From positions 62,001-126,000 of the forward strand of contig JACJGO010000009.1 of the NCBI GenBank assembly GCA_014163555.1: a stretch of 64,000 nucleotides of DNA, in the 5' to 3' direction. The notes under the pieces were generated by a model. It had not been told where the DNA came from. It was given only the letters and a program-made list of their open reading frames with translations, and made no database searches. Shown here in pieces: positions 1 to 64,000 of the stretch (position 1 is its first letter; each line of letters opens with the position of its first letter). A program made the translations under genes and the position numbers. This DNA comes from Flavisolibacter longurius (GTDB taxonomy: Bacteria; Bacteroidota; Bacteroidia; Chitinophagales; Chitinophagaceae).

Positions 1-224
1 TCCTTTCCGATGGTACCGATTTTTGAAACAAGGTGCATCACACCAAAAAAGATCATGAGGAGCAACAGGATGAGCCCTATTGTAACACCAGTAAAGAAAG
101 GGTCTGCCGGTGGCGTGGCGGTTGCTTCCGCTGCTTTGTCGGTTAGTTCCTGTGCGGAGCCAACGAAGCCGAAGCCGCAAAAGAGAAAGGCAAAAACCCA
201 TTTAAAATTCAATTTGTTTCTCAT
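1..224 (-). CDS. ccoP: cbb3 oxidase subunit III (CcoP), N-terminal part
   Basis: Partial gene running off the left edge; only about 74 residues are visible. It starts MRNKLNFKWVFAFLFCG, has a signal-like hydrophobic segment ending near SAQ, then a short acidic linker and a membrane helix (VTIGLILLLLMIFFGV). The cytochrome c part with CxxCH motifs would lie outside the window. It follows ccoQ by 5 bases in a ccoS-ccoNO-ccoQ-ccoP order, which is the main reason for the call. CcoP is the membrane-bound c-type cytochrome that feeds electrons to the CcoN/CcoO core. Confidence 0.8.
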   Translation of the reverse strand, partial: MRNKLNFKWVFAFLFCGFGFVGSAQELTDKAAEATATPPADPFFTGVTIGLILLLLMIFFGVMHLVSKIGTIGK

Positions 225-229
225 ACAAA

Positions 230-439
230 TCAGGCTTGTTTTACAGTATTCAATGTGTTAGTGGTATCAGGTTCCAGGTCCAGGGGCATGTGGCGCATAT
301 CGTCGGCCCGTTGCTTGTCCATTCTTTTGACCAGGTAAAGCATGGCCGCAAAAAAGAGAACAAAAACAACCAGTGAGAAAATCGGATAGATGTCAATGTC
401 TTTAATGGAAGCGGCATAGTTTTTAATATACTTAAGCAT
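230..439 (-). CDS. ccoQ: cbb3 oxidase small subunit CcoQ-like
   Basis: A 69-residue protein with one membrane helix (about residues 18-38, YPIFSLVVFVLFFAAMLYLV) followed by a charged tail, the usual shape of CcoQ/FixQ, a subunit that stabilises the cbb3 complex. It lies between ccoNO and ccoP. The family is short and poorly conserved, so the call rests on size, topology and position. Confidence 0.75.
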   Translation of the reverse strand: MLKYIKNYAASIKDIDIYPIFSLVVFVLFFAAMLYLVKRMDKQRADDMRHMPLDLEPDTTNTLNTVKQA

Positions 440-450
440 GGCTAATTTTT

Positions 451-519
451 GTGAGTTGTGAGTGGTCAGTGGTGAGTCGGTAGCATTTCATTGTTCACTC
501 ACGACTCACCACTCACCGG
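451..519. repeat. inverted blocks of 7-base repeats after ccoNO
   Basis: Read on the minus strand, the ccoNO stop is followed 4 bases later by GGTGAGT, GGTGAGT, CGTGAGT, and then, after a short spacer, by the complementary series CGACTCA, CCACTGA, CCACTCA, CAACTCA. The two blocks can pair (for example 471-479 with 502-510), so the ccoNO-ccoQ spacer could fold into a hairpin in the mRNA. The same unit recurs at 45641-45668. Confidence 0.8.
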
Positions 520-520
520 T

Positions 521-2713
521 TTATTTGTTTTCCGCTGTTTGTTTATTTTTTCCGATATCCGTGCCCAGGCGTTGCAGGTAAGCAATGATGGCAATCACTT
601 CTTTGTCGGAATCTACATTGATCTTATCCTTTTTCAGTGAAGAAGCAATTTCATCGGCCTGCTTCATCAGCTCCGCATTGGCCTTTTTGTCAAAACCTTC
701 TTCGTAGGGAACACCCAGGTTTTGCATCGCTCTGATCTTTCCAGGTGTGCTGGCGGTATCCAGCTTGTTGTCGATCAGGAAGGAATAAGGCGGCATTACC
801 GAACCGGTGGAAATGGCTTGCGGATCATCGAAGTGGTTGAAGTGCCAGGTGTTGGATTTTTTGTTGTTCCCTACACCAGCACGGCTCAGGTCCGGACCCG
901 TTCTTTTCGATCCCCACTGGAAGGGATGATCATACACAAACTCACCGGCTTTAGCGTATTCGCCATAACGTTCGGTTTCGCTGCGGAACGGACGAATCAT
1001 CTGCGAGTGACAGGTATAACAACCTTCACGGATATAAATGTCACGGCCTTGCAGTTCCAGCGGTGTATACGGCTTCACGCTGGCAATCGTGGGAATGTTT
1101 GATTTCACCAGGAAGGTGGGGACCATTTCCACCGCACCGCCAATCAGGATCACGATCAGGCTCAGAACCAGCAGCGGGGTTGGTCTGCGCTCAATCCAAC
1201 GGTGCCAGTGTTCACCTTTGTGCGGAACATATGTTTTTTCCAGGGCAGGGGCTTCAGCCGCTTCATTGGCAAGCAACTTGGCCTTGCGCACAGTTTTGAA
1301 GATGTTGTACATCATGATAATGGCACCCAGTACAAACAGGGCTCCGCCAAATCCACGCACGGCATAGAAAGGCTTCATGAATGTAACCGTTTCCAGGAAC
1401 TGGTATTTCAGTTGACCGCTCGGCGTGAACTCGTTCCACATGGAGGCCTGCATAAAGCCTGCAACATACATGGGAATGGCATAGAAGAGGATACCCAGTG
1501 TGGCAATCCAGAAGTGGAAAGAAGCCAGCTTTTTCGAGTACAGTTCTGTGCGGAAGATTTTTGGGATCAGCCAGTACACTATACCGAAGGTGAGCATGGC
1601 GTTCCAGCCAAGGCCACCAACGTGTACGTGGGCAATGGTCCAGTCGGTAAAGTGGGAGATGGCATTGATGCTTTTCAGCGACAGCATCGGGCCTTCAAAC
1701 GTGGCCATACCATAACAGGTAACGGCCACCACCATAAATTTCAGCACTACGTCTTCGCGAACCTTGTCCCAGGCGCCGCGCAGCGTAAGCAGACCGTTGA
1801 TCATACCACCCCAGCTTGGGAAGATGAGGGTGAACGAAAACACGATTCCCAGTGACTGGGCCCAGTTGGGAAGGGCAGAGTACAGGAGGTGGTGCGGGCC
1901 GGCCCAGATGTAAATAAAGATCAGGGCCCAGAAGTGGATGATGGAAAGCTTGTAGGAATACACCGGGCGGTTGGCTGCTTTGGGCAGGAAGTAATACATC
2001 AGACCCAGGTACGGCGTGGTAAGGAAGAAAGCCACGGCGTTGTGACCATACCACCACTGCACCAGTGCATCCTGCACACCGGCATATACGGGATAGCTTT
2101 TTAGGAAGCTAACCGGAATTTCAATGGAGTTAACAACGTGCAGGACAGCTACTGTAATGAACGTAGCAATGTAAAACCACACTGCTACATAAAGGTGTCT
2201 TTCTCTTCTTTTTAAGATGGTGGCAAACATGTTCCAGCCAAATACTACCCAGATGACGGTAATGGCGATGTCGATCGGCCATTCCAGCTCAGCGTATTCT
2301 TTACCGGAGGTATAACCCAGGGGCAGGGTAATGGCTGCGGCCACGATGATCAGTTGCCAGCCCCAGAAATGGATCTTTCCCATCAGGTCACTCCACATGC
2401 GGGTTTTCAGCAACCGTTGAATGGAGTAATAATATCCCATGAAAATACCATTGCCGACGAAAGCAAAGATCACGGCATTGGTGTGCAGCGGACGGAGGCG
2501 GCCAAAACTAAAATTGGCGCCCATGTTGAGCGTTTGCGGAAAAACAAGCTGCAAGGCCACCCAAAGGCCGCCCAGCATTCCCACCACACCCCAGATGATG
2601 GTGGCGTAGGCAAAATTGCGGACAAGGGTGTTGTCGTAGTAAAACGTTTCCAGGTTGCCTGCTCTTGTTTTGGCATGAATAACTTTCGGCTCTACCGATG
2701 ATTGTTGTAGCAT
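521..2713 (-). CDS. ccoNO: cbb3-type cytochrome c oxidase, fused subunits I and II (CcoNO)
   Basis: 730 residues fusing the haem-copper subunit CcoN (about 1-480) to the monohaem cytochrome CcoO (about 510-730). The CcoN part shows histidine ligand motifs in membrane helices: RPLHTNAV, WYGHNAVAFF, GPHHLLY and AHVHVGGLGWN. The CcoO part has a haem-binding CYTCH at 565-569 and a likely axial Met at about 640 (SVMPPYSF). It catalyses reduction of O2 to water with proton pumping, usually at high O2 affinity. The fusion is common in Bacteroidota, whereas proteobacteria keep two genes. It lies 9 bases after ccoS. Confidence 0.95.
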   Translation of the reverse strand: MLQQSSVEPKVIHAKTRAGNLETFYYDNTLVRNFAYATIIWGVVGMLGGLWVALQLVFPQTLNMGANFSFGRLRPLHTNAVIFAFVGNGIFMGYYYSIQRLLKTRMWSDLMGKIHFWGWQLIIVAAAITLPLGYTSGKEYAELEWPIDIAITVIWVVFGWNMFATILKRRERHLYVAVWFYIATFITVAVLHVVNSIEIPVSFLKSYPVYAGVQDALVQWWYGHNAVAFFLTTPYLGLMYYFLPKAANRPVYSYKLSIIHFWALIFIYIWAGPHHLLYSALPNWAQSLGIVFSFTLIFPSWGGMINGLLTLRGAWDKVREDVVLKFMVVAVTCYGMATFEGPMLSLKSINAISHFTDWTIAHVHVGGLGWNAMLTFGIVYWLIPKIFRTELYSKKLASFHFWIATLGILFYAIPMYVAGFMQASMWNEFTPSGQLKYQFLETVTFMKPFYAVRGFGGALFVLGAIIMMYNIFKTVRKAKLLANEAAEAPALEKTYVPHKGEHWHRWIERRPTPLLVLSLIVILIGGAVEMVPTFLVKSNIPTIASVKPYTPLELQGRDIYIREGCYTCHSQMIRPFRSETERYGEYAKAGEFVYDHPFQWGSKRTGPDLSRAGVGNNKKSNTWHFNHFDDPQAISTGSVMPPYSFLIDNKLDTASTPGKIRAMQNLGVPYEEGFDKKANAELMKQADEIASSLKKDKINVDSDKEVIAIIAYLQRLGTDIGKNKQTAENK

Positions 2714-2722
2714 CTTTGGTCG

Positions 2723-2887
2723 TTATTTAGAAGTTTTGTTTTCAGGAATGGTATCGTCAAACAGCATGCGTACCGAAGGCGTATAGTCGTCGTCATACTG
2801 GCCTTTTCTCACCGAAATGATAAAAGCCGCCAGAAAGGTTCCGGCAACAATGACACTGATGATGACCAGGATGATGATAACACTCAT
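2723..2887 (-). CDS. ccoS: cbb3 oxidase maturation protein CcoS
   Basis: A 54-residue protein starting MSVIIILVIISVIVAGTF: one N-terminal membrane helix, then RKGQYDDDYTPSVRMLF, matching the CcoS pattern of a single helix plus an acidic tail. CcoS is needed for insertion of haem and copper into CcoN in studied bacteria. It is the first gene of the ccoS-ccoNO-ccoQ-ccoP run. A TATTTTTG box on the minus strand (2905-2912) lies 17 bases before the start. Confidence 0.88.
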   Translation of the reverse strand: MSVIIILVIISVIVAGTFLAAFIISVRKGQYDDDYTPSVRMLFDDTIPENKTSK

Positions 2888-2904
2888 GGGAAGATTTTCA
2901 GGGT

Positions 2905-2912
2905 CAAAAATA
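2905..2912 (-). promoter_or_regulatory. TAnnTTTG promoter box before ccoS
   Basis: TATTTTTG on the minus strand matches the Bacteroidota -7 consensus TAnnTTTG and lies 17 bases upstream of the first cco gene. No convincing -33 TTTG box was seen at the expected distance. Confidence 0.5.
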
Positions 2913-3556
2913 TTTTTCCGGCCAACGGCAGGGGATGAGGTGTATCAAAGGATTTTATGAGAAAAATCAGGTAAATGGGACGAAGGAGTGATTTTGGTTG
3001 GGAATTGCCCGCCAGAAATTGGACCACCGTGGTTATAAATTTTCAATGGTCAATGCTCAACTACAAATTTTCAAGTGAGAAGAACCATCCATAATTCTAA
3101 CCCTTCACTCCCTTGTTCAGCGCCTTATTGCGCATGGGCTAACGCTTCTATTTGCTATAAGAAAAGAATAGCGCAATACAGCGCCTTTAGATTCTTGTTT
3201 TATCAGCCGATAAAAAAGAATTGGTTTATGCAACTTGTCGTGAGGGCTGCATTGAAAAGAAAGACTGTTTACAAAATGAAAGGGACAACCTATGATGCCT
3301 GCCTGTTGGGCGCTGGTCTGGAAAAAGCATCGGAGCATTTGCTTTTTCCTTGACTTTTTTGCTCCACTTTTTGCGTCAAGACAAAAAAGTGGAAAACAAC
3401 CTAACGCAAAACATGCCTGCAAACAACGCTGTCAATACCTCAACCGAAAGAACCGTCCTTCCTCGAGATGACAAGCATAAAACATAACATACACATGCAG
3501 GTTGTAAACTGAAGTATAGAGCCTTTCATTTTACCCTGCTTTCAATCAAACAAACA
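2913..3556. other. non-coding gap between ccoS and the copper ATPase
   Basis: About 640 bases without a credible gene. Two open frames on opposite strands here have low-complexity products without family resemblance and are not called. The only structure seen is the palindromic stretch at 3349-3392. Confidence 0.6.
3349..3392. repeat. overlapping inverted repeats, likely dispersed element
   Basis: Two interleaved inverted repeats: cttgac (3349-3354) with gtcaag (3375-3380), and ccacttttt (3364-3372) with aaaaagtgg (3384-3392). They cannot both pair at once. From memory, similar stretches (poly-T, 'ccacttttt', 'caagacaaaaaagtgg') are common between genes of Bacteroidota; a genome search would settle this. 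Confidence 0.55.
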
Positions 3557-6001
3557 TCACAATCCCCTCCGCTTCGCGGCGATTGACGTTGCCACCGAAA
3601 CAAAGGTTACAATTGTAATGGACGTCATCGGCATCAGAATGGCGGCCACCATCGGCGACATTTTCGCCTGCAACGCAATGCTTAATCCAACCGTATTGTA
3701 CATAAAAGATAGTATCCAGCTCCACAATACAATGCGTTTCCCAGCTTTGGCATAACTGATAAATGCCGGCAATTGCTGCACATGGCCACTGTCCAGGATA
3801 GCATCCGAAGCCGGTGTAAACTGGCTCGTGTTTTCTGTCACAGCTATGCCTACCTTGCTCTGTTTCAGGGCACCGGCATCGTTGAGGCCATCGCCCAGCA
3901 TCAGCACATTGGCATTCTGCTCCTGTTGCAAGGTTTTTATATACCCCAGTTTATCCTGCGGCGATTGAGTAAAAAACATGGGTGTGTCTTTCCCAAAGAA
4001 TGACCGCAGCTTTTCTTTTTCAGCACTGTTGTCGCCGGAAAGCAGGTGAAGTTTATATTCGTCGGCCTCCAGTTTAGTCACCATGTCTTCCACACCATTG
4101 CGGTACAGGTTATGAATGCAGAAATACCCTTTCACGCTGTTGTCAATAGAAACCCAGACTTCTGCAGATGTTCCCTTTTGCTCCTGGTAGCCAGCTACAA
4201 AAAAGCAGGAACCGATCCGCAGCCGCTTGCCATTAACAATAGCTTCCGTTCCCTTGCCGGTTAATTCCTTGTAATTGGTAACAGTAAAAGCTGTATCCAC
4301 GCCTTTACGAAGCAGGTGGTCTTTCACCAACCGGCTCAGGGGGTGGGCCGATTCTTTTACCAATGAATAAACGGCCTTTTTCTCTTCGCGGGAAAGAATG
4401 CCGCCAATAAATTCAATATCGGCACTGGAGGTATACGTCAGCGTACCGGTTTTGTCAAAAACAATATGATTAATGCTGGCTAAGGACTCAATCACCGTTG
4501 CATTTTTCAGGTACAGCTTGTTGCGTCCAAAGTAGCGCAGCATATTGCCAAATGTAAAGGTGGCCGACAGCAGCAGCATACAGGGACAAGCCACAATCAG
4601 TGAAGCTGAAATGGCCGGTAAAATATTGGATGGGTTGACGATAGCCCAGTACACGCCGGCAGTTGCGCACAGCGTAAACAACACCACCGTAAAATAGCGG
4701 CTCCAGGGGTGGATAAAAGATTTTTCACCGTTTTTCTGGTCGGCAAAAAAATCATTGTTGTTCCAGAGCTGCGTGATATAACTCTGGTTTACGGTTTTGA
4801 TAACCTGCAGCTCAATGCTTCCGCCCAGTTGCTTGGCGCCGGCATAAATTAACTCGCCTTTCTTTTTAAGCACAGGTGTGTTCTCGCCGGATACAAAGCT
4901 GTAATCGATGCTGCCTTCACCCCCCAGGAGAACGGAATCCGCCGGTACCATTTCACCATGGCGCACAATGATATGATCGCCTTTTTGAAGGCTGCTGATG
5001 GTAGCCGGCACTTCTCTGCCTTCCTCCAGTTTGGTAATGCCCAGTGGAAAATAGGATTTATAGTCGCGGTCGAAAGAAAACGAATCATAGGTTTTGTTCT
5101 GAAACCAGCGTCCTGCCAGCATAAACAGCACAATCCCACTCATGCTGTCGAAATAACCGGCGCCGGTGCCGCTCACTACTTCATACACACTGCGGGAAAA
5201 GGTGATTAGGATGGATAGGGCAATGGGCGCATCGATGTTGAGCCAGTTTTGCCGCAGGCCTTTCCAGGCCGAAACAAAAAAGTCGGAAGCACTGTAAAAG
5301 AAAACCGGCAGGGCCAACACCAGGTTCAGCCAAGTAAAAAGATGTTTCAACGTTCCTTCAGCGATATCGCCGGAAGAAAAGTATTCCGGGAAACTCAGCA
5401 TCATGATATTGCTAAAGCAAAAACCCGCTACACCAATTTTATAAAACTGTTTGCGGTTTACTTTTTTGTCTTTTTTTTCTTCGCCTTCATTCAGGCTGAT
5501 ATAAGGCTCGTAGCCGATAAAAGCCAGCAATTCCACCACTTTCCGAAGCGAGGTTTCCGCGTGGTTGAAAGCAATAAAGATTTCTTTGCGTTGGAAGTTT
5601 GTTTTAGAAAACAGGATGCCCGGTTGAATAGCGTGAAGGTTTTCCAGCAGCCAGATGCAGGAGGCGCAATGCATCTGCGGCAAGTAAAAGCTTACCTGCG
5701 ATTGTTTATCGTCTGAGAAGGTAATGAGTTTGTGCTGGGCTTCGGCCGTTTCCAGGAAAGCGAATTTCTCCGAGTTATACTTGCCTTTGACCTTGATGCC
5801 CGGTGTGTTGCTCAGGTCATAGTAGTTACACAGACCGTTTTCTTTCAGCAGGCCGTACACGAATTTGCAGCCGTCGCAACAAAATATATGATCATCTTCT
5901 ACAATCGTGTTGTCGCAGGTTTCCCCGCAATGGTAACACTGTACGGTTACCGGGGCCGGCTTTTTTTCTTTTGGTTTGACAGGTGCTTCTATTACAGGCA
6001 T
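3557..6001 (-). CDS. ccoI: heavy-metal P-type ATPase, CcoI/FixI type
   Basis: 814 residues. An N-terminal Cys-rich module (C22, C25, C29, C41, C42, C45) is followed by a metal-binding domain with MHCASC at 110-115, membrane helices, the transport motif CPC at 472-474, the phosphorylation site DKTGTLT at D516, HPLSR, and the hinge GDGLNDA near the C-terminus. The Cys-rich N-terminus and the CPC motif are typical of CopA2/FixI copper exporters, which supply copper to cbb3 oxidase rather than detoxify the cell. Its position upstream of the cco genes on the same strand supports this role. Confidence 0.9.
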   Translation of the reverse strand: MPVIEAPVKPKEKKPAPVTVQCYHCGETCDNTIVEDDHIFCCDGCKFVYGLLKENGLCNYYDLSNTPGIKVKGKYNSEKFAFLETAEAQHKLITFSDDKQSQVSFYLPQMHCASCIWLLENLHAIQPGILFSKTNFQRKEIFIAFNHAETSLRKVVELLAFIGYEPYISLNEGEEKKDKKVNRKQFYKIGVAGFCFSNIMMLSFPEYFSSGDIAEGTLKHLFTWLNLVLALPVFFYSASDFFVSAWKGLRQNWLNIDAPIALSILITFSRSVYEVVSGTGAGYFDSMSGIVLFMLAGRWFQNKTYDSFSFDRDYKSYFPLGITKLEEGREVPATISSLQKGDHIIVRHGEMVPADSVLLGGEGSIDYSFVSGENTPVLKKKGELIYAGAKQLGGSIELQVIKTVNQSYITQLWNNNDFFADQKNGEKSFIHPWSRYFTVVLFTLCATAGVYWAIVNPSNILPAISASLIVACPCMLLLSATFTFGNMLRYFGRNKLYLKNATVIESLASINHIVFDKTGTLTYTSSADIEFIGGILSREEKKAVYSLVKESAHPLSRLVKDHLLRKGVDTAFTVTNYKELTGKGTEAIVNGKRLRIGSCFFVAGYQEQKGTSAEVWVSIDNSVKGYFCIHNLYRNGVEDMVTKLEADEYKLHLLSGDNSAEKEKLRSFFGKDTPMFFTQSPQDKLGYIKTLQQEQNANVLMLGDGLNDAGALKQSKVGIAVTENTSQFTPASDAILDSGHVQQLPAFISYAKAGKRIVLWSWILSFMYNTVGLSIALQAKMSPMVAAILMPMTSITIVTFVSVATSIAAKRRGL

Positions 6002-6090
6002 AGTACCGGCAAAAGTTCAACTGCCGGCCTTTGGAATTAATGAGGGACATCAACGAGAAAGATGAGAAAAATCATCTCTAGACCGTGAAT

Positions 6091-6205
6091 GTCTGAACTG
6101 GGATTTGTAGGATGGATGGGATGTTTGGGATAAAAGGAAAGGCAGTTTTTTAGTACTGCCTTTCCTTTTAATGATCCGTTGAATCCCATCTATCCCAGTT
6201 CAGAC
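6091..6205. repeat. nested palindromic element, copy 1
   Basis: Outer arms gtctgaactgggat (6091-6104) and atcccagttcagac (6192-6205) are perfect 14-base complements; between them lies a 15-bp terminator stem. The right outer arm forms the last codons and stop of the Fe-S oxidoreductase gene. A second copy in opposite orientation lies at 10958-11074. For example, the reverse complement of 6183-6202 is identical over 20 bases to 10958-10977. Confidence 0.9.
6132..6169 (-). terminator. terminator after the Fe-S oxidoreductase gene
   Basis: A perfect 15-bp stem (6132-6146 with 6155-6169, core AAGGCAGT) and an 8-base loop. On the minus strand it is followed by TTTTATCCC. It can end transcripts of the Fe-S gene and separates that gene from the copper ATPase. 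Confidence 0.85.
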
Positions 6206-7515
6206 GCCCACTTGTCCCTTTCATCCGGGCTGAATTTCCAGGGGGCAAAATTGTTTTCCACATTGCTGTACATGCCATTCCATTCGGCCGGCTGGTTGCT
6301 TTCTTCCAGGGCCAGGTATCGCTTCAACTGGTTAATGATGTGGAGCGGATCGATCAGTACCGGGCAAGCCTGTACGCAAGCCTGGCAGGAGGTGCAGGCC
6401 CAGAGTTCTTCGGTGGTAATATAATCGTGCAAGAGCGATTTGCTGTCGTCCTGGAAGGTGCCATTGGCCTTTTCCCGGTTGATCCCGATCTCTTCCATCC
6501 GGTCGCGGGTGTCCATCATGATCTTTCGCGGCGAAAGAATTTTCCCGGTTTGGTTAGCCGGGCATTGTTCCGTACAGCGACCACACTCGGTGCAGGTATA
6601 AGCATCCATCAGGTTCTTCCAGGTAAGATCGGTTACGTCTTTGGCGCCAAACCGTTTGGGTCCATCCTGTGCCGCATCGGCGGGAACAGTTTCCGGCTGC
6701 ATGGCGTAGAGCACTTCCTTTTGAATTTCGGGCATGTTTACCATTTTGCCCTGCGGCTTTAACCGTGCATAATAGGTGTTGGGAAAGGCCAGGATAATGT
6801 GCAGGTGTTTGGAGTAGGGCAGGTAGTTGAGAAAAACAAAAATACCCGCAATGTGCAGCCACCAGGCACCCCGTTCAATGCCCACCAGGGTGGATGTGCT
6901 GAAGTTTTCAAAGAGTGGCGTGATAAAACCGGAAACGAAAAAATCAGTTTGCACATCCGCATAATGGCCATAGCTTTTTAGTTGCAGTGCCTTGTCGGAT
7001 GCATTCATGATGAGGAAGAGGGACATTAGCACAATCTCAAATATCAGGATGTAGTTGGCATCTTTGCGTGGCCAACCGCCGCTGAGTTCCTGCCGGTTGA
7101 GCCGAGGCACTTTCACCAAATTTCTGCGCAGCAAAAAAATCACGCAGGCAGCCAGCACCAGAAAGGCGAGGATCTCGAAAAAATTAATGACAAAGGTATA
7201 AAAGCTGCCAAGTGTGGGTGCAAACAGGCGGTGGGTACCAAAGATGCCATCGAGTATGATTTCGAGAATTTCGATGTTGATAATAACAAAACCGGCATAC
7301 ACGGCAAAGTGCAAAAAGGCAACCAGCGGTTTGTCGAACATGCGCTTTTGTCCGAACGCCATCAGCAATACATTGCGCCAGCGGTCGGGGTGGGGCTCGA
7401 AATTTTCATCGCGACCCATGTTTATGTTCTTTCTGATGAACGTTACTTTGCGGGCAAACACCCAAATAGCAAGCGCCGTTAGGAGGACAAATAAAATTTG
7501 TTGCACGATTTGCAT
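6190..7515 (-). CDS. membrane-bound 4Fe-4S oxidoreductase (HdrC/NarI-like)
   Basis: 441 residues. The N-terminal half has several membrane helices with histidines (e.g. FLHFAVYAGF, WWLHIAGIF), like a NarI-type membrane domain. The C-terminal half has two 4Fe-4S motifs, CTECGRCTEQCP at about 306-318 and CTSCQACVQACP at about 372-383. Such proteins move electrons between quinones and a soluble Fe-S partner. In Bacteroidota a CCG-domain partner gene often follows, but here the next gene is the copper ATPase. The natural substrate is unknown. Confidence 0.8.
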   Translation of the reverse strand: MQIVQQILFVLLTALAIWVFARKVTFIRKNINMGRDENFEPHPDRWRNVLLMAFGQKRMFDKPLVAFLHFAVYAGFVIINIEILEIILDGIFGTHRLFAPTLGSFYTFVINFFEILAFLVLAACVIFLLRRNLVKVPRLNRQELSGGWPRKDANYILIFEIVLMSLFLIMNASDKALQLKSYGHYADVQTDFFVSGFITPLFENFSTSTLVGIERGAWWLHIAGIFVFLNYLPYSKHLHIILAFPNTYYARLKPQGKMVNMPEIQKEVLYAMQPETVPADAAQDGPKRFGAKDVTDLTWKNLMDAYTCTECGRCTEQCPANQTGKILSPRKIMMDTRDRMEEIGINREKANGTFQDDSKSLLHDYITTEELWACTSCQACVQACPVLIDPLHIINQLKRYLALEESNQPAEWNGMYSNVENNFAPWKFSPDERDKWASELG

Positions 7516-7548
7516 ATAGCTAATTTAACCGCTGTAAAAATAGGTCAA

Positions 7549-8055
7549 ATGAATTCTGCAGAAACAAAGAGTTATATACTAGATGGCGATGCTGTAAAGC
7601 GAAAAATCAGGCGTATGGCGCTGGAGATTGCCGAGCAAAACAGCGAGGAAAAAGATTTTCTTTTTGCCGGTATTGTGGGCAACGGGGTGGTGGTGGCGCA
7701 ATCGGTGGCTGCAGAACTCAAACGCATTGTACCGGTAGCGGTCAACGTCGTTACCATTCAGTTAAACAAAAAAGATCCTCTGGAGGTAAGCCTTGATCCA
7801 CAGACTGGCATCGAAGGAAAAGTGATCATCATTACCGATGATGTGGCCAACACCGGCAAAACCATGTTCTATGCGTTAAAACCTTTCCTGCAGGCCTACC
7901 CGAAAAAATTGCAAACGCTGGTACTGGTAGAACGAAGCCACAAACAATTCCCGGTTCAAACCGATTATACAGGACTCACCATTGCCACAACCTTACAGGA
8001 ACATATTGCCGTAGAAGCAACTGAGGAAGAAATTACCGGCGCTTGTTTGTATTGA
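7549..8055 (+). CDS. phosphoribosyltransferase (PyrR-like)
   Basis: 168 residues from ATG 7549; an in-frame ATG at 7498 would place its first codons in the adjacent divergent gene, so the later start is preferred. The type I PRTase PRPP-binding loop is clear: VIIITDDVANTGKTM at about residues 99-113. It resembles the PyrR/hypoxanthine PRTase group, but the base substrate cannot be read from sequence. It is divergent from the Fe-S gene, 33 bases away. Confidence 0.8.
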   Translation: MNSAETKSYILDGDAVKRKIRRMALEIAEQNSEEKDFLFAGIVGNGVVVAQSVAAELKRIVPVAVNVVTIQLNKKDPLEVSLDPQTGIEGKVIIITDDVANTGKTMFYALKPFLQAYPKKLQTLVLVERSHKQFPVQTDYTGLTIATTLQEHIAVEATEEEITGACLY

Positions 8056-8060
8056 GGAAG

Positions 8061-8109
8061 AGCTGCGAGCCATCAGCTTTGAGCTGCTAGTTATTCGCTG
8101 TTAGCCGCT
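8061..8109. repeat. degenerate 7-base repeat after the phosphoribosyltransferase gene
   Basis: Starts 5 bases after the stop. Units read AGCTGCG, AGCCATC, AGCTTTG, AGCTGCT, AGTTATT, CGCTGTT, AGCCGCT: seven units of seven bases, strongly diverged but in phase. Confidence 0.65.
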
Positions 8110-8127
8110 TGCTCTTCTTATCCAAAG

Positions 8128-8168
8128 AATATCCCAATATCTCAATATCCAATATCGAATATCTAATA
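8128..8168. repeat. AATATC short tandem repeat at the 3' end of the DUF2279 gene
   Basis: Five AATATC copies separated by one or two bases run into the stop codon (8163-8165) of the convergent DUF2279 gene. Read on the minus strand the unit is GATATTG/C with a 7-8 base period. Confidence 0.75.
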
Positions 8169-9131
8169 AACAATCCCCTTCACCCGCAGGCGACCATTGG
8201 ATAGCTCCAGCGCCGGGGCCGGGAATTTCAGTACATTGAGGGCTGAAAAAACAGTGCGTAAAACTTTGCTGTTGGTTTTGATCCGGGTAAAATCCACATC
8301 CGGTGCCAGGTACCACTGGCGGAATCGTTTCAGATCCCGCCGGTCAAAACTCAGATTTCCATCTTCATCAAGCGCAATATTTTCGTAGCCGCCGAACATA
8401 TTCTCGGCACCGTATCCAAAAGCAATGTTGAACCAATCGGGCAAGTGGCTTTGCGGAAGAAAGGCTTTCAGGTTAGCGCTGATCCAATAGATTTGCGCAT
8501 TATAATCTTTCAGCAGTCGTCCCTGGAAAGAAGACCCAAACAGGTCGTCGGCCCTTTCCTGTAAGTCATCCTGGCCGTATTGTTTTACGGAAGAAGAAAA
8601 CTTAAAACCGATACGCTGTTCTTTCCAGGCTGCCTGTTGCCCCACATAAAGAGCAGCACCGGAAAAGTTGGCGCCCACATCCGCCCAACTCCATCCCCAT
8701 TTGGCCGAACGGCCGTCGAGGTATTCAATGGAAAGCATGTAGAGCATACTGCTTCCGGTTCCCACCCAAAGCGCCGTTTTCTCTGAAACGCCGGCCCAGC
8801 GCCAGAGATCCGATGTTAAACGGCTTGTATGATAAGCCGTCCAGCCATGCCCCACTTTATCCACTTGCTGCCATTCACCGGCATCGTTAAACGTATGCAG
8901 GCCGGTTTTTGGATAATCCTCGTACCAGGCCTGGCTTAAAAAAAGAAAGGAGCCACCGTATCCAGCTACGCTGGCGCCGCCAACAAGCCATTTGCGTGCA
9001 GGGTTGGTGTAGTTTTTATGCGGTACTGCCGGCAATGAAGGGAGCGTATCCTTTTGCGTTAGGGGTGCCGGCGTCTGGCTGAATGCGGTTATGAAGAAAA
9101 AAAGGGATGTGCAAAGAAGCCACGGTTTCAC
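8163..9131 (-). CDS. DUF2279 (YfiM-like) secreted protein
   Basis: 322 residues from a GTG start, with a signal peptide (about 1-18, ending near AFSQ). The region from VDKVGHGWTAYHTSR to EYLDGRSAKWGWSWAD matches the DUF2279/YfiM family of envelope proteins of unknown role. The GTG is preferred because a perfect TAnnTTTG box ends 4 bases before it, a spacing shared by three other genes here. Confidence 0.75.
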   Translation of the reverse strand: MKPWLLCTSLFFFITAFSQTPAPLTQKDTLPSLPAVPHKNYTNPARKWLVGGASVAGYGGSFLFLSQAWYEDYPKTGLHTFNDAGEWQQVDKVGHGWTAYHTSRLTSDLWRWAGVSEKTALWVGTGSSMLYMLSIEYLDGRSAKWGWSWADVGANFSGAALYVGQQAAWKEQRIGFKFSSSVKQYGQDDLQERADDLFGSSFQGRLLKDYNAQIYWISANLKAFLPQSHLPDWFNIAFGYGAENMFGGYENIALDEDGNLSFDRRDLKRFRQWYLAPDVDFTRIKTNSKVLRTVFSALNVLKFPAPALELSNGRLRVKGIVY

Positions 9132-9135
9132 CGAT

Positions 9136-9143
9136 CAAATGTA
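9136..9143 (-). promoter_or_regulatory. TACATTTG promoter box, 4 bases before a GTG start
   Basis: TACATTTG on the minus strand matches TAnnTTTG. Only CGAT (read from the plus strand, 9132-9135) separates it from the GTG start of the DUF2279 gene, so the transcript would begin at or next to the start codon. Confidence 0.65.
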
Positions 9144-9224
9144 CGGACACTTAACTTCGCGTAGTTTGAAAAAAAGGATACCTTCAAACGAACCCAAACC
9201 ATAACCTTTATTAAAACTTGCAAT

Positions 9225-10952
9225 ATGGATGCACAGATCGAGCAAAAAGTAGCTACCTGGCTTAACGGCGCTTATGATGACGATGTAAAAAGCAGTATAC
9301 GGGACCTGCAGCAAAATAATCCGGACGAACTGGCGGATGCCTTTTATCGCAACCTTGAATTTGGTACGGGCGGCTTGCGGGGTATCATGGGCATTGGTAC
9401 TAACCGGATGAACAAATACACGGTAGGTATGGCTACACAGGGCTATACCAATTACCTGAAGCAATCATTCCCCAACGAAGAAATAAAAGTTGCCATTGCA
9501 CACGACAGCCGCAACAACAGCCGCTTTTTTGCCGAAACCGTGGCCAATGTTTTTGCTGCCAATGGGCTGAAAGTTTTCCTGTTTGAAGAACTGCGCCCAA
9601 CACCGGAACTTTCTTTCGCCATCCGGCACCTGGGTTGCAAAGGTGGTGTGGTGTGTACAGCTTCGCACAACCCTAAAGAATATAATGGCTATAAAGCTTA
9701 CTGGGTGGACGGTGGTCAACTGGTACCGCCGCACGATAAAGCCGTGATTACAGAAGTGGAAAAGATCGGTGATGTGAACGACGTAAAATGGTCGGGTGGG
9801 GAAAAGAATATTACCCTAATTGGAAAGGAATTGGATGAAGCCTACATCGCTATGGTGAAAGGGCTCAGCGTTTACCCTGAAGTCATCAGAGAGCAGAAAG
9901 ATCTCAAGATCGTTTATACGTCCATTCATGGAACCGGCATCAAACTGGTGCCGCAGGTATTGCAGGCCTTTGGCTTTGAAAATATCACAATCGTAGAGGA
10001 ACAGGCGACACCCGATGGTAATTTCCCCACCGTGGTTTACCCCAACCCCGAAGAAAGTGAAGCCATGAGTATTGGCCTGAAAAAAGCGCAGGAGATGGAT
10101 GCCGATATTCTTTGCGGAACCGATCCGGATGCGGATCGTGTAGGCATTGGCGTGAAAAATACCAAGGGCGAATGGGTGCTGATGAACGGAAACCAGACTG
10201 CTGTGTTGGCGTTTAATTATATGATTGAAGCCCGCAAGGAAAAAGGCCTGCAGCAACCCAACGATATGGTGGTAAAAACGATTGTAACCACCAATATGAT
10301 CGACGTTATTGCAAAAGAAGCCGGAGTAACCTGTTACAATGTGCTGACCGGGTTTAAATGGATCGCTGAACTGATTCGGGAAAAAGAAGGATCTGAAAAA
10401 TATGTTGTGGGCGGTGAAGAAAGTTATGGGCTGATGATCGGCGACCAGGTTCGGGACAAAGATGCCGTTTCGGCGGTAGCGTTATTGTGCGAGATGGCAG
10501 CCTACGAAAAATCGAAAGGCCGCAGCCTGTATGAAAAAATGCTGGACCTCTATGTGAAGTTTGGCTACTACCAGGAAGACCTGATCTCCATTACCAAAAA
10601 AGGCCGCAACGGCCAGCAAGAAATTGCAGACATGATGGAAGACTTCCGGGCTAATCCTCCTAAAGAACTGGCCGGCAGCAAAGTAGTGGAATTGCTGGAT
10701 TACGAAAAGCGGGTAAAGACCAACCTGCAAACAGGCGCCACGGAAGAAATTACCCTTCCCAAATCCAATGTATTACAGTTTATAACTGAAGACGGCAGCA
10801 AGATCAGTGCAAGGCCTTCGGGTACGGAACCCAAGATCAAATTTTACTTTAGTGTAAATACATCCCTGGGTTCAGTGGACAAGTTTGACGAAGCCCAGCA
10901 AAAGGCAAAGGGCAAGATCAAGCAGATCATCAGCGATATGAACTTATCCTGA
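9225..10952 (+). CDS. phospho-sugar mutase (phosphoglucomutase/phosphomannomutase)
   Basis: 575 residues, the long alpha-D-phosphohexomutase type. The phosphoserine loop TASHNPKEYNGYK has Ser at 147, the metal loop DPDADR lies at 300-305, the sugar loop GGEESYG near 400, and the phosphate loop RPSGTEPKIKF near 530. It interconverts hexose-1- and hexose-6-phosphates, feeding glycogen or nucleotide-sugar synthesis. A second mutase, GlmM, lies at 17621, so this one is more likely the glucose/mannose enzyme. Confidence 0.9.
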   Translation: MDAQIEQKVATWLNGAYDDDVKSSIRDLQQNNPDELADAFYRNLEFGTGGLRGIMGIGTNRMNKYTVGMATQGYTNYLKQSFPNEEIKVAIAHDSRNNSRFFAETVANVFAANGLKVFLFEELRPTPELSFAIRHLGCKGGVVCTASHNPKEYNGYKAYWVDGGQLVPPHDKAVITEVEKIGDVNDVKWSGGEKNITLIGKELDEAYIAMVKGLSVYPEVIREQKDLKIVYTSIHGTGIKLVPQVLQAFGFENITIVEEQATPDGNFPTVVYPNPEESEAMSIGLKKAQEMDADILCGTDPDADRVGIGVKNTKGEWVLMNGNQTAVLAFNYMIEARKEKGLQQPNDMVVKTIVTTNMIDVIAKEAGVTCYNVLTGFKWIAELIREKEGSEKYVVGGEESYGLMIGDQVRDKDAVSAVALLCEMAAYEKSKGRSLYEKMLDLYVKFGYYQEDLISITKKGRNGQQEIADMMEDFRANPPKELAGSKVVELLDYEKRVKTNLQTGATEEITLPKSNVLQFITEDGSKISARPSGTEPKIKFYFSVNTSLGSVDKFDEAQQKAKGKIKQIISDMNLS

Positions 10953-10957
10953 ATATT

Positions 10958-11074
10958 TGAACTGGGATAGATGGGATGGTAGGGATTCATAAGATCATTA
11001 TTAAGAAAGGCTGTTCGTACGAACAGCCTTTCTTTTTATCCCAAACATCTCATCCAACAAATCCAAGTTCAGAC
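10958..11074. repeat. nested palindromic element, copy 2 (inverted)
   Basis: Outer arms tgaactgggat (10958-10968) and atccaagttca (11061-11071) pair with one mismatch around a terminator hairpin. Its left side equals the reverse complement of copy 1's right side over 20 bases, and its right side matches the reverse complement of copy 1's left side with a 4-base indel, so the two copies are inverted relative to each other. Confidence 0.9.
11003..11036 (+). terminator. terminator after the phosphohexomutase gene
   Basis: Stem AAGAAAGGCTGTTC (11003-11016) pairs perfectly with 11021-11034 around GTAC, followed by T residues. It lies at the centre of the palindromic element. Confidence 0.85.
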
Positions 11075-11080
11075 ACTAAA

Positions 11081-11102
11081 AAAGCGCTCAGTTGAGCGCT
11101 TT
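11081..11102 (-). terminator. terminator after the methyltransferase-family gene
   Basis: Perfect 10-bp stem AAAGCGCTCA / TGAGCGCTTT with a 2-base loop. On the minus strand it is followed by a T tract, so it suits the gene at 11251-11838; it may work both ways. Confidence 0.75.
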
Positions 11103-11250
11103 CTTCTCTTGTGGCGGATGGACTTAATGCTATCTATAATGAATTTGGTTGCGGTATTCGATAACACAAAGTAAACATACCATTTTGTGCATCTGTATCC
11201 CGAATCGATGAACGGGAAAAAGGAGTGGTGGATTAGCAGGATAGTTTCGT

Positions 11251-11838
11251 TCAACGAAACCGCGGAATCAGTTTGGGCACGCTTTTCTGGTAGGCACGGT
11301 ACTGGTCTCCAAACTCTGCTATGAGCTTGGTTTCTTCCAGTTGAATGGCATAAAGGGTATAAGCGGTGATCACCACATTTGAAATAAGCAGGCTCAGGGT
11401 GGGCGCCAATAACCACAAGCCCCAGATGGCCAAAAACGTTCCGAGGTACAAAGGATGGCGCATATAACGATGTATGCCTTTGATCATAAGCTGTGACGAA
11501 GGCGTTTCCTGCACCAGGCTTTTTATGCCACTTAGGCTGACAAAATATTTTTTAATACAAACCAGCATGATGCCAACACCGGTAATCCCGATAAGGATGC
11601 CAGCAAGCGTCGAAAAAATTGTTTTTGGAAAAAGATCAACGCTTTGCATGCGCAGCTGGTAAAATACAATTGCAAAAAGTGACACCGCAGCAAACAGGGT
11701 ATAAAAAAGCCGGTAATGACGAAAACGTTTGCCGGCCATCTTTTGCACCCTTGCTTTTACGGAAAGGCTTGCCAGTACGCTGTGTAAAACGCAGTAAACA
11801 ATCCACAAAACCGCAAGGATAAGGTGTGTTTCCAGCAT
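11251..11838 (-). CDS. membrane methyltransferase, isoprenylcysteine/phospholipid type
   Basis: 195 residues with about five membrane helices. The C-terminal part has the ICMT/PEMT signature: RHPLYLGTF near 128-136, then LEETKLIAEFGDQYRAYQ near 167-184, a SAM-binding region in this superfamily. The substrate cannot be told; bacterial members methylate lipids or thiols or are uncharacterised. It is divergent from pcm with about 50 bases between starts. An 8-base palindrome GTTTCGTT/AACGAAAC (11244-11260) overlaps its stop. Confidence 0.75.
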   Translation of the reverse strand: MLETHLILAVLWIVYCVLHSVLASLSVKARVQKMAGKRFRHYRLFYTLFAAVSLFAIVFYQLRMQSVDLFPKTIFSTLAGILIGITGVGIMLVCIKKYFVSLSGIKSLVQETPSSQLMIKGIHRYMRHPLYLGTFLAIWGLWLLAPTLSLLISNVVITAYTLYAIQLEETKLIAEFGDQYRAYQKSVPKLIPRFR

Positions 11839-11876
11839 AGGTAAAAATACACTTGCAAATACAATGCAGGGGTAAA

Positions 11877-11884
11877 TATATTTG
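11877..11884 (+). promoter_or_regulatory. TATATTTG promoter box, 4 bases before pcm ATG
   Basis: TATATTTG matches TAnnTTTG and is followed by CCGA and then the ATG at 11889. The start point expected from the consensus would be at the ATG itself. Confidence 0.65.
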
Positions 11885-11888
11885 CCGA

Positions 11889-12545
11889 ATGAGAGCGACT
11901 GAAGATACCTACCGTCACAAAGGTTTGCGAAGAAGACTTGTGGAAACGGTAAGAGGTAAAGGGATCACCAACGAAAGAATCCTGACTGCTATTGAGAACA
12001 TTCCCCGCCATTTTTTTTTAGACTCTGCTTTTGATGAGGTGGCGTATGAAGACAAAGCCTTTCCCATTGAAGCGGGACAAACCATTTCACAACCTTACAC
12101 GGTTGCTTACCAAACCCAATTGCTGGACGTAAAGCCATTGGAGAAAGTGCTGGAAATTGGCACCGGGAGTGCTTACCAGGCCTGCGTACTGGCTGAAATG
12201 GGGGCCAAGGTTTTCACCATCGAACGGCAGAAGAAACTGTTTGATTCCAACAAGCAGTTTCAATACCTGAAAAAATACCTGAACATTAAATTCTTTTACG
12301 GAGACGGCTACGAAGGGCTTCCTACCTTTGCACCTTTTGATAAAGTATTGATCACGGCGGCGGCACCAATTATCCCGGTAAAACTCATCACGCAACTAAA
12401 GCCCGGCGGCATGATGGTCATTCCGTTTGGCGGGGGGGATGTGCAGATCATGAAGCGCCTGATCAAGCAGACCGATGGCAGCATCCGGGAAGAAGTGTTT
12501 GACCAGTTCAGCTTTGTGCCCATGCTGCAGGGAAAAAATGACTGA
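11889..12545 (+). CDS. pcm: protein-L-isoaspartate O-methyltransferase
   Basis: 218 residues from ATG 11889. An upstream in-frame ATG (11853) would place the promoter box inside the gene, so the later one is chosen. It shows the Pcm substrate region (about 60-75, SQPYTVAYQT) and SAM motif I, LEIGTGSAYQACVLAEMG, near 86-103. It methylates abnormal isoaspartyl residues for protein repair. Length and motif order match the family. Confidence 0.93.
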   Translation: MRATEDTYRHKGLRRRLVETVRGKGITNERILTAIENIPRHFFLDSAFDEVAYEDKAFPIEAGQTISQPYTVAYQTQLLDVKPLEKVLEIGTGSAYQACVLAEMGAKVFTIERQKKLFDSNKQFQYLKKYLNIKFFYGDGYEGLPTFAPFDKVLITAAAPIIPVKLITQLKPGGMMVIPFGGGDVQIMKRLIKQTDGSIREEVFDQFSFVPMLQGKND

Positions 12546-12546
12546 G

Positions 12547-12677
12547 GACGTGAGATGTCAGACGTCAGACGTGAAACTGTGCGTTACTGTACTCTGAACA
12601 GGATTTACGATAATTTGTTGGAGCTTCCAACTTGTGAACTCTCCCCAGTTTCACGTCTGACCTCTCACGTTTGACGT
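12547..12677. repeat. paired 7-base repeat blocks between pcm and the CNNM gene
   Basis: GACGTGA, GATGTCA, GACGTCA, GACGTGA start one base after the pcm stop. The mirrored series (12647-12677), read on the minus strand as AACGTCA, AACGTGA, GAGGTCA, GACGTGA, starts 3 bases after the stop of the convergent CNNM gene. A perfect 13-base inverted repeat (12566-12578 with 12647-12659) joins the blocks. The same unit recurs after the SufT-like gene at 59970. Confidence 0.85.
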
Positions 12678-12680
12678 TCC

Positions 12681-14000
12681 TTATTCTTCTTCTTCTTCCT
12701 CTGCTTCTTCTTTCAGATCGTTCTGGATTTCCTGGCTGGGCTGTACCAACACCTTATCAATCCGGTGGCCGTCCATGTCCATAATCTCGAAACGAAAGCC
12801 TTTCCATTTTAATTTTTCGCCGGCGGTGGGAATGTGTTCCAGTTCGTACAGGATACACCCGGCCAGCGTGTCAAATTCATGCTCTTCTTCGGTCAGCCAC
12901 TCGGTGCGGTTGAAATAGGTGAGAAAATTATAAAACTGGATTTGGGCATCCACCAGGTAGGTTCCATCGCCGCGATCGATAATCTCGTAATCCTCATCGG
13001 CAGCATCAGGCATATCGCCAACAATGGCTTCCATAATATCATTCAGTGTGATCATTCCCCGCAGGCTGCCGTATTCATCCACAATAAAACAAGCGTGAAA
13101 TTTTGATTCCTTGAACTTGGCCATTACCTGGTAAGCCGAGATGTTGTCAGGGACAAACAGGGCCGGCTTCATCAGGTCTTTAAAAAGGGTGAAGTCGTCG
13201 TTCAGGTACATATCCTTCAGCGAAACCACACCTTTGATCGCATCCATCTCGCTATCGCAGATAGGATAGAAGGAGTGTGGGTTTTGAAAGATTTTCTCCC
13301 GAATCTTATCTTCCGTATCATTCACATCAAACCACACAATATCGCTGCGGTGGGTCATGAGCGACGTAATGTTTCGGTCGCCGAGGTGAAAGATGCGTTC
13401 GATCATTTCCTTTTCTTCTTCCTCCACCGTGCCCGATTCGGTTCCTTCCGTGATAATTGCCTTGATCTCGTCTTCCGTTACAAAATCATCCCGCTTGCTG
13501 CGGATGTTGAAGATCTTAAAAAACAGGTTGCTGGTTTTATTCAGCAGCCATACAAAAGGGTGCGTAATGCGGGAAAAAACAGCCATAGGCTTGGCTGAGT
13601 TTTTGGCGATGGTCTCCGCATTGATCAAGGCAATTCGCTTGGGAATCAGTTCACCAAACACAATGGAGAGATACGTTACCAGAATAACAATCAGTGTGGT
13701 GGAAATAGTAGCGGCATAGGGCTTTAAAACAGTGATGCCCTCAATCACCGGTTGCAGTTGCTTGCTGAATTTTTCACCCGAATACACACCCGTAAAAATG
13801 GCAATAAGGGTAATGCCAATCTGTACGGTGGAAAGAAAAATTTCCGGATTGTTTGAGAGGTCCAGGGCACTCCGGGCTTTGGCATCACCTTTATCGGCCA
13901 TGCTTTCCAGTCTGGATTTCCGGGCCGAAACGAGGGCAATTTCAGCCATTACAAAAAGAGCGTTCAAAAAAATCAATCCGATCAATATGACAATGTCCAT
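12681..14000 (-). CDS. CNNM/CorC-type membrane protein with CBS domains
   Basis: 439 residues: a CNNM (DUF21) membrane domain (about 1-190), a CBS pair (about 205-330, e.g. THRSDIVWFD and VDEYGSLRGMITLNDI) and a CorC_HlyC domain near the C-terminus. Family members are linked to Mg2+ or Co2+ efflux or sensing, often labelled 'hemolysin' without proof. The tail is almost all glutamate (EEAEEEEEE). A direct role cannot be assigned. Confidence 0.88.
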   Translation of the reverse strand: MDIVILIGLIFLNALFVMAEIALVSARKSRLESMADKGDAKARSALDLSNNPEIFLSTVQIGITLIAIFTGVYSGEKFSKQLQPVIEGITVLKPYAATISTTLIVILVTYLSIVFGELIPKRIALINAETIAKNSAKPMAVFSRITHPFVWLLNKTSNLFFKIFNIRSKRDDFVTEDEIKAIITEGTESGTVEEEEKEMIERIFHLGDRNITSLMTHRSDIVWFDVNDTEDKIREKIFQNPHSFYPICDSEMDAIKGVVSLKDMYLNDDFTLFKDLMKPALFVPDNISAYQVMAKFKESKFHACFIVDEYGSLRGMITLNDIMEAIVGDMPDAADEDYEIIDRGDGTYLVDAQIQFYNFLTYFNRTEWLTEEEHEFDTLAGCILYELEHIPTAGEKLKWKGFRFEIMDMDGHRIDKVLVQPSQEIQNDLKEEAEEEEEE

Positions 14001-14009
14001 CTATTTCAA

Positions 14010-14615
14010 TTAAGGTTCAGAGACCAGTTTACCAAAATTATGACGGTAAACTGTAGCAGTAATATAACCTGCCAACGTACCCAGCAGCATACCTGCCAAA
14101 ATATCGGTGGGGTAGTGCACACCTACATAGATCTGCGCAAAACAAATCAGCAGGGCCCACAGGTAAAACAGGTATATCCAGTGTTTAAAACTACTTCGAA
14201 AACTAAGTACCATAAATGTTGCCAAACCAAAATGGTTGGCGGCATGGTTGGAGAGAAAGCTGTAGCCTCCGGGGCAGGCATGAATCACCAGCCGTACCTG
14301 ACCGGCCAGCGACGGCTCGTTGCAAGGCCGGATGCGCCGAATGGTTTCTTTAAATAAATAGGTACCCGTCAGGTCGGCCAAGGCTACCGTGGTCAAAAAG
14401 CCAACCGACCACCAAAGTCCTCTTTTGCCAAAATTCAGGTAAACAAATCCAAGAATAAAAAGATACAGCGGCGCCCAGAATACCGAATCCCGGAAAAAAG
14501 GTAGGATGGTATCAAAAAATGGGTTTGCCAATTTGTGATTCAAGGCCAAGAAAGCCCGGGTATCCCAATCCTGGAGAGTTTGCCAGAAAGAAACGCTTAG
14601 TAAGGAGCTTGGCAT
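14010..14615 (-). CDS. PAP2-family membrane phosphatase
   Basis: 201 residues from MPSSLLSV; in-frame ATGs further upstream would lie across the promoter box at 14620-14627. It has about five membrane helices and the PAP2 motifs: a KETIRRIRP-type first motif, GGYSFLSNHAAN (SNHA, second) and YVGVHYPTDILAG (third). It probably dephosphorylates a lipid phosphate such as undecaprenyl-PP or phosphatidate. It lies back to back with the sulfatase gene. Confidence 0.85.
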   Translation of the reverse strand: MPSSLLSVSFWQTLQDWDTRAFLALNHKLANPFFDTILPFFRDSVFWAPLYLFILGFVYLNFGKRGLWWSVGFLTTVALADLTGTYLFKETIRRIRPCNEPSLAGQVRLVIHACPGGYSFLSNHAANHFGLATFMVLSFRSSFKHWIYLFYLWALLICFAQIYVGVHYPTDILAGMLLGTLAGYITATVYRHNFGKLVSEP

Positions 14616-14619
14616 GGCG

Positions 14620-14627
14620 CAAATGTA
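14620..14627 (-). promoter_or_regulatory. TACATTTG promoter box, 4 bases before the PAP2 ATG
   Basis: TACATTTG on the minus strand; the spacer read from the plus strand is GGCG (14616-14619), followed by the ATG at 14615. The spacing is identical to three other genes in the window. Confidence 0.65.
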
Positions 14628-14714
14628 CACCATCAGGCAGGTTTCGTCGAAAAGAGGCGGCACAGAGCGAAAAATTGACTTTTTTTGCAGCTTGTCCATT
14701 ACCGTCGACACATC

Positions 14715-16679
14715 ATGATCGTTAAACTACGCTTGCCACGAACCTTGCTCTGGGTGCTGAATGTCTTCATCATCTATGCCCTGCTGTTTACGGCTTTCCG
14801 TTTGCTTACATTTTTGCTTTTTAAACCGGAGGATGGCGATGCAACCGATGTGGTTTCGGCTTTTTTACTCGGCTTTCGTTTCGACCTGCGGTGGATCAGT
14901 TTATTGCTTCTGCCCATTGTTGCGGCCAGTGTTGTGCCGAGGTTCTCGCCGTATCATTCTGTAGGCAACAAAAAACTTTGGTCGTGGTACCTGGCCCTTT
15001 CTACATTTTTCGTTTTCCTGATATATGCCATCGATTACGGCTGCTTTGCCTACTTTGGGGTAAGACTGGGAGCAACCGTGCTGAATTTTGCCGACGATAC
15101 CGTGATCGCTGCACAAATGCTTTGGGAAATGTATCCCCTGTTCTGGATGATTGCCGGCCTGGTGATGTTGGTTTTGGTCCTTCGTTATCTTTTTCAATAC
15201 CTGCACAAAAAGGTGGAAGCTGACAAGGCCTCCGATCTGCCGCTTCGCAAAAATGTGTTGCTGGCAACCGTTCTTCTGCTCTTATTTTTTGTGTACGGAA
15301 GTTTGCCTGGACCGTTGCAGTGGGACAGGGCTTTTCAGCATAAAGACGATTTCAGCGGTTATCTTTCGCTTAACCCGTTGCAGTCGGTTTACTCCACCCT
15401 GCACTTTCGCAAGCCGCATGTTGACGAACACAAAACAAAGAATGCCTACCCGGTTTTGCAGCAATGGATGGCCTGGGATTCTACGGCTACTTCCTACCGC
15501 AGAACCGTAGCGCCATCTGCCGCTTATTTTACCCAAAAGCCCAATGTGGTGCTGGTGGTTTGCGAATCGTTCAGCATGTACAAAAGCAGCATGAGCGGGA
15601 ACCCGTTGAACACAACGCCTTATTTCAAATCGCTTAGTGATAGCGGTATTTTTTTCAACCACTGTTTTTCTCCGCATTTTTCTACGGCCCGTGGCATGTT
15701 TGCCATTCTCACCGGAACTCCGGATGTGCAGTTGGCCAAATTTTCTACCCGTACCGAAGCGGGCAAAAACCAGCACACCATCATCAACAACTTCGAGGGC
15801 TACAACCGGTTTTACTTTCTTGGCGGCAGCCCGGCTTTCAACAATTTTGAAGGGCTTTTGCAAAATGTTTCTGGCGTAAAAATGATGACGGAAGGTGATT
15901 TTGTATCCAAGCCCATCGACGTGTGGGGTATCAGCGACAAAGCGTTGTTCCTGGAAGCTAATAAAACCTTTGCGCAGCAAAAGGATCCGTTTTTTGCCAT
16001 TATTCAAACCGCCGACAATCATCCGCCCTACAGCATTGCCGAAGAAGACAAAGATTTTGTTCGAAAACAGGTGGATGAAAAAACGCTGGAGGCAAACGGT
16101 TTTACCTCGGTGGAAGAATACAATGCAATGCGCTATTTTGATTACAGCGTGGAAAAATTTATGGAAGCGGCTAAAAAAGAAGCCTATTTCCAAAACACAC
16201 TTTTTGTTTTCATAGGCGATCATGGCGTAGCGGGCAATGCCACCGCCGTGTACCGGCCGGCATGGACAGAGAATCGCATCACTGAAATGCACATTCCGCT
16301 CCTGTTTTATGCTCCCGGTCACCTGACGGCGCAACAACGGAAGGAAGTTGTTTCACAAATTGATGTACTCCCAACCATAGCCGGGATCGTGGGGCAAAAA
16401 CATATAAACAGTACGCTGGGCCGTGATGTGGTGGGCCAAAAGAATAACCACAGCGCTTTTTTTATCCGGCACGACGAAGGCGAAATTGGCCTGCTGACGG
16501 ATGATTTCTATTTTACAAAGAACATCCTGTTCGAAAAAGAATCCTTGCAATTACTGAACGAAAAAAAGATTTACAATTCTGCTCAAAAAGATTCCGTTCA
16601 AAAAAAATACAGCGCCCTGGCATCAGCCTACCTGGAAACCGCCCGGTGGATGCTGCTTAATAACAAACCTGAACCGTGA
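14715..16679 (+). CDS. LtaS-like membrane sulfatase/phosphoglycerol transferase
   Basis: 654 residues from ATG 14715. About five N-terminal membrane helices (1-210) precede a sulfatase-fold domain. Metal and nucleophile motifs are visible: VVLVVCESFSMYK, the likely nucleophile Thr in FSTARGMFAILTG, and FIGDHGV. The architecture matches LtaS and the OpgB/EptA-like alkaline phosphatase superfamily. In a Gram-negative it more likely decorates glycans or lipids with phosphoglycerol or phosphoethanolamine than makes teichoic acid. It is divergent from a PAP2 phosphatase. Confidence 0.82.
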   Translation: MIVKLRLPRTLLWVLNVFIIYALLFTAFRLLTFLLFKPEDGDATDVVSAFLLGFRFDLRWISLLLLPIVAASVVPRFSPYHSVGNKKLWSWYLALSTFFVFLIYAIDYGCFAYFGVRLGATVLNFADDTVIAAQMLWEMYPLFWMIAGLVMLVLVLRYLFQYLHKKVEADKASDLPLRKNVLLATVLLLLFFVYGSLPGPLQWDRAFQHKDDFSGYLSLNPLQSVYSTLHFRKPHVDEHKTKNAYPVLQQWMAWDSTATSYRRTVAPSAAYFTQKPNVVLVVCESFSMYKSSMSGNPLNTTPYFKSLSDSGIFFNHCFSPHFSTARGMFAILTGTPDVQLAKFSTRTEAGKNQHTIINNFEGYNRFYFLGGSPAFNNFEGLLQNVSGVKMMTEGDFVSKPIDVWGISDKALFLEANKTFAQQKDPFFAIIQTADNHPPYSIAEEDKDFVRKQVDEKTLEANGFTSVEEYNAMRYFDYSVEKFMEAAKKEAYFQNTLFVFIGDHGVAGNATAVYRPAWTENRITEMHIPLLFYAPGHLTAQQRKEVVSQIDVLPTIAGIVGQKHINSTLGRDVVGQKNNHSAFFIRHDEGEIGLLTDDFYFTKNILFEKESLQLLNEKKIYNSAQKDSVQKKYSALASAYLETARWMLLNNKPEP

Positions 16680-16784
16680 TTTATTGGATTAGAGGAATAG
16701 ACAGAAAAATAGACAAATGTATTCTTTACGAAACCTCATTTTTTAAAATAGTTGCTTTATGCTAAAAAGGAGATTCGGTACTGT

Positions 16785-17525
16785 TTAGACAAATTTCTTT
16801 GCTATCACAATCAATCGCGGCGTTTTCAGTACATTATATTCCCGCAGGGCATAATCACCAAATACTTCCTGCACCTGCACTTTGTAAAATGACAGCATAT
16901 CGGTAAAATCGCCCAGGCTCAGTTTGGCCACTTTTTCCGTGTACTCCACCGGTTTTTCCAGCGCTGCATCCCTGATGATGATGCGTTTGAAAAAATGGGT
17001 TTCGTCGTGCCACCGATGAATTTCATAGCTGGTGCCATCAATATTTTTCAATTCGTTGTGCACAAGGTGCTCTTCGGCATAATGCACATTGAGGTAGTCA
17101 AAAAGCAAGGTGCCGCCCGGCTTTACATTGTTCACAAGCGACCGCACCGCATCCTCATGTTCGCGGCGGGTGTTGAAATAACCAAAAGACGTGAAGAAGT
17201 TAAACGCATAGTCAAAATAATTGATCCAGGAAGGCAGGCGCATATCCTGCTGGTAAAAATGCAGGTTGTCGGTTTCAGCCTGTTTGGCAAAAGCTATGCT
17301 GTTAAAAGAAAGATCAATCCCTGTGACATCAAATCCTTTCGACGCGAGATAACGTGCATGCCGGCCGCGGCCACAACCGGCGTCCAGCATCCGGCTTTGT
17401 GGGGCAGGTTTAAGGTGATCCAGCAGGCGATCTATAAAAGCCTGCGCTTCTTTTTCATCCCGGTTGAAGTAGAGCTTATGGTAATAATCCGAATCAAACC
17501 ATTCTTTATACCACTCGTTAATCAT
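16785..17525 (-). CDS. class I SAM-dependent methyltransferase
   Basis: 246 residues. SAM motif I is MLDAGCGRGRHARYLASKG near 45-63, followed by VTGIDLS. The middle YFDYAFNFFTSFGYF and KPGGTLLFDYLN are typical of the UbiE/Methyltransf_25 group. The substrate is unknown. A TACTTTTG box on the minus strand at 17539-17546 lies 13 bases before the start. Confidence 0.82.
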   Translation of the reverse strand: MINEWYKEWFDSDYYHKLYFNRDEKEAQAFIDRLLDHLKPAPQSRMLDAGCGRGRHARYLASKGFDVTGIDLSFNSIAFAKQAETDNLHFYQQDMRLPSWINYFDYAFNFFTSFGYFNTRREHEDAVRSLVNNVKPGGTLLFDYLNVHYAEEHLVHNELKNIDGTSYEIHRWHDETHFFKRIIIRDAALEKPVEYTEKVAKLSLGDFTDMLSFYKVQVQEVFGDYALREYNVLKTPRLIVIAKKFV

Positions 17526-17538
17526 TTCCAGTTTTTTA

Positions 17539-17546
17539 CAAAAGTA
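17539..17546 (-). promoter_or_regulatory. TAnnTTTG promoter box before the methyltransferase gene
   Basis: TACTTTTG on the minus strand, 13 bases upstream of the methyltransferase start. Confidence 0.5.
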
Positions 17547-17592
17547 AATGCTTCAAGCCTGCAAACACGGCAACTCTTATGCCCGAAAGCCG

Positions 17593-17600
17593 TATTTTTG
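17593..17600 (+). promoter_or_regulatory. TAnnTTTG promoter box before glmM
   Basis: TATTTTTG followed 20 bases later by the GTG start of glmM. Confidence 0.55.
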
Positions 17601-17620
17601 CCCTCCTTAAAAATGTATTT

Positions 17621-19015
17621 GTGGCACTGATAAAGAGCATTTCCGGCATCAGGGGAACCATCGGAGGTAAACCTGGTGAGGCCTTAACCGCTATCGACAT
17701 TGTAAAATTTTCCACTGCTTTTGGAAGCATTATTGCCGAAACCCGTGAAGACAAAACTGTACCGGCTAAAATTGTAATCGGTCGCGATGGCCGCATCAGT
17801 GGCAGCATGGTCAGCAACCTCGTTGTTTCTTCCCTGGTAAGCATAGGCATTGATGTCATCAACCTCGGACTTTCTACCACACCCACAGTAGAAATTGCTA
17901 CAAAAGCCGAAGGAGCGAATGGAGGTATCATCATTACCGCCAGCCATAATCCGAAAGAATGGAATGCGCTGAAATTGCTCAACGGCGATGGAGAATTTAT
18001 TGATGCAGCAGTCGGCGCCGAAGTTCTGAGCCGTGCCCAGAAAGAAGAAATAACCTTTGCAACGGTGGAGAAGCTGGGAAGCGTAAGCACCAACGATACT
18101 TACCTGCAAAAACACATTGACCTGGCGTTGGAATACCCGCTGGTGAATACAGAAGCCATTCAAAAACGTGGCTTTAAAGTAGTGGTGGATGCCATCAATT
18201 CAACCGGCGCTCTTGTGGTACCGCAACTGCTGAAAGCACTGGGAGTGGCTGAAGTGATTGTCATCAATGACGACGTCAGTGGCCGTTTTGCCCACAACCC
18301 CGAGCCACTGCCCGAACACCTGACGTCTTTAAGTAATGAGGTAGTAAAGCAGAATGCTGATTTCGGTATTGCTGTTGACCCTGACGTGGATCGTCTTTGT
18401 TTTGTTTGCGAAGACGGCAGCATGTTTGGCGAAGAATATACGCTGGTAGCAGTAGCGGATTATGTGCTGAGCAAACGCAAAGGCAACACGGTGAGCAACA
18501 TGAGCAGCACCAAGGCGCTGAAAGAAATTACGCAGAAAAACGGTGGCGAATACCATCCGTCCGCCGTAGGTGAGGTAAACGTGGTAAAGAAAATGAAAGC
18601 AGTGAATGCAGTGATTGGTGGCGAAGGCAACGGCGGCATCATTGTTCCGGATTTTCATTACGGACGGGATGCGCTGATCGGTATTGCGTTGTTTCTTTCG
18701 CATTTTGCCAACTTCAGCAAAGGATTGAAATCATTCCGTGGCAATTACCCGGATTATTTTATTTCGAAGAACAAGATCGAACTGGAAAATGGCGTGAACG
18801 TACAGGCCATTTTTGATAAGATCAGATCCAAATACAAAAACAACCCGATCAACACGGAAGATGGTTTGAAGATTGAGTTTGACACAGACTGGGTTCACCT
18901 GCGTACGTCTAACACCGAACCAATCATCCGTATTTATGCGGAAAGCAATTTTGAAACCACCGCCAACAACATTGCCAAGCGACTGATGGCGGATATCAAA
19001 GAGTTGAAAGAGTAG
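17621..19015 (+). CDS. glmM: phosphoglucosamine mutase
   Basis: 464 residues from a GTG start (MALIKSISGIRGT), which matches the usual N-terminus and leaves room for the promoter box; the frame stays open upstream to an ATG at 17579 that precedes that box. The phosphoserine loop is TASHNPKEWN with Ser at 108; the metal loop DPDVDRL, the sugar loop EGNGGII and the phosphate loop RTSNTEPIIRIY follow in order. It makes glucosamine-1-phosphate for UDP-GlcNAc, the precursor of peptidoglycan and LPS. The acidic EGNGG loop separates it from the mutase at 9225. Confidence 0.88.
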   Translation: MALIKSISGIRGTIGGKPGEALTAIDIVKFSTAFGSIIAETREDKTVPAKIVIGRDGRISGSMVSNLVVSSLVSIGIDVINLGLSTTPTVEIATKAEGANGGIIITASHNPKEWNALKLLNGDGEFIDAAVGAEVLSRAQKEEITFATVEKLGSVSTNDTYLQKHIDLALEYPLVNTEAIQKRGFKVVVDAINSTGALVVPQLLKALGVAEVIVINDDVSGRFAHNPEPLPEHLTSLSNEVVKQNADFGIAVDPDVDRLCFVCEDGSMFGEEYTLVAVADYVLSKRKGNTVSNMSSTKALKEITQKNGGEYHPSAVGEVNVVKKMKAVNAVIGGEGNGGIIVPDFHYGRDALIGIALFLSHFANFSKGLKSFRGNYPDYFISKNKIELENGVNVQAIFDKIRSKYKNNPINTEDGLKIEFDTDWVHLRTSNTEPIIRIYAESNFETTANNIAKRLMADIKELKE

Positions 19016-19016
19016 A

Positions 19017-19198
19017 CCCCCTGTCCCCAGCGGGGAACATAAGTGGGAGTTGCATTATTTATTGAAAGAATCTGTAAAGTAAACAGATCACTCAATAACA
19101 GAAGCGAAATAAACATATCCAAAGACCGAATGAAAGAAATGGTAGAAAATAAACAGGAAAGGATTAGCCTAAGTTCCCCCACCGGGGGACAGGGGGCC
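19017..19198. repeat. inverted CCCCCTGTCCCC repeats between glmM and the desulfurase gene
   Basis: The left arm CCCCCTGTCCCCAGCGGGGA (from 19017, one base after the glmM stop) and the right arm 19169-19198 are near complements about 130 bases apart. The right arm is in frame with the cysteine desulfurase and encodes its residues 14-23. From memory, 'CCCCCTG...GGGG' repeats are frequent between genes of this phylum. Confidence 0.75.
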
Positions 19199-20326
19199 GT
19201 TCGTATCTATTTCGACAACGCTGCCACCACCCGTCTTGATCCCGAGGTGTTGGAAGCGATGATGCCATACCTGACCGATCATTTCGGCAACCCTTCTTCT
19301 ATTTATTCCTACGGAAGAGAAACCCGCCTGGCCATTGAAAATGCCCGGAAATCGGTGGCGAAGATTTTGGGTGTTCATCCCCGCAATATTTTTTTCACCA
19401 GTGGCGGAACCGAAAGCAACAACACGGCCATTTCAACCTCCATCCGCGACCTCGGTTGTAACCATATTATCACATCGCCAATCGAACACCACGCCGTACT
19501 TCACACGGTAGAACATTACTGCAGTTGCAATAACATCACGCATTCCTTTGTCAAAATCACTGACACCGGCGCTGTTGATTATGCTGACCTTGAATTGCAG
19601 TTGAATCAATTAACGGAAGTTGGCAAGAAATGCCTGGTTTCGCTGATGCATGCCAACAACGAAATCGGTGTACTCCTCAGCATCAAAAAAGTGGGAGAGT
19701 TGTGCCAGACATACGGTGCCATTTTTCATTCCGACTGCGTGCAAACGGTTGGGCATTACCCGATCGATCTTTCCAAACTGGGTGTGCATTTTATTTCTGC
19801 GGCCAGTCATAAGTTTCATGGGCCCAAAGGTGTTGGTGTGTTGTATGTCAGTGACGATGTCACCATCAAACCTTTCATCTTCGGCGGCGGTCAGGAACGC
19901 AACATGCGGGCCGGTACGGAAAACGTTTACGGCATCGTGGGTTTTGCCAGGGCGCTGGAAATTTCCATGCGGGATTATGAAAAGGAAAGCCAGTACATCA
20001 AAGATCTGAAAGGCTACATGAAACAACGCCTGCAGGAGGCTATTCCTGGTGTAGGTTTTAATGATTGTCCCGAATCGTTGTACACCGTATTAAGCGTTTG
20101 TTTTCCGAAAACGGAAAAAAGCGATTTCCTTCTCATGAGCCTCGATATGGCCAATATCTGTGTATCGGGCGGAAGTGCCTGCAGCAGCGGTGCCAGCGTG
20201 GGTTCGCATGTGATCCAGGCCTTGCAAAAAGCAAACGACTGCACTACCATCCGTTTTTCCTTTAGCAAATACAACACAAAAGAAGAAGTGGACAGCGTAG
20301 TGGAAAGGCTGAAGGAACTTGTGTAA
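19130..20326 (+). CDS. cysteine desulfurase, IscS/NifS-like
   Basis: 398 residues if started at ATG 19130 (19139 also possible; the frame stays open to 19043). The conserved domain starts at IYFDNAATT (about 26-34). The PLP lysine lies in SASHKFHGPKGVG and the active Cys in SGGSACSSGAS, the longer loop of group I (IscS) enzymes. It removes sulfur from cysteine for Fe-S clusters or tRNA thiolation. It is separate from the suf operon, which has its own SufS, suggesting a role in tRNA modification. The N-terminal extension is largely made of an intergenic repeat. Confidence 0.85.
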   Translation: MKEMVENKQERISLSSPTGGQGAVRIYFDNAATTRLDPEVLEAMMPYLTDHFGNPSSIYSYGRETRLAIENARKSVAKILGVHPRNIFFTSGGTESNNTAISTSIRDLGCNHIITSPIEHHAVLHTVEHYCSCNNITHSFVKITDTGAVDYADLELQLNQLTEVGKKCLVSLMHANNEIGVLLSIKKVGELCQTYGAIFHSDCVQTVGHYPIDLSKLGVHFISAASHKFHGPKGVGVLYVSDDVTIKPFIFGGGQERNMRAGTENVYGIVGFARALEISMRDYEKESQYIKDLKGYMKQRLQEAIPGVGFNDCPESLYTVLSVCFPKTEKSDFLLMSLDMANICVSGGSACSSGASVGSHVIQALQKANDCTTIRFSFSKYNTKEEVDSVVERLKELV

Positions 20327-20327
20327 A

Positions 20328-20469
20328 GTCAATAGACAATTTGCTTTAAGCATTGTGCAAACCTGGTTCTTCATTTTCCACACCCTTTATCCGCCTAAAT
20401 ATATTTTATTACTTCAGGCAGTTTATACAACACTTTGCCTATTGCTGGTTGCTTATTGTCTATTGACAA
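20328..20469. repeat. 7-base repeats (TTGCCTA) upstream of glnS with a perfect inverted repeat
   Basis: gtcaatagacaat (20328-20340, two bases after the desulfurase stop) is a perfect 13-base complement of 20455-20467. The right block is five 7-base units at 20435-20469: TTGCCTA, TTGCTGG, TTGCTTA, TTGTCTA, TTGACAA. The unit is the reverse complement of the one found downstream of glnS at 22174. Confidence 0.85.
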
Positions 20470-20489
20470 TAGGCTTCGCCGACTTCAAC

Positions 20490-20497
20490 TATCTTTG
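20490..20497 (+). promoter_or_regulatory. TAnnTTTG promoter box before glnS
   Basis: TATCTTTG, 20 bases upstream of the glnS ATG. Confidence 0.6.
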
Positions 20498-20517
20498 TCC
20501 CGCTTTAAAAACTTGTC

Positions 20518-22179
20518 ATGACGGAAGAAAAGAGCCAGAATTTTATTGAGGAAATTATTGAGAACGACCTGAAAGAAGGAAAATATAAATCCATTGTCAC
20601 CCGTTTTCCGCCGGAGCCGAACGGCTACCTGCACATTGGCCATGCCACTTCCATCTGGCTGAATTTTGGCGTGGCAAAAAAATACGGCGGTTATACCAAT
20701 CTTCGCTTCGACGATACTAACCCATCTACGGAAGAAACCGAATATGTCGACAGCATTAAAGAAGATGTGCGCTGGCTGGGATACCAATGGGAAAACGAAC
20801 ATTATGCCTCTGATTATTTCGAACAATTATACCAGTTTGCTGTTCGCCTGATTCAAAAAGGGCTGGCCTATGTGGATGATTCTACCTCGGAAGAAATTGC
20901 TGCCATGAAAGGCACGCCAACGGAGCCCGGTAAAAACAGTCCTTACCGCGATCGCAGCGTTGAGGAAAACCTTCGCCTGTTTGAAGAAATGCGGGCCGGC
21001 AAGTACCCCGACGGTACCCATGTACTCCGCGCAAAGATCGATATGTCTTCGCCCAACATGATCATGCGTGATCCCATTCTTTACCGCATCAAGCATGCAC
21101 ATCACCACCGTACCGGTGATACCTGGTGTATTTATCCCATGTACGACATGGCGCATCCGCCCAGCGACAGCATCGAAGAGGTAACGCATTCGCTTTGTAC
21201 GATGGAGTTTGTGCCTCACCGCGAACTCTACGACTGGCTGCTGGAAAATATTGAATCCTTTCCTTCGCACCAATACGAATTTGCCCGCCGCAACCTCTCG
21301 TACACGGTGATGAGCAAACGTAAATTATTGCAACTGGTGCAGGAAGGCCATGTGGAAAGCTGGGACGATCCCCGCATGCCCACCATCAGTGGAATGCGCC
21401 GTCGTGGATACACGCCAGAAGCCATACGTGATTTCTGCGAACGCATTGGCGTGGCCAAACGCGACAACCTGGTGGACGTAGGCCTGCTGGAATTTTGTGT
21501 ACGGGAACACCTCAACAAAGTGGCCCTGCGCCGCATGGTGGTGTTTGATCCGCTGAAAGTGGTCATTACCAATTATACCGGTGACGTGGAAATGCTGGAA
21601 GGAGAGGACAATCCTGAAGACTCCGCCAGCCCTACCCGCGAAATTCCATTTGGAAAAGAACTTTACATCGAGCGGGAAGACTTTATGGAAAACCCGCCCA
21701 AGAAATATTTCCGTCTTTTTCCCGGTGGCATGGTGCGGTTGAAGTTTGCCTACATTATTCGTTGCGATGAAGCGGTGAAAGACGCAGACGGCAACATTAC
21801 AGAACTGCATTGTACGTATATTCCTGAGAGCAAAAGCGGCAGCGACACCTCCGGCATCAATGTAAAAGGCACTCTGCATTGGGTGGAAGTCACCAACGCC
21901 ATTACAGCCGAAGTACGCCTGTACGACCGCCTTTTCCGTGTGGAAGACCCCTCAAACGAAGAAGGTGATTATAAAGAATACGTAAATCCTGATTCATTAC
22001 AAGTCGTAAAAACGGCTTATGCGGAACCAGCGCTAAAGAGCGCTAAACTGGATGAACGTTACCAGTTTTTACGCAAGGGATATTTTACGCTTGATAACAA
22101 AGACACCTACAGCCGGCTTGTATTCAACCGTACGGTTACCTTGAAAGATGCCTGGGCGAAAGAGCAAAAGAAACAATAG
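20518..22179 (+). CDS. glnS: glutamine-tRNA ligase
   Basis: 553 residues. The class I signature PPEPNGYLHIGHA lies near 30-42, LRFDDTNPSTEE near 63-74 (Gln-specific rather than Glu-specific context) and VMSKRKL, the KMSKS equivalent, from about 264. The C-terminal beta-barrel anticodon domain is complete. It charges tRNA-Gln directly. The final Gln codon and the TAG stop lie inside a CAATAGG repeat. Confidence 0.95.
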   Translation: MTEEKSQNFIEEIIENDLKEGKYKSIVTRFPPEPNGYLHIGHATSIWLNFGVAKKYGGYTNLRFDDTNPSTEETEYVDSIKEDVRWLGYQWENEHYASDYFEQLYQFAVRLIQKGLAYVDDSTSEEIAAMKGTPTEPGKNSPYRDRSVEENLRLFEEMRAGKYPDGTHVLRAKIDMSSPNMIMRDPILYRIKHAHHHRTGDTWCIYPMYDMAHPPSDSIEEVTHSLCTMEFVPHRELYDWLLENIESFPSHQYEFARRNLSYTVMSKRKLLQLVQEGHVESWDDPRMPTISGMRRRGYTPEAIRDFCERIGVAKRDNLVDVGLLEFCVREHLNKVALRRMVVFDPLKVVITNYTGDVEMLEGEDNPEDSASPTREIPFGKELYIEREDFMENPPKKYFRLFPGGMVRLKFAYIIRCDEAVKDADGNITELHCTYIPESKSGSDTSGINVKGTLHWVEVTNAITAEVRLYDRLFRVEDPSNEEGDYKEYVNPDSLQVVKTAYAEPALKSAKLDERYQFLRKGYFTLDNKDTYSRLVFNRTVTLKDAWAKEQKKQ

Positions 22180-22201
22180 GCAATAGGCAATTGACAATAC
22201 G
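22174..22201. repeat. 7-base repeat CAATAGG across the glnS stop
   Basis: Four units, CAATAGG, CAATAGG, CAATTGA, CAATACG. The first contains the last sense codon CAA and the stop TAG of glnS. Confidence 0.85.
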
Positions 22202-22207
22202 TACGGA

Positions 22208-22984
22208 ATGGTAATCGAGTGGATGGATATTTTGCTGCTTTGTATAGCGGCTTTTCTCGCAGGTTTTGTGGATGCGATTGTGGGCGGCGGCGGGCTGATT
22301 CAGCTTCCAGCTGCCCTCGTTATATTACCCCATTTGCCGGTAGCCTCCGTCATTGGTTCCTTGAAGATTCCTGCCTTTAGTGGAACGGCCATTGCGGCCT
22401 GGCAGTACAGCAAAAAGGTTAGCATCAACTGGATCTTACTGGCAGTGGTCTGCACCCTTGCTTTTCTTGCATCGTACAGTGGCTCTTACCTGCTTTCCCA
22501 TGTCAGCAACAGCTTTATGAAACCTGTGCTGGTAGTGGTATTGACGGCCGTGGCCATTTACACCTATACCAAAAAAGATTTCGGTCAGCACGATGAAGAG
22601 AAGGTACTCTCGAAACGGAAGCAATTGCAACTGGCTATTTTCATCAGCCTGGTGATTGGCTTTTATGATGGCTTTATCGGGCCCGGGGCCGGAAGTTTTT
22701 TTATACTCGCTTTTATTGCACTGCTCCACTTTGATTTTTTGCATGCATCGGCACATGCCAAAATGGTTAACCTCGCCACCAATCTTGGATCGGTAACGCT
22801 TTTTCTTGTCAAAGGTTTGTTGATCTGGAAGATTGCACTGCCAATGGCCGCCGCCAATATGCTGGGCGGTTTTCTGGGTGCACGACTGGCGATTGCCAAA
22901 GGAAACCGGTTTATCCGCACGTTTTTCCTGGTAGTGATCGTGGGAATTCTGCTACGCTTTTGTTACGATGTTTTTTTCCGGTAA
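22208..22984 (+). CDS. TauE/SafE (TSUP) family membrane transporter
   Basis: 258 residues, about seven to eight membrane helices. The family glycine motifs are present: AGFVDAIVGGGGLIQLPA near the N-terminus and the second-half repeat YDGFIGPGAGSFF. TSUP proteins export sulfite, sulfoacetate or related anions; the substrate is not readable from sequence. It starts 28 bases after glnS and may be co-transcribed. Confidence 0.88.
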   Translation: MVIEWMDILLLCIAAFLAGFVDAIVGGGGLIQLPAALVILPHLPVASVIGSLKIPAFSGTAIAAWQYSKKVSINWILLAVVCTLAFLASYSGSYLLSHVSNSFMKPVLVVVLTAVAIYTYTKKDFGQHDEEKVLSKRKQLQLAIFISLVIGFYDGFIGPGAGSFFILAFIALLHFDFLHASAHAKMVNLATNLGSVTLFLVKGLLIWKIALPMAAANMLGGFLGARLAIAKGNRFIRTFFLVVIVGILLRFCYDVFFR

Positions 22985-22995
22985 GAGAATGGGTT

Positions 22996-23232
22996 TTATC
23001 CCAATTCGTCTTTTTCCCGCTCCAGCCAAAAGCGGCGAAGTGCATTCAGCTGGTCAAAGTCAAGGCGGTCTTCCATTTCAGAGGTAAACGTGACGGTGTC
23101 GTCATAGGTAAAATGGGTGGCGGCACCATCCGAAGGTGTCATTGAAAAATTAAAGTGATGAGCATCCTGCTTTTTTACAACGACATGGGTGCCGTTTTCC
23201 AGCGTAAATTCAAATGGATAGTCGATTGCCAT
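22996..23232 (-). CDS. small conserved-looking protein of unknown function
   Basis: 78 residues, no signal peptide or membrane helix. An N-terminal part with beta-like alternation (YPFEFTLENGTHVVVKKQD) is followed by an acidic helical end (LDFDQLNALRRFWLEREKDEL). It stops 11 bases from the convergent TSUP gene. The family was not recognised; coding is supported by composition and a tight fit between neighbours. Confidence 0.6.
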   Translation of the reverse strand: MAIDYPFEFTLENGTHVVVKKQDAHHFNFSMTPSDGAATHFTYDDTVTFTSEMEDRLDFDQLNALRRFWLEREKDELG

Positions 23233-23283
23233 GGCTTTTGGTTTTTAGCAGAGCGAAAAATATCATGCCATCGGGAGGTGTGT

Positions 23284-23297
23284 GGTCAGTGGTCAGT
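23284..23297. repeat. two-unit 7-base repeat GGTCAGT
   Basis: GGTCAGT twice in tandem, in the gap between the small gene at 22996 and the acetyltransferase gene. It resembles the GGTGAGT units at 451 and 45641. Confidence 0.55.
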
Positions 23298-23333
23298 ATC
23301 TAAAAGGTCTGGCCTTTTACATGTTTTTGTTCA

Positions 23334-23930
23334 TTACTGAAAGCTTTCAGGTTTGGCCACGGCTTTTACTTGTAGGTGATGCATCTTTTTTCCCAACAGC
23401 ATTTTTTCACCGGCAGGTACAAAACCAATTCGCAGGTAGAGCCGTAATGCGGCCGGATTTGATTCCTCCACCAGCAAGCCAAGCGTTTGCTGTTGCCGGT
23501 ATACATATTCCTCAAGCAGGGATTGAAGCAGGCAGGAGCCGATTCCTTTGTCCCGATGCTCCGGCAATACCCCCAATGTGTCCAGATAAAATTCACCCGC
23601 AATCGTTTCGTCTTCAGGCAAAAGATTCCGGTGATACTGGCTCCTGATATAATCCAGAACCGGTTGGCGCAAGCGGTGCAGGTCAGCGCCGTTGTACACA
23701 TTTGCGGCAGCAACCACCTTTCCGTTTTCTTCCACCACCCAGCCATTTTGAAAGGAGTACTGATTGTTTTCACGTAAGGTAAAATAATTCATAAAGGCAG
23801 CGGCCTTTGCTTTAGTTTTCTCGCCAATAAAGGCAAATACAATTTCTTCCATGGCCAGCAGCAGGCAGGAGGCCATGGCTTCTGAATCGGCTTGGGTTGC
23901 TCTTCGTATGGTGCTGACAGTTGCAGCCAT
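23334..23930 (-). CDS. GNAT-family N-acetyltransferase
   Basis: 198 residues from ATG at 23930 (MAATVSTIRRATQADS), where the domain begins; the frame is open further upstream without domain content. The acetyl-CoA site is LDTLGVLPEHRDKGIGSCLL near 130-149, followed by LLVEESNPAALRLYLRIGF, the usual C-terminal GNAT strand-helix. The substrate is unknown. Confidence 0.82.
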   Translation of the reverse strand: MAATVSTIRRATQADSEAMASCLLLAMEEIVFAFIGEKTKAKAAAFMNYFTLRENNQYSFQNGWVVEENGKVVAAANVYNGADLHRLRQPVLDYIRSQYHRNLLPEDETIAGEFYLDTLGVLPEHRDKGIGSCLLQSLLEEYVYRQQQTLGLLVEESNPAALRLYLRIGFVPAGEKMLLGKKMHHLQVKAVAKPESFQ

Positions 23931-24001
23931 GCGTTTTGATTTCAAAGTTTGTATACGGAGAAAGAAACTGCCGTCTGTTGATGTCTTCTCTGTTCTAACT
24001 A

Positions 24002-24457
24002 TCAAAGGGACCAAATGTCTTCTTTAAAATTTGTACTGATGTGATACCCGCGGGCCAGAAAAGAATTTCTAAATCGTTCGGTTGTAAAGAAATCATAGAG
24101 TTCAGCATGGACTTTGTCGATCAATTGCTCTTTATTTAATCCACCATATCTATCCTCAGGCAAGGAAAACCAGGTAAACTGTTTGGGTTGAAACACGATA
24201 CGTGATACAGGAATTCCATTTTCAACGCCATGCTCATAGCCTACCAGGTAAGCAGTTGCCTGTGGCGGATCTGAAAAGGCAATCATATAGTCTGAAACGG
24301 GTTCAGTACGGTGCTCATGCTCGCAAAGAAAATGGAGCCATTCTTTTAGGGAACGAAACGGCGTCGTTATTTGCAGGCTTGGCCGAAACGGATGTTCGAT
24401 AATGCTTGAAGCGAATTCCACTCCTCTTATAATTCTGTCATTCGCGTTGTCGTCCAT
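24002..24457 (-). CDS. hypothetical cytosolic protein
   Basis: 151 residues without a signal peptide or membrane helix. It has aromatic-rich segments (FQPKQFTWFSLPEDRYGG) and an alpha/beta-looking C-terminus. No family was recognised. It sits between the acetyltransferase and the metalloprotease on the same strand, so a shared transcript is possible. Confidence 0.6.
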   Translation of the reverse strand: MDDNANDRIIRGVEFASSIIEHPFRPSLQITTPFRSLKEWLHFLCEHEHRTEPVSDYMIAFSDPPQATAYLVGYEHGVENGIPVSRIVFQPKQFTWFSLPEDRYGGLNKEQLIDKVHAELYDFFTTERFRNSFLARGYHISTNFKEDIWSL

Positions 24458-24580
24458 ACAGTTGTTTTGCAGTGAAAGAAAGAAATCAAAGATTTCAACA
24501 GTTGCTTTACAAGTCTTCTTGTCTCAATATAATTTATTTCACCGTAACGGACAATGCCGGAAATTCCATCGCATCTCAAA

Positions 24581-24614
24581 AAATAAAAAGCCCCTTGCTT
24601 TCGCAAAGGGCTTT
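24581..24614 (-). terminator. terminator after the metalloprotease gene
   Basis: Stem AAAGCCCCTTGC pairs with GCAAAGGGCTTT (one mismatch); on the minus strand it is followed by TTTTTATTTTTT. It sits 23 bases after the stop. Confidence 0.85.
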
Positions 24615-24636
24615 GAAACAAATTATCGCTTTGAGA

Positions 24637-27204
24637 CTATTTCGGATCCAGAACATCGCCAATGCGGTCCACCACATCCTGCAGGTGGGCACGGCTGGTG
24701 GCATCCTTGTACGCCGGAAGGGCAGCACGGATCTCACCCTGCAGGGAGCGCAGTTGTGCCTTGGCTATAGAAATTGCATCGGAGGTGCGACTATAATCCG
24801 CTGAAACACCAAAGCTCCTGGCGGCCGCAGCAGCAGGTGAAGTATCCACTTTCAGGTTATTGGCCAGTTGCTCTACAAATGCTTTTTGCAGGTTGCGACG
24901 GTAAATGTCGATCGGCTTACGGGTAGCCAGTTCGCTCCAGATACCTTTGCGCAGATCCGTTACCATCTCCGTAGCTGTGTACACATTCTTCTCACCGCTG
25001 GCCTCGTAGCGGAACATCTTGTTGAACGTGCTGTTGCTCAGCAGTCGGCCCAGGATGTTATTCTGCACACTCAGAATGGTATTCATCGGGTTGATGCTAA
25101 CCAGGCCTTCAATTTTGTTATTCTTCAGCCACATCGGGGTGGTGAACAATTGCTGGTGCAGGAACTGCATGGCTTCTTTTTGGGTAGCCTTCGGTGTGAA
25201 CTCGATCACCACGCCACCTTCTTCCTGCATACGCGGTGTGGTTTGAATACCACCGATATTTTTGGCCACATGACCCATGTAGCGGTTAAACTGCGTTGTC
25301 AGTTGACCGTACATATTTTGCAGGCCGCGGTAGTCACGGTTTTCTTCTTTTGTCCACTCGGGCAGGTTGTTCATGATACGCTGCAGGTTCTTGATACCAT
25401 AAGCACTTGCCTTCATGGCGTTATCGCCAAGGTCTTCGTTCTGGCCGCGGGGATCATCAAAATCGATCTCCGTGCCAAACCAAAGGCGCTTGTTTTTCAT
25501 TTTCTCCATGGTCAGCTTGTTCAGGGCGGCCACTTCATCCTGCGGGGTTTTGTGCTCCGGCATCCAGCGGTAACCCCACTCAATAGCCCAGATGTCATAA
25601 TCGCCTATGCGGGGGAAGAGGCCTTTATCGCTGATCTTGTCTTCCGGCTGTGCCACGTAGTTAAAGCGGGCATAGTCCATGATAGAAGGCGTGTGACCAT
25701 TGGCTTCTACCCAGGCTTTGTTGCGCAGGTTTTCCACCGGTACGGTAGAAGAGGAACCATAGTTGTGGCGCAGGCCCAGGGTGTGACCCACCTCATGTGA
25801 GGATACAAAGCGGATCAATTCTCCCATCAGTGAATCAGGGAATACCAGTTGGCGGGCACGGGGATCAACGGCTGCTGTCTGCACAAAATACCAGTCGCGC
25901 AGCAGGCTCATTACGTTGTGGTACCAGTTGATGTGCGACTCCAGGATCTCACCGGTGCGGGGATCGTGTACATTGGGCCCACTAGCATTCGGAATATCAG
26001 ACGGTTTGTAAACGATAGCAGAGTGGCGGGCATCTTCCAGGCTCCAGGAAGGGTTGTCGGAAGGCGCCACTTTTGCATAGATGGCATTTTTCCAGCCGGC
26101 CTTTTCAAAAGCTTTTTGCCAGTCGTTCACACCCTGGATCAGGTAAGGGATCCATTTTTTCGGCGTAGCCGGATCAATGTAGTAAACGATCGGCTTGGCG
26201 GGTTCCACCAGTTCGCCGCGCAGGTATTTGGCTTCATCGCCGGGTTTGGGTTCCAGTCTCCAACGAACCGCCATAGACACTCTTTCCACACCTTGCGGAT
26301 TGGCATCGTAGTCGGTATAACCGGTGGCAAAATAACCAACACGGGGATCAAACAGGCGGGGCTTCATTGGGTTGCCCGGCAACAGGATCATGGAGCTGTT
26401 CAGCTCATAGGTTGACGGCGAACCGGCTGAAGGCTGACCGATGCTGATGGTCATGCCACCACCTTGCGGCGTCGGGGTACGCATGTAGGTCTTTACCGTT
26501 TTAACCTCGATATTGGTAGGGAAAGACTTAACATCGGTGATGTAAGAAGTTTCCCGCTGATAGGCAGTAAGGCCCAGGGTGCGTTTTACATTGGCGTTGA
26601 AAAACAGCACGTCGTTGTCGCCCATCAGGTAATCTGTGATCTCAATAACCGAACCTTTGGCATTGGTGATAGAATCATGCGCCAGGGCTTTTACGTCGAA
26701 AGCCGCCATAATCGGCTGCAGGTTCGAATTGCGTACGGCCTGGTACATACCGGCGGAATCACGTCCCGCTTCGTCAAACGAAAGGCCACGCATGAAAATC
26801 TTGTTGTTCGGTCCTTTCTCAAAAGAAATCTCTTTTTTCCCGATGATATCACCGGCATAACCAATAAAGCCGGCACGCGGACCTGCTGGGGCTTTGGAAA
26901 TACGATTTACAATAAGGATCTCACGGCCCAAGAGAGAGTCAGGGATCTCGAAATAATACTTGTCATCAACTTTGTGGGTAACAAAAAGGCCACGGTCAGT
27001 TTTGGCTTTTGCTGTAATCACTTCTGCATACGGTTTGGGACCTGCGGCCTGTCCCGGTGTACTGGCTGGCCTGCCGGGAAAATTACCCGGGGTAGCCGTA
27101 CCGTTGCCGTTAGTTGGTGGAGTGGAAGGTGTTCGTTGAGCGAAACCTGCTGCACTGGTCAATAAAAGTCCTGTTGCCATAGCAACAGCGAAGCGACGGT
27201 TCAT
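24637..27204 (-). CDS. secreted zinc metalloprotease, DUF5117/DUF4953 family
   Basis: 855 residues from MNRRFAVAMATGLLL, which gives a clear signal peptide ending at GFAQ; a further-upstream ATG (27240) would add 12 residues before it. A proline-rich linker (about 25-60) precedes the DUF5117-type domain. The zinc site HEVGHTLGLRHN lies near 467-478 with the third ligand expected downstream. These large exported proteases are abundant in Bacteroidota; substrates are unknown. Confidence 0.88.
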   Translation of the reverse strand: MNRRFAVAMATGLLLTSAAGFAQRTPSTPPTNGNGTATPGNFPGRPASTPGQAAGPKPYAEVITAKAKTDRGLFVTHKVDDKYYFEIPDSLLGREILIVNRISKAPAGPRAGFIGYAGDIIGKKEISFEKGPNNKIFMRGLSFDEAGRDSAGMYQAVRNSNLQPIMAAFDVKALAHDSITNAKGSVIEITDYLMGDNDVLFFNANVKRTLGLTAYQRETSYITDVKSFPTNIEVKTVKTYMRTPTPQGGGMTISIGQPSAGSPSTYELNSSMILLPGNPMKPRLFDPRVGYFATGYTDYDANPQGVERVSMAVRWRLEPKPGDEAKYLRGELVEPAKPIVYYIDPATPKKWIPYLIQGVNDWQKAFEKAGWKNAIYAKVAPSDNPSWSLEDARHSAIVYKPSDIPNASGPNVHDPRTGEILESHINWYHNVMSLLRDWYFVQTAAVDPRARQLVFPDSLMGELIRFVSSHEVGHTLGLRHNYGSSSTVPVENLRNKAWVEANGHTPSIMDYARFNYVAQPEDKISDKGLFPRIGDYDIWAIEWGYRWMPEHKTPQDEVAALNKLTMEKMKNKRLWFGTEIDFDDPRGQNEDLGDNAMKASAYGIKNLQRIMNNLPEWTKEENRDYRGLQNMYGQLTTQFNRYMGHVAKNIGGIQTTPRMQEEGGVVIEFTPKATQKEAMQFLHQQLFTTPMWLKNNKIEGLVSINPMNTILSVQNNILGRLLSNSTFNKMFRYEASGEKNVYTATEMVTDLRKGIWSELATRKPIDIYRRNLQKAFVEQLANNLKVDTSPAAAAARSFGVSADYSRTSDAISIAKAQLRSLQGEIRAALPAYKDATSRAHLQDVVDRIGDVLDPK

Positions 27205-27410
27205 TCCTGTGTTTTTAAAATGTTTGGAAATGCGAAACAATAAAGCTCGGAAATTACAATGGAACAGTCAGTTAAAACGCAGTCATATAGAAGAACTTAA
27301 CCTTTATTAACAAAGTTGTTGGAGGATGGAAAAAGGGTTGCAGGCAAGGGTTCAACAAAAATTTTATGCTATAAAACAAATAACGTAAATTCATAATACA
27401 ACGAGGTTTT

Positions 27411-27860
27411 ATGCGAAAACCCTCCTTTTCCCTTTTTCTCCTGCTGGGTCAATTGGCATTTTCACAGGGCTCACGGGTTGATTTTGCCAAATTGGAAGAG
27501 GCATTACCGCAGCGGACTGTCATCACCGAAGCGTACCGGAACCATCTCAAAACAACATTCGGATTTCCTCCTGCAATAACCATTGACCACCTGTATATGC
27601 GGAATGATTTTGCTTTTCTGGTGGGAAAGATGCGGGATAGTGGCGGAAAGGAAATTGATTTTGCACGGTTTGATCTTTCCAAACAAAAAGCATTTTTCCC
27701 CTTCAAAGGACAGGAAACAAGGGCGCTGCTGAAGCGAAAAGGGGAAGGATGGGAGGTTCTGGCTTGGATCGTTTCGCCTGACGACGCCTACTGTGCCTGC
27801 TGGTGGGCCGAATACAGTGCACCAAAAGAGCTATTCGACTATACGGATTATTGCCGCTAA
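27411..27860 (+). CDS. small secreted protein of unknown function
   Basis: 149 residues with a signal peptide (MRKPSFSLFLLLGQLAFSQ). The mature part has two adjacent-type cysteines and tryptophans (DDAYCACWWAEY) near the C-terminus and a final Cys. No family was recognised. A bidirectional terminator follows. Confidence 0.65.
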   Translation: MRKPSFSLFLLLGQLAFSQGSRVDFAKLEEALPQRTVITEAYRNHLKTTFGFPPAITIDHLYMRNDFAFLVGKMRDSGGKEIDFARFDLSKQKAFFPFKGQETRALLKRKGEGWEVLAWIVSPDDAYCACWWAEYSAPKELFDYTDYCR

Positions 27861-27881
27861 GCGGAAGGCAAAGCAGAACAA

Positions 27882-27913
27882 AAAAGGGTGTTTACCAAAA
27901 CACCCTTTTCTTT
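27882..27913. terminator. bidirectional terminator between convergent genes
   Basis: AAAAGGGTGTTT (27882-27893) pairs perfectly with 27898-27909 around ACCA, flanked by A and T tracts; it fits both the 27411 gene and the anti-sigma gene. Confidence 0.85.
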
Positions 27914-27922
27914 TGCAAGGCC

Positions 27923-28450
27923 TTATCGGTTCATCAGCTTTTTTCGTTTATAGGCCAGGTATCGATCCAGCAGCATCAGTCCCAGAATTACATTGATCAT
28001 CATAAACAGGTTTACAAAGGAATTGCTGAACATACGGCTGTAGTCAACCGAGGTAAAATCGATGCCCGTTGCACTGCTGTTGCCGGTGCCGGACGACCAA
28101 TCGACCTGCGAAAGGCCAAACACCAAGAAGCCCACAATCACGGTTATAAAAAAAGCCGCAATGCCCCAGATGATGCGGGTGTTGATGTATTTTTTTGCCG
28201 CTGGTGTTATTTGCAGGCGGGCTATTTCCTCCATTACGTTTTTGGTAAAACGAAGCGAAGGCTCCTCCAGTTCCGTAACCTGAACCAGGCTGTGAATATC
28301 CAGCAACTCGGCATATTTTTCCCGCCATGCGCTGTTCTCGGCAATAAGCTTTTCAATGGTCGAAGCTTCATTGCTGGTGCCGTCGATATAGTCCCAAAGC
28401 CTGCTTTCCATATCAGGACTCTGCTGTTCGGGAAATGAATTAATAGCCAT
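27923..28450 (-). CDS. membrane anti-sigma-factor-like protein
   Basis: 175 residues: a cytosolic N-terminal helical region (about 10-80, ESRLWDYIDGTSNEASTIEKLI) and two membrane helices (near 92-115 and 143-165). It follows the ECF sigma gene by 13 bases on the same strand, the standard place for a cognate anti-sigma factor. A ZAS zinc motif (HxxxCxxC) is not seen, so binding may be zinc-independent, or it may be another kind of regulator. Confidence 0.68.
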   Translation of the reverse strand: MAINSFPEQQSPDMESRLWDYIDGTSNEASTIEKLIAENSAWREKYAELLDIHSLVQVTELEEPSLRFTKNVMEEIARLQITPAAKKYINTRIIWGIAAFFITVIVGFLVFGLSQVDWSSGTGNSSATGIDFTSVDYSRMFSNSFVNLFMMINVILGLMLLDRYLAYKRKKLMNR

Positions 28451-28463
28451 ATACTCCGGTTTG

Positions 28464-29048
28464 TTATGAATGAAGATCTTTTATTTCGGCCGCAAAATGG
28501 GTTTGCAGCCTTTCTTTTAATCGGGTTCGGGCCCGGTGCAACTGCACCTTCACCGCGTTTTGTTCTTTGCCCATGATCTTTGTAATTTCTTCCAGCGATT
28601 GCTCGCCTTTGTAAAACAGGGTAATGATCTGGGCATCATCGGTACTCAGCATTTTAATGGCCTCGTTCACCATGGCCACACGGCTTTTTTGCTCTACCTG
28701 GTTGGCACTCATACCGCCATCGAGGTTATCGGCGACAGCAAACACTTTTTCATTGTCCAGCGACTGCACATCCAGCTTTTTCTTTCGCAGGAAAGTTAGG
28801 CAGGAGGTGGTGGCTATGGTGTACAACCAGGTGCTGAACTTGGATGCTCCCTTAAAATCGGCCAAAGAACGAAACGCTTTTACAAAAATATCCTGCGACA
28901 CCTCCTCCGCATCTTCCCGGCTGCTGATATAACGCAGCACAATGGTATAGACAAAGGCTTTGTAACGGTCCACCAACTCGGCATAGGCAGCCGATTGTCC
29001 CTGCAGAACAAGCTGTATCAGATCGTTATCTGGCGTTTTGGCGTGCAT
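28464..29048 (-). CDS. ECF RNA polymerase sigma factor
   Basis: 194 residues. Region 2 is FKAFVYTIVLRYISSREDAEEVSQDIFVKAFRSL (about 28-61, read in parts) and region 4 DAQIITLFYKGEQSLEEITKI / NAVKVQLHRARTRLKERL near 135-180. It directs polymerase to a regulon probably held in check by the adjacent membrane protein. Confidence 0.9.
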   Translation of the reverse strand: MHAKTPDNDLIQLVLQGQSAAYAELVDRYKAFVYTIVLRYISSREDAEEVSQDIFVKAFRSLADFKGASKFSTWLYTIATTSCLTFLRKKKLDVQSLDNEKVFAVADNLDGGMSANQVEQKSRVAMVNEAIKMLSTDDAQIITLFYKGEQSLEEITKIMGKEQNAVKVQLHRARTRLKERLQTHFAAEIKDLHS

Positions 29049-29436
29049 TCCGGGTCTTTGACGACAGTTAGAGCGGTGTGGTTACAGGTGCAAGGTAAGA
29101 TTTCTCGTTCACGGGTTTACCTGTTCACGGGTTCACTAGTTATTTGTCTAAGCATTGATATAAATTGATTCATCAGCCTCATTTTCCGGTATCCTTATAG
29201 CTAACACTTTTATGAACTTAACTTCAAAACCAGTGAACCAGTGAACCAGTGAACTTGTGAACTCGTGAACTTTTTGTGTAACCTCACTACAACACCCGTC
29301 GTCCTATCAGCAGAACCAGTTCTTTAAAAAAATTTTTAAGCGATCTGTAACCAGGGCCAACTACATGTAGTCAGATTGTTTAGAGCCACGAACAGGGCTG
29401 GAAACTAAAAACCATAAACCTTATAAAATTTATTGT
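29049..29436. other. non-coding gap between the sigma factor and DUF6249 genes
   Basis: About 390 bases with no credible gene. It contains the inverted 8-base repeat array at 29107-29274. Confidence 0.7.
29107..29274. repeat. 8-base repeats in inverted blocks
   Basis: The left block is GTTCACGG, GTTTACCT, GTTCACGG, GTTCACTA (29107-29138); the right block is CCAGTGAA three times, then CTTGTGAA and CTCGTGAA (29230-29269). The blocks are reverse-complementary in type (GTTCAC vs GTGAAC) and about 90 bases apart. The period is 8, unlike the 7-base arrays elsewhere. Confidence 0.85.
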
Positions 29437-29838
29437 ATGCGAGACGCAGAAATCTTGATCCCGATCTTAGTTCCTCTTGGTGCTTTTGCCATGGTGTTTG
29501 GCATTATTTACCTCCGCACCCGCGAAAACATGGCCATGATTGACAAAGGCATGAACCCCAAACGCTATGCAAACCTTCCCGCTCCGTTCCGGAGCCTGAA
29601 AACCGGGCTGCTTCTCCTGGGTGCCGGTGTTGGATTGCTGCTGGCTTATATTATCTCACACAACATGAGCGGTCGCGATCACGAAGCTATTTATTTCTCA
29701 CTGATTGCTATCGGCGGCGGTCTTGGACTGATCGGTTCCTATGCCATGGAAAAGAAAGAGTACGACAATACCCGCGAATATCATCCTAACCGCGAGTACA
29801 GCACCCGTCGTGAATCAGAAACAACCCATATTCAATAA
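29437..29838 (+). CDS. DUF6249-type small membrane protein
   Basis: 133 residues with three membrane helices (about 7-25, 56-74, 86-104) around a short cytosolic loop RTRENMAMIDKGMNP, then a charged Tyr/Arg/Asn-rich tail. This pattern recalls the DUF6249 family, whose function is unknown and which is often near ECF sigma genes in Bacteroidota. A terminator follows. Confidence 0.72.
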   Translation: MRDAEILIPILVPLGAFAMVFGIIYLRTRENMAMIDKGMNPKRYANLPAPFRSLKTGLLLLGAGVGLLLAYIISHNMSGRDHEAIYFSLIAIGGGLGLIGSYAMEKKEYDNTREYHPNREYSTRRESETTHIQ

Positions 29839-29862
29839 CTACACAGTAAACCAAAATCAATT

Positions 29863-29889
29863 AAGGGTTGCCAGGTGCAACCCTTTTTT
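29863..29889 (+). terminator. terminator after the DUF6249 gene
   Basis: AAGGGTTGC (29863-29871) pairs with GCAACCCTT (29877-29885), then T residues. Confidence 0.85.
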
Positions 29890-29953
29890 TGCGTTTGGGG
29901 AAAATTGGATTTTGATCATTCCTTACTCTTCTTTCCATGGGATAAAAATTGCA

Positions 29954-31252
29954 ATGACTTTGAGCATGGAACAAATGGAATTTGATGTCGTTATCGTTGG
30001 GGCTGGCGCTGCTGGGATGACTGCGGCCCTTGAACTTGCACTGACCGGGAGGCGTGTAGGTATTGTTGAAGCAAAAGACCGGGTGGGTGGCAGAATGCAT
30101 ACGTTCACAGGTGACATTTATCCCATTGAACTGGGTGCTGAATTTGTACACGGAAATCTTCCGCTGACAAAACAATTTTTGGAAAAAGCAGGAGCGGATA
30201 ACTATACGGTGAAAGGCAGCATCTGGCAATACAAAGACGGCAACCTGCAGCAACAGGAAGATTTTATTGAGGACTACAAAACACTGGAAAAAAAATGCAA
30301 ATCGCTGGAAGAAGACAAGCCGGTAGAACGTTTTTTACAGGAAGACCTGGCCGATAAAGAAGCGGAAGAGCTTCGATTTTCCCTGCGCAATTATGTGGAA
30401 GGGTACTATGCTGCCGACACACGCACTGCCAGCACGAGGGCTTTGTGCAACGAGCTGACAAAAGGGGAGGAGGAGCAGTTCCGCATCCGGCAGGGCTATG
30501 TTGAACTGGTGAGAATTTTGGAAAAAAGCTGCAGGGAAAAGGGGGTGCAGTTTTTTCTATCCCAATCTGTTTTGCAGGTGCAATGGAAAAAGGGAAGCGT
30601 TACCGTTATTACGGAAAAACAAACCTTTCAGGCTGCAAAAGTTTTAGTGACCGTTCCTGTTGGCGTGTTGCAAAAGGAAGCGATCACATTTTTCCCGGCA
30701 CTTCCCCAAATAAAGAAGGCAGTACAAACACTAGGCTTTGGCCATGTGGTAAAAATTGTTTTTCGGTTTGATTCGGTTTTTTGGAAAGAGAAAACAAATA
30801 CCGGTGGAAATGATCTTTCGGACATGGGCTTTTTGTTCTCGCGGGAAGAGGTTCCGACATGGTGGACACATTACCCGGATGACCGGCCCCTTTTGACCGG
30901 CTGGCTGGCAGGACCCCAGGCAGCCGCTGCCCAGTTTTTAAGCAAAGAAGAGATCGTGGAAAAAGCGTTGGGTTCCTTATCCACTATCCTTGGGGTGGAC
31001 AAATTTCGTTTGCAGCAAATCATTGAAGAAGCCTATTACTACAATTGGTCTGCTGATCCTTTTGTATACGGTGCCTATTCGTATGAAACGGTAGGAGGAG
31101 AGGAAGCGATCCGGACGGTGCAGCAAGGCATAGAAGACACTGTATACTTTGCAGGGGAAGGTCTACATATTGGTCCTATAATAGGTACCGTGGAAGCGGC
31201 CCTGGTCAGTGGCCGGGATACAGCGCACAGGATAATTGCTGCATTGGGTTAA
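29954..31252 (+). CDS. flavin-containing amine oxidase
   Basis: 432 residues from ATG 29954; 29966 and 29975 are close alternatives. The Rossmann FAD site VIVGAGAAGMTAALELA near 11-27 is followed by VEAKDRVGGRMHTF. The C-terminus holds YFAGEGLHIGPIIGTVEAAL, the second FAD contact of monoamine and polyamine oxidases. It probably oxidises an amine with H2O2 release. No signal peptide is seen. Confidence 0.82.
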   Translation: MTLSMEQMEFDVVIVGAGAAGMTAALELALTGRRVGIVEAKDRVGGRMHTFTGDIYPIELGAEFVHGNLPLTKQFLEKAGADNYTVKGSIWQYKDGNLQQQEDFIEDYKTLEKKCKSLEEDKPVERFLQEDLADKEAEELRFSLRNYVEGYYAADTRTASTRALCNELTKGEEEQFRIRQGYVELVRILEKSCREKGVQFFLSQSVLQVQWKKGSVTVITEKQTFQAAKVLVTVPVGVLQKEAITFFPALPQIKKAVQTLGFGHVVKIVFRFDSVFWKEKTNTGGNDLSDMGFLFSREEVPTWWTHYPDDRPLLTGWLAGPQAAAAQFLSKEEIVEKALGSLSTILGVDKFRLQQIIEEAYYYNWSADPFVYGAYSYETVGGEEAIRTVQQGIEDTVYFAGEGLHIGPIIGTVEAALVSGRDTAHRIIAALG

Positions 31253-31316
31253 AATATTTTGCGCAGCAAAGTGTGGATTGGTATGGTTTTTCTGCCATCT
31301 AAAGAAATGTTTGATT

Positions 31317-31505
31317 ATGACTATGAAAGGCAGCAGATCGCAAAACAATATGCAGAATAAGTCAATGGCCTCGCATCGCCCCCGGCCGGAAAATAAAGAT
31401 GACCTGGACAGCCGGAAAAACGAAGAGCAGGACACAAAGGGGAGCGATGTTACGCACAACGAAAAGCAAAAAAGAAACGACCGGAAGAATGTAAAGAATG
31501 ATTAA
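31317..31505 (+). CDS. short hydrophilic protein (uncertain)
   Basis: About 62 residues starting MTMKGSRSQNNMQN; almost entirely polar and charged, rich in Lys, Asp, Asn and Arg. It is followed 27 bases later by a strong terminator, the main argument for a real gene. No family was recognised and it may be spurious. Confidence 0.4.
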   Translation: MTMKGSRSQNNMQNKSMASHRPRPENKDDLDSRKNEEQDTKGSDVTHNEKQKRNDRKNVKND

Positions 31506-31532
31506 AGTAGTTGTTGATTGAGTAGGGCAAGA

Positions 31533-31585
31533 CAGGTGAAGGAGGAGCGGTGTTCAAAACCACACTCTTCTTCACCTGTTTTTTT
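31533..31585 (+). terminator. terminator before nagB
   Basis: CAGGTGAAG (from 31533) pairs with CTTCACCTG ending at 31578, with an imperfect inner stem, followed by eight T residues. Confidence 0.8.
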
Positions 31586-31840
31586 ACGGGATCAATATTT
31601 AAAAAATAGAAACCGTTTTGTATCGGGTCAGTTCTATTTTCCTGAAACCCTGAAAATGACTTTACATGCGGTTGGTAATTTCCTGTTGTCGATTGAATGT
31701 GGTGAAGTCATGGCCGCGATAATCTTTCCGAACATGCATGTGGATTTGTCGTTCATGTTTGTATAAGGCCGTTGATAGTTTTGTGTTCCCATCTGTGTTC
31801 GTTTCAGGCTATCTTTGGCCCGCTTAAACGAAATGCTTAC
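31586..31840. other. nagB upstream region
   Basis: About 250 bases with no credible gene; it ends with the TATCTTTG box at 31810-31817. Confidence 0.5.
31810..31817 (+). promoter_or_regulatory. TAnnTTTG promoter box before nagB
   Basis: TATCTTTG, 23 bases upstream of the nagB ATG at 31841. Confidence 0.6.
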
Positions 31841-33769
31841 ATGCAAAACCAACCTACCGAGATTAATCTCATCGATGCTTTTGAACGGATTCCTGTCAAC
31901 ATTTTTCAAACCCTGACGGATGGCTCCAAAGCTGCCGCGCAAAGGGTCGCAGATCTTATCCGTGCCAAACAACAAAGGGGCGAAACCTGTATTCTGGGTA
32001 TGGCCACCGGGTCTACGCCTCGCACCTTGTATGCCGAACTGGTACGGATGCACAAAGAAGAAGGCTTAAGCTTTCGGAACGTGGTTACGTTTAACCTGGA
32101 CGAATATTATCCTATTGAAAAGGATGCCTGGCAGAGTTATTACAACTACATGCACCGTAATCTTTTTCAGCACATTGATATAGACCCGGCAAACATTTAT
32201 ATCCCCAATGGGGAGTTGCCAAAAGAAGCCATCAAAGAACATTGCGCAGCTTACGAAAAAAAGATAGAAGAAGCCGGTGGTATTGATCTGCAGATTCTCG
32301 GCATTGGAAACAATGGCCATATTGGCTTTAACGAGCCCGGATCAAGCATTTACTCCCGTACGCGGCTGATCAACCTGGAGAATTCTACACGCCTTGCCAA
32401 TGCATACGAGTTTGCTAATATTTCGCAGGTACCACGGTTGGCCCTAACGATGGGTATCAGCACCATTCTGAAAGCAAAACAAATTATTCTCTTGGCCTGG
32501 GGAGATGGTAAAGCAGCAGTGGTACAAAAAGCAGTAGAAGGCAACATTATGGAAAGCGTGCCGGCAAGCCTGCTGCAGAATCATGCGGATTGCATGTTCT
32601 ACCTGGATGAAGCAGCCGCAGCCGAACTGACTCGTTTTAAATCGCCCTGGCTGACCGGTGAAATTGAGTGGACCTCAAAAATGATCAAAAAGGCGGTGGT
32701 GAACATGGCTTTGAAACTGGGTAAACCCGTTTTGTCTTTAACCAATCATGATTATAATGAATACGGTTTAGGCGACCTGTTGATCGAACACGGAGATGCG
32801 TATGCCATCAACCTAAAAGTGTATTATATGCTTCGCGACAGCATCACCGGATGGCCTGGTGGTAAACCCGATGCACACATTCCGGCACACCCCGAACGGT
32901 CGAAGCCTTATCCCAAACGTTGTTTAATTTTTTCGCCGCACCCCGATGATGACATTATCAGCATGGGTGGTACCTTCCAGCGCCTGCACGACCAGGGGCA
33001 CGAAGTACATGTAGCCTATCAAACTTCCGGGAACATTGCCGTTACCGATGAATTTGTGACTCGCTTCCTGGACTTTGCAGTAGGCTTTGAAGAAATCGCC
33101 GGTATCAACAGCGATAAATCGGAAAACATTTTCCAGGATGTTCGCAGCTATCTCGCCAACAAAAAGCCCAACCAGATTGATACGCCTTTTATACGCTCCA
33201 TCAAGGGATTGATCCGTCGCTGCGAAGCAAAGGCCACGTGCCGTTACGTAGGGATCAAAGAAGAAGGCATTCATTTCCTTAACCTTCCTTTTTACGAAAC
33301 CGGAACCATTGAAAAGGCACCCATGGGTGAAGCCGATGTGCAAATCGCGATGGAACTGCTACGAAAGGTAAAACCGCACCAGGTTTTTGCTGCCGGCGAC
33401 CTGGCCGATCCGCACGGAACCCACAAAGTGTGTTTGGATATTATTTTCGAAGCCCTCCGGCGCATTAAAGCCGAAGGTGATGAATGGGTGGCCGATTGCT
33501 GGCTGTGGCTGTACAAAGGAGCCTGGCAGGAGTGGGAAATCAGTGAAATTGAAATGTCGATTCCCATGAGCCCGGACCAGGTAATGCAAAAGCGTTACGG
33601 CATTTTTATTCACCAATCGCAAAAAGACATGGTGCCGTTTCAGGGTAGCGATGCCCGTGAATTCTGGCAGCGTGCCGAAGAACGCAATGCCGCAACGGCA
33701 AACTTATATGCGCAACTGGGTCTCACCCAGTATGCCGCCATGGAAGCCTTTGTTCGCTGGCATTATTAG
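31841..33769 (+). CDS. nagB: glucosamine-6-phosphate deaminase fused to a PIG-L-like domain
   Basis: 642 residues from ATG 31841; an upstream in-frame ATG (31772) would precede the promoter box. Residues about 1-300 are the NagB deaminase: MATGSTPRTLY, FNLDEYYP and LGIGNNGHIGFNEP. Residues about 355-640 form a PIG-L/LmbE-type deacetylase-like domain with the zinc-site motif HPDDD at 367-371. The first part turns GlcN6P into fructose-6-phosphate and ammonia; the second would suit removal of acetyl or similar groups from amino sugars. Long NagB proteins like this are typical of Bacteroidota. Confidence 0.9.
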   Translation: MQNQPTEINLIDAFERIPVNIFQTLTDGSKAAAQRVADLIRAKQQRGETCILGMATGSTPRTLYAELVRMHKEEGLSFRNVVTFNLDEYYPIEKDAWQSYYNYMHRNLFQHIDIDPANIYIPNGELPKEAIKEHCAAYEKKIEEAGGIDLQILGIGNNGHIGFNEPGSSIYSRTRLINLENSTRLANAYEFANISQVPRLALTMGISTILKAKQIILLAWGDGKAAVVQKAVEGNIMESVPASLLQNHADCMFYLDEAAAAELTRFKSPWLTGEIEWTSKMIKKAVVNMALKLGKPVLSLTNHDYNEYGLGDLLIEHGDAYAINLKVYYMLRDSITGWPGGKPDAHIPAHPERSKPYPKRCLIFSPHPDDDIISMGGTFQRLHDQGHEVHVAYQTSGNIAVTDEFVTRFLDFAVGFEEIAGINSDKSENIFQDVRSYLANKKPNQIDTPFIRSIKGLIRRCEAKATCRYVGIKEEGIHFLNLPFYETGTIEKAPMGEADVQIAMELLRKVKPHQVFAAGDLADPHGTHKVCLDIIFEALRRIKAEGDEWVADCWLWLYKGAWQEWEISEIEMSIPMSPDQVMQKRYGIFIHQSQKDMVPFQGSDAREFWQRAEERNAATANLYAQLGLTQYAAMEAFVRWHY

Positions 33770-33828
33770 CCTTGGGGAAACAATGGCACGGCGGACACAA
33801 TAACTGTTTTCACTATCATATAAATTAT

Positions 33829-33855
33829 AAGGCGCTTTTAAGAGCGCCTTTTTTT
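33829..33855 (+). terminator. terminator after nagB
   Basis: GGCGCTTTTA/AGAGCGCC stem followed by seven T residues. Confidence 0.85.
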
Positions 33856-33879
33856 GTGCATTGGGTCTGTGGGTTCAAC

Positions 33880-33887
33880 TACCTTTG
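33880..33887 (+). promoter_or_regulatory. TAnnTTTG promoter box before the nuclease gene
   Basis: TACCTTTG, 17 bases before the ATG at 33905. Confidence 0.6.
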
Positions 33888-33904
33888 CAGGGAAACCAGC
33901 AGAG

Positions 33905-34486
33905 ATGCTTTTACGTCTAATTCCTTTCCATATACAATTAGCAAAACTTACGGGTCGCAGGTTTTTTTTATGCATCATGCTGCCATTGGTTTTTTTATTA
34001 TCCTGCACCAATCCGGAAAGCATTGATAAAACCGGGGCAAAAGATAAACCGGATGGAAAAGTGGTTTCTATCAGTGATGGTGATACATTCCGTTTGCTGA
34101 CAGAAGAAAAAGAAACCATCAGGGTTCGGCTGCATGGCATCGATGCCCCGGAAAAAGGACAGGATTTCAGCACGCAGTCCAAGACGGCGCTGAGCGATCT
34201 GATATTTGGAAAAGAGGTAAAACTGGAACAAAAAGATAAAGACCGGTATGGCCGCATTGTAGCCGTTGTTTACAGCAACGGCCTGAATGTAAACGAAGAA
34301 ATGCTGCGTCGTGGCCTGGTATGGCATTACACCGAATACGATAAATCCCAAGCCTGGACACAGTTGGAGCAAATGGCCCGTAAAAATAAAATCGGTTTGT
34401 GGAGTCAACCTTCACCCACCCCGCCCTGGGAGTTCAGAAGGGAAAAACGCATGGAAAAAGAAGGACAGAGTCAATTGACAGAATAA
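33905..34486 (+). CDS. thermonuclease-family lipoprotein
   Basis: 193 residues from ATG 33905. A hydrophobic stretch ends in the lipobox LLSC (Cys near residue 33), so the protein is probably lipid-anchored. The SNase fold follows: VVSISDGDTFRLL, RVRLHGIDAPEKGQDF with the catalytic Arg, and a second Arg region LRRGLVWHYTEYD. It probably degrades extracellular or periplasmic nucleic acid. Confidence 0.88.
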   Translation: MLLRLIPFHIQLAKLTGRRFFLCIMLPLVFLLSCTNPESIDKTGAKDKPDGKVVSISDGDTFRLLTEEKETIRVRLHGIDAPEKGQDFSTQSKTALSDLIFGKEVKLEQKDKDRYGRIVAVVYSNGLNVNEEMLRRGLVWHYTEYDKSQAWTQLEQMARKNKIGLWSQPSPTPPWEFRREKRMEKEGQSQLTE

Positions 34487-34793
34487 CCAATCAGCATTTG
34501 CAAAGCTTAAGTGTTATTTCGCAATACTTTTTTCATTTTGCGTATATATTTAAGAAAACTTCTTAGCAGGTTAGATTCACTCTCCGTTTCTCAATTTCAT
34601 GTAATCGATTTTCTTTCCCGTAATTACGCTTTCTATTATTGATTTCCTGGCCCTGAGGCGAATTATATGCAACAAAGACTATCACCCGATCAGGGTATAT
34701 GCCACCCTTCTAAATGAAATAATTTTAAATCGTCCAGCATATCCTCCTGAAAGCTTTCCGATCCCTCTTCGTAATTGGCCCGAAACAATTGGT
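34487..34793. other. non-coding gap before the dockerin-like gene
   Basis: About 300 AT-rich bases with no clear gene, repeat or promoter box. Confidence 0.5.
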
Positions 34794-36410
34794 ATGAAAA
34801 AGATCAATGTATTTCTAGCTGGCTTGGTGATTAGTCAACTTTGTACGGCTCAACTGGTAAACAACGGCAGCACAATAACCGTACAACCCGGTGCAGTTTT
34901 GTTCTGTGGCGAAAACCTTGCAAATGCAGGCGGTACGCTTACCAATAATGGTAGAGTGGTAGTGCAAGGAAATTTTGTGAACAGTGCTATTTATAATTCC
35001 ACCACCAATGATGACTCATTGATCCTTGCCGGTCCCAGCGATGTTTTGCTGACGGCAGGAAATTCTTCCCTTCATTACCTGCAGGTAAATAAAGGGGAAG
35101 CTACCGACCTGGTAACACTGGGGTCTTCTGTTACCATTCGATCCAAACTGGATTATCTGGCAGGTAGCCTTTCTACGGATCATGCGGCCAATCCATCTTT
35201 TATTTTATCAGCGCCGGCAACGGCGGTTTTCAATTTTGCTGCCGGCCGGGAAATAGCCGGAAAGGTGCAACGGACAGGTTGGACAAACGGGGATTCCCGG
35301 ATTTTCAACAGTGCCAACATGGAGGTGTTAACCAATGGGGGAACGGCACCCACAGAAATGACGGTGCTTATGTTGCCCCAGGCATTCGGTGGCGATCCAT
35401 CCCAGGCAGAACGAGAAGTGAAAAGGAAATTCACGTTTTCTTATCAAGGTGGTTCTGGTTTTACGGCAGATATCCGGTTGCCTTATGGTGATGAAGAAAT
35501 AAACACCAATACCGAAACCAACCTCGTTCCCTGGCATCTGAACGCCTCCGAATGGAATGCAAAGTTGACGGCGGTTTCCAGAAATGCGGCCAGCAACTGG
35601 GTTTCTGCCACGGGAATCTCCGCTACCCAACTGGCACAGGAATGGAAACTGGCCGACCCGAATTATACATTTCATGTTACTGCCCTCTTACGCGGTACCT
35701 GGAACGGCAGCGCCATGAATACTTCTTTGCAGGCTGTGCTACCTTACACGCAGCCGTATACTACTATACCATTTCAATACAACGGAAACGAAACTGTGAC
35801 TGCCATCCCGGCCAATGTTGTTGACTGGGTGCTCGTTGAATTGCGCAAACCGGCGAGTGGACTCCCTGCTGATGCCAATGCTGCATCCATTATCGGCAGA
35901 GCCGCGGGTTTTTTAAAAAGTGACGGAACGATCGTTGCCCTGGATGGAACAACTCCTCTTCATTTCAACATCAGCAAACAAGGTCCTTCGTTCATTACGG
36001 TTCGTCACCGAAATCACCTGGGTGTAATGAGCAATGTGATCCTTTCCAATGCAGCTGGTACGTTTACCAACAATTTTACATTGTTAGCTAATGCATACAA
36101 AAATGCAAGCCTGTCTTCACAGCCGATGACGTTACTTTCCGGCGGCAAGTACGGTTTGTGGGCCGGCGATGGCAACCGGTCCGGAAACATTGCTGCATCG
36201 GATATAACCAGCATCAGGAATGCGGTTGCCAATGGTTTATCGGGTTACCAGACGGCAGATGTAAACCTCAGCGGAAACTTGGCTGCCAGTGATGTTACCC
36301 TTACCAAAGCCATGATTGCGCAGGGAGCTCAGGGCAGCGCTCCGGCTCGTACTACGGGAACCAGTGCCGGTAAAGTTCAATCCCACGTTCCTGATCCTGT
36401 TAACGAATAA
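34794..36410 (+). CDS. large secreted protein with dockerin-like C-terminal repeats
   Basis: 538 residues with a signal peptide (MKKINVFLAGLVISQLCTAQ). Residues about 20-200 are Thr/Asn/Gly-rich, adhesin-like. Near 455-510 are two similar repeats, AGDGNRSGNIAASDIT and ADVNLSGNLAASDVT, in the dockerin-type D-x-N-x-x-G-x-x-x-x-S-D arrangement; the fifth position usually has Asp but is Ser here, so calcium binding is uncertain. There is no obvious T9SS tail. It is 27 bases before the next gene. Confidence 0.65.
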   Translation: MKKINVFLAGLVISQLCTAQLVNNGSTITVQPGAVLFCGENLANAGGTLTNNGRVVVQGNFVNSAIYNSTTNDDSLILAGPSDVLLTAGNSSLHYLQVNKGEATDLVTLGSSVTIRSKLDYLAGSLSTDHAANPSFILSAPATAVFNFAAGREIAGKVQRTGWTNGDSRIFNSANMEVLTNGGTAPTEMTVLMLPQAFGGDPSQAEREVKRKFTFSYQGGSGFTADIRLPYGDEEINTNTETNLVPWHLNASEWNAKLTAVSRNAASNWVSATGISATQLAQEWKLADPNYTFHVTALLRGTWNGSAMNTSLQAVLPYTQPYTTIPFQYNGNETVTAIPANVVDWVLVELRKPASGLPADANAASIIGRAAGFLKSDGTIVALDGTTPLHFNISKQGPSFITVRHRNHLGVMSNVILSNAAGTFTNNFTLLANAYKNASLSSQPMTLLSGGKYGLWAGDGNRSGNIAASDITSIRNAVANGLSGYQTADVNLSGNLAASDVTLTKAMIAQGAQGSAPARTTGTSAGKVQSHVPDPVNE

Positions 36411-36437
36411 ACATTGCAATCAATACAATACAGTCGT

Positions 36438-37649
36438 ATGAAAAAAGCGTTACCCCTAAGTCTTTGCTTTATTGTCCTTCTGCTTATCTGCCATAGCTCT
36501 ACCCGGGCACAAGGCAGTGCGGCCGAGTGGCGTCTCACAAATGCTGGTTTCAGTGCCATTGATCCGGATGGTGAGGCAGGACCGGCAACAGGATCGGCAA
36601 CATTTACCCTGCAGGTGCGTTCGCTGAGCGGGACGCTAAACGATATTACTGCCATGACTCTAGGCTGGTCCTGGCAATCCGCCAATGTCATGATCCCGAC
36701 TACGGCAGGTGGAACGGGGATTTCTGCTCCAGGGTGTACAACACCGGTAAACAATCCCGGTAACGTGGTATTGGCCGATGCATTTACTGCTGCTGGCTTT
36801 ACGTTTAATACCGTGAACCAGTGTTTCGTGAATAATCAGGAGGTCAACGGACGAACATTTGACCGCACCGTGATTGGCACACTGGAATCAAGTACCAACG
36901 GCATTGACCTGACCACTGCCTGGACAAATGTTTTTACCGTCACGCTTTGGACCTTAAACGCAACAGCACCGCAGGGCGGGTATGTGATCATCAATTCGAC
37001 CAACCTGGGTACGCCGGGCGGTTTCGGAAACTACGAGATTGCCGATATTTTGGGCAACCCTTACGAGTCGAATTCATTGACCTATACAACAGCACTGGCC
37101 CTGATTGGAACGCCACTGCCGGTACAGTTCACCCGCTTTACAGTTGATTGTTCTCCCGCTGGCAACACAATCTTCTGGAATACAGCCGCAGAAAAAGACA
37201 ACAGCCATTTTGAAGTGGAGAAAAGCAGCAATGGAAGCAACTGGGAAAGCATTGGTCGTGTAAATGGCAACAGCATGCGTGCCTACCAGCTTACCGATAA
37301 GACAGGTGGAGAAGCCCAGTACAGGATCAAACAGGTGGACCTCAATGGAGCGGTTTCTTATACAAACGTTGTGCGTACACAGTGCGGTAATAATGCCATC
37401 ATGGTGAATCTGTATCCGAAACCGGCAAGAGATAAGATGACGTTGCAGATAGCCTCAGACAGGACGCTCAACACAAGAGTACAGGTAATCGACAATTACG
37501 GTCGTGTAGTAATGACTGTTCCGCTGCCGCTAATAAAAGGCAACAATACATTCAACTTATCGGTTGGTCACCTGTCGCAAGGACAATACTACCTGCGCAG
37601 TACGGACGAAAATGCAATCGTCAATCAACGGTTTACCATAGCCCGTTAA
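36438..37649 (+). CDS. secreted protein with T9SS type A sorting domain
   Basis: 403 residues from ATG 36438 with a signal peptide ending near TRAQ. The N-terminal half (about 25-225) is a beta-rich Gly/Thr region, the middle matches the usual domain around FEVEKSSNGSNWESIGRV, and the C-terminus (from NLYPKPARDKM) is a type IX secretion sorting domain (the usual NLYPNPA has Lys for Asn). It is exported and anchored or released by the type IX system. A terminator follows. Confidence 0.85.
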   Translation: MKKALPLSLCFIVLLLICHSSTRAQGSAAEWRLTNAGFSAIDPDGEAGPATGSATFTLQVRSLSGTLNDITAMTLGWSWQSANVMIPTTAGGTGISAPGCTTPVNNPGNVVLADAFTAAGFTFNTVNQCFVNNQEVNGRTFDRTVIGTLESSTNGIDLTTAWTNVFTVTLWTLNATAPQGGYVIINSTNLGTPGGFGNYEIADILGNPYESNSLTYTTALALIGTPLPVQFTRFTVDCSPAGNTIFWNTAAEKDNSHFEVEKSSNGSNWESIGRVNGNSMRAYQLTDKTGGEAQYRIKQVDLNGAVSYTNVVRTQCGNNAIMVNLYPKPARDKMTLQIASDRTLNTRVQVIDNYGRVVMTVPLPLIKGNNTFNLSVGHLSQGQYYLRSTDENAIVNQRFTIAR

Positions 37650-37670
37650 CCGTCAAACCAAAACCGAAAA

Positions 37671-37695
37671 GGCTGTCTACGGACAGCCGTTTTTG
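37671..37695 (+). terminator. terminator after the T9SS cargo gene
   Basis: GGCTGTC/GACAGCC stem with TACG loop followed by GTTTTTG. Confidence 0.85.
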
Positions 37696-37895
37696 TATTT
37701 ATCTGTGATTGCAGAAAACGTTAAAACTCTTATAAGTTGAAAGTAAAATAGCCAGGTCAATGGCAACAGCATCAAATGATGTTACCTTTTCGAAAGAGTA
37801 CAATTTGTGTGGGATATGTTCCTGATTACAGGTTAAGCAGGTGCTACAAAAGAAATTGAAGATGGAAAAGAGATGATCGTAAACATCTTCTCAGC

Positions 37896-39476
37896 TTATT
37901 CAAATAAGTCGTACTTGGTCTTGGGCCGACGAGCTTCCTGCCATTGAAAATTTTCCAGCCGCATTTCAGACGGCGGTTTTTGCCGGATTGGATAAACAGT
38001 ACCTTTCACCGAACTTCTGAGCACCACTTTGTTCAAATCGCCCTTTATAAAATAAAGATCAATGACATCGCTTTCCGTTTGATTAACGCTGGTAAAAGCG
38101 CTGTCCTTGTCCTGGATAAAATACACTGATTGTGCGGCGCCTCTTGCCCTGACAGAGTCCAGCAGGCCGTCGATAAAATAACCATCCATGCGTGTGCTCC
38201 GGATCTGGTTGTATGCTCCCGGCTGCACTTCCGATACCATAAAGCTGCGTTCCCATGCCTTTACGTATTGGGGCTTTTTATTTCGTGTAAACATGTAAAT
38301 CGTATCGCCGGTAATCTGGCTTTTACGGCTCCAAACCACGGGGTTTTGAAATAGCTGGAACACGGAATCTTTAAAGGAATAAAAAAGGCTGTCGCTGACC
38401 GACTGCACTGAATCGGAAAACACCCTTACATTCCTATACGCCTCAAAATAACGGTTGGTACTGTCATTGGGTGAAGGTGGTTTGGCATTGGCCGATGTGT
38501 CGATAAAAAGATCGGAGAGGCGGGCCGAAAATAAGGTGTCGGCAGCCACATAAATCGAATCATTCTCCTGGCGGATAATCATTAACGGCTTGTTGGTGGC
38601 AAGAAAGGCTTCGGACCGCTTGTTGGCAAAGATCTTATCTGCAATAATATTGATGCCTTTGGCTGTGTCGATCAGGATGCCCCGGCCTTCGATTTGCGTA
38701 ATGCCGGTTTCATCATCAGAAATAATATAATCGCCAACTACCGTTAGTGATTTGTCAACAATGGTGGTACGCTGGGTGAATTCAGCCTTTCCCGACTGCA
38801 GGTCATAGGTTCCTTCCGTGGTTTCAATCACCCGTCCTGAACTGTCTTTGATCTTTGTGGCTGCAATAAAACGGGCGGTACGGTATTCGGTGTTGTACAG
38901 GATCGAATCTGTTATCACCGTATTTCCCGGATCTTTCATTACCACATTCCGCTTAAAATAAATATCATGGATGTCGGCGTAATAAGTGCCCTCGGTGCTT
39001 GTGACCGTGGTACGCTGATTCACTACTTTTCCGCCGTTTTTATACGTTCCAATCTGGCGGGCAACATCATATTCAAGCGAAGGCGTGGTAAGGGTTCCAT
39101 GCCCATCAGTTAGGCGCACATTGCCATTCATGTACGCATACTTGCGGTCGTAATGATAGCGCATGGTGTTCGACCAAACATGCCCGGTATCGCTTTCGTT
39201 GATGTGAACATTGCCGAAGCCAGAAAATGTTTTGTCCGTTGTATTCAACACGGCACTGTCGCTGGAAAAAATGGTCGTTCCCTGCCGCAGTCGAACATTA
39301 CCGGCTAAAATCTGCAGTTCTGTTCCATCGGCCAGCCTGCGGAATTCCAGTTTGCGAACACCGGGCAAGATTTCTACAGGCGAGGAAGTATCGGAAGGCG
39401 TTGCCTGCCCCAGGGAAAAAAGGGTCAGGAACAAAAACGAAAGAAAAAAGAGGGATTGTTTACCGTTCATTTCCAT
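37896..39476 (-). CDS. OstA/LptA-like envelope protein
   Basis: 526 residues with a signal peptide ending near LGQA. The body is a beta-rich chain of OstA-like repeats (e.g. GTTIFSSDSAVLNTTDKTFSGFGNVHI and later similar strands), as in LptA/LptC, which carry LPS across the periplasm. It is long for LptA, suggesting a Bacteroidota-type variant. Its start overlaps the MCE stop (TAATG), so the two are co-translated. Confidence 0.78.
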   Translation of the reverse strand: MEMNGKQSLFFLSFLFLTLFSLGQATPSDTSSPVEILPGVRKLEFRRLADGTELQILAGNVRLRQGTTIFSSDSAVLNTTDKTFSGFGNVHINESDTGHVWSNTMRYHYDRKYAYMNGNVRLTDGHGTLTTPSLEYDVARQIGTYKNGGKVVNQRTTVTSTEGTYYADIHDIYFKRNVVMKDPGNTVITDSILYNTEYRTARFIAATKIKDSSGRVIETTEGTYDLQSGKAEFTQRTTIVDKSLTVVGDYIISDDETGITQIEGRGILIDTAKGINIIADKIFANKRSEAFLATNKPLMIIRQENDSIYVAADTLFSARLSDLFIDTSANAKPPSPNDSTNRYFEAYRNVRVFSDSVQSVSDSLFYSFKDSVFQLFQNPVVWSRKSQITGDTIYMFTRNKKPQYVKAWERSFMVSEVQPGAYNQIRSTRMDGYFIDGLLDSVRARGAAQSVYFIQDKDSAFTSVNQTESDVIDLYFIKGDLNKVVLRSSVKGTVYPIRQKPPSEMRLENFQWQEARRPKTKYDLFE

Positions 39477-40480
39477 TACCGGGGAATCGTATCCTTCGGT
39501 GCTGGCGAAGTTATCGGTTCAGCTCCTTTCTTTCCACCAAAGACGGAAATATTAACGTAGCGTTTCGGGTGAATGCGGATGTCGTCCAGCAGGATCTCGG
39601 CGCTAAGCGCCACCTTGTCAAGCCTGTTCGAAACATCACCCAGACGGTCGTACAATTGGCGATCGTTCATCAGAAGGCCTAGCGTACCATTATTGGAGTT
39701 AAACCGGGAGACAGTGGTTTGCAGTTCGCCAATGGTAGACTGTAGTGCCGAAACCACCCCTTCGATATTGGCATTGGCAAGTCTTGACGTGGTTACTTCC
39801 ACATTGCGTAGAGAGCTGTTGATCACATCATTGTTCCGGGCCAGGTTGCCGGTAATGTCATTTACATTCTGGAGCGAACGGGCAAGTGCACCGTTTTGCA
39901 CATCCAGCAGTTGCGCCATTTCTGCCGATGTAACCGACAGGTTGGTGATCAATCCGCGCAGGTTATTTTTTGTATTGGGATCAAAAATGCTGTTTAGGCC
40001 ACCAATCACCAGCTTTAATGAATCAAAGGTTTCATTCAGACGGGTGAGGGTAGGGGCTACCTGTGCTTTCAGATCGCTCAGTAAACTCATGTCGGCACGG
40101 GTTGAAATGCTGTCGCCGGATTGCAGGTAAGCATTGGCCGGACCTTTTTCAATATTGATATAGGCCGAACCCAGGACCGTTCCGTCAATCAGAGCAACAG
40201 AGTTACGGGGAATAGCAATGTTTTTGTCTACATGCAGTTCAACAATAATGCTGTTGACTTCCTGGTCGGCTGGTTTAAAATCAGCAACCGTACCCACATT
40301 CAGCCCATTTATTTTAATGACATTTGAACGTTCCAGTGCTCCAATATTGGGAAAGCGGGCATAAAGAACAAAAGGCTTGTTGAAAACCTGGTTACCTTTT
40401 AAGAAATTGAATCCGAAAATGAGGATGGCTATCGCGGCTATGGCTAAAATACCAACTTTTACTTCATTAGAAATCTTCAT
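39476..40480 (-). CDS. MCE-family (MlaD-like) lipid transport protein
   Basis: 334 residues from MKISNEVKVGILA; the frame is open further upstream but this is the family N-terminus. One membrane helix (about 8-25) precedes the MCE domain, with PNIGALERSNVIKINGLNVGTV near 45-66, and a long helical C-terminus. MCE proteins form hexamers that move phospholipids between membranes. The partner ATPase/permease genes are not adjacent. Confidence 0.85.
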   Translation of the reverse strand: MKISNEVKVGILAIAAIAILIFGFNFLKGNQVFNKPFVLYARFPNIGALERSNVIKINGLNVGTVADFKPADQEVNSIIVELHVDKNIAIPRNSVALIDGTVLGSAYINIEKGPANAYLQSGDSISTRADMSLLSDLKAQVAPTLTRLNETFDSLKLVIGGLNSIFDPNTKNNLRGLITNLSVTSAEMAQLLDVQNGALARSLQNVNDITGNLARNNDVINSSLRNVEVTTSRLANANIEGVVSALQSTIGELQTTVSRFNSNNGTLGLLMNDRQLYDRLGDVSNRLDKVALSAEILLDDIRIHPKRYVNISVFGGKKGAEPITSPAPKDTIPR

Positions 40481-40611
40481 GCATTCGTGGTTTTCGTCTG
40501 TAGGAACCTGCCAATTCGAGCCTAAATTAAAGAATAAATCGGTCAAAAGAGGAACGGAACGCAACAGACACTACCTGAGGTTTAAAAAATCGTACCAATC
40601 AGGAAAAAGAA

Positions 40612-40640
40612 AAAGCCGGATCCATCATCAATCCGGCTTT
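40612..40640 (-). terminator. terminator between the amidase and MCE genes
   Basis: AAAGCCGGAT (40612-40621) pairs with ATCCGGCTTT (40631-40640), with a T-rich run on the minus strand; it separates the amidase transcript from the MCE-OstA pair. Confidence 0.75.
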
Positions 40641-40660
40641 CACGCTACTCTCGTTACCTC

Positions 40661-41677
40661 TTATTTTGTATGGGTTGCTGTGTGGTGGTCGAAGGCCTCC
40701 AGCATTTGTTCATTCACGGCCGTTGCGGGTTGGTTGCGAACTGGTGCCGAAGCACTGCCCGGCGTTTGTTTTTTCTCCAGCCATTTGATGTAATTATCCA
40801 CGGCTTTGGTAATGCATTCGGAAATTTCATTCTGTCCTTTTTCGCTGTTCAGATATTCTTCTTCCTGCGGGTTGGTAATAAAGCCGGTTTCCACCAAAAT
40901 GCTGGGCATGGCCGTAGCCTGCAGCACCCAAATACCAACCTGCCGTTGTTTGGGACCACCGCTAACCCGGCCCACTTTGGCAAATTGTTCTTCCACCATC
41001 TGCGAAAGAGTGGCACTGCGCAGCCCAAACTGTTTTGTTTTCACCAGGGACAGGGCAATGAATTCAGGAGAGTTTGGATCTATCTCGCCATATTTTTCCT
41101 TGTAATTCTCTTCTGCCAGCATGGGAGCATTTTCACGGATGGCTGTTTCCTTATCTTCTGCTTTGTGTGCCCCCCAGATGTAGGTCTGCGTACCAACTGC
41201 TCTTGAATTGGGCACTGTGTACGTTCTGTATTGGGGAACCTTGCGGGTATGTTTTTTCTTCTTTTTGCCTTTTCCTGTGTAATAAACTTCGTTACGGTAA
41301 CCCGTCAGCTCCCGGCGTGTCAGCGGGGGCATGGCGTTCACGTGGATCGATATGAATAAATCACCGCGGTTTCTATTGGCAATATTGGCCCGTTCCCGGA
41401 GGTCGACAATTTTCTCCGTAGGTCGGGTTTCAATGATCTTTACATCCGGAAATTCTTTTTTAAGTTGAGTGACCAGCTTTTTGGAAACGGCAAAGCAAAT
41501 TTCATCTTCATAAGAATAGCTTCCTTTAGCCCCGTTGTGTCCGCCACTTGGCATAATGCCATGGCCGGCATCAATGATAATGGTACGCAAAACCTGTTGC
41601 TTTGGCGCAGGCTCGTAAGCAGTAAACAGAACCAGCGCTCCAAGAAGTGTGAATAGGGATAGCGTTTTTTTTACCAT
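40661..41677 (-). CDS. N-acetylmuramoyl-L-alanine amidase (Amidase_3), copy 1
   Basis: 338 residues with an N-terminal hydrophobic segment (signal or anchor). Zinc-amidase motifs: TIIIDAGHGIMPSGGHNG, ISIHVNAMPP and PSILVETGFITNPQEEEYL. A basic KKKKKH insertion is seen near 140. It cleaves the stem peptide from MurNAc in cell-wall remodelling or division. It is a paralogue of the neighbouring gene at 41750. Confidence 0.9.
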   Translation of the reverse strand: MVKKTLSLFTLLGALVLFTAYEPAPKQQVLRTIIIDAGHGIMPSGGHNGAKGSYSYEDEICFAVSKKLVTQLKKEFPDVKIIETRPTEKIVDLRERANIANRNRGDLFISIHVNAMPPLTRRELTGYRNEVYYTGKGKKKKKHTRKVPQYRTYTVPNSRAVGTQTYIWGAHKAEDKETAIRENAPMLAEENYKEKYGEIDPNSPEFIALSLVKTKQFGLRSATLSQMVEEQFAKVGRVSGGPKQRQVGIWVLQATAMPSILVETGFITNPQEEEYLNSEKGQNEISECITKAVDNYIKWLEKKQTPGSASAPVRNQPATAVNEQMLEAFDHHTATHTK

Positions 41678-41749
41678 ACTCTGTGTTCTTTAAGATGATG
41701 ATTGGATTTTATGGCAGCTTTCTGCGCAAAAGAACGATGTTCGTCAACA

Positions 41750-42709
41750 TTAATTGTTTGCCGTGCTTATTTCCTGCGCCGGCTTGGGCTGTTCCAGCGA
41801 AGCAATATAAGCTTTGATAGCGTTTAAGATATCCTGCACAATCTCATTCTGCCCTTCTTCACTGTTCATGTACTGCTCTTCTTCCGTGTTGGAAATAAAG
41901 CCGGCTTCCACCAGGATGCTGGGCATTCCGGTGGCGTGGAGCACCCAGATGCCTTTTTCGTTCCGCTGCTTGACACCGCGGTTGATGCGGCCGCGTTTTT
42001 CAAATTCCTGCTGCACCAGTTCGGCCAGCTTCAGGCTTTTTTTGAAGAATTTTTGGGTATAGATCAACTTCAGGGCGTTGAAAACCGGGTCGTTTTCAGG
42101 ATAGCCGTTCGTGCTGTCTTCTTCCAGGTCGGCAAATTCGGCATGATCGCCTACCAGTTGTTCTTTGTGCGAATTTTCTGCAGCCGTCCAGATAAAGGTT
42201 TCAGTGCCCCTGGATGGATTCTGAACATAAACGGTTTCATACACCGGCACTTTTACGGTTGTCTTGCGCCGTTTTTTGCCTTTGCCTACCCATTGTTCCT
42301 TTTCGGTATAATCCACAATCCGGCGTTCATTCCATCCGCCCGGTGAACGGCCGGCAGAGTTGCAGTGAATAGAAATAAAAAGATCAGCCTTGGATTCGTT
42401 GGCGAAGTTGGCCCGGTAGCGGTCACCATCGCGTTTGGTAGGACTGTTGCCTGGAAAAATATCCGTTGTTCGAGTGAACAATACTTTGATGCTGGGAAGT
42501 TCTGTTGCCAGCTTTTCTCCTAATTTTTTACCAAGAATCAGGGTAAGTTGTGCTTCCGTGGAGATCAGGCCTCTTGCTCCCGGATCGGCGCCGCCATGGC
42601 CGGGATCAATGATGATGGTTTTTACAGCCTGTTTTTGTGCTTCTGAAAGTTGGGGACATAACAAAAACAGCAACACACAGGGCAATAGGATAATTGTTTT
42701 TTTTAGCAT
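41750..42709 (-). CDS. N-acetylmuramoyl-L-alanine amidase (Amidase_3), copy 2
   Basis: 319 residues with a signal peptide (MLKKTIILLPCVLLFLLCPQLSEAQ). The same order of motifs as copy 1: TIIIDPGHGGADPGARG, ISIHCNSAGRSPGG and PSILVEAGFISNTEEEQYM, with a similar basic insertion (GKGKKRRKTT). The two copies are adjacent and share their internal layout, pointing to a tandem duplication. It lies 79 bases from divergent lptD. Confidence 0.9.
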   Translation of the reverse strand: MLKKTIILLPCVLLFLLCPQLSEAQKQAVKTIIIDPGHGGADPGARGLISTEAQLTLILGKKLGEKLATELPSIKVLFTRTTDIFPGNSPTKRDGDRYRANFANESKADLFISIHCNSAGRSPGGWNERRIVDYTEKEQWVGKGKKRRKTTVKVPVYETVYVQNPSRGTETFIWTAAENSHKEQLVGDHAEFADLEEDSTNGYPENDPVFNALKLIYTQKFFKKSLKLAELVQQEFEKRGRINRGVKQRNEKGIWVLHATGMPSILVEAGFISNTEEEQYMNSEEGQNEIVQDILNAIKAYIASLEQPKPAQEISTANN

Positions 42710-42769
42710 ACCAGATTTTTGAGCGACGGTTTAGTATTTTCTTCACAATTCACTTAAAAGGCAAACAGT

Positions 42770-42777
42770 TACTTTTG
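42770..42777 (+). promoter_or_regulatory. TAnnTTTG promoter box before lptD
   Basis: TACTTTTG, 11 bases before the ATG at 42789. Confidence 0.55.
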
Positions 42778-42788
42778 TTTCACACTGT

Positions 42789-45551
42789 ATGCGCGGACTG
42801 TACAAATTTACTTTTAAAAAATTAAGTGTTGCTTCCGCTATACTTATATTTTGCACTATCATAACGTACAGCGCTTCAGCCGGCTATACAGGCCGAACAA
42901 ATTACAGCGGTTGGGCGACGAATGCAAATTCCACCTTCAATTCTTCTTTTTTTCAGCAACAACGGGATACCATACCGGTGAAACGGCCCGCCGCAGCAGC
43001 CACCATGCCTTCTGACACTATTCCCTCAACACCATCAGGTGATACGGTACGCACCGTGACGAGAGATACCATTGTTCCGCAGAACGATACATTTAATTTG
43101 CGGATGTCGAGCGATACCCTGGATGCGCAGGTCGATTACCAGGCCGAAGACAGTGCCGTGCTTTTTGTAAAGGATCAGAAATTTATTTTATACGGCAAAA
43201 CCAAGGTCAATTATAAAGATGTGGAGGTGAATGCGCCGACGACGATCATTGACCAGGAACGGAATGTACTGACCGCCCTCGGATCAAAAGACAGCCTTGG
43301 AAATATTATTGCCCGGGCCAACTTTCAGCAGGGACAGCAAAAATTTGAAAGTGAATCTTTCGAGTATAATTTTAAAACGCAAAAAGGGCTTACCAAAAAC
43401 ACCTACACCCACGAAGGAGAGATGTTCATTAAAGCGAACGTTTCTAAGAAAATTGATGCGAACACCATCTATATTAAAGAAGGCTACTTTACCACCTGCA
43501 ATTTTGATGAACCGCATTTCGCTTTTAAGTCCAACAAGATAAAAGTGATCAGCAACAACATTGCTGTATCGGGACCAACACACCCTGAGTTTGAAGGAGT
43601 ACCCCTGCCCATCTATCTGCCGTTTGGTATTTACCCATTGTACCGGGGCCGCCATTCGGGTATCATGATGCCGCAGTTTGCCAACAACCAGCAGTTTGGT
43701 CTAGGCCTGGAAGGGTTGGGCTATTACCATGTGTTAAATGATTATGTGGATGTTACAGCGAGGGCAAACATTTATTCTTACGGTGGCTGGACCCTGAACG
43801 TAACTCCCTCGTACCGGAAACGCTACCGGTACAACGGCTCATTTAACATTGCAATCAACCGTAACAAATTTGCCTTTAAAGGCGACCCCGATTATAACCT
43901 GGTAAAAACCTTCCAGGTAAACTGGAGCCACAGTGTCGATTCAAGGGCCCGCCCCGGAACCACTTTCAGCGCATCGGTGAATGCCGGTTCTACCCGTCAC
44001 AACGAACTCATTCCAAACAACCCGTACCGCAACGTACAGAACCAGTTGTATTCATCCATTGCATACTCAAAACAATGGCAGGGCAAACCATATTCATTAA
44101 CCTTGAGTGCCAACCATAACCAAAACAGCCAGAACAAACTTGTCAACATTATTCTACCGGATGCGGGATTTATGGTGACAACCCAATACCCTTTTCAGCG
44201 TAAGGAAATGGCCGGCACGCCAAAATGGTACGAGAAGATTGGGATTGGTTACAACCTGGTGGCCCGCAACCAGCTTTCGTTTTACGATACCGGCCGTGTA
44301 ACCTTTGCCAAAATAATGGATACCCTGCAATGGGGTGCCCAGCACCGTTTTCCCATTACGCTGCAATTACCGCCGATGGGTAACTTTTTTGTGAGCCCCT
44401 CCGTCAGCTATGAGGAAACCTGGTACACGCAGCGCTTTAGTCGCACCTGGAACGGCCAGTTGAAAAAAGTGGACACGGTATCAATCGACAAAGGTTTATT
44501 CCGCGATAAGCAAATGAGTTTCGGCTTGGGTGTCAATACAAACATTTACGGCTTGGTGGAATTTGGCAAGAATTCCAGGATCAGGGCCATCCGCCATGTG
44601 ATCCGGCCAACCATAAGCTTCAACTATAAACCCAATATGTCGAAGCAGAATTTCGATGTGGTGCAGGTGGATTCTTTTGGCCGGCGGCTGGCCCTGCCAC
44701 AGTTTGAAGGAAACTTATTTGCGCCTTACTCGTATGGGCGTTTTGGCGGCATCACTTTCTCTATCGATAACAACATTGAAATGAAGGTGCGGGGAAAAAA
44801 GGATACGGTGGACCGGAAGGTTAAACTGATCGATGGTCTGACCTTTTCAAGTGGGTACAACTTCCTGCAGGATTCCTTTAAGCTGCAGCCTATTTCCATG
44901 AGTTTTCGCACCACGCTGTTTGAAAAGCTAAGCATTTCAGCCAACGGACAGATTGATCCTTACCAGGCAGATGCTGCCACCGGTCTTCGTCGCAACCGAT
45001 TTGTATGGCAGGACGGACGATTTACCTTGGGTCGTTTTACCGGCGGTAGTGTTTCCGCTTCCACTTCGTTTCAAAGCAACCGGAAAGATGACGGTGAGCC
45101 CACGCAACAACCGGGTACTACTACCATTACCGATCCACGACTGCTTACCGACCAGCAAATGCTTACGGATTATATGCGGTTGAATCCTGCCGAATTTGTG
45201 GACTTTAACGTAAACTGGTCGATCAACCTTTCGTATTCGCTGACCCTCAACCGTCGGCTTAAACCGGATTATTCGGGATATACTACGGAAACTTTTTCCA
45301 GTGTTTCGTTCAACAACAGCTTTAACCTGACACCGAAATGGAACTTCAGTACACAGGGCTTTTTTGATGTGAACACAACAAAGCTCACCATGTTTACCAT
45401 GAGCATTGCCCGGGAAATGCACTGCTGGCAAATGGCCATCAGCGTAACACCCATTGGTGCCTATCGCTTTTTCAACATCAGCATCAGTCCAAAATCAGGC
45501 ATGCTCCGCGACCTGCGCATCAATCGTACGCGGCATTTTTACAACTACTAA
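42789..45551 (+). CDS. lptD: LPS assembly outer-membrane protein LptD-like
   Basis: 920 residues with a signal peptide-like N-terminus. A linker (about 50-110) is followed by an OstA-like N-domain (about 115-260) and a large beta-barrel to the end. The segment LPFGIYPLYRGRHSGIMMP near 277-295 and the barrel strands are like LptD of Bacteroidota. With LptE it inserts LPS into the outer leaflet. The C-terminal strand ends RTRHFYNY. The OstA-like protein is encoded nearby on the other strand. Confidence 0.85.
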   Translation: MRGLYKFTFKKLSVASAILIFCTIITYSASAGYTGRTNYSGWATNANSTFNSSFFQQQRDTIPVKRPAAAATMPSDTIPSTPSGDTVRTVTRDTIVPQNDTFNLRMSSDTLDAQVDYQAEDSAVLFVKDQKFILYGKTKVNYKDVEVNAPTTIIDQERNVLTALGSKDSLGNIIARANFQQGQQKFESESFEYNFKTQKGLTKNTYTHEGEMFIKANVSKKIDANTIYIKEGYFTTCNFDEPHFAFKSNKIKVISNNIAVSGPTHPEFEGVPLPIYLPFGIYPLYRGRHSGIMMPQFANNQQFGLGLEGLGYYHVLNDYVDVTARANIYSYGGWTLNVTPSYRKRYRYNGSFNIAINRNKFAFKGDPDYNLVKTFQVNWSHSVDSRARPGTTFSASVNAGSTRHNELIPNNPYRNVQNQLYSSIAYSKQWQGKPYSLTLSANHNQNSQNKLVNIILPDAGFMVTTQYPFQRKEMAGTPKWYEKIGIGYNLVARNQLSFYDTGRVTFAKIMDTLQWGAQHRFPITLQLPPMGNFFVSPSVSYEETWYTQRFSRTWNGQLKKVDTVSIDKGLFRDKQMSFGLGVNTNIYGLVEFGKNSRIRAIRHVIRPTISFNYKPNMSKQNFDVVQVDSFGRRLALPQFEGNLFAPYSYGRFGGITFSIDNNIEMKVRGKKDTVDRKVKLIDGLTFSSGYNFLQDSFKLQPISMSFRTTLFEKLSISANGQIDPYQADAATGLRRNRFVWQDGRFTLGRFTGGSVSASTSFQSNRKDDGEPTQQPGTTTITDPRLLTDQQMLTDYMRLNPAEFVDFNVNWSINLSYSLTLNRRLKPDYSGYTTETFSSVSFNNSFNLTPKWNFSTQGFFDVNTTKLTMFTMSIAREMHCWQMAISVTPIGAYRFFNISISPKSGMLRDLRINRTRHFYNY

Positions 45552-45640
45552 TTCAGCTTGCAATCATCCTCTTTTCAAGGAGAAAGAATGGCGTGCCATC
45601 AGTTTGATGTCAGAACTGACTCTCATTTTTTCTAACACAT

Positions 45641-45668
45641 ACTCACCACTGACCACCCACCATTCACC
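45641..45668. repeat. 7-base repeat across the plsC stop
   Basis: Minus-strand units GGTGAAT, GGTGGGT, GGTCAGT, GGTGAGT. The first contains the TGA stop of the acyltransferase gene. The unit is the same family as at 451-519. Confidence 0.85.
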
Positions 45669-46398
45669 GGTTGTTCTTTACATAATAATCCCGCATGATC
45701 TGGAAAGATTCTTCTTTCACTTGTGCAACAGTTTTGCCTTCTACACTGATTGGTTCCAAAAAATGCATTTCCACAACCGTAGGCCAGTAATAAAAAGTCT
45801 TCCGCGGCATGGCCTTGGCCGTATGAAAAATTACAGCAGGGATGATCTCTTTTTTGGTATCAATGGCGAGACGGAAAGCACCGTCCTGAAAACGCTGCAA
45901 CGGTTCCCTGGATTTGTTGCGGGTGCCCTCCGGGTAAATGCACATGTGCAGGCCCTGCTCCAATACTTCTTTCATTTTACCATAACTGGCCCGGCGGCTT
46001 TCTTCGCTTTTGCGGTCAACCAGTACGGCACCGCGGCGGTAGATAATACCAAAAACGGGGATCCTGGCCATTTCAATTTTGGCAATGGTTTTATTGGGAC
46101 CCGGGATGGTAGGCGAGGAGACGGGCGGATCGAGTAGAGAGTTGTGGTTGCAGATCACCACGTAGTTCTGGCCTTTTTTAAAATGCTTTTTGCCAACCAC
46201 TTTACGGAAAATGCCCGATAGCGGCAAAAAACTTCCCATCCATCCCGACCAGAAAAAATAGGCAATGCGGGAACGTTTGGGTTCGGGCCACAGTACCGTT
46301 ATACCTATGGGCAAAAGAAAAACTAGCATTGTTATGACAAAAACAAGAATGGCCCACAAAGCAAAAATGCGCCCCAGAATATTCTTTACAACCTTCAC
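45664..46398 (-). CDS. plsC: 1-acyl-sn-glycerol-3-phosphate acyltransferase (PlsC-like)
   Basis: 244 residues from a GTG start. One or two N-terminal membrane helices precede the acyltransferase core: NHNSLLD (HX4D) near 86 and YPEGTRNKS near 160. It adds the second acyl chain to phosphatidic acid. A TATTTTTG box (minus, 46417-46424) lies 18 bases upstream, supporting the GTG start. Confidence 0.88.
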   Translation of the reverse strand: MKVVKNILGRIFALWAILVFVITMLVFLLPIGITVLWPEPKRSRIAYFFWSGWMGSFLPLSGIFRKVVGKKHFKKGQNYVVICNHNSLLDPPVSSPTIPGPNKTIAKIEMARIPVFGIIYRRGAVLVDRKSEESRRASYGKMKEVLEQGLHMCIYPEGTRNKSREPLQRFQDGAFRLAIDTKKEIIPAVIFHTAKAMPRKTFYYWPTVVEMHFLEPISVEGKTVAQVKEESFQIMRDYYVKNNR

Positions 46399-46416
46399 AA
46401 TTAAATTTTAAGGGGG

Positions 46417-46424
46417 CAAAAATA
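46417..46424 (-). promoter_or_regulatory. TAnnTTTG promoter box before plsC
   Basis: TATTTTTG on the minus strand, 18 bases upstream of the GTG start. Confidence 0.55.
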
Positions 46425-46453
46425 TTCAATGAACCGTTACCTCCGGCCTTTTC

Positions 46454-47125
46454 TTACAGGGCCCAGTCAATTGGGTCGATGCCTTTTTTTACCAGAAAGG
46501 CATTTGTTTTGGAAAAATGCTGGCATCCGAAAAATCCGTTTTTAGCGGCCAGTGGCGATGGATGCGCAGCTTTTAAAATGTGATGTTTTTGGGTATCGAT
46601 CAGGGCGATCTTTTCCTGGGCAAACCGTCCCCAGAGCAGGAACACAATGTCTTCTTTCAGCTCAGAAACTTTGCTGATCACCGTATCGGTGAAATGGTGC
46701 CAGCCAATTTTAGAATGACTCATGGGTTCCCCGGCACGAACGGTAAGGGAGGCGTTCAGGAGCAACACTCCTTGTTGGGCCCATTTGGTCAGGTTGCCCG
46801 TTTTTGGAATCGGCACACCCACATCGTCGTGCAATTCTTTAAAAATGTTAATGAGCGATGGTGGTGGCGGAATGCCGTCCTGCACGGAAAAGCTGAGCCC
46901 CATCGCCTGCCGCGGACCATGGTATGGATCCTGTCCAAGCAAAACAACTTTCACGTTGTCAAACGGCGCTTGTTCAAAGGCGTTGAAGATCAGTGATCCC
47001 GGCGGATAAATGGTTTTGCCTTGCTCCTTTTCGGTTTTCAGGTGTTCGGCAATTTGCTTGAAGTAGGGTTTTTTAAATTCATCTTCCAGCACTTCTTTCC
47101 AGGAAGCTTCCATCTTAACGTTCAT
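46454..47125 (-). CDS. ung: uracil-DNA glycosylase, family 1
   Basis: 223 residues from [14 protein letters not shown] at 47131 is an equal option. The catalytic motif [20 protein letters not shown] is near 60-79 and the C-terminal [14 protein letters not shown] with the second histidine near 180. It removes uracil from DNA at the start of base-excision repair. A TACATTTG box is at 47154-47161 on the minus strand. Confidence 0.93.
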
Positions 47126-47153
47126 CGGCATGGGGTTTTCGTACAGTGTGCAA

Positions 47154-47161
47154 CAAATGTA
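47154..47161 (-). promoter_or_regulatory. TAnnTTTG promoter box before ung
   Basis: TACATTTG on the minus strand, 22-28 bases before the possible ung starts. Confidence 0.55.
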
Positions 47162-47384
47162 CTGCCGAAAAAAGCATCGAAAAAAAACCGGCATTTATAA
47201 CCAGGAATCGTTGAAGAAATTTTTTTGTGCGGTTCTATGGAAAATAAGGTTTACAGGATAGGGAAGGTGTGTTGTTGTGCATTTTATCCGTTATTTTGCG
47301 CCACAGCCCGAACCAATGCTCTATCTGACAAATGGCAAAACGGACTGCTGAATCTTAATTTTTTCTGGTTAAATTTTTTATTAC

Positions 47385-48710
47385 ATGCAGAATACAATAC
47401 AAAAAACCAATGGTAAACTCGGTGTATTGATACCGGGATTGGGCGCTGTGGCCACCACCTTTATTGCAGGTGTGGAAGCGGTGAAGAAAGGAATTTCACA
47501 ACCGGTAGGGTCGTTGACGCAAATGGGAAATATCCGCCTGGGCAAACGTACCGAGAACCGCTACCCGAAAATAAAAGAGTTTGTTCCTCTTGCCGGCCTG
47601 GAAGAAATGGTGTTTGGTGGCTGGGATGTGTACAGCGATAACGTGTTTGAAGCGGCCAGCAAAGCCAAAGTTCTTGAACCCATGTTGCTGCATGCTGTAA
47701 AAGCAGAGCTGGAAAGCATCAAGCCAATGAAGGCTGTTTTCGATAAATCCTACATTTCCAATCTGGATGGCGATCACGTAAAAGAAGCCGCCACCAAAGC
47801 CGACTTGGCCAAGATGGTGATGGATGACATTGAAAACTTCCGTGATGCCAACGACTGCGAACGGGTGGTGATTGTTTGGTGTGGTTCCACAGAAAAATAC
47901 ATCGAGACCTCAGATGTGCACCAAAGCATTGAAAGCTTTGAAGAAGGGCTACGCAACAATGATCCTGCTATTTCCCCTTCCATGATTTATGCCTACGCGG
48001 CGCTGAAGCTGGGTGTTCCGTTTGCCAACGGTGCCCCCAACCTGACCTGCGACATTCCGGCCCTGGAAGAACTGGCCAAGCAGACTGGCACACCCATCGG
48101 CGGTAAAGACTTTAAAACGGGGCAAACCCTGATGAAAACCATCGTTGCCCCTGGCCTGGCCGCCCGTGCTCTTGGTGTGAAAGGTTGGTTTTCCAGCAAC
48201 ATCCTGGGTAACCGTGATGGTTATGTGCTGGATCATCCTGATAACTTTAAAACTAAAGAAGTTTCTAAGCTGAGTGTACTGGAAGATATTCTGCAGCCTG
48301 AGCACAACCAGGAACTGTACGGTGAAATCTACCACAAAGTGCGCATCAACTATTATCCTCCGCATGGCGATAACAAAGAAAGCTGGGACAACATCGATAT
48401 TTTCGGCTGGCTCGGTTATCAAATGCAGATCAAGATTAACTTCCTTTGCCGCGATTCCATATTGGCAGCACCGATTGTATTGGACCTGGCCCTGTTTATG
48501 GACCTGGCCAAGCGGGCCAACATGTCGGGCATCCAGGAGTGGTTATCATTCTACTTTAAATCACCGCAAACCGCACCGGGGTTGCGTCCGGAGCACGACA
48601 TTTTCAAACAACTGATCAAATTGCAAAATACCCTCCGCCACATGATGGGAGAAGATCTCATCACACACCTGGGACTTGATTATTACCAGGACCTGGTGGA
48701 AGTTCTGTAA
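47385..48710 (+). CDS. ino1: myo-inositol-1-phosphate synthase
   Basis: 441 residues. The NAD-binding N-terminus begins LGVLIPGLGAVATTFIAGVEA near 9-29; the catalytic domain shows GGKDFKTGQTLMKT and NILGNRDGYVLDHPDNFKTK, hallmarks of Ino1/MIPS. It turns glucose-6-phosphate into inositol-3-phosphate, the first step to inositol lipids. It is the first gene of the inositol-lipid block and ends one base before the next gene. Confidence 0.95.
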   Translation: MQNTIQKTNGKLGVLIPGLGAVATTFIAGVEAVKKGISQPVGSLTQMGNIRLGKRTENRYPKIKEFVPLAGLEEMVFGGWDVYSDNVFEAASKAKVLEPMLLHAVKAELESIKPMKAVFDKSYISNLDGDHVKEAATKADLAKMVMDDIENFRDANDCERVVIVWCGSTEKYIETSDVHQSIESFEEGLRNNDPAISPSMIYAYAALKLGVPFANGAPNLTCDIPALEELAKQTGTPIGGKDFKTGQTLMKTIVAPGLAARALGVKGWFSSNILGNRDGYVLDHPDNFKTKEVSKLSVLEDILQPEHNQELYGEIYHKVRINYYPPHGDNKESWDNIDIFGWLGYQMQIKINFLCRDSILAAPIVLDLALFMDLAKRANMSGIQEWLSFYFKSPQTAPGLRPEHDIFKQLIKLQNTLRHMMGEDLITHLGLDYYQDLVEVL

Positions 48711-48711
48711 T

Positions 48712-49164
48712 ATGTTTTTTTCAAAACTCATCGCCACATTTTTTGGCGTTGGCTACATACAAAAAGGTGCAGGCACATTGGCTGCACTTTTTTGTTGTGT
48801 TGCCTGGTATTTTTGGTTGGGACAAACTGGCCTTGCGACGGAAATAAGTCTGCTCGTACTTGTATTTTTCCTGGGCGTGATTACGGCAACAACTGTTGAA
48901 AAGGAGTGGGGCCACGACAGCAACCGCGTAGTTATTGATGAAGTGCACGGGATGCTGATGGCATTGTTCCTGGTACCGGCAGACTGGCGTTATGTGTTGA
49001 TAGCGTTTGTTCTGTTCCGCTTTTTTGATATTGCCAAACCACTGGGAATCCGAAGGATGGAAAGGCAGCCGAAAGGTTGGGGTGTGATGTTGGATGACCT
49101 GTTGGCTGGATTGTATTCTAACGTAATTTTGCAGATTATCATCAAAAGCCACCTTTTTTCATGA
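48712..49164 (+). CDS. PgpA-like phosphatase, probable phosphatidylinositol-phosphate phosphatase
   Basis: 150 residues, small integral membrane protein. PgpA-family motifs: TFFGVGYIQKGAGTLAAL near 9-26 and DEVHGMLMAL, then FFDIAKPLGIRRME...GVMLDDLLAGLYSN. PgpA normally dephosphorylates phosphatidylglycerol phosphate. Here its place right after ino1 suggests PIP to PI. In B. thetaiotaomicron a PgpA-like gene in the inositol cluster is reported in this role (from memory). Confidence 0.78.
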   Translation: MFFSKLIATFFGVGYIQKGAGTLAALFCCVAWYFWLGQTGLATEISLLVLVFFLGVITATTVEKEWGHDSNRVVIDEVHGMLMALFLVPADWRYVLIAFVLFRFFDIAKPLGIRRMERQPKGWGVMLDDLLAGLYSNVILQIIIKSHLFS

Positions 49165-49532
49165 TCCGCTTCGCCAAAGCTCAACTGGCCTCCTTTGTTG
49201 CGTCTTCTGTAGATTATTTCATTACCATTCTCTGCGTGGAGTTTATGGGATTCTGGTATGTGGCCGGTAGCAGTACCGGTACCATCATCGGCGGCATGAC
49301 CAATTTTTCTATCGGCAGGCATTGGGTTTTTAAGGGCGGCGAGCGGGAACGGCACATTCAACTGCTACGCTATTTCCTGGTATGGACGGGCTACCTTTTT
49401 CTTACCACCATGGGAGTTTACCTGTTAACGCATTTTGGCCATTACAATTATCTTTTTTCCAAACTATCCGTTACACTTTTTCTGGCGGTTGCCTACAATT
49501 ATCCTTTGCAGAAGCGCTTTGTTTTCAAATAA
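49161..49532 (+). CDS. GtrA-like membrane protein
   Basis: 123 residues, four membrane helices. The GtrA pattern is visible: FAKAQLASFVASSVDYFIT, GGMTNFSIGRHWVFKGG near 40-57 and an NYPLQKRFVFK end. GtrA proteins help flip or transfer polyprenyl-linked sugars. It overlaps the PgpA-like gene by 4 bases (ATGA), so they are translationally coupled. Confidence 0.82.
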   Translation: MIRFAKAQLASFVASSVDYFITILCVEFMGFWYVAGSSTGTIIGGMTNFSIGRHWVFKGGERERHIQLLRYFLVWTGYLFLTTMGVYLLTHFGHYNYLFSKLSVTLFLAVAYNYPLQKRFVFK

Positions 49533-49596
49533 ATATTTTACGGGTCCAGCTTAATTTGTATAAAGTATTCAGGCTTATTCCCTATTTTTTGCTTTC

Positions 49597-51012
49597 ATGC
49601 AAAAGAAAAAGCGGGTCGTATTTTATTTGCTGGACGGTGCCCGTCCTGACATTCTCCAAAAACTTCTCAGTCAAAATTATCTTCCGAACCTTGCACAGAT
49701 TATTGCAGAAGGTACGTTCCGTACAGCGACAACCTGTTTGCCATCTACCACCGGTCCGGCGTATCTGCCTTTTCTGACCGGGCACTTTCCCGGGACAATG
49801 AATATTACCGGCATCCGTTGGTTTGACAAAAAGGAGTTCCGACGTACCCGGTTCAATAAACGGGCCATGCGTTCTTATTGCGGGCCGGAAGCGGCCTTCT
49901 TTAATGCGGATATGGAGGCGGAAAAGCAAACTTTGTTTGAACGAATTGACAAATCATACAACGTTTACAACATGGTAACCCGGGGTCTGAAAAAGGAATA
50001 CGATATCACACCCCGAAACAAAGGATTGCTTTACACTAAGGCTCATTTTCTATTGCGTCATCATCCTGTCGACAGAAAGGGTCATGAACAGATCATGGCT
50101 TTATTGAATAGAGGAGACGATTTTGATTTTCTGTTTGCGGTTTTTCCCAGCGTGGATTGGGATTCGCATTATCATCATTTTGAAGACAAGCGTACAATTG
50201 ATGCCTATAAAATTGCGGACGATAGTATTGGCGAGATGCGCAATAACCTGGAGAAAAAAGGATGGTGGCAAGACACCTTGTTCCTATTGACCTCTGATCA
50301 CGGACTTTCGGCTACGCATACTCATTTCGATGTTGGCGACTGGATGACAGCGCATGACCTGCGGTCGGTAAGTTACCCGGTTATCTGGCGGCGATCACCC
50401 AAGTCAGCCGTCATGATTTCAGGAAATTCTTTTGGAAGTGTTCACTTATTGAATCACAAAGGTGATCATGTCTTGCAAAAAAAAGAGCTGTTAACGTACC
50501 TGGGTGCTGACAGGTTAAAAATGTTTACGGCAGAAAAAGCAGTTGATTTTATTGCATACCGAAATGAAATCCCGGGCAGCTATTCGATTCAGAATGCGGC
50601 GGGATCGGCTGTGATAAAAAAAGAAAATTTGTTGTTTGCGTACCATCCTGAAACAAGGGATCCGCTGCAATTGGGTGACCTTTCACCAAAAGGTGACCGC
50701 GACACCTTGGAAGCGACGATAGGAACAGGCTACCCGGATGCGCTGGTACAGATTGCACAATTGTTACAAAGTCGCCGTGCCGGCGATTTTATTGTTTGTG
50801 CTAAAGATGGATACGACCTGCGGGATTTTTGGGGATACCCGGAACACAAAGGATCACATGGTTCACTGGCAAAAGAACACATGCTGGTGCCATTGATTTA
50901 TAACCAAAAGGGATGGGCCAACTACCCTGTAAGAACGGCCGACCTGTATGCAACGATTTTGCAGTGGTTGGAGAAAACGGCTCTATCCTCAGAAGGTGTG
51001 TCATTACTATAA
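49597..51012 (+). CDS. alkaline-phosphatase-superfamily phosphodiesterase
   Basis: 471 residues, no clear signal peptide. Motifs: LLDGARPDILQKLL near 9-22 with the metal Asp, the nucleophile Thr expected in TTCLPSTTGPAYLPFLTG near 46-63, FPSVDWDSHYHHFE, and TSDHGLSATHTHFD. This matches the nucleotide pyrophosphatase/phosphodiesterase group. In this locus it may act on an inositol-lipid or glycerol-phosphate head group; the substrate is inference. Confidence 0.8.
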   Translation: MQKKKRVVFYLLDGARPDILQKLLSQNYLPNLAQIIAEGTFRTATTCLPSTTGPAYLPFLTGHFPGTMNITGIRWFDKKEFRRTRFNKRAMRSYCGPEAAFFNADMEAEKQTLFERIDKSYNVYNMVTRGLKKEYDITPRNKGLLYTKAHFLLRHHPVDRKGHEQIMALLNRGDDFDFLFAVFPSVDWDSHYHHFEDKRTIDAYKIADDSIGEMRNNLEKKGWWQDTLFLLTSDHGLSATHTHFDVGDWMTAHDLRSVSYPVIWRRSPKSAVMISGNSFGSVHLLNHKGDHVLQKKELLTYLGADRLKMFTAEKAVDFIAYRNEIPGSYSIQNAAGSAVIKKENLLFAYHPETRDPLQLGDLSPKGDRDTLEATIGTGYPDALVQIAQLLQSRRAGDFIVCAKDGYDLRDFWGYPEHKGSHGSLAKEHMLVPLIYNQKGWANYPVRTADLYATILQWLEKTALSSEGVSLL

Positions 51013-51038
51013 AATATACGCTGTACTAATATTCATAT

Positions 51039-52172
51039 ATGCCTGTATCGCAAACTTCAGTAATTGTTGAAAAAGAGCAGGAAACAGAAAAGAAAGCTGC
51101 TTCGCTTTTTAACCAAAGACGTTTGATCAGGCGGTGCATTTGGTTTGTGCTGATTACCGTTTTGACCATCGCAGCAATCTTTATTTACAACCGGGGTGGA
51201 GAATCTATCTCTGTACTAAAGCACCTGCAATTCTCCTATCTTATTTTTTGTTTTTTTCTTTTGTTTATTGATCTGATGTTAGGAAGTTGGCGCAATCACA
51301 TATTTATCCGGAAGCTAAAGCCGGGTTTATCCCATTGGGTGAGTTTTCGGGCAAACGTAGCCAATATGTTTATGGGTGCTGTTACACCGGCGCACAGCGG
51401 AGCCGGACCTGCACAGATTTATGTGTACATGCGTAACAGTGTACGTTTTGTAGATGCCTTTACAGTGAGCCTGATCAACATGGGCGCAACTCTTATTTTT
51501 ATGCCAACGGCAGGACTGATTGCCATTTTTCTCTTGCGGGAAAACGTATCGGATGGAATAGTTCCTGTGCTGTTACAATACGGGTTTGGCTTTTTTACAC
51601 TTTTTCTCTTGGCGTTTTTGTTGGCTTTTTGGAGACCGTTGTGGATTGGAAGGGTGATCATGAAAATAGCGCAATGGCTTTCCGTACTCTTTCCAAAGAA
51701 AAAATCAAAATTGTTGCGGTGGAGCCTACATTCAAACAGCAGCATTCAAACCTATCAACAGACCTCCAGCCTTTTGCTGAAGCAGCATAAAATGTTGTTT
51801 CCCTTCAGTCTACTTATTACAACCTTACTTTACCTGAACAAATATTGCATGCAATATTTTATCCTCCTGGGTTTGGGCATTGAATCTGATATTCTGCAGG
51901 TGGTTGTTGTGCAGGTCCTTATTCAGTTCATGATCTATTTCGCACCCAGTCCGGGCGGTAGTGGCTTTGCTGAAATGAGTATCGCTGTTCTTTTCGAAAA
52001 AATTGTACCGGCTGCAGTGTTACCCCTGTTTACTTTGCTGCAGCGATCCTACCTTTTATTTTTTCCCTCCATTATTGGCGCTGCTGTTGTTATCCGCCTG
52101 TTACAACGACAGGCGAAGGAATGGAGGAGAGATCCACTGACCAATGGCAATAATGGGTCTGCAATTAAATAA
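51039..52172 (+). CDS. flippase-like integral membrane protein (UPF0104/LPG-synthase TM type)
   Basis: 377 residues with about eight membrane helices. It is related to the membrane half of lysyl-phosphatidylglycerol synthase and YbhN, with motifs AHSGAGPAQIYVYMRN near 127-142 and PSPGGSGFAEMSIAVLF near 305-321. Such proteins are thought to move lipids across the membrane. Here it could flip PI or its precursor; this is inference. Confidence 0.8.
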   Translation: MPVSQTSVIVEKEQETEKKAASLFNQRRLIRRCIWFVLITVLTIAAIFIYNRGGESISVLKHLQFSYLIFCFFLLFIDLMLGSWRNHIFIRKLKPGLSHWVSFRANVANMFMGAVTPAHSGAGPAQIYVYMRNSVRFVDAFTVSLINMGATLIFMPTAGLIAIFLLRENVSDGIVPVLLQYGFGFFTLFLLAFLLAFWRPLWIGRVIMKIAQWLSVLFPKKKSKLLRWSLHSNSSIQTYQQTSSLLLKQHKMLFPFSLLITTLLYLNKYCMQYFILLGLGIESDILQVVVVQVLIQFMIYFAPSPGGSGFAEMSIAVLFEKIVPAAVLPLFTLLQRSYLLFFPSIIGAAVVIRLLQRQAKEWRRDPLTNGNNGSAIK

Positions 52173-52312
52173 TTGATGGCGTTATCATGCTATCGGAGGC
52201 TGTAGAATACACAGCGCATACAGCAAGTCAATCGTGAGGTGGTCTGTAAGTTGCTACCATCTTTATTTCTGGTTCACCGGCCGTAAACCTGTATGTTTGA
52301 GTCAGAATTGTA
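52173..52312. other. gap inside the inositol-lipid block
   Basis: 140 bases without a gene, terminator hairpin or clear promoter box; the block may be read through. Confidence 0.4.
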
Positions 52313-53047
52313 ATGAAATTTGCCAGTATGGAATCGAAGTCACTTCGTATAAAACTTCAATTTGGTATTTATAAAATCATCGACCCGTTTGTAAAACTTC
52401 TGATTAAAATTGGATTTACACCCAATCTGGTTACCATTGTTGGATTTTTTCTGAACATTGGCGTCGCCGTCATATTTGTGTTGGGTGCCGAAAAAACAAA
52501 CCGCGGTGATTTTTCCTACGTTGGCTGGGCCGGCGGCTTAATCCTCTTTGCCGGAATCTTTGATATGCTCGACGGACAGGTGGCCCGCTTGGGAAAAATG
52601 AGTTCATCATTTGGTGCTTTTCTTGATTCGGTGCTTGACCGCTACAGTGAGTTGTTTATGTTCCTGGGTATTTGTTATTACCTCGTATCGCAACACTATT
52701 TTGTTTCTTCCCTGTTTGCCTTTATTGGTTTGATCGGTTCGATGATGGTGAGCTATACAAGGGCCAGGGCCGAAGGACTGGGTATTCAGTGCAAAGGAGG
52801 CTTGATGCAACGGCCCGAAAGAGTGGTTTTGGTAGGTACTTCGGCCTTGCTTTGTGGTATTCTGGCGCCGCACATTGGCCCCGATTTTAAGTGGCATGTC
52901 AAGGGCATACCGTTTCACCTTTTCGAAACCATGTCCATCTTCACTATACCCTTAACGGTGCTGGCTATCCTTACCAATGTTACGGCGTATCACCGGGTGA
53001 TGGAAGCCAAACGGGCACTGGATGCAAAAGATGCAAAGGGAAACTAA
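52313..53047 (+). CDS. CDP-alcohol phosphatidyltransferase, probable phosphatidylinositol-phosphate synthase
   Basis: 244 residues (52328 is an alternative start), about six membrane helices. The CDP-OH signature D-x2-D-G-x2-A-R-x8-G-x3-D-x3-D is present from GIFDMLDGQVARLGKM to GAFLDSVLDRY (about 82-110). It joins CDP-diacylglycerol to an alcohol. In this cluster the alcohol is probably inositol phosphate, giving PIP. Phosphatidylglycerol-phosphate synthase is the main alternative. Confidence 0.85.
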   Translation: MKFASMESKSLRIKLQFGIYKIIDPFVKLLIKIGFTPNLVTIVGFFLNIGVAVIFVLGAEKTNRGDFSYVGWAGGLILFAGIFDMLDGQVARLGKMSSSFGAFLDSVLDRYSELFMFLGICYYLVSQHYFVSSLFAFIGLIGSMMVSYTRARAEGLGIQCKGGLMQRPERVVLVGTSALLCGILAPHIGPDFKWHVKGIPFHLFETMSIFTIPLTVLAILTNVTAYHRVMEAKRALDAKDAKGN

Positions 53048-53076
53048 TTCTTACGCCACCAACTTTACCTTCCATT

Positions 53077-53084
53077 AATTTTGT
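53077..53084 (+). promoter_or_regulatory. TAnnTTTG promoter box before the PAP2/AUR1-like gene
   Basis: TAATTTTG, 21 bases before the ATG at 53106; this gene may also have its own promoter. Confidence 0.5.
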
Positions 53085-53105
53085 AGCCAAATCGGCTGCA
53101 AAAGT

Positions 53106-54092
53106 ATGATACCAGAATCCGGGTTAGAAGAAAGGGTGTTACGTTCATCACCAGCAAAAGCCATCGAAGAATCATCGCGACTAATTACACTGAAAAGCGT
53201 TCTTTTATGTGCGCTGCTTTCCGCTGCCTATTTAACCCTTTCCCGGGTACTCGTTGGATTTAAATCCGATCAGTTAGTGTTGGTAGGAATTTTTAATCTC
53301 TGCTTTTTTGCCAGTCGGGTGACAAGGCAATTCATTATCGGCTTCTCCATTTTTATCGTGTACTGGATCCTGTTCGATTACATGAAAGCCTTTCCGAATT
53401 ATTTGGTCAATGATGTTCACATTGCCGATTTATACGCTGCTGAAAAAGCCCTGTTTGGCATTTCAACAAATGGTACCATTTTAACGCCGAACGAATATTT
53501 TGCTTTGTATAATTCCAAAGCCGTTGATATTGTTACGGGCATTTTTTATCTCTGCTGGGTACCGGTTCCCTTGGCCTTTGCCGGGGTAATGTTTTTTAAA
53601 AACCGGGTTGCGTTTTTCCAGTTTTCCCTCACGTTTTTCTTGGTGAATATTCTGGGATTCATTGGCTATTATCTTTACCCGGCAGCTCCGCCGTGGTATG
53701 TAGCGCAGCATGGCTTTGATTTTTTAGCTTCTACGCCGGGCAATACGGCCGGGCTTTCCCGCTTCGACGATTTTTTTAATGTTTCTATTTTCGAAGGCAT
53801 TTATGCAAAAAGCTCCAATGTATTCGCTGCCATGCCCTCCATGCATGCGTCTTTTATGCTGATCGTGTTGTTCTATGGGTTGAAATACAGGATGAAAGGC
53901 TGGAATATCCTTTTTGCCATGATTATGACCGGCATCTGGTTTTCGGCCATTTATTCCAGCCACCACTATATTCTGGATGTTCTGGCCGGAATCGGCTGTG
54001 CCATTGCCGCCATAACCATTTTGCAATGGTGGATGAGTCGAAAAAGCGGTAAGCGCTTCCTTAATTCCCTCCTGTTTCACACATCGAATTAA
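53106..54092 (+). CDS. PAP2/AUR1-like membrane enzyme, probable inositol phosphoryl-ceramide synthase
   Basis: 328 residues with six or so membrane helices. The PAP2 core resembles AUR1: GYYLYPAAPPWYVAQHG near 186-202, AMPSMHASFMLIV near 242-254 (PSMH), and SSHHYILDVLAGIG near 283-296. IPC synthases move phosphoinositol from PI to ceramide. In this block that would yield an inositol sphingolipid. A plain lipid phosphatase is the alternative. Confidence 0.8.
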   Translation: MIPESGLEERVLRSSPAKAIEESSRLITLKSVLLCALLSAAYLTLSRVLVGFKSDQLVLVGIFNLCFFASRVTRQFIIGFSIFIVYWILFDYMKAFPNYLVNDVHIADLYAAEKALFGISTNGTILTPNEYFALYNSKAVDIVTGIFYLCWVPVPLAFAGVMFFKNRVAFFQFSLTFFLVNILGFIGYYLYPAAPPWYVAQHGFDFLASTPGNTAGLSRFDDFFNVSIFEGIYAKSSNVFAAMPSMHASFMLIVLFYGLKYRMKGWNILFAMIMTGIWFSAIYSSHHYILDVLAGIGCAIAAITILQWWMSRKSGKRFLNSLLFHTSN

Positions 54093-54202
54093 ATTTTTTT
54101 ACATTATTAATTGACTGGACGCAATCCTTCTGAACCGTTTGAATTTTTAGAATGTTAAAAGGGGAGAAAGCAGCCGGGTTGTACACAAATCTGGAAAGAT
54201 TA

Positions 54203-54222
54203 TTTATACTTTTTAGTATAAA
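54203..54222. promoter_or_regulatory. palindromic operator candidate upstream of sufB
   Basis: TTTATACT-TTTT-AGTATAAA: perfect 8-base arms and a 4-base spacer, centred 28 bases before the sufB ATG. It lies 6 bases upstream of the TAATTTTG box (54229-54236), where a repressor would block polymerase. The Rrf2 protein encoded at the end of the operon is the likely ligand. Confidence 0.65.
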
Positions 54223-54228
54223 CAGCCG

Positions 54229-54236
54229 TAATTTTG
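54229..54236 (+). promoter_or_regulatory. TAATTTTG promoter box, 4 bases before sufB ATG
   Basis: TAATTTTG followed by CAAC and the ATG at 54241; predicts a leaderless suf transcript. Confidence 0.65.
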
Positions 54237-54240
54237 CAAC

Positions 54241-55722
54241 ATGAAAACAGACCTAATTCAGCAGGAAAATGTTGTGGTGGATGAAAGCATGGACATTCTG
54301 GAACAGACCGTTCGAAATGAATACAAGTATGGCTTTGTTACCAACATTGAAGCTGATGAAGCCCCAAAAGGACTAAACGAGGATACCATCCGTTTTATCT
54401 CGGCAAAAAAAGAAGAGCCGGAATGGATGCTGGAGTGGCGCCTGAAGGCATTTCGCCAATGGCAAAAAATGAAAGAGCCGCATTGGGCCAACCTGAATTA
54501 TCCCGCTATCGATTACCAGGATATCATTTATTATTCTGCTCCCAAGCAAAAGGAAAAGCCCAAGAGTCTGGATGAAATTGACCCGGAACTGCGCAAAACG
54601 TTTGAAAAGCTGGGCATTTCCCTGGATGAGCAGAAACGCCTCACCGGTGTGGCTGTGGATGCTGTAATTGACTCTGTTTCAATTGCTACAACCTTCAAAG
54701 AACAACTGGGTGAGCTGGGAATCATCTTCTGCTCCATGAGTGAAGCCATTCAAAATCATCCGGACCTGATAAAACAATACCTGAGCTCGGTTGTACCAGT
54801 CACCGATAACTTTTTTGCTGCGCTGAATGCTGCCGTGTTCAGCGACGGCTCTTTTGTTTATATTCCAAAAGGCGTTCGCTGCCCGATGGAACTTTCCACC
54901 TATTTCCGTATCAATGCCGAAAATACCGGCCAGTTTGAGCGGACGCTGATTGTGGCCGAAGAAGGCAGTTACGTCAGCTACCTGGAAGGCTGCACGGCGC
55001 CCATGCGGGACGAAAACCAATTGCATGCCGCTGTGGTGGAACTGGTGGCCATGGACAACGCCGAGATCAAATACTCGACGGTGCAAAACTGGTATCCCGG
55101 CGACAAAGAAGGCAACGGTGGTATCTACAACTTCGTAACCAAGCGGGGTATCTGTAAAGGCGTGAATTCAAAAATTTCCTGGACACAGGTAGAAACCGGT
55201 TCGTCCATTACCTGGAAATACCCCAGCGTAATTCTGAAGGGGGATAACTCGGTAGGGGAGTTTTACTCTGTTGCCGTTACCAATAACTACCAGCAAGCCG
55301 ATACCGGTACCAAAATGATGCACCTGGGCAAAAACACTCGCAGCCGCATTGTATCAAAAGGTATTTCGGCCGGCTTTAGCCAGAACAGTTACCGCGGCCT
55401 GGTGCATGTAGGGAAAAACGCTACCGGTGCCCGCAACTTCTCGCAGTGCGATTCGCTCTTGCTGGGCGATAAATGCGGCGCCCATACCTTCCCATACATC
55501 GAAGTGAAAAACAAATCCGGCGTGGTAGAACACGAAGCCACTACCTCAAAAATCGGTGAAGACCAGATCTTCTACTGCAACCAACGCGGTATCGATACCG
55601 AAACGGCGGTAGCCCTGATTGTAAACGGATTTGCCAAAGAAGTAATGGCGCACCTGCCGATGGAATTCGCTGTCGAAGCACAGAAACTGCTTGCTATCAG
55701 CCTTGAGGGCAGCGTCGGATAA
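54241..55722 (+). CDS. sufB: Fe-S scaffold complex subunit SufB
   Basis: 493 residues; a member of the SufB/SufD beta-helix family with the SufB core motifs ([55 protein letters not shown] and [16 protein letters not shown]). SufB holds the nascent Fe-S cluster in the SufBC2D complex. First gene of the suf operon; SufC follows 66 bases later. Confidence 0.95.
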
Positions 55723-55788
55723 TCGCCTGTATGGATATGCATCTGACATCTCCACATCAAAATTTTAAAAACGATTCAAACTAGCATA

Positions 55789-56547
55789 ATGTTATCAATA
55801 CGGAATTTACACGCAAATATTGACGGAAAAGAAATCTTACGAGGCATCAACCTGGATATAAATGCAGGCGAAGTACATGCTATCATGGGACCTAACGGTT
55901 CGGGCAAAAGCACCTTGTCGGCCATTATAGCCGGCCGCACCGACTTCGAAGTAACGGAAGGAGAAATCAGCTTTATGGGCAAAGACCTCATGGAGCTTTC
56001 TCCCGAAGAAAGAGCCGGCGAAGGGATCTTCCTTTCTTTTCAATACCCCATCGAAATTCCGGGTTTGACAACGACCAACTTTATTAAAACGGCCGTAAAC
56101 GAAGTGCGTAAATACCGTGGCGAAGAACCGTTGGATGCGGTGCAGTTCCTGAAGAAGATGAAGGAAAAAATGAAACTGGTCAATATCGATCAGTCCTTGT
56201 TAAGCCGCTCTCTGAACGAAGGTTTTTCCGGTGGTGAAAAAAAACGCAACGAAATTTTCCAGATGGCCATGCTGGAGCCCAAACTGGCCATCCTCGATGA
56301 AACCGATTCGGGTCTCGACATTGATGCCATTCGAATAGTAGCCAACGGTGTAAACCAGTTGCGTACCGCAGACAATGCTGTTTTACTGGTTACGCACTAC
56401 CAGCGTTTGCTCGATTATATCGTTCCGGATTTTGTGCATGTATTGTACAGGGGCCGTATTGTAAAATCCGGTACGAAAGAACTGGCATTTGAACTGGAAG
56501 AAAGAGGATATGATTTTATCAAAGCCGAAGTAGAGCAAGGCGCTTAA
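55789..56547 (+). CDS. sufC: Fe-S assembly ATPase SufC
   Basis: 252 residues, ABC-type ATPase: Walker A GPNGSGKST near 34-42, ABC signature (NEGFSGGEKKRNEI), Walker B LAILDETDSGLDID near 164-177. It drives SufBC2D. The Asp-Ser in DETDSGLD is typical of SufC. It lies 10 bases before sufD. Confidence 0.95.
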   Translation: MLSIRNLHANIDGKEILRGINLDINAGEVHAIMGPNGSGKSTLSAIIAGRTDFEVTEGEISFMGKDLMELSPEERAGEGIFLSFQYPIEIPGLTTTNFIKTAVNEVRKYRGEEPLDAVQFLKKMKEKMKLVNIDQSLLSRSLNEGFSGGEKKRNEIFQMAMLEPKLAILDETDSGLDIDAIRIVANGVNQLRTADNAVLLVTHYQRLLDYIVPDFVHVLYRGRIVKSGTKELAFELEERGYDFIKAEVEQGA

Positions 56548-56557
56548 CCCAGAGCAC

Positions 56558-57859
56558 ATGAACACGATTGATATTATTAAAGAACGATACCAGCAGTTGC
56601 AATCGGCCAACGGGAGCAGTGTGTTGACGTCCATCGAACAGGATGCGTTCAATACGTTCAATACCCAGGGCATTCCAACTGTTAAGCATGAAGAATGGAA
56701 ATACACCCGCATCAGCGGCGTGTTCAACAAAGAATATGCATTTAACCCGGAAAGCTTACATACTACTGTTTATGCCAGCGATCTGGAAGGCATACGCCTT
56801 CCCGGTTACGAAGCTGCCAACGAACTTGTTTTTATAAACGGTTTGTATTCGCCCCAGCTGTCTACCATTCGTTCGGCCGACCTGACGGTGCTAAGCCTGG
56901 AAGAAGCCACCAAAGGGGAATACCGGGACCTGGTGCTACAGCACCTGGGCCAAAGCAGCAAATACATCAACGATGGCCTGAATGCGCTGAACACTGCATT
57001 TGCTGCCGAAGGCATTTTTATGCATGTGAAGCGGGGTAAGATTGTTGAGCATCCGGTTTATATCTACAACATCAGTGATGCCCGTTCGGCCAACATTTTA
57101 GCGCAGCCGCGAAGCCTGATCTATGTAGCACAGAACGCCCAGGTGATCATAACCGAAACCTATGCTACTATTGGTTCGCAGGAAAGTTTTACCAACCAGG
57201 TAACTGAGGTAGTGGTGGAGCAGGACGCAATCCTTGAGTATTACAAAATTCAAAACGATGTATCCCGAAGCAGTCAGGTAAATACAACGCATATTCGCCA
57301 GGTGGGCAAAAGCCTGGTGAACACCGTCACGGTTTCGCTGGAAGGCGGCATTGTACGCAACAACCTCAATATTGCCATGGAAGCCGAACATTCGGAATCG
57401 CATTTTTATGGCCTTTATTTTTTGAAAGGCGATACGCTGGTTGATAACCACACGGTGGTAGACAATGTAAAACCCAACTGCCTGAGCAACGAATTGTACA
57501 AAGGCGTGATTGATGATAATGGTACGGCTGTATTCAACGGGAAGATTTTTGTACAAAAGGATGCGCAAAAGACCAATGCGTTTCAGAGCAACAAAAACCT
57601 GCTGCTATCCGATAATGCAACGGTGAATACCAAGCCGCAGCTGGAGATTTTTGCCGATGATGTAAAATGTTCGCATGGTTGTACGGTAGGACAGTTGGAC
57701 GAGGAGGCATTCTTTTACCTGCGTTCGAGAGGCATCAGTGAAAAGGCAGCCAAGTCGCTCCTGATTCATGCGTTTGCCATCGACATTCTTGATCACATCA
57801 AGCCGGAAGCCATCCGCAATTATGTGGACAAACTGATCTCCGAACGACTGGATTTTTAA
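56558..57859 (+). CDS. sufD: Fe-S assembly protein SufD
   Basis: 433 residues of the SufB/D beta-helix family; the C-terminus has CSHGCTVGQLDEEAFFYLRSRG near 369-390, including the conserved His/Cys region. It partners SufB. Confidence 0.93.
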   Translation: MNTIDIIKERYQQLQSANGSSVLTSIEQDAFNTFNTQGIPTVKHEEWKYTRISGVFNKEYAFNPESLHTTVYASDLEGIRLPGYEAANELVFINGLYSPQLSTIRSADLTVLSLEEATKGEYRDLVLQHLGQSSKYINDGLNALNTAFAAEGIFMHVKRGKIVEHPVYIYNISDARSANILAQPRSLIYVAQNAQVIITETYATIGSQESFTNQVTEVVVEQDAILEYYKIQNDVSRSSQVNTTHIRQVGKSLVNTVTVSLEGGIVRNNLNIAMEAEHSESHFYGLYFLKGDTLVDNHTVVDNVKPNCLSNELYKGVIDDNGTAVFNGKIFVQKDAQKTNAFQSNKNLLLSDNATVNTKPQLEIFADDVKCSHGCTVGQLDEEAFFYLRSRGISEKAAKSLLIHAFAIDILDHIKPEAIRNYVDKLISERLDF

Positions 57860-57933
57860 ACACGGATTTTTTCACGAATTGCACAAATGTGGCGTTGTTA
57901 CGAGTTAAAGAAAGTGCAATCAAATTAGAAGAA

Positions 57934-59178
57934 ATGATAGAATCCTTAGCCATAGAAACAAAGTACGATGTGCAGGCTATTCGGCGCCAATTTCCGGCCT
58001 TAAGCCGTGAAGTAAAGGGGAAGCCTCTGGTGTACTTTGACAACGCTGCCACCACGCAAAAACCACAGGTGGTGATTGATGCCCTTGTAAACTATTACAG
58101 CAGCTACAACGCCAACATTCACCGCGGTATACACACCTTGGCCGAAGAGGCTACGGCGGCTTTTGAAGCCACCCGCGATGCGGTGCAGGCCTTTATCAAT
58201 GCACCCTCCCGCGACCAGATCATTTTTACCAGCGGTTGTACCGAAGGCATTAACCTGGTGGCGCAAACTTGGGGCCGGCAAAACATTGAGGCTGGCGATG
58301 AAGTGATTGTTTCCAATATGGAGCACCACTCCAACATTGTTCCCTGGTACCTGGTTTGCCAGGAGAAAGGCGCAACTCTGAAAGTCATTCCTATCAATGA
58401 GAATGGAGAATTGATTCTTGATGGATTTGAGGACATGCTTTCCGAACGGACGAAATTTGTTTCGGTAGTGCATGTGTCGAATGCGCTGGGAACGATCAAT
58501 CCCGTTAAAACCATTATTGAAAAAGCACACAAGGTTGGCGCCAAGGTGTTAGTGGATGGTGCGCAGTCAACCGTTCACCTGGATGTGGACGTGCAGGACA
58601 TGGACGCTGATTTCTTTGTTTTTTCATCGCACAAAGTATATGGTCCAACCGGTGTTGGTGCCTTATACGGCAAGCGTGAATTACTGGAAAGTATGCCGCC
58701 GTACCAGGGCGGGGGAGAGATGATCAAAGAAGTTTATTTCGACAACATCACCTATAACGAACTACCTTACAAATTTGAGGCGGGCACACCCAATATTGCC
58801 GATACCATTGCATTCAAAGCGGCGCTGGAATTCACCAAAAGCATTGGCAAAGATGCCATTCGCCGGCACGAAAATGAGTTGCTGGCCCATGCCACCGAAG
58901 CATTGAAAGATGTTCCGGGATTGCGCATCATTGGCAATGCAAAAGATAAGATCAGCGTGATCTCTTTTGTCATCGACAAGGTGCATCCGCAGGACTTGGG
59001 TATACTGCTGGATAACCGCGGAATCGCAGTTCGCACAGGGCATCATTGTGCACAACCACTAATGGATTGTTATCGCATTCCCGGAACCACGAGAGCATCT
59101 TTTGCGATGTACAATACAAAAGAGGAAGTGGATGCGCTGATCGCCGGGTTGCACAAAGCCGTAAAATTATTAACCTAA
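57934..59178 (+). CDS. sufS: cysteine desulfurase SufS
   Basis: 414 residues from ATG 57934; a GTG at 57889 is a possible longer start. PLP lysine in SSHKVYGPTGVGALYG near 228-243 and active Cys in RTGHHCAQPLMD near 363-374, as in group II SufS, which works with SufE. It starts 74 bases after sufD and ends 2 bases before sufE. Confidence 0.94.
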   Translation: MIESLAIETKYDVQAIRRQFPALSREVKGKPLVYFDNAATTQKPQVVIDALVNYYSSYNANIHRGIHTLAEEATAAFEATRDAVQAFINAPSRDQIIFTSGCTEGINLVAQTWGRQNIEAGDEVIVSNMEHHSNIVPWYLVCQEKGATLKVIPINENGELILDGFEDMLSERTKFVSVVHVSNALGTINPVKTIIEKAHKVGAKVLVDGAQSTVHLDVDVQDMDADFFVFSSHKVYGPTGVGALYGKRELLESMPPYQGGGEMIKEVYFDNITYNELPYKFEAGTPNIADTIAFKAALEFTKSIGKDAIRRHENELLAHATEALKDVPGLRIIGNAKDKISVISFVIDKVHPQDLGILLDNRGIAVRTGHHCAQPLMDCYRIPGTTRASFAMYNTKEEVDALIAGLHKAVKLLT

Positions 59179-59180
59179 AA

Positions 59181-59630
59181 ATGCAGGAACAACTGACCAT
59201 AGAAGAAATAGAAAGGGAGATTGTGGAAGAGTTTTCGCTCTTCGACAGTTGGGATGATAAATACGAATACATCATTGACCTGGGCAAAAAACTGCCACCG
59301 CTGGAGGACCAGTTTAAAGTAGACGAAAACAAGGTTCGGGGTTGCCAGTCGACCGTATGGCTGGCTGCGGATTTTCGAGATGGAAAGGTTTATTACAAAG
59401 CCGACAGTGATGCCGTGATTGTAAAAGGATTGATCAGCATGTTGATCCGGGTGCTTTCAGGACAAACACCGGATGCGATTGTGGCTGCCAAGCTGGGTTT
59501 CATTAATGAAATCGGCATGACCAGTCACCTGGCGCAAACCCGCAGCAATGGCCTTTTGGCAATGGTGAAGCAAATGAAAAATTATGCGCTGGCTTTTAAA
59601 GTAAAAGAAGCCGCAGCAAATAATCAATAA
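59181..59630 (+). CDS. sufE: sulfur-acceptor protein SufE
   Basis: 149 residues; the SufE core with the acceptor Cys in VRGCQSTVWLAADF near 49-62. It takes persulfide from SufS to SufB. The final codons and TAA stop lie in an AATAATT repeat. Confidence 0.93.
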   Translation: MQEQLTIEEIEREIVEEFSLFDSWDDKYEYIIDLGKKLPPLEDQFKVDENKVRGCQSTVWLAADFRDGKVYYKADSDAVIVKGLISMLIRVLSGQTPDAIVAAKLGFINEIGMTSHLAQTRSNGLLAMVKQMKNYALAFKVKEAAANNQ

Positions 59631-59656
59631 TTATTAATTAATAATTACTAATTATT
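59619..59656. repeat. 7-base repeat across the sufE stop
   Basis: AATAATC, AATAATT, ATTAATT, AATAATT, ACTAATT, then ATT; the first two units contain the last codons and TAA stop of sufE. The array runs up to the ATG of the next gene at 59657. Confidence 0.85.
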
Positions 59657-59968
59657 ATGGAACCTGATGTATTGCGTGAAAAAGTAGTGGAAACCTTGCA
59701 GACGATCTTCGATCCGGAGATCCCAGTGAGCATCTATGAATTGGGATTGATTTACCGCATCGATATCTTGCCAATCAACAATGTGCAGATTACGATGACG
59801 CTGACAGCACCAAGCTGCCCGGCGGCACAATCGTTGCCTGTAGAGGTAGATCAAAAGGTTCGGAAAATTGAAGGTGTAAACGACGTGCACGTTGCCGTTA
59901 CCTGGGATCCGCCATGGGACAAAAGCATGATGTCGGAAGTGGCCCAGTTGGAACTGGGATGGATGTAA
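59657..59968 (+). CDS. sufT: SufT-like DUF59 Fe-S assembly factor
   Basis: 103 residues, MIP18/DUF59 family: DPEIPVSIYELGLIY near 17-31 and TLTAPSCPAAQSLP near 50-63, the latter with a conserved Cys. It helps mature certain Fe-S proteins. In Bacteroidota it is commonly the last enzyme gene in suf operons. Name is by family and position. Confidence 0.85.
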   Translation: MEPDVLREKVVETLQTIFDPEIPVSIYELGLIYRIDILPINNVQITMTLTAPSCPAAQSLPVEVDQKVRKIEGVNDVHVAVTWDPPWDKSMMSEVAQLELGWM

Positions 59969-59969
59969 G

Positions 59970-59997
59970 GACGTGAAATGTCAAAGGTGAGACGTGA
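59970..59997. repeat. 7-base repeat GACGTGA after the SufT-like gene
   Basis: GACGTGA, AATGTCA, AAGGTGA, GACGTGA, starting one base after the TAA stop. The first unit and its single G spacer are the same as after pcm at 12547. Confidence 0.8.
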
Positions 59998-60113
59998 ATG
60001 CAGAAGGACTTTCGTTAGAAACATACTTACGATAGACTAGAGAAAGAAATTCACAATTGACGATTCACCAGTCACGATCTAATTGCTGTCTGAAAAAACA
60101 ACGAAAAAGATTC

Positions 60114-60599
60114 ATGAAAATTACCGCACAGGAAGAATATGGTTTACGGTTGCTGATCCGCATTGCGTCTTGCCGCGATACCAACGGCATGAGCATTCCG
60201 CAGCTAAGCGAGGCCGAGGGCATCAGTCCGCATTATGTGGCCAAGCTAACCCGCATCCTGCGTATTGGCGGATTTATTAACAGTACGCCGGGCAACAAGG
60301 GCGGCTATGTTCTTTCGATGCCTGCCCAGGAAATCATCATCAACAATGTGTTGAAAGCTCTCGGCGGTTCCCTCTTCGACCAGGAATTTTGCGGTTCACA
60401 CGCCGGTGCCATGAAGCTTTGCACCAATTCAGTCGATTGCTCATCACGGTCGCTTTGGCAAATGATCCAGTATACGGTTGATCAATTGCTCGACCGGGTA
60501 ACGCTGCATGATCTTGTTTGCACGGAAGAAAATTCGGCCAAAATGTTACGGCAGATCCTTATTCAGAAAGAGGAAAACCTGAATGTAGACGCTGGCTAG
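60114..60599 (+). CDS. Rrf2-family Fe-S-type transcription regulator
   Basis: 161 residues from ATG 60114. N-terminal winged helix (EEYGLRLLIRIASC and SEAEGISPHYVAKLTRILRIGG). Three cysteines at 93, 103 and 109 (FCGSHAGAMKLC, DC), spaced like the Fe-S ligands of IscR/SufR but with a longer first gap (9 instead of 5). It probably senses Fe-S status and controls suf via the sufB palindrome. Its last 41 bases overlap the convergent gene. Confidence 0.85.
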   Translation: MKITAQEEYGLRLLIRIASCRDTNGMSIPQLSEAEGISPHYVAKLTRILRIGGFINSTPGNKGGYVLSMPAQEIIINNVLKALGGSLFDQEFCGSHAGAMKLCTNSVDCSSRSLWQMIQYTVDQLLDRVTLHDLVCTEENSAKMLRQILIQKEENLNVDAG

Positions 60600-62154
60600 T
60601 CCGGTGCCGCTGGTTGTTTTCTTTTTTATATTTCTCGGCAATGATGGTGCTCAGCTCTTTCCGGTGCACTTTGCTTTCCACCCACGATATCATGTCGATG
60701 TAAACGAACACACGGGTTTGCAACCGGTTCTTCTCAAACTTTTTGATGCGCTGCAAAAACTTCTGCAATTCTTCTTTGGTTTTATCCGGCGATACATGAA
60801 AAGACCGTCGCAGAAACTTCAGGATCTCTTCTTCAAACGCAGTCATGTTCTGCATTTTGGCCATAAAGCGATAGACAGATCGTGACAGGTATTCTACCAG
60901 TTCATAGTTGCCCAACTCATAATGCGCCAAGAGGTGCAACAGGCGGGCATAACATTGCAGGTCATAGCGAAGACCTGAGTTTTCATTCAGTATTTTTTGT
61001 ACATAATCGATGCAGGTGTCAAAATCGCCGGAGCCGAAATACATCATGGCGATCTTGTAGTTCAGCACCATGGCCCGGTGCGAATCAATGAAAATGGAAT
61101 ACTCCTTTAATTTCTCCTCAATCTCCGGAACCAGTTTCAGGCCTTCTTTAAAGCTGCCATTCAGGAAGTGACGATTGATCTTTGCCTGGGCAATGTAGAG
61201 GAAAGATTGTGTCCGGAAGTTTTCATTCTGTTGCACACGATCGGTTTGTGCATAGGCTTCAAAATGGGCCAGCGTGGCATCAAACTTATCATGATTGCGT
61301 AAATCAAAATGCGAGTTGATCAGGTTATGCAGGCCTTTGATATAATGTCCCGTTTCCACCCGTTTAAGGAGGGGCTGTTCTTCAAAAAGGTTCACCCATT
61401 TCTGCGAGTACCGGTAGTACATCAGGAAGTCCTGCCGGATATACGCATACCAGCTATAGCACTGGTACAGATAAAGCTTTTCGTAAAACCCGGTCAATTG
61501 AAATGCATTGGCCGGAAGGTGGTCTTTTAAAAAATCTTTGATGCGCTGTTCATCCTGTTCCGTTCTTGAATGCCCGTTCTTGATATAATAACTGTATAAT
61601 TGGATCGAAAGATTCGATAACCGTGTCACCATATCCACATGCCTGATCGCTTCTTCTGCTTCGGCTGCAAGGCTGTCGGCACGATCCTGCATACTGCGGG
61701 TTATATGCAGTGACTCGATCCTCTTTTCAAGCGCTATGGCCTGGATCAGGAAATTGATCTTTTGATTGGCCTTGGCGGTTTCTTTTGCTTTCTCCAGGAT
61801 CTTCAGGCTTTGCAGGTGCAGGCCTTTTTTGTAGAGGATATGGGCATAGTCAAATTGTTCGTTCAGTTGCAGATCGATACTGTCGGCACTTTTCAAAAGA
61901 CGGAGGCTTGCCATCACCTGCTTATACAGGTGTGCTTTCAGGTTGGAAAGCTGTGTCTTCTGCACAGTGGGCAGTTTTTTCAGCAGCTTTGTATCATCGT
62001 ACTCCTCCATCTTATCCAGTGCATCAAAAAGCTGTACGATTTTCAGGTCTTCGTTGGAAGAATTGCGTTTGATAAAAAGCTTGAAATGCCGCTTTTCTGC
62101 TTTTTCCAGTGAGTGGATCAATTGAAATAATATATCGGTTGACCGTTTGGACAC
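60559..62154 (-). CDS. large alpha-helical protein of unknown function
   Basis: 531 residues, almost all helical, with no signal peptide or membrane helix. Repeating 30-40 residue helix pairs and many aromatic residues (e.g. FYEKLYLYQCYSWYAYIRQDFLMYYRYSQ, read in parts) suggest a TPR-like solenoid. No family was recognised. Its 3' end overlaps the Rrf2 gene by 41 bases, tail to tail; a shorter real end cannot occur because no earlier in-frame stop exists. Confidence 0.72.
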   Translation of the reverse strand: MSKRSTDILFQLIHSLEKAEKRHFKLFIKRNSSNEDLKIVQLFDALDKMEEYDDTKLLKKLPTVQKTQLSNLKAHLYKQVMASLRLLKSADSIDLQLNEQFDYAHILYKKGLHLQSLKILEKAKETAKANQKINFLIQAIALEKRIESLHITRSMQDRADSLAAEAEEAIRHVDMVTRLSNLSIQLYSYYIKNGHSRTEQDEQRIKDFLKDHLPANAFQLTGFYEKLYLYQCYSWYAYIRQDFLMYYRYSQKWVNLFEEQPLLKRVETGHYIKGLHNLINSHFDLRNHDKFDATLAHFEAYAQTDRVQQNENFRTQSFLYIAQAKINRHFLNGSFKEGLKLVPEIEEKLKEYSIFIDSHRAMVLNYKIAMMYFGSGDFDTCIDYVQKILNENSGLRYDLQCYARLLHLLAHYELGNYELVEYLSRSVYRFMAKMQNMTAFEEEILKFLRRSFHVSPDKTKEELQKFLQRIKKFEKNRLQTRVFVYIDMISWVESKVHRKELSTIIAEKYKKENNQRHRTSQRLHSGFPLSE

Positions 62155-62954
62155 GTTGTTGTTATTTTTCTGTAATCATTTGGTTGTTCAACAAACCCGA
62201 TCAAATTTTCTCATTGGGTTCGGCATAGTTTCCTGCCAAGCCCATGCAATAAACGCTATTGCCAGGACTGCTTGTATAGCAAGAAACCATGTGAAAAAGC
62301 AACCGGTTGCCTGAACAAAGGCTGGTGCAAATATGTTTTAGGATGCTGATCCCTGTGCACCTTATTGTCTGAATGATTTCAATACAAGTATAGGATTTTT
62401 TTGGATAAGGCTTGTCCTGCAGCTAATGCTACATCGTTAAAATGCAGCGAAGTGCGGAGGAATCCTGTCCTCTTTGCAGGGCATCTTTTTTGCAAGTACC
62501 AACTGTGGTGAAAAGCAATTGAGAGAAGAACCATCTAAACCCGGTTTTATAAAACCCGATTGACGAGAATGATTACTGTGTTTATGACGAAAATTATATC
62601 CGATAAAAAAATCCTGATTTACTATTGCAGTCCGAAAACAATCTGTAATGTATTGATAATAAATATGTTATATCTGTTTTTCGGCATGAAGTAACGTGCA
62701 GTTTTGTTCCGCCGTATGAAAACTTTTTGTCCATACCCGGTTAGCAGGCTGATCCAATATCGACCATGAAATGGTTTCGCATGAAAGCCATAGAAACTAA
62801 CACCATTGTAAAAGCAGATGCTTGGCGATGGGAACTGAGAATGGAATTGATGAACGGCTAAAAACACCAGGATGAAAACAAAAATGTTATCGCCCGATTG
62901 CGGATTTGCCTCTTCAAAATGTAAACTTCTTATTGGCTCCTTAAATTTTATTGT
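62155..62954. other. long non-coding region upstream of the SusC gene
   Basis: 800 bases. An open frame of 128 codons on the minus strand runs into the SusC gene and has no family resemblance, so it is rejected. No promoter box, tRNA or terminator was identified; the length leaves room for a long 5' leader or small RNA. Confidence 0.5.
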
Positions 62955-64000
62955 ATGAAGAAAAGATTTACCCCTTTTCATGCGGCAGTTTTTTTTAGAT
63001 TTCGGCATTTGCTAATGTTCTTTTTTAGTTTGTTGCTAACCGTTACTGCTTTTTCGCAACGGCAAGTGACTGGTAAGGTTACCGGTGCAGCAGGTGAAGC
63101 CATGGCAGGTGTGTCGATCCAGGTACGCGGAGAATCCGGCGGTACCACAACAAATACCGAAGGAAACTACACCATCTCTGTTCCGAGTGACACGGCAGTG
63201 CTGGTGTTTAGTTTTGTAGGGTTTTCTACCCAGCAGGAAACTGTAGGCAACCGCACAGTGGTCAATGTATCGCTCAGTGCGGCTGCATCTGAACTGAACA
63301 CGGTAGTCGTGGTAGGGTATGGCACCCAGCGGAAGCGTGACCTGACCGGATCCATCAGTTCGGTGAACGGTGAAGAAGTGGCCCGACTGCCGAATACCAA
63401 TCCCATTGCGTCCCTGCAGGGAAAAGTAGCAGGATTGACGGTAGCAAACTCTGGACAGGCAGGTGCCAGTCCGGTTGTGCGTATCCGTGGTATCAACAGT
63501 ACCAACACCGCCAACCCGGTTTACGTGGTAGATGGCATCCTGCAGGATAACATCGACTACCTGAACCCTGCCGACATTGAATCCATCGACGTATTAAAAG
63601 ATCCTTCTTCCATTGCCATCTATGGGTTACGGGCGGCTAATGGTGTCATTGCCGTTACGCTGAAAAAAGCAGCCCGGGGCCGAACGGTTGTCAACCTGCA
63701 AAGCTCTGTGGGTGTACAACGGGTGCAGGACCAAATTGAGGTAGTGGACGCGGCCGGGTTTCGCCGCCTGTATGAAGCGCAGCTACGAAACCTCAATGCA
63801 CAGCCATTTGATTTTACCAATTACACGGCCAATACCAACTGGCAGGACCTTGTTTTGCGAAACGCTGTCATCAACAACAACAATGTAAGTATTTCCAGCA
63901 GCGGCGAGAAAACAACCACACATCTTTCCCTTGGCTATACCTACCAGGATGGTGTTTTGCGCAACAATAATTTCAAACGCTACCTGGCACGTTTAAGCCA
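62955..64000 (+). CDS. SusC/RagA-type TonB-dependent outer-membrane receptor, 5' part
   Basis: Partial, running off the right edge; about 348 residues visible. It starts MKKRFTPFHAAVFFRF with a signal peptide ending at AFSQ near 36. A CarboxypepD_reg-like domain follows (GKVTGAAGEAMAGVSIQVRG to VVVVGYGTQRKRDLTGSI), then the TonB plug with SVNGEEVARL, VRIRGINSTN and VVDGILQDNIDYLNPADI. It imports a polymer or glycan with a SusD partner, probably downstream. The substrate cannot be told. Confidence 0.92.
   Translation, partial: MKKRFTPFHAAVFFRFRHLLMFFFSLLLTVTAFSQRQVTGKVTGAAGEAMAGVSIQVRGESGGTTTNTEGNYTISVPSDTAVLVFSFVGFSTQQETVGNRTVVNVSLSAAASELNTVVVVGYGTQRKRDLTGSISSVNGEEVARLPNTNPIASLQGKVAGLTVANSGQAGASPVVRIRGINSTNTANPVYVVDGILQDNIDYLNPADIESIDVLKDPSSIAIYGLRAANGVIAVTLKKAARGRTVVNLQSSVGVQRVQDQIEVVDAAGFRRLYEAQLRNLNAQPFDFTNYTANTNWQDLVLRNAVINNNNVSISSSGEKTTTHLSLGYTYQDGVLRNNNFKRYLARLS

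Follow-up and report, generated by a model that had tools for sequence, protein, structure and literature searches.

A Bacteroides thetaiotaomicron-type inositol-lipid gene block with an inserted phosphodiesterase and flippase-like pair in a free-living-type genome of the Bacteroidota

The window, a stretch of 64,000 nucleotides from a Flavisolibacter-like genome, carries a block of seven genes (Table 1) whose core is, as judged from its sequence families, of the known Bacteroides thetaiotaomicron inositol-lipid pathway type (BT_1522-1526). A phosphodiesterase (PDE) and a flippase-like membrane protein are encoded in the slot between the genes for a GtrA protein and a phosphatidylinositol-phosphate synthase (PIPS). 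Gene content, gene families, co-occurrence and the conservation of the active site are observed, and all of the chemistry is inferred; it appears fairly likely that the block is an inositol-lipid operon of the BT_1522-1526 type in which the inserted pair acts on inositol phospholipids. While the core pathway is known, the pair in the GtrA-PIPS slot is new and hints at a further step on inositol lipids; within the literature searched, no earlier concrete candidate for a step downstream of their synthesis was found. In most work so far, inositol lipids in bacteria have been treated as a feature of Bacteroidetes that live with hosts. The large inositol-lipid survey of PMC9246714 covered seven genera, and the ceramide phosphoinositol of Sphingobacterium spiritivorum has already been reported (PMC9246714). 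In the present analysis the BT1523-type synthase proved common in a largely free-living family, with matches over the cut-off in 84 of 251 sampled genomes of Sphingobacteriaceae.

Table 1. Genes of the inositol-lipid block, with positions in the window
Feature	Coordinates	Strand	Profile or structure matches
MIPS, BT_1526-like	47385..48710	+	PF07994 349 bits, PF01658 113 bits; 7nwr 539 bits
PgpA-like phosphatase, presumed PIP phosphatase, BT_1525-like	48712..49164	+	PF04608 139 bits
GtrA-family small membrane protein, BT_1524-like position	49161..49532	+	PF04138 60.8 bits
PDE, type-I phosphodiesterase, alkaline-phosphatase superfamily	49597..51012	+	PF01663 114 bits
LPG_synthase_TM / flippase-like membrane protein	51039..52172	+	PF03706 112 bits, TIGR00374 109 bits
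PIPS, phosphatidylinositol-phosphate synthase, BT_1523-like	52313..53047	+	NF052561 385.6 bits, cut-off 350
Aur1-like PAP2, presumed inositol phosphorylceramide synthase, BT_1522-like	53106..54092	+	NF052609 335.5 bits, below cut-off 480

All seven open reading frames passed Pfam cut-offs (Inos-1-P_synth/NAD_binding_5, PgpA, GtrA_DPMS_TM, Phosphodiest, LPG_synthase_TM, CDP-OH_P_transf, and PAP2_3). The initial annotation had described seven plus-strand genes running from MIPS to PAP2 with tight spacing, and it was right on positions, families and spacing, the computed gaps being, in order, +1, -4 (the one overlap), +64, +26, +140, and +58 bases. The next open reading frame starts at 54241, 148 bases downstream of the block, and is presumably SufB. 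Scans for promoters (16 against a shuffled mean of 11.9, sd 3.8) and terminators (11 against 9.8, sd 3.6) stayed near the shuffled level. The block is not a chance arrangement: in a 395-genome sample of the phylum, 14 genomes, that of the window among them, have a PIPS over the cut-off, and 13 of these carry MIPS in the same stretch.

The best PDB relative of MIPS is 7nwr, at 539 bits against 217 bits for the next PDB sequence, which makes the protein BT_1526-like, 7nwr being BT_1526 itself (PMC9246714). A PgpA-family gene stands beside MIPS and starts 1 base after it; its product is presumed, by likeness to BT_1525, to be the PIP phosphatase. GtrA had been proposed as an addition to the gut cluster. 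This was not borne out, because BT_1524, a GtrA protein, belongs to the B. thetaiotaomicron cluster; TLC showed no change in inositol lipids when BT_1524 was deleted (PMC9246714). GtrA was also present in 13 of the 14 clusters of the phylum sample (13 loci and the window). The window PIPS lies over the cut-off of the BT1523 family (NF052561, 385.6 against 350 bits) and contains the motif DX2DGX2AR...GX3DX3D described for BT_1523 (PMC9246714). Its nearest PDB chains are PI/PIP synthases, and the pgsA profile reached just 38 bits, which rules out PgsA, the identity against which the initial annotation had set its reading; the CDP-alcohol protein groups with PIP synthases instead.

As expected from B. 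thetaiotaomicron, PIPS would use CDP-diacylglycerol as its partner to give PIP-DAG, the PgpA-like phosphatase would convert PIP-DAG to PI, and the Aur1-like PAP2 would transfer the phosphoinositol head of PI onto dihydroceramide made by an SPT/GNAT/epimerase locus elsewhere in the genome. The last protein is presumed to be an inositol phosphorylceramide synthase from its profile and predicted model. The sequence profile matches Aur1 at E 1.5e-27, and the only PDB matches of the model at E<=0.001 are the Aur1 structures 9vj4 and 9ivc (TM 0.62-0.71), although identity to them is about 20%. The nearest PAP2 phosphatase reached E 1.8e-2, and an ordinary phosphatase was ruled out as a candidate on the ground that Aur1 supplied the only matches at that threshold. 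The proposed comparison with yeast Aur1 thus came out for Aur1 in both fold and profile, with ordinary phosphatases weaker. The PSxH and HHYxxD motifs, with the His and Asp residues shared with Aur1, are kept in the alignment and are presumably catalytic. The protein nevertheless fails the curated family for the BT1522-type phosphoinositol dihydroceramide synthase equivalog, NF052609 (335.5 against 480), which is its sole NCBIfam match.

This shortfall favours the reading in which the cluster makes phosphatidylinositol and PAP2 passes the head to a non-ceramide acceptor, or is an ordinary PAP2 phosphatase after all. A congener listed as 100% complete (G399) also speaks for it and counts against the sphingolipid reading, with the five-gene core MIPS-PgpA-GtrA-PIPS-Aur1, no SPT orthologue (best 37%) and, as its only GNAT homologue, one at 27%. 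Two further congeners (G400 and G405) have no SPT either, but their genomes are less complete. The structural matches to Aur1 argue the other way, as does the window's genome, in which SPT (NF047600, 657.5 against a cut-off of 640) lies at another locus together with adjoining GNAT and epimerase genes. The latter two, which we take to resemble bacterial CerS/CerR, gave no NCBIfam match (GNAT) and weak matches, all below cut-off (epimerase). Of the 14 phylum-sample genomes, 7 also have SPT within the stretch fetched around the cluster. A non-ceramide acceptor or an ordinary phosphatase is accordingly considered unlikely; because the SPT/GNAT/epimerase locus is present elsewhere in the genome, inositol phosphoceramide is a plausible product. 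The initial claim of a B. thetaiotaomicron-like inositol-lipid cluster in a free-living-type genome is upheld by the relatives of MIPS, PIPS and PAP2 and by this locus. Compared with BT_1522-BT_1526 as presented in PMC9246714 and PMC8791184, the window shares MIPS, the PgpA-like phosphatase, GtrA, PIPS and the Aur1-like PAP2, and differs in its free-living-type genome, its PAP2 below the BT1522-type cut-off, the PDE/flippase pair between GtrA and PIPS and the location of the ceramide genes elsewhere. A BT_1527-like carboxypeptidase-regulatory protein has been reported near gut clusters (PMC9246714).

The predicted fold of the PDE matches NPP and phosphonoacetate hydrolase (Foldseek E 1e-15 to 1e-17), which together with its residues places it in the superfamily. 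Among 32 aligned rows D13, T52, D187, H191, D234, and H235 are invariant and H421 nearly so; we take these to be putative ligands, with metal and nucleophile roles as in the superfamily. The segment GIRWFDK is invariant among the aligned rows as well. ENPP6 (a choline glycerophosphodiesterase), XacNPP and phosphonoacetate hydrolase share the fold (TM about 0.53-0.62, normalised to the query) and align in the metal and nucleophile regions, but at 11-16% identity and an rmsd of 5-7 A; at the sequence level, the nucleophile region aligns poorly with members of solved structure (5-13 bits). Unlike these enzymes, the window PDE is tied to PIPS genomes and is predicted to be soluble and cytosolic, a simple hydropathy script having found no TM-like segment. 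The same script gave seven TM-like segments for the flippase-like protein. Both proteins had been called additions to the gut cluster. For the PDE this stands as far as the main texts of PMC9246714 and PMC8791184 are concerned, in which the word phosphodiesterase has a count of 0. For the flippase-like protein it stands in part: an LPG_synthase-type gene, BT_1521, lies near gut clusters (PMC9246714), while BLASTP gave no similarity (E=2.0) to the LPG_synthase-type neighbour in a Bacteroides-type cluster (L035), a comparator that is not BT_1521 itself. Strongly foreign base composition was ruled out for the pair, with GC of 0.458 (PDE), 0.427 (flippase-like gene), 0.436 (Aur1-like gene), and 0.469 (window).

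Within the genus, the GtrA-PIPS slot of seven cluster-bearing genomes is empty in four, holds DUF5686 in one and the pair in two. Flavisolibacter longurius BT320 (L089) carries the same block of seven genes. A strong PDE occurs in only 2 of 18 genomes of the genus, with a 20-bit match in one more, and therefore is not needed for the core. Outside the genus the pair is usually unlinked to the cluster. The flippase gene directly follows PDE in 39 of 50 readable PDE loci and comes one gene later in 4. In the Sphingobacteriaceae sample, all 26 PDE genomes fall among the 84 with an over-cut-off PIPS (Fisher 2e-14, a p value that ignores kinship). Each of the 25 named PDE genomes likewise has a PIPS homologue, which exceeds the cut-off in 12 and, as a point against the proposed link, falls below it in 13 (84-337 bits); these are the genomes not labelled Mucilaginibacter, and 27 Mucilaginibacter-labelled PDE loci fall outside this one-by-one test, three of them (L118, L131 and L134) corresponding to G379, G363 and G261 of the family sample. 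Two genomes, recognised by identical match coordinates, are common to both sets, giving 49 distinct PDE genomes in addition to the window. Among the matches listed from the open-licence PMC literature, no report of a PDE-PIPS link was found.

The scarcity of strong PDE among congeners, co-occurrence counts that ignore kinship and the position of the pair about 700 kb from the cluster in a Mucilaginibacter genome (G261) would suit hitchhikers with an unrelated job that were inserted by chance. Such an origin is improbable in view of PIPS homologues in 26 of 26 and 25 of 25 PDE genomes despite the usual lack of linkage, and of a control in which weak PDE-like matches show no association with PIPS (only 1 of 20 lies in a PIPS genome, whereas all 4 strong ones do). 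Weighing against the proposed role of the pair, the PIPS homologue reaches just 84-279 bits in the five of the 25 named PDE genomes that are not labelled Bacteroidota (L136-L140); their fetched stretches showed neither Aur1 nor SPT, and their PDE is not followed by a flippase gene. Distant PDE relatives with no flippase partner occur in Myxococcota- and Calditrichota-type genomes.

Since a PIPS homologue accompanies PDE in every tested genome, the pair probably acts at the cytosolic leaflet, on an inositol phospholipid or on something derived from one. The PDE would cleave or transfer the phosphoinositol headgroup, in turnover or remodelling, and the flippase-like protein would carry the lipid substrate, or the resulting product, through the inner membrane. 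The PDE tree places a Chitinophaga copy within the Mucilaginibacter copies (84-93 at the inner forks, 96/87 for the group of 26 rows), which suggests that the pair has moved, yet the Chitinophaga genome concerned also carries PIPS. The pair thus looks like a mobile module dependent on inositol lipids. A wider reading, about as likely as not, is that it is an undescribed, horizontally moving module that acts on inositol phospholipids, was gained by environmental Bacteroidota already making PI, and plays in bacteria the part that phosphoinositide turnover or headgroup remodelling plays in eukaryotes.

The PDE could instead be a phosphomonoesterase that serves beside PgpA as another PIP phosphatase, acting on PIP-DAG, or it could be a nucleotide pyrophosphatase on CDP-DAG. 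Both types belong to the superfamily, PafA and NPP1/3 being among the PDB relatives of the PDE, the GIRWFDK segment supplies basic residues, and PgpA is absent from five of six fetched Mucilaginibacter clusters (L034, L037, L040, L041, and L187; present in L033). These proposals are nonetheless doubtful. PgpA and PDE coexist in the window, and two genomes of the PgpA-less clusters, G214 (L034) and G532 (L187), lack PDE as well, with PgpA judged on the fetched cluster and PDE on a genome search; the PDE as a general substitute for missing PgpA is thereby ruled out. CDP-DAG, moreover, is not specific to inositol lipids, and a pyrophosphatase would therefore leave the PIPS dependence of the PDE unexplained.

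Other clusters of Chitinophagaceae and Sphingobacteriaceae share the core genes and their order with the window, but have a DUF5686 protein of about 850 aa in the GtrA-PIPS slot (Pfam checked on L030) and often SPT, GNAT, epimerase and FA_hydroxylase genes in the same stretch.

The seven plus-strand open reading frames initially annotated at 47385-54092 were recovered, each above the cut-off of its Pfam family, and their tight spacing was confirmed (+1, -4, +64, +26, +140, and +58 bases). The 5.66 Mb assembly containing them yielded one myo-inositol-phosphate synthase (MIPS), one PIP synthase (PIPS) and one type-I phosphodiesterase (PDE). PMC9246714 describes BT_1526 of B. thetaiotaomicron as MIPS, BT_1525 as a PIP phosphatase of the PgpA family, BT_1524 as a GtrA protein (the inositol lipids of its deletion mutant looked wild-type by TLC), BT_1523 as PIP synthase and BT_1522 as an Aur1-like enzyme, with homologues of BT_1521 (lysylphosphatidylglycerol synthase-like) and BT_1527 (carboxypeptidase-regulatory-like) near the cluster. 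The same five gene types are named for BT1522-1526 in PMC8791184. GtrA had been proposed as a step absent from the gut cluster, which the presence of BT_1524 contradicts (PMC9246714). The window MIPS is nearest to 7nwr, the BT_1526 structure, and the PIPS exceeds the cut-off of its BT1523-type family, NF052561 (385.6 vs. 350). In the PDB, this protein has its relatives among PI/PIP synthases and further CDP-alcohol transferases, and not in PgsA. The core of the block is the B. thetaiotaomicron inositol-lipid pathway; it is ordinary for Bacteroidota, the lineage studied here lying outside the published survey as described in PMC9246714.

The PAP2 protein matches a single family, the phosphoinositol dihydroceramide synthase equivalog NF052609, at 335.5 and thus below the cut-off of 480; all 26 aligned PAP2 proteins match this family. 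It is not assigned to the curated equivalog. Because its profile matches Aur1 (E = 1.5e-27) and the two PDB matches of its AlphaFold2 model (mean pLDDT 93) at E<=0.001 are both Aur1, bearing out the suggested structural likeness to the yeast enzyme, an Aur1-like action is presumed. As for ceramide supply, a serine palmitoyltransferase (SPT) of the same genome exceeds the NF047600 cut-off (657.5 vs. 640). The adjacent GNAT protein has no NCBIfam match and the epimerase only weak and general ones, so that their ceramide roles are presumed from position and by analogy with bacterial CerS and CerR. Seven of the genus's 18 genomes have a PIPS that exceeds the cut-off, and four of these seven, but none of the others, have SPT (>=60% identity). 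No SPT orthologue was found in G399, a genome listed as 100% complete with an intact five-gene core that includes the Aur1-like enzyme (L141), nor in the less complete G400 and G405, which also carry the core; these three genomes count against the sphingolipid reading.

In a phylum sample of 395 genomes, 14 including the window's have PIPS over the cut-off. Counted with phmmer (E<=1e-8, ORFs >=90 aa, stretches of 16-19 kb; the window by Pfam), Aur1 is present at 14 of these clusters, GtrA and MIPS at 13 each, PgpA at 10, and SPT within the fetched stretch at seven, while the PDE lies inside the cluster in one. The interval between GtrA and PIPS varies among the seven cluster genomes of the genus: it is empty in four (G033, G398, G399, and G400), holds a DUF5686-type protein in G405, and holds the PDE plus a flippase-like membrane protein in the window and in G402, whose PDE is 77% identical. 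An ~850-aa DUF5686/CarboxypepD_reg protein, as identified by a Pfam scan of L030, fills the interval in four other clusters of the same family (L028-L031) and in six fetched Mucilaginibacter clusters (L033, L034, L037, L040, L041, and L187). This protein is probably located in the outer membrane, possibly with a role in lipid export. The PDE-flippase pair has therefore either been inserted into an operon that is stable in other respects or taken another gene's place in it.

The PDE has a match at E<=0.001 in 24 of the 395 genomes. Four matches are strong, three of them at 62-63% identity and the fourth being the window's own, and PIPS is present in all four of these genomes vs. 1 of the 20 with weak matches. 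In a sample of 251 genomes from the family of G261 (Mucilaginibacter), all 26 PDE genomes fall within the 84 that have PIPS (Fisher value 2e-14, which ignores kinship); the pair is distant from the cluster wherever both are readable on one contig, as in G261 (PDE and MIPS at 3.90 and 3.19 Mb, respectively). From 52 named PDE loci, two with an incomplete PDE, the 25 not labelled Mucilaginibacter were tested for PIPS, and a homologue is present in all 25 genomes (above the cut-off in 12; 84-337 bits in the other 13), against a background of just 18 of the 395 phylum-sample genomes at >=80 bits. Two of the 25 recur in the family sample with the same match coordinates, giving 49 distinct genomes in addition to the window. 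The weakest homologues (L136, L137, L138, and L140; 84-150 bits; not Bacteroidota) are of uncertain identity as PIPS, and no MIPS, Aur1 or SPT was found in their fetched stretches. A flippase gene follows the PDE directly at 39 of 50 readable loci and one gene later at four; none follows at seven (L095, L133, and L136-L140), two of which have <450 bases left. In the PDE tree, Mucilaginibacter copies surround that of Chitinophaga GbtcB8 (inner forks 84-93; 26-row group 96/87), and the copy from Ferruginibacter is placed next to them (30-row group 100/98, inner order weak). These positions suggest transfer, and PIPS is present in both the Chitinophaga and the Ferruginibacter genome. The literature searches showed no earlier account of the accessory pair or of its tie to PIPS, and to that extent both are new.

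A simple hydropathy script gave no TM-like segments in the PDE and seven in its partner. Across 32 aligned PDE rows, one truncated, D13, T52, D187, H191, D234, and H235 show no variation and H421 almost none; by analogy with the superfamily, these residues would be the nucleophile and the ligands of the two metals. When aligned with HMMER to ENPP4 and ENPP1, the PDE is covered in both regions, the nucleophile part with just 5-13 bits; among solved sequences, phosphonate monoester hydrolases score best (38-39 bits). The model (pLDDT 92.9) matches NPP3, phosphonoacetate hydrolase, NPP1, ENPP6, and XacNPP, a fold that does not fix the substrate. PIPS acts at the cytosolic face and yeast Aur1 faces the lumen, which would put a soluble PDE and its flippase partner in a good position to use PI or PIP-DAG as substrate, either ahead of flipping or afterwards. 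The most likely reaction would be headgroup cleavage or transfer; a second monoesterase or a pyrophosphatase is less likely.

Locations of features in the window's genome and in fetched loci (L-numbers)
Feature	Location	Remarks
SPT, 62% identity	C58:369756-370940	same genome as window; GNAT gene, then epimerase gene after it
DUF5686/CarboxypepD_reg protein	L030:8493-11039	inside inositol-lipid operon
Long PIPS ORFs	L030:11063-12397; L043, L157-L160, L163, L168, L181, L182, L185, L186	
398-aa protein, C-terminal CDP-alcohol phosphotransferase domain plus further N-terminal part	L133:8718-9914	Bacteroidota MAG
PDE directly following the 398-aa protein	L133:10001-11416	Bacteroidota MAG
HpnM/MlaC-like gene directly before PDE	L137:1318-2079; L140:691-1344	48-57 bits, below cut-off
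ECF sigma factor-, FecR-type-, and STN-domain outer-membrane protein-like genes upstream of PDE-flippase	L093:6139-9986 (Pedobacter); L124:6293-9935 (Chitinophaga)	read by eye

The HpnM/MlaC-like neighbours, a lipid-transport context, occur in deltaproteobacterial MAGs. The PIPS clusters of L157, L159, and L160 (Pedobacter) and of L158 have SPT and Aur1 and, within the stretch that was fetched, no MIPS; these organisms may import inositol, or MIPS may lie elsewhere. The PIPS ORFs are 427-452 aa long in 12 of 51 PIPS loci. In L030, the one scanned with Pfam, the extra length is a fusion to a C-terminal DUF4833, and in L037 DUF4833 is a separate gene following PIPS, so that this domain probably belongs to inositol-lipid metabolism.
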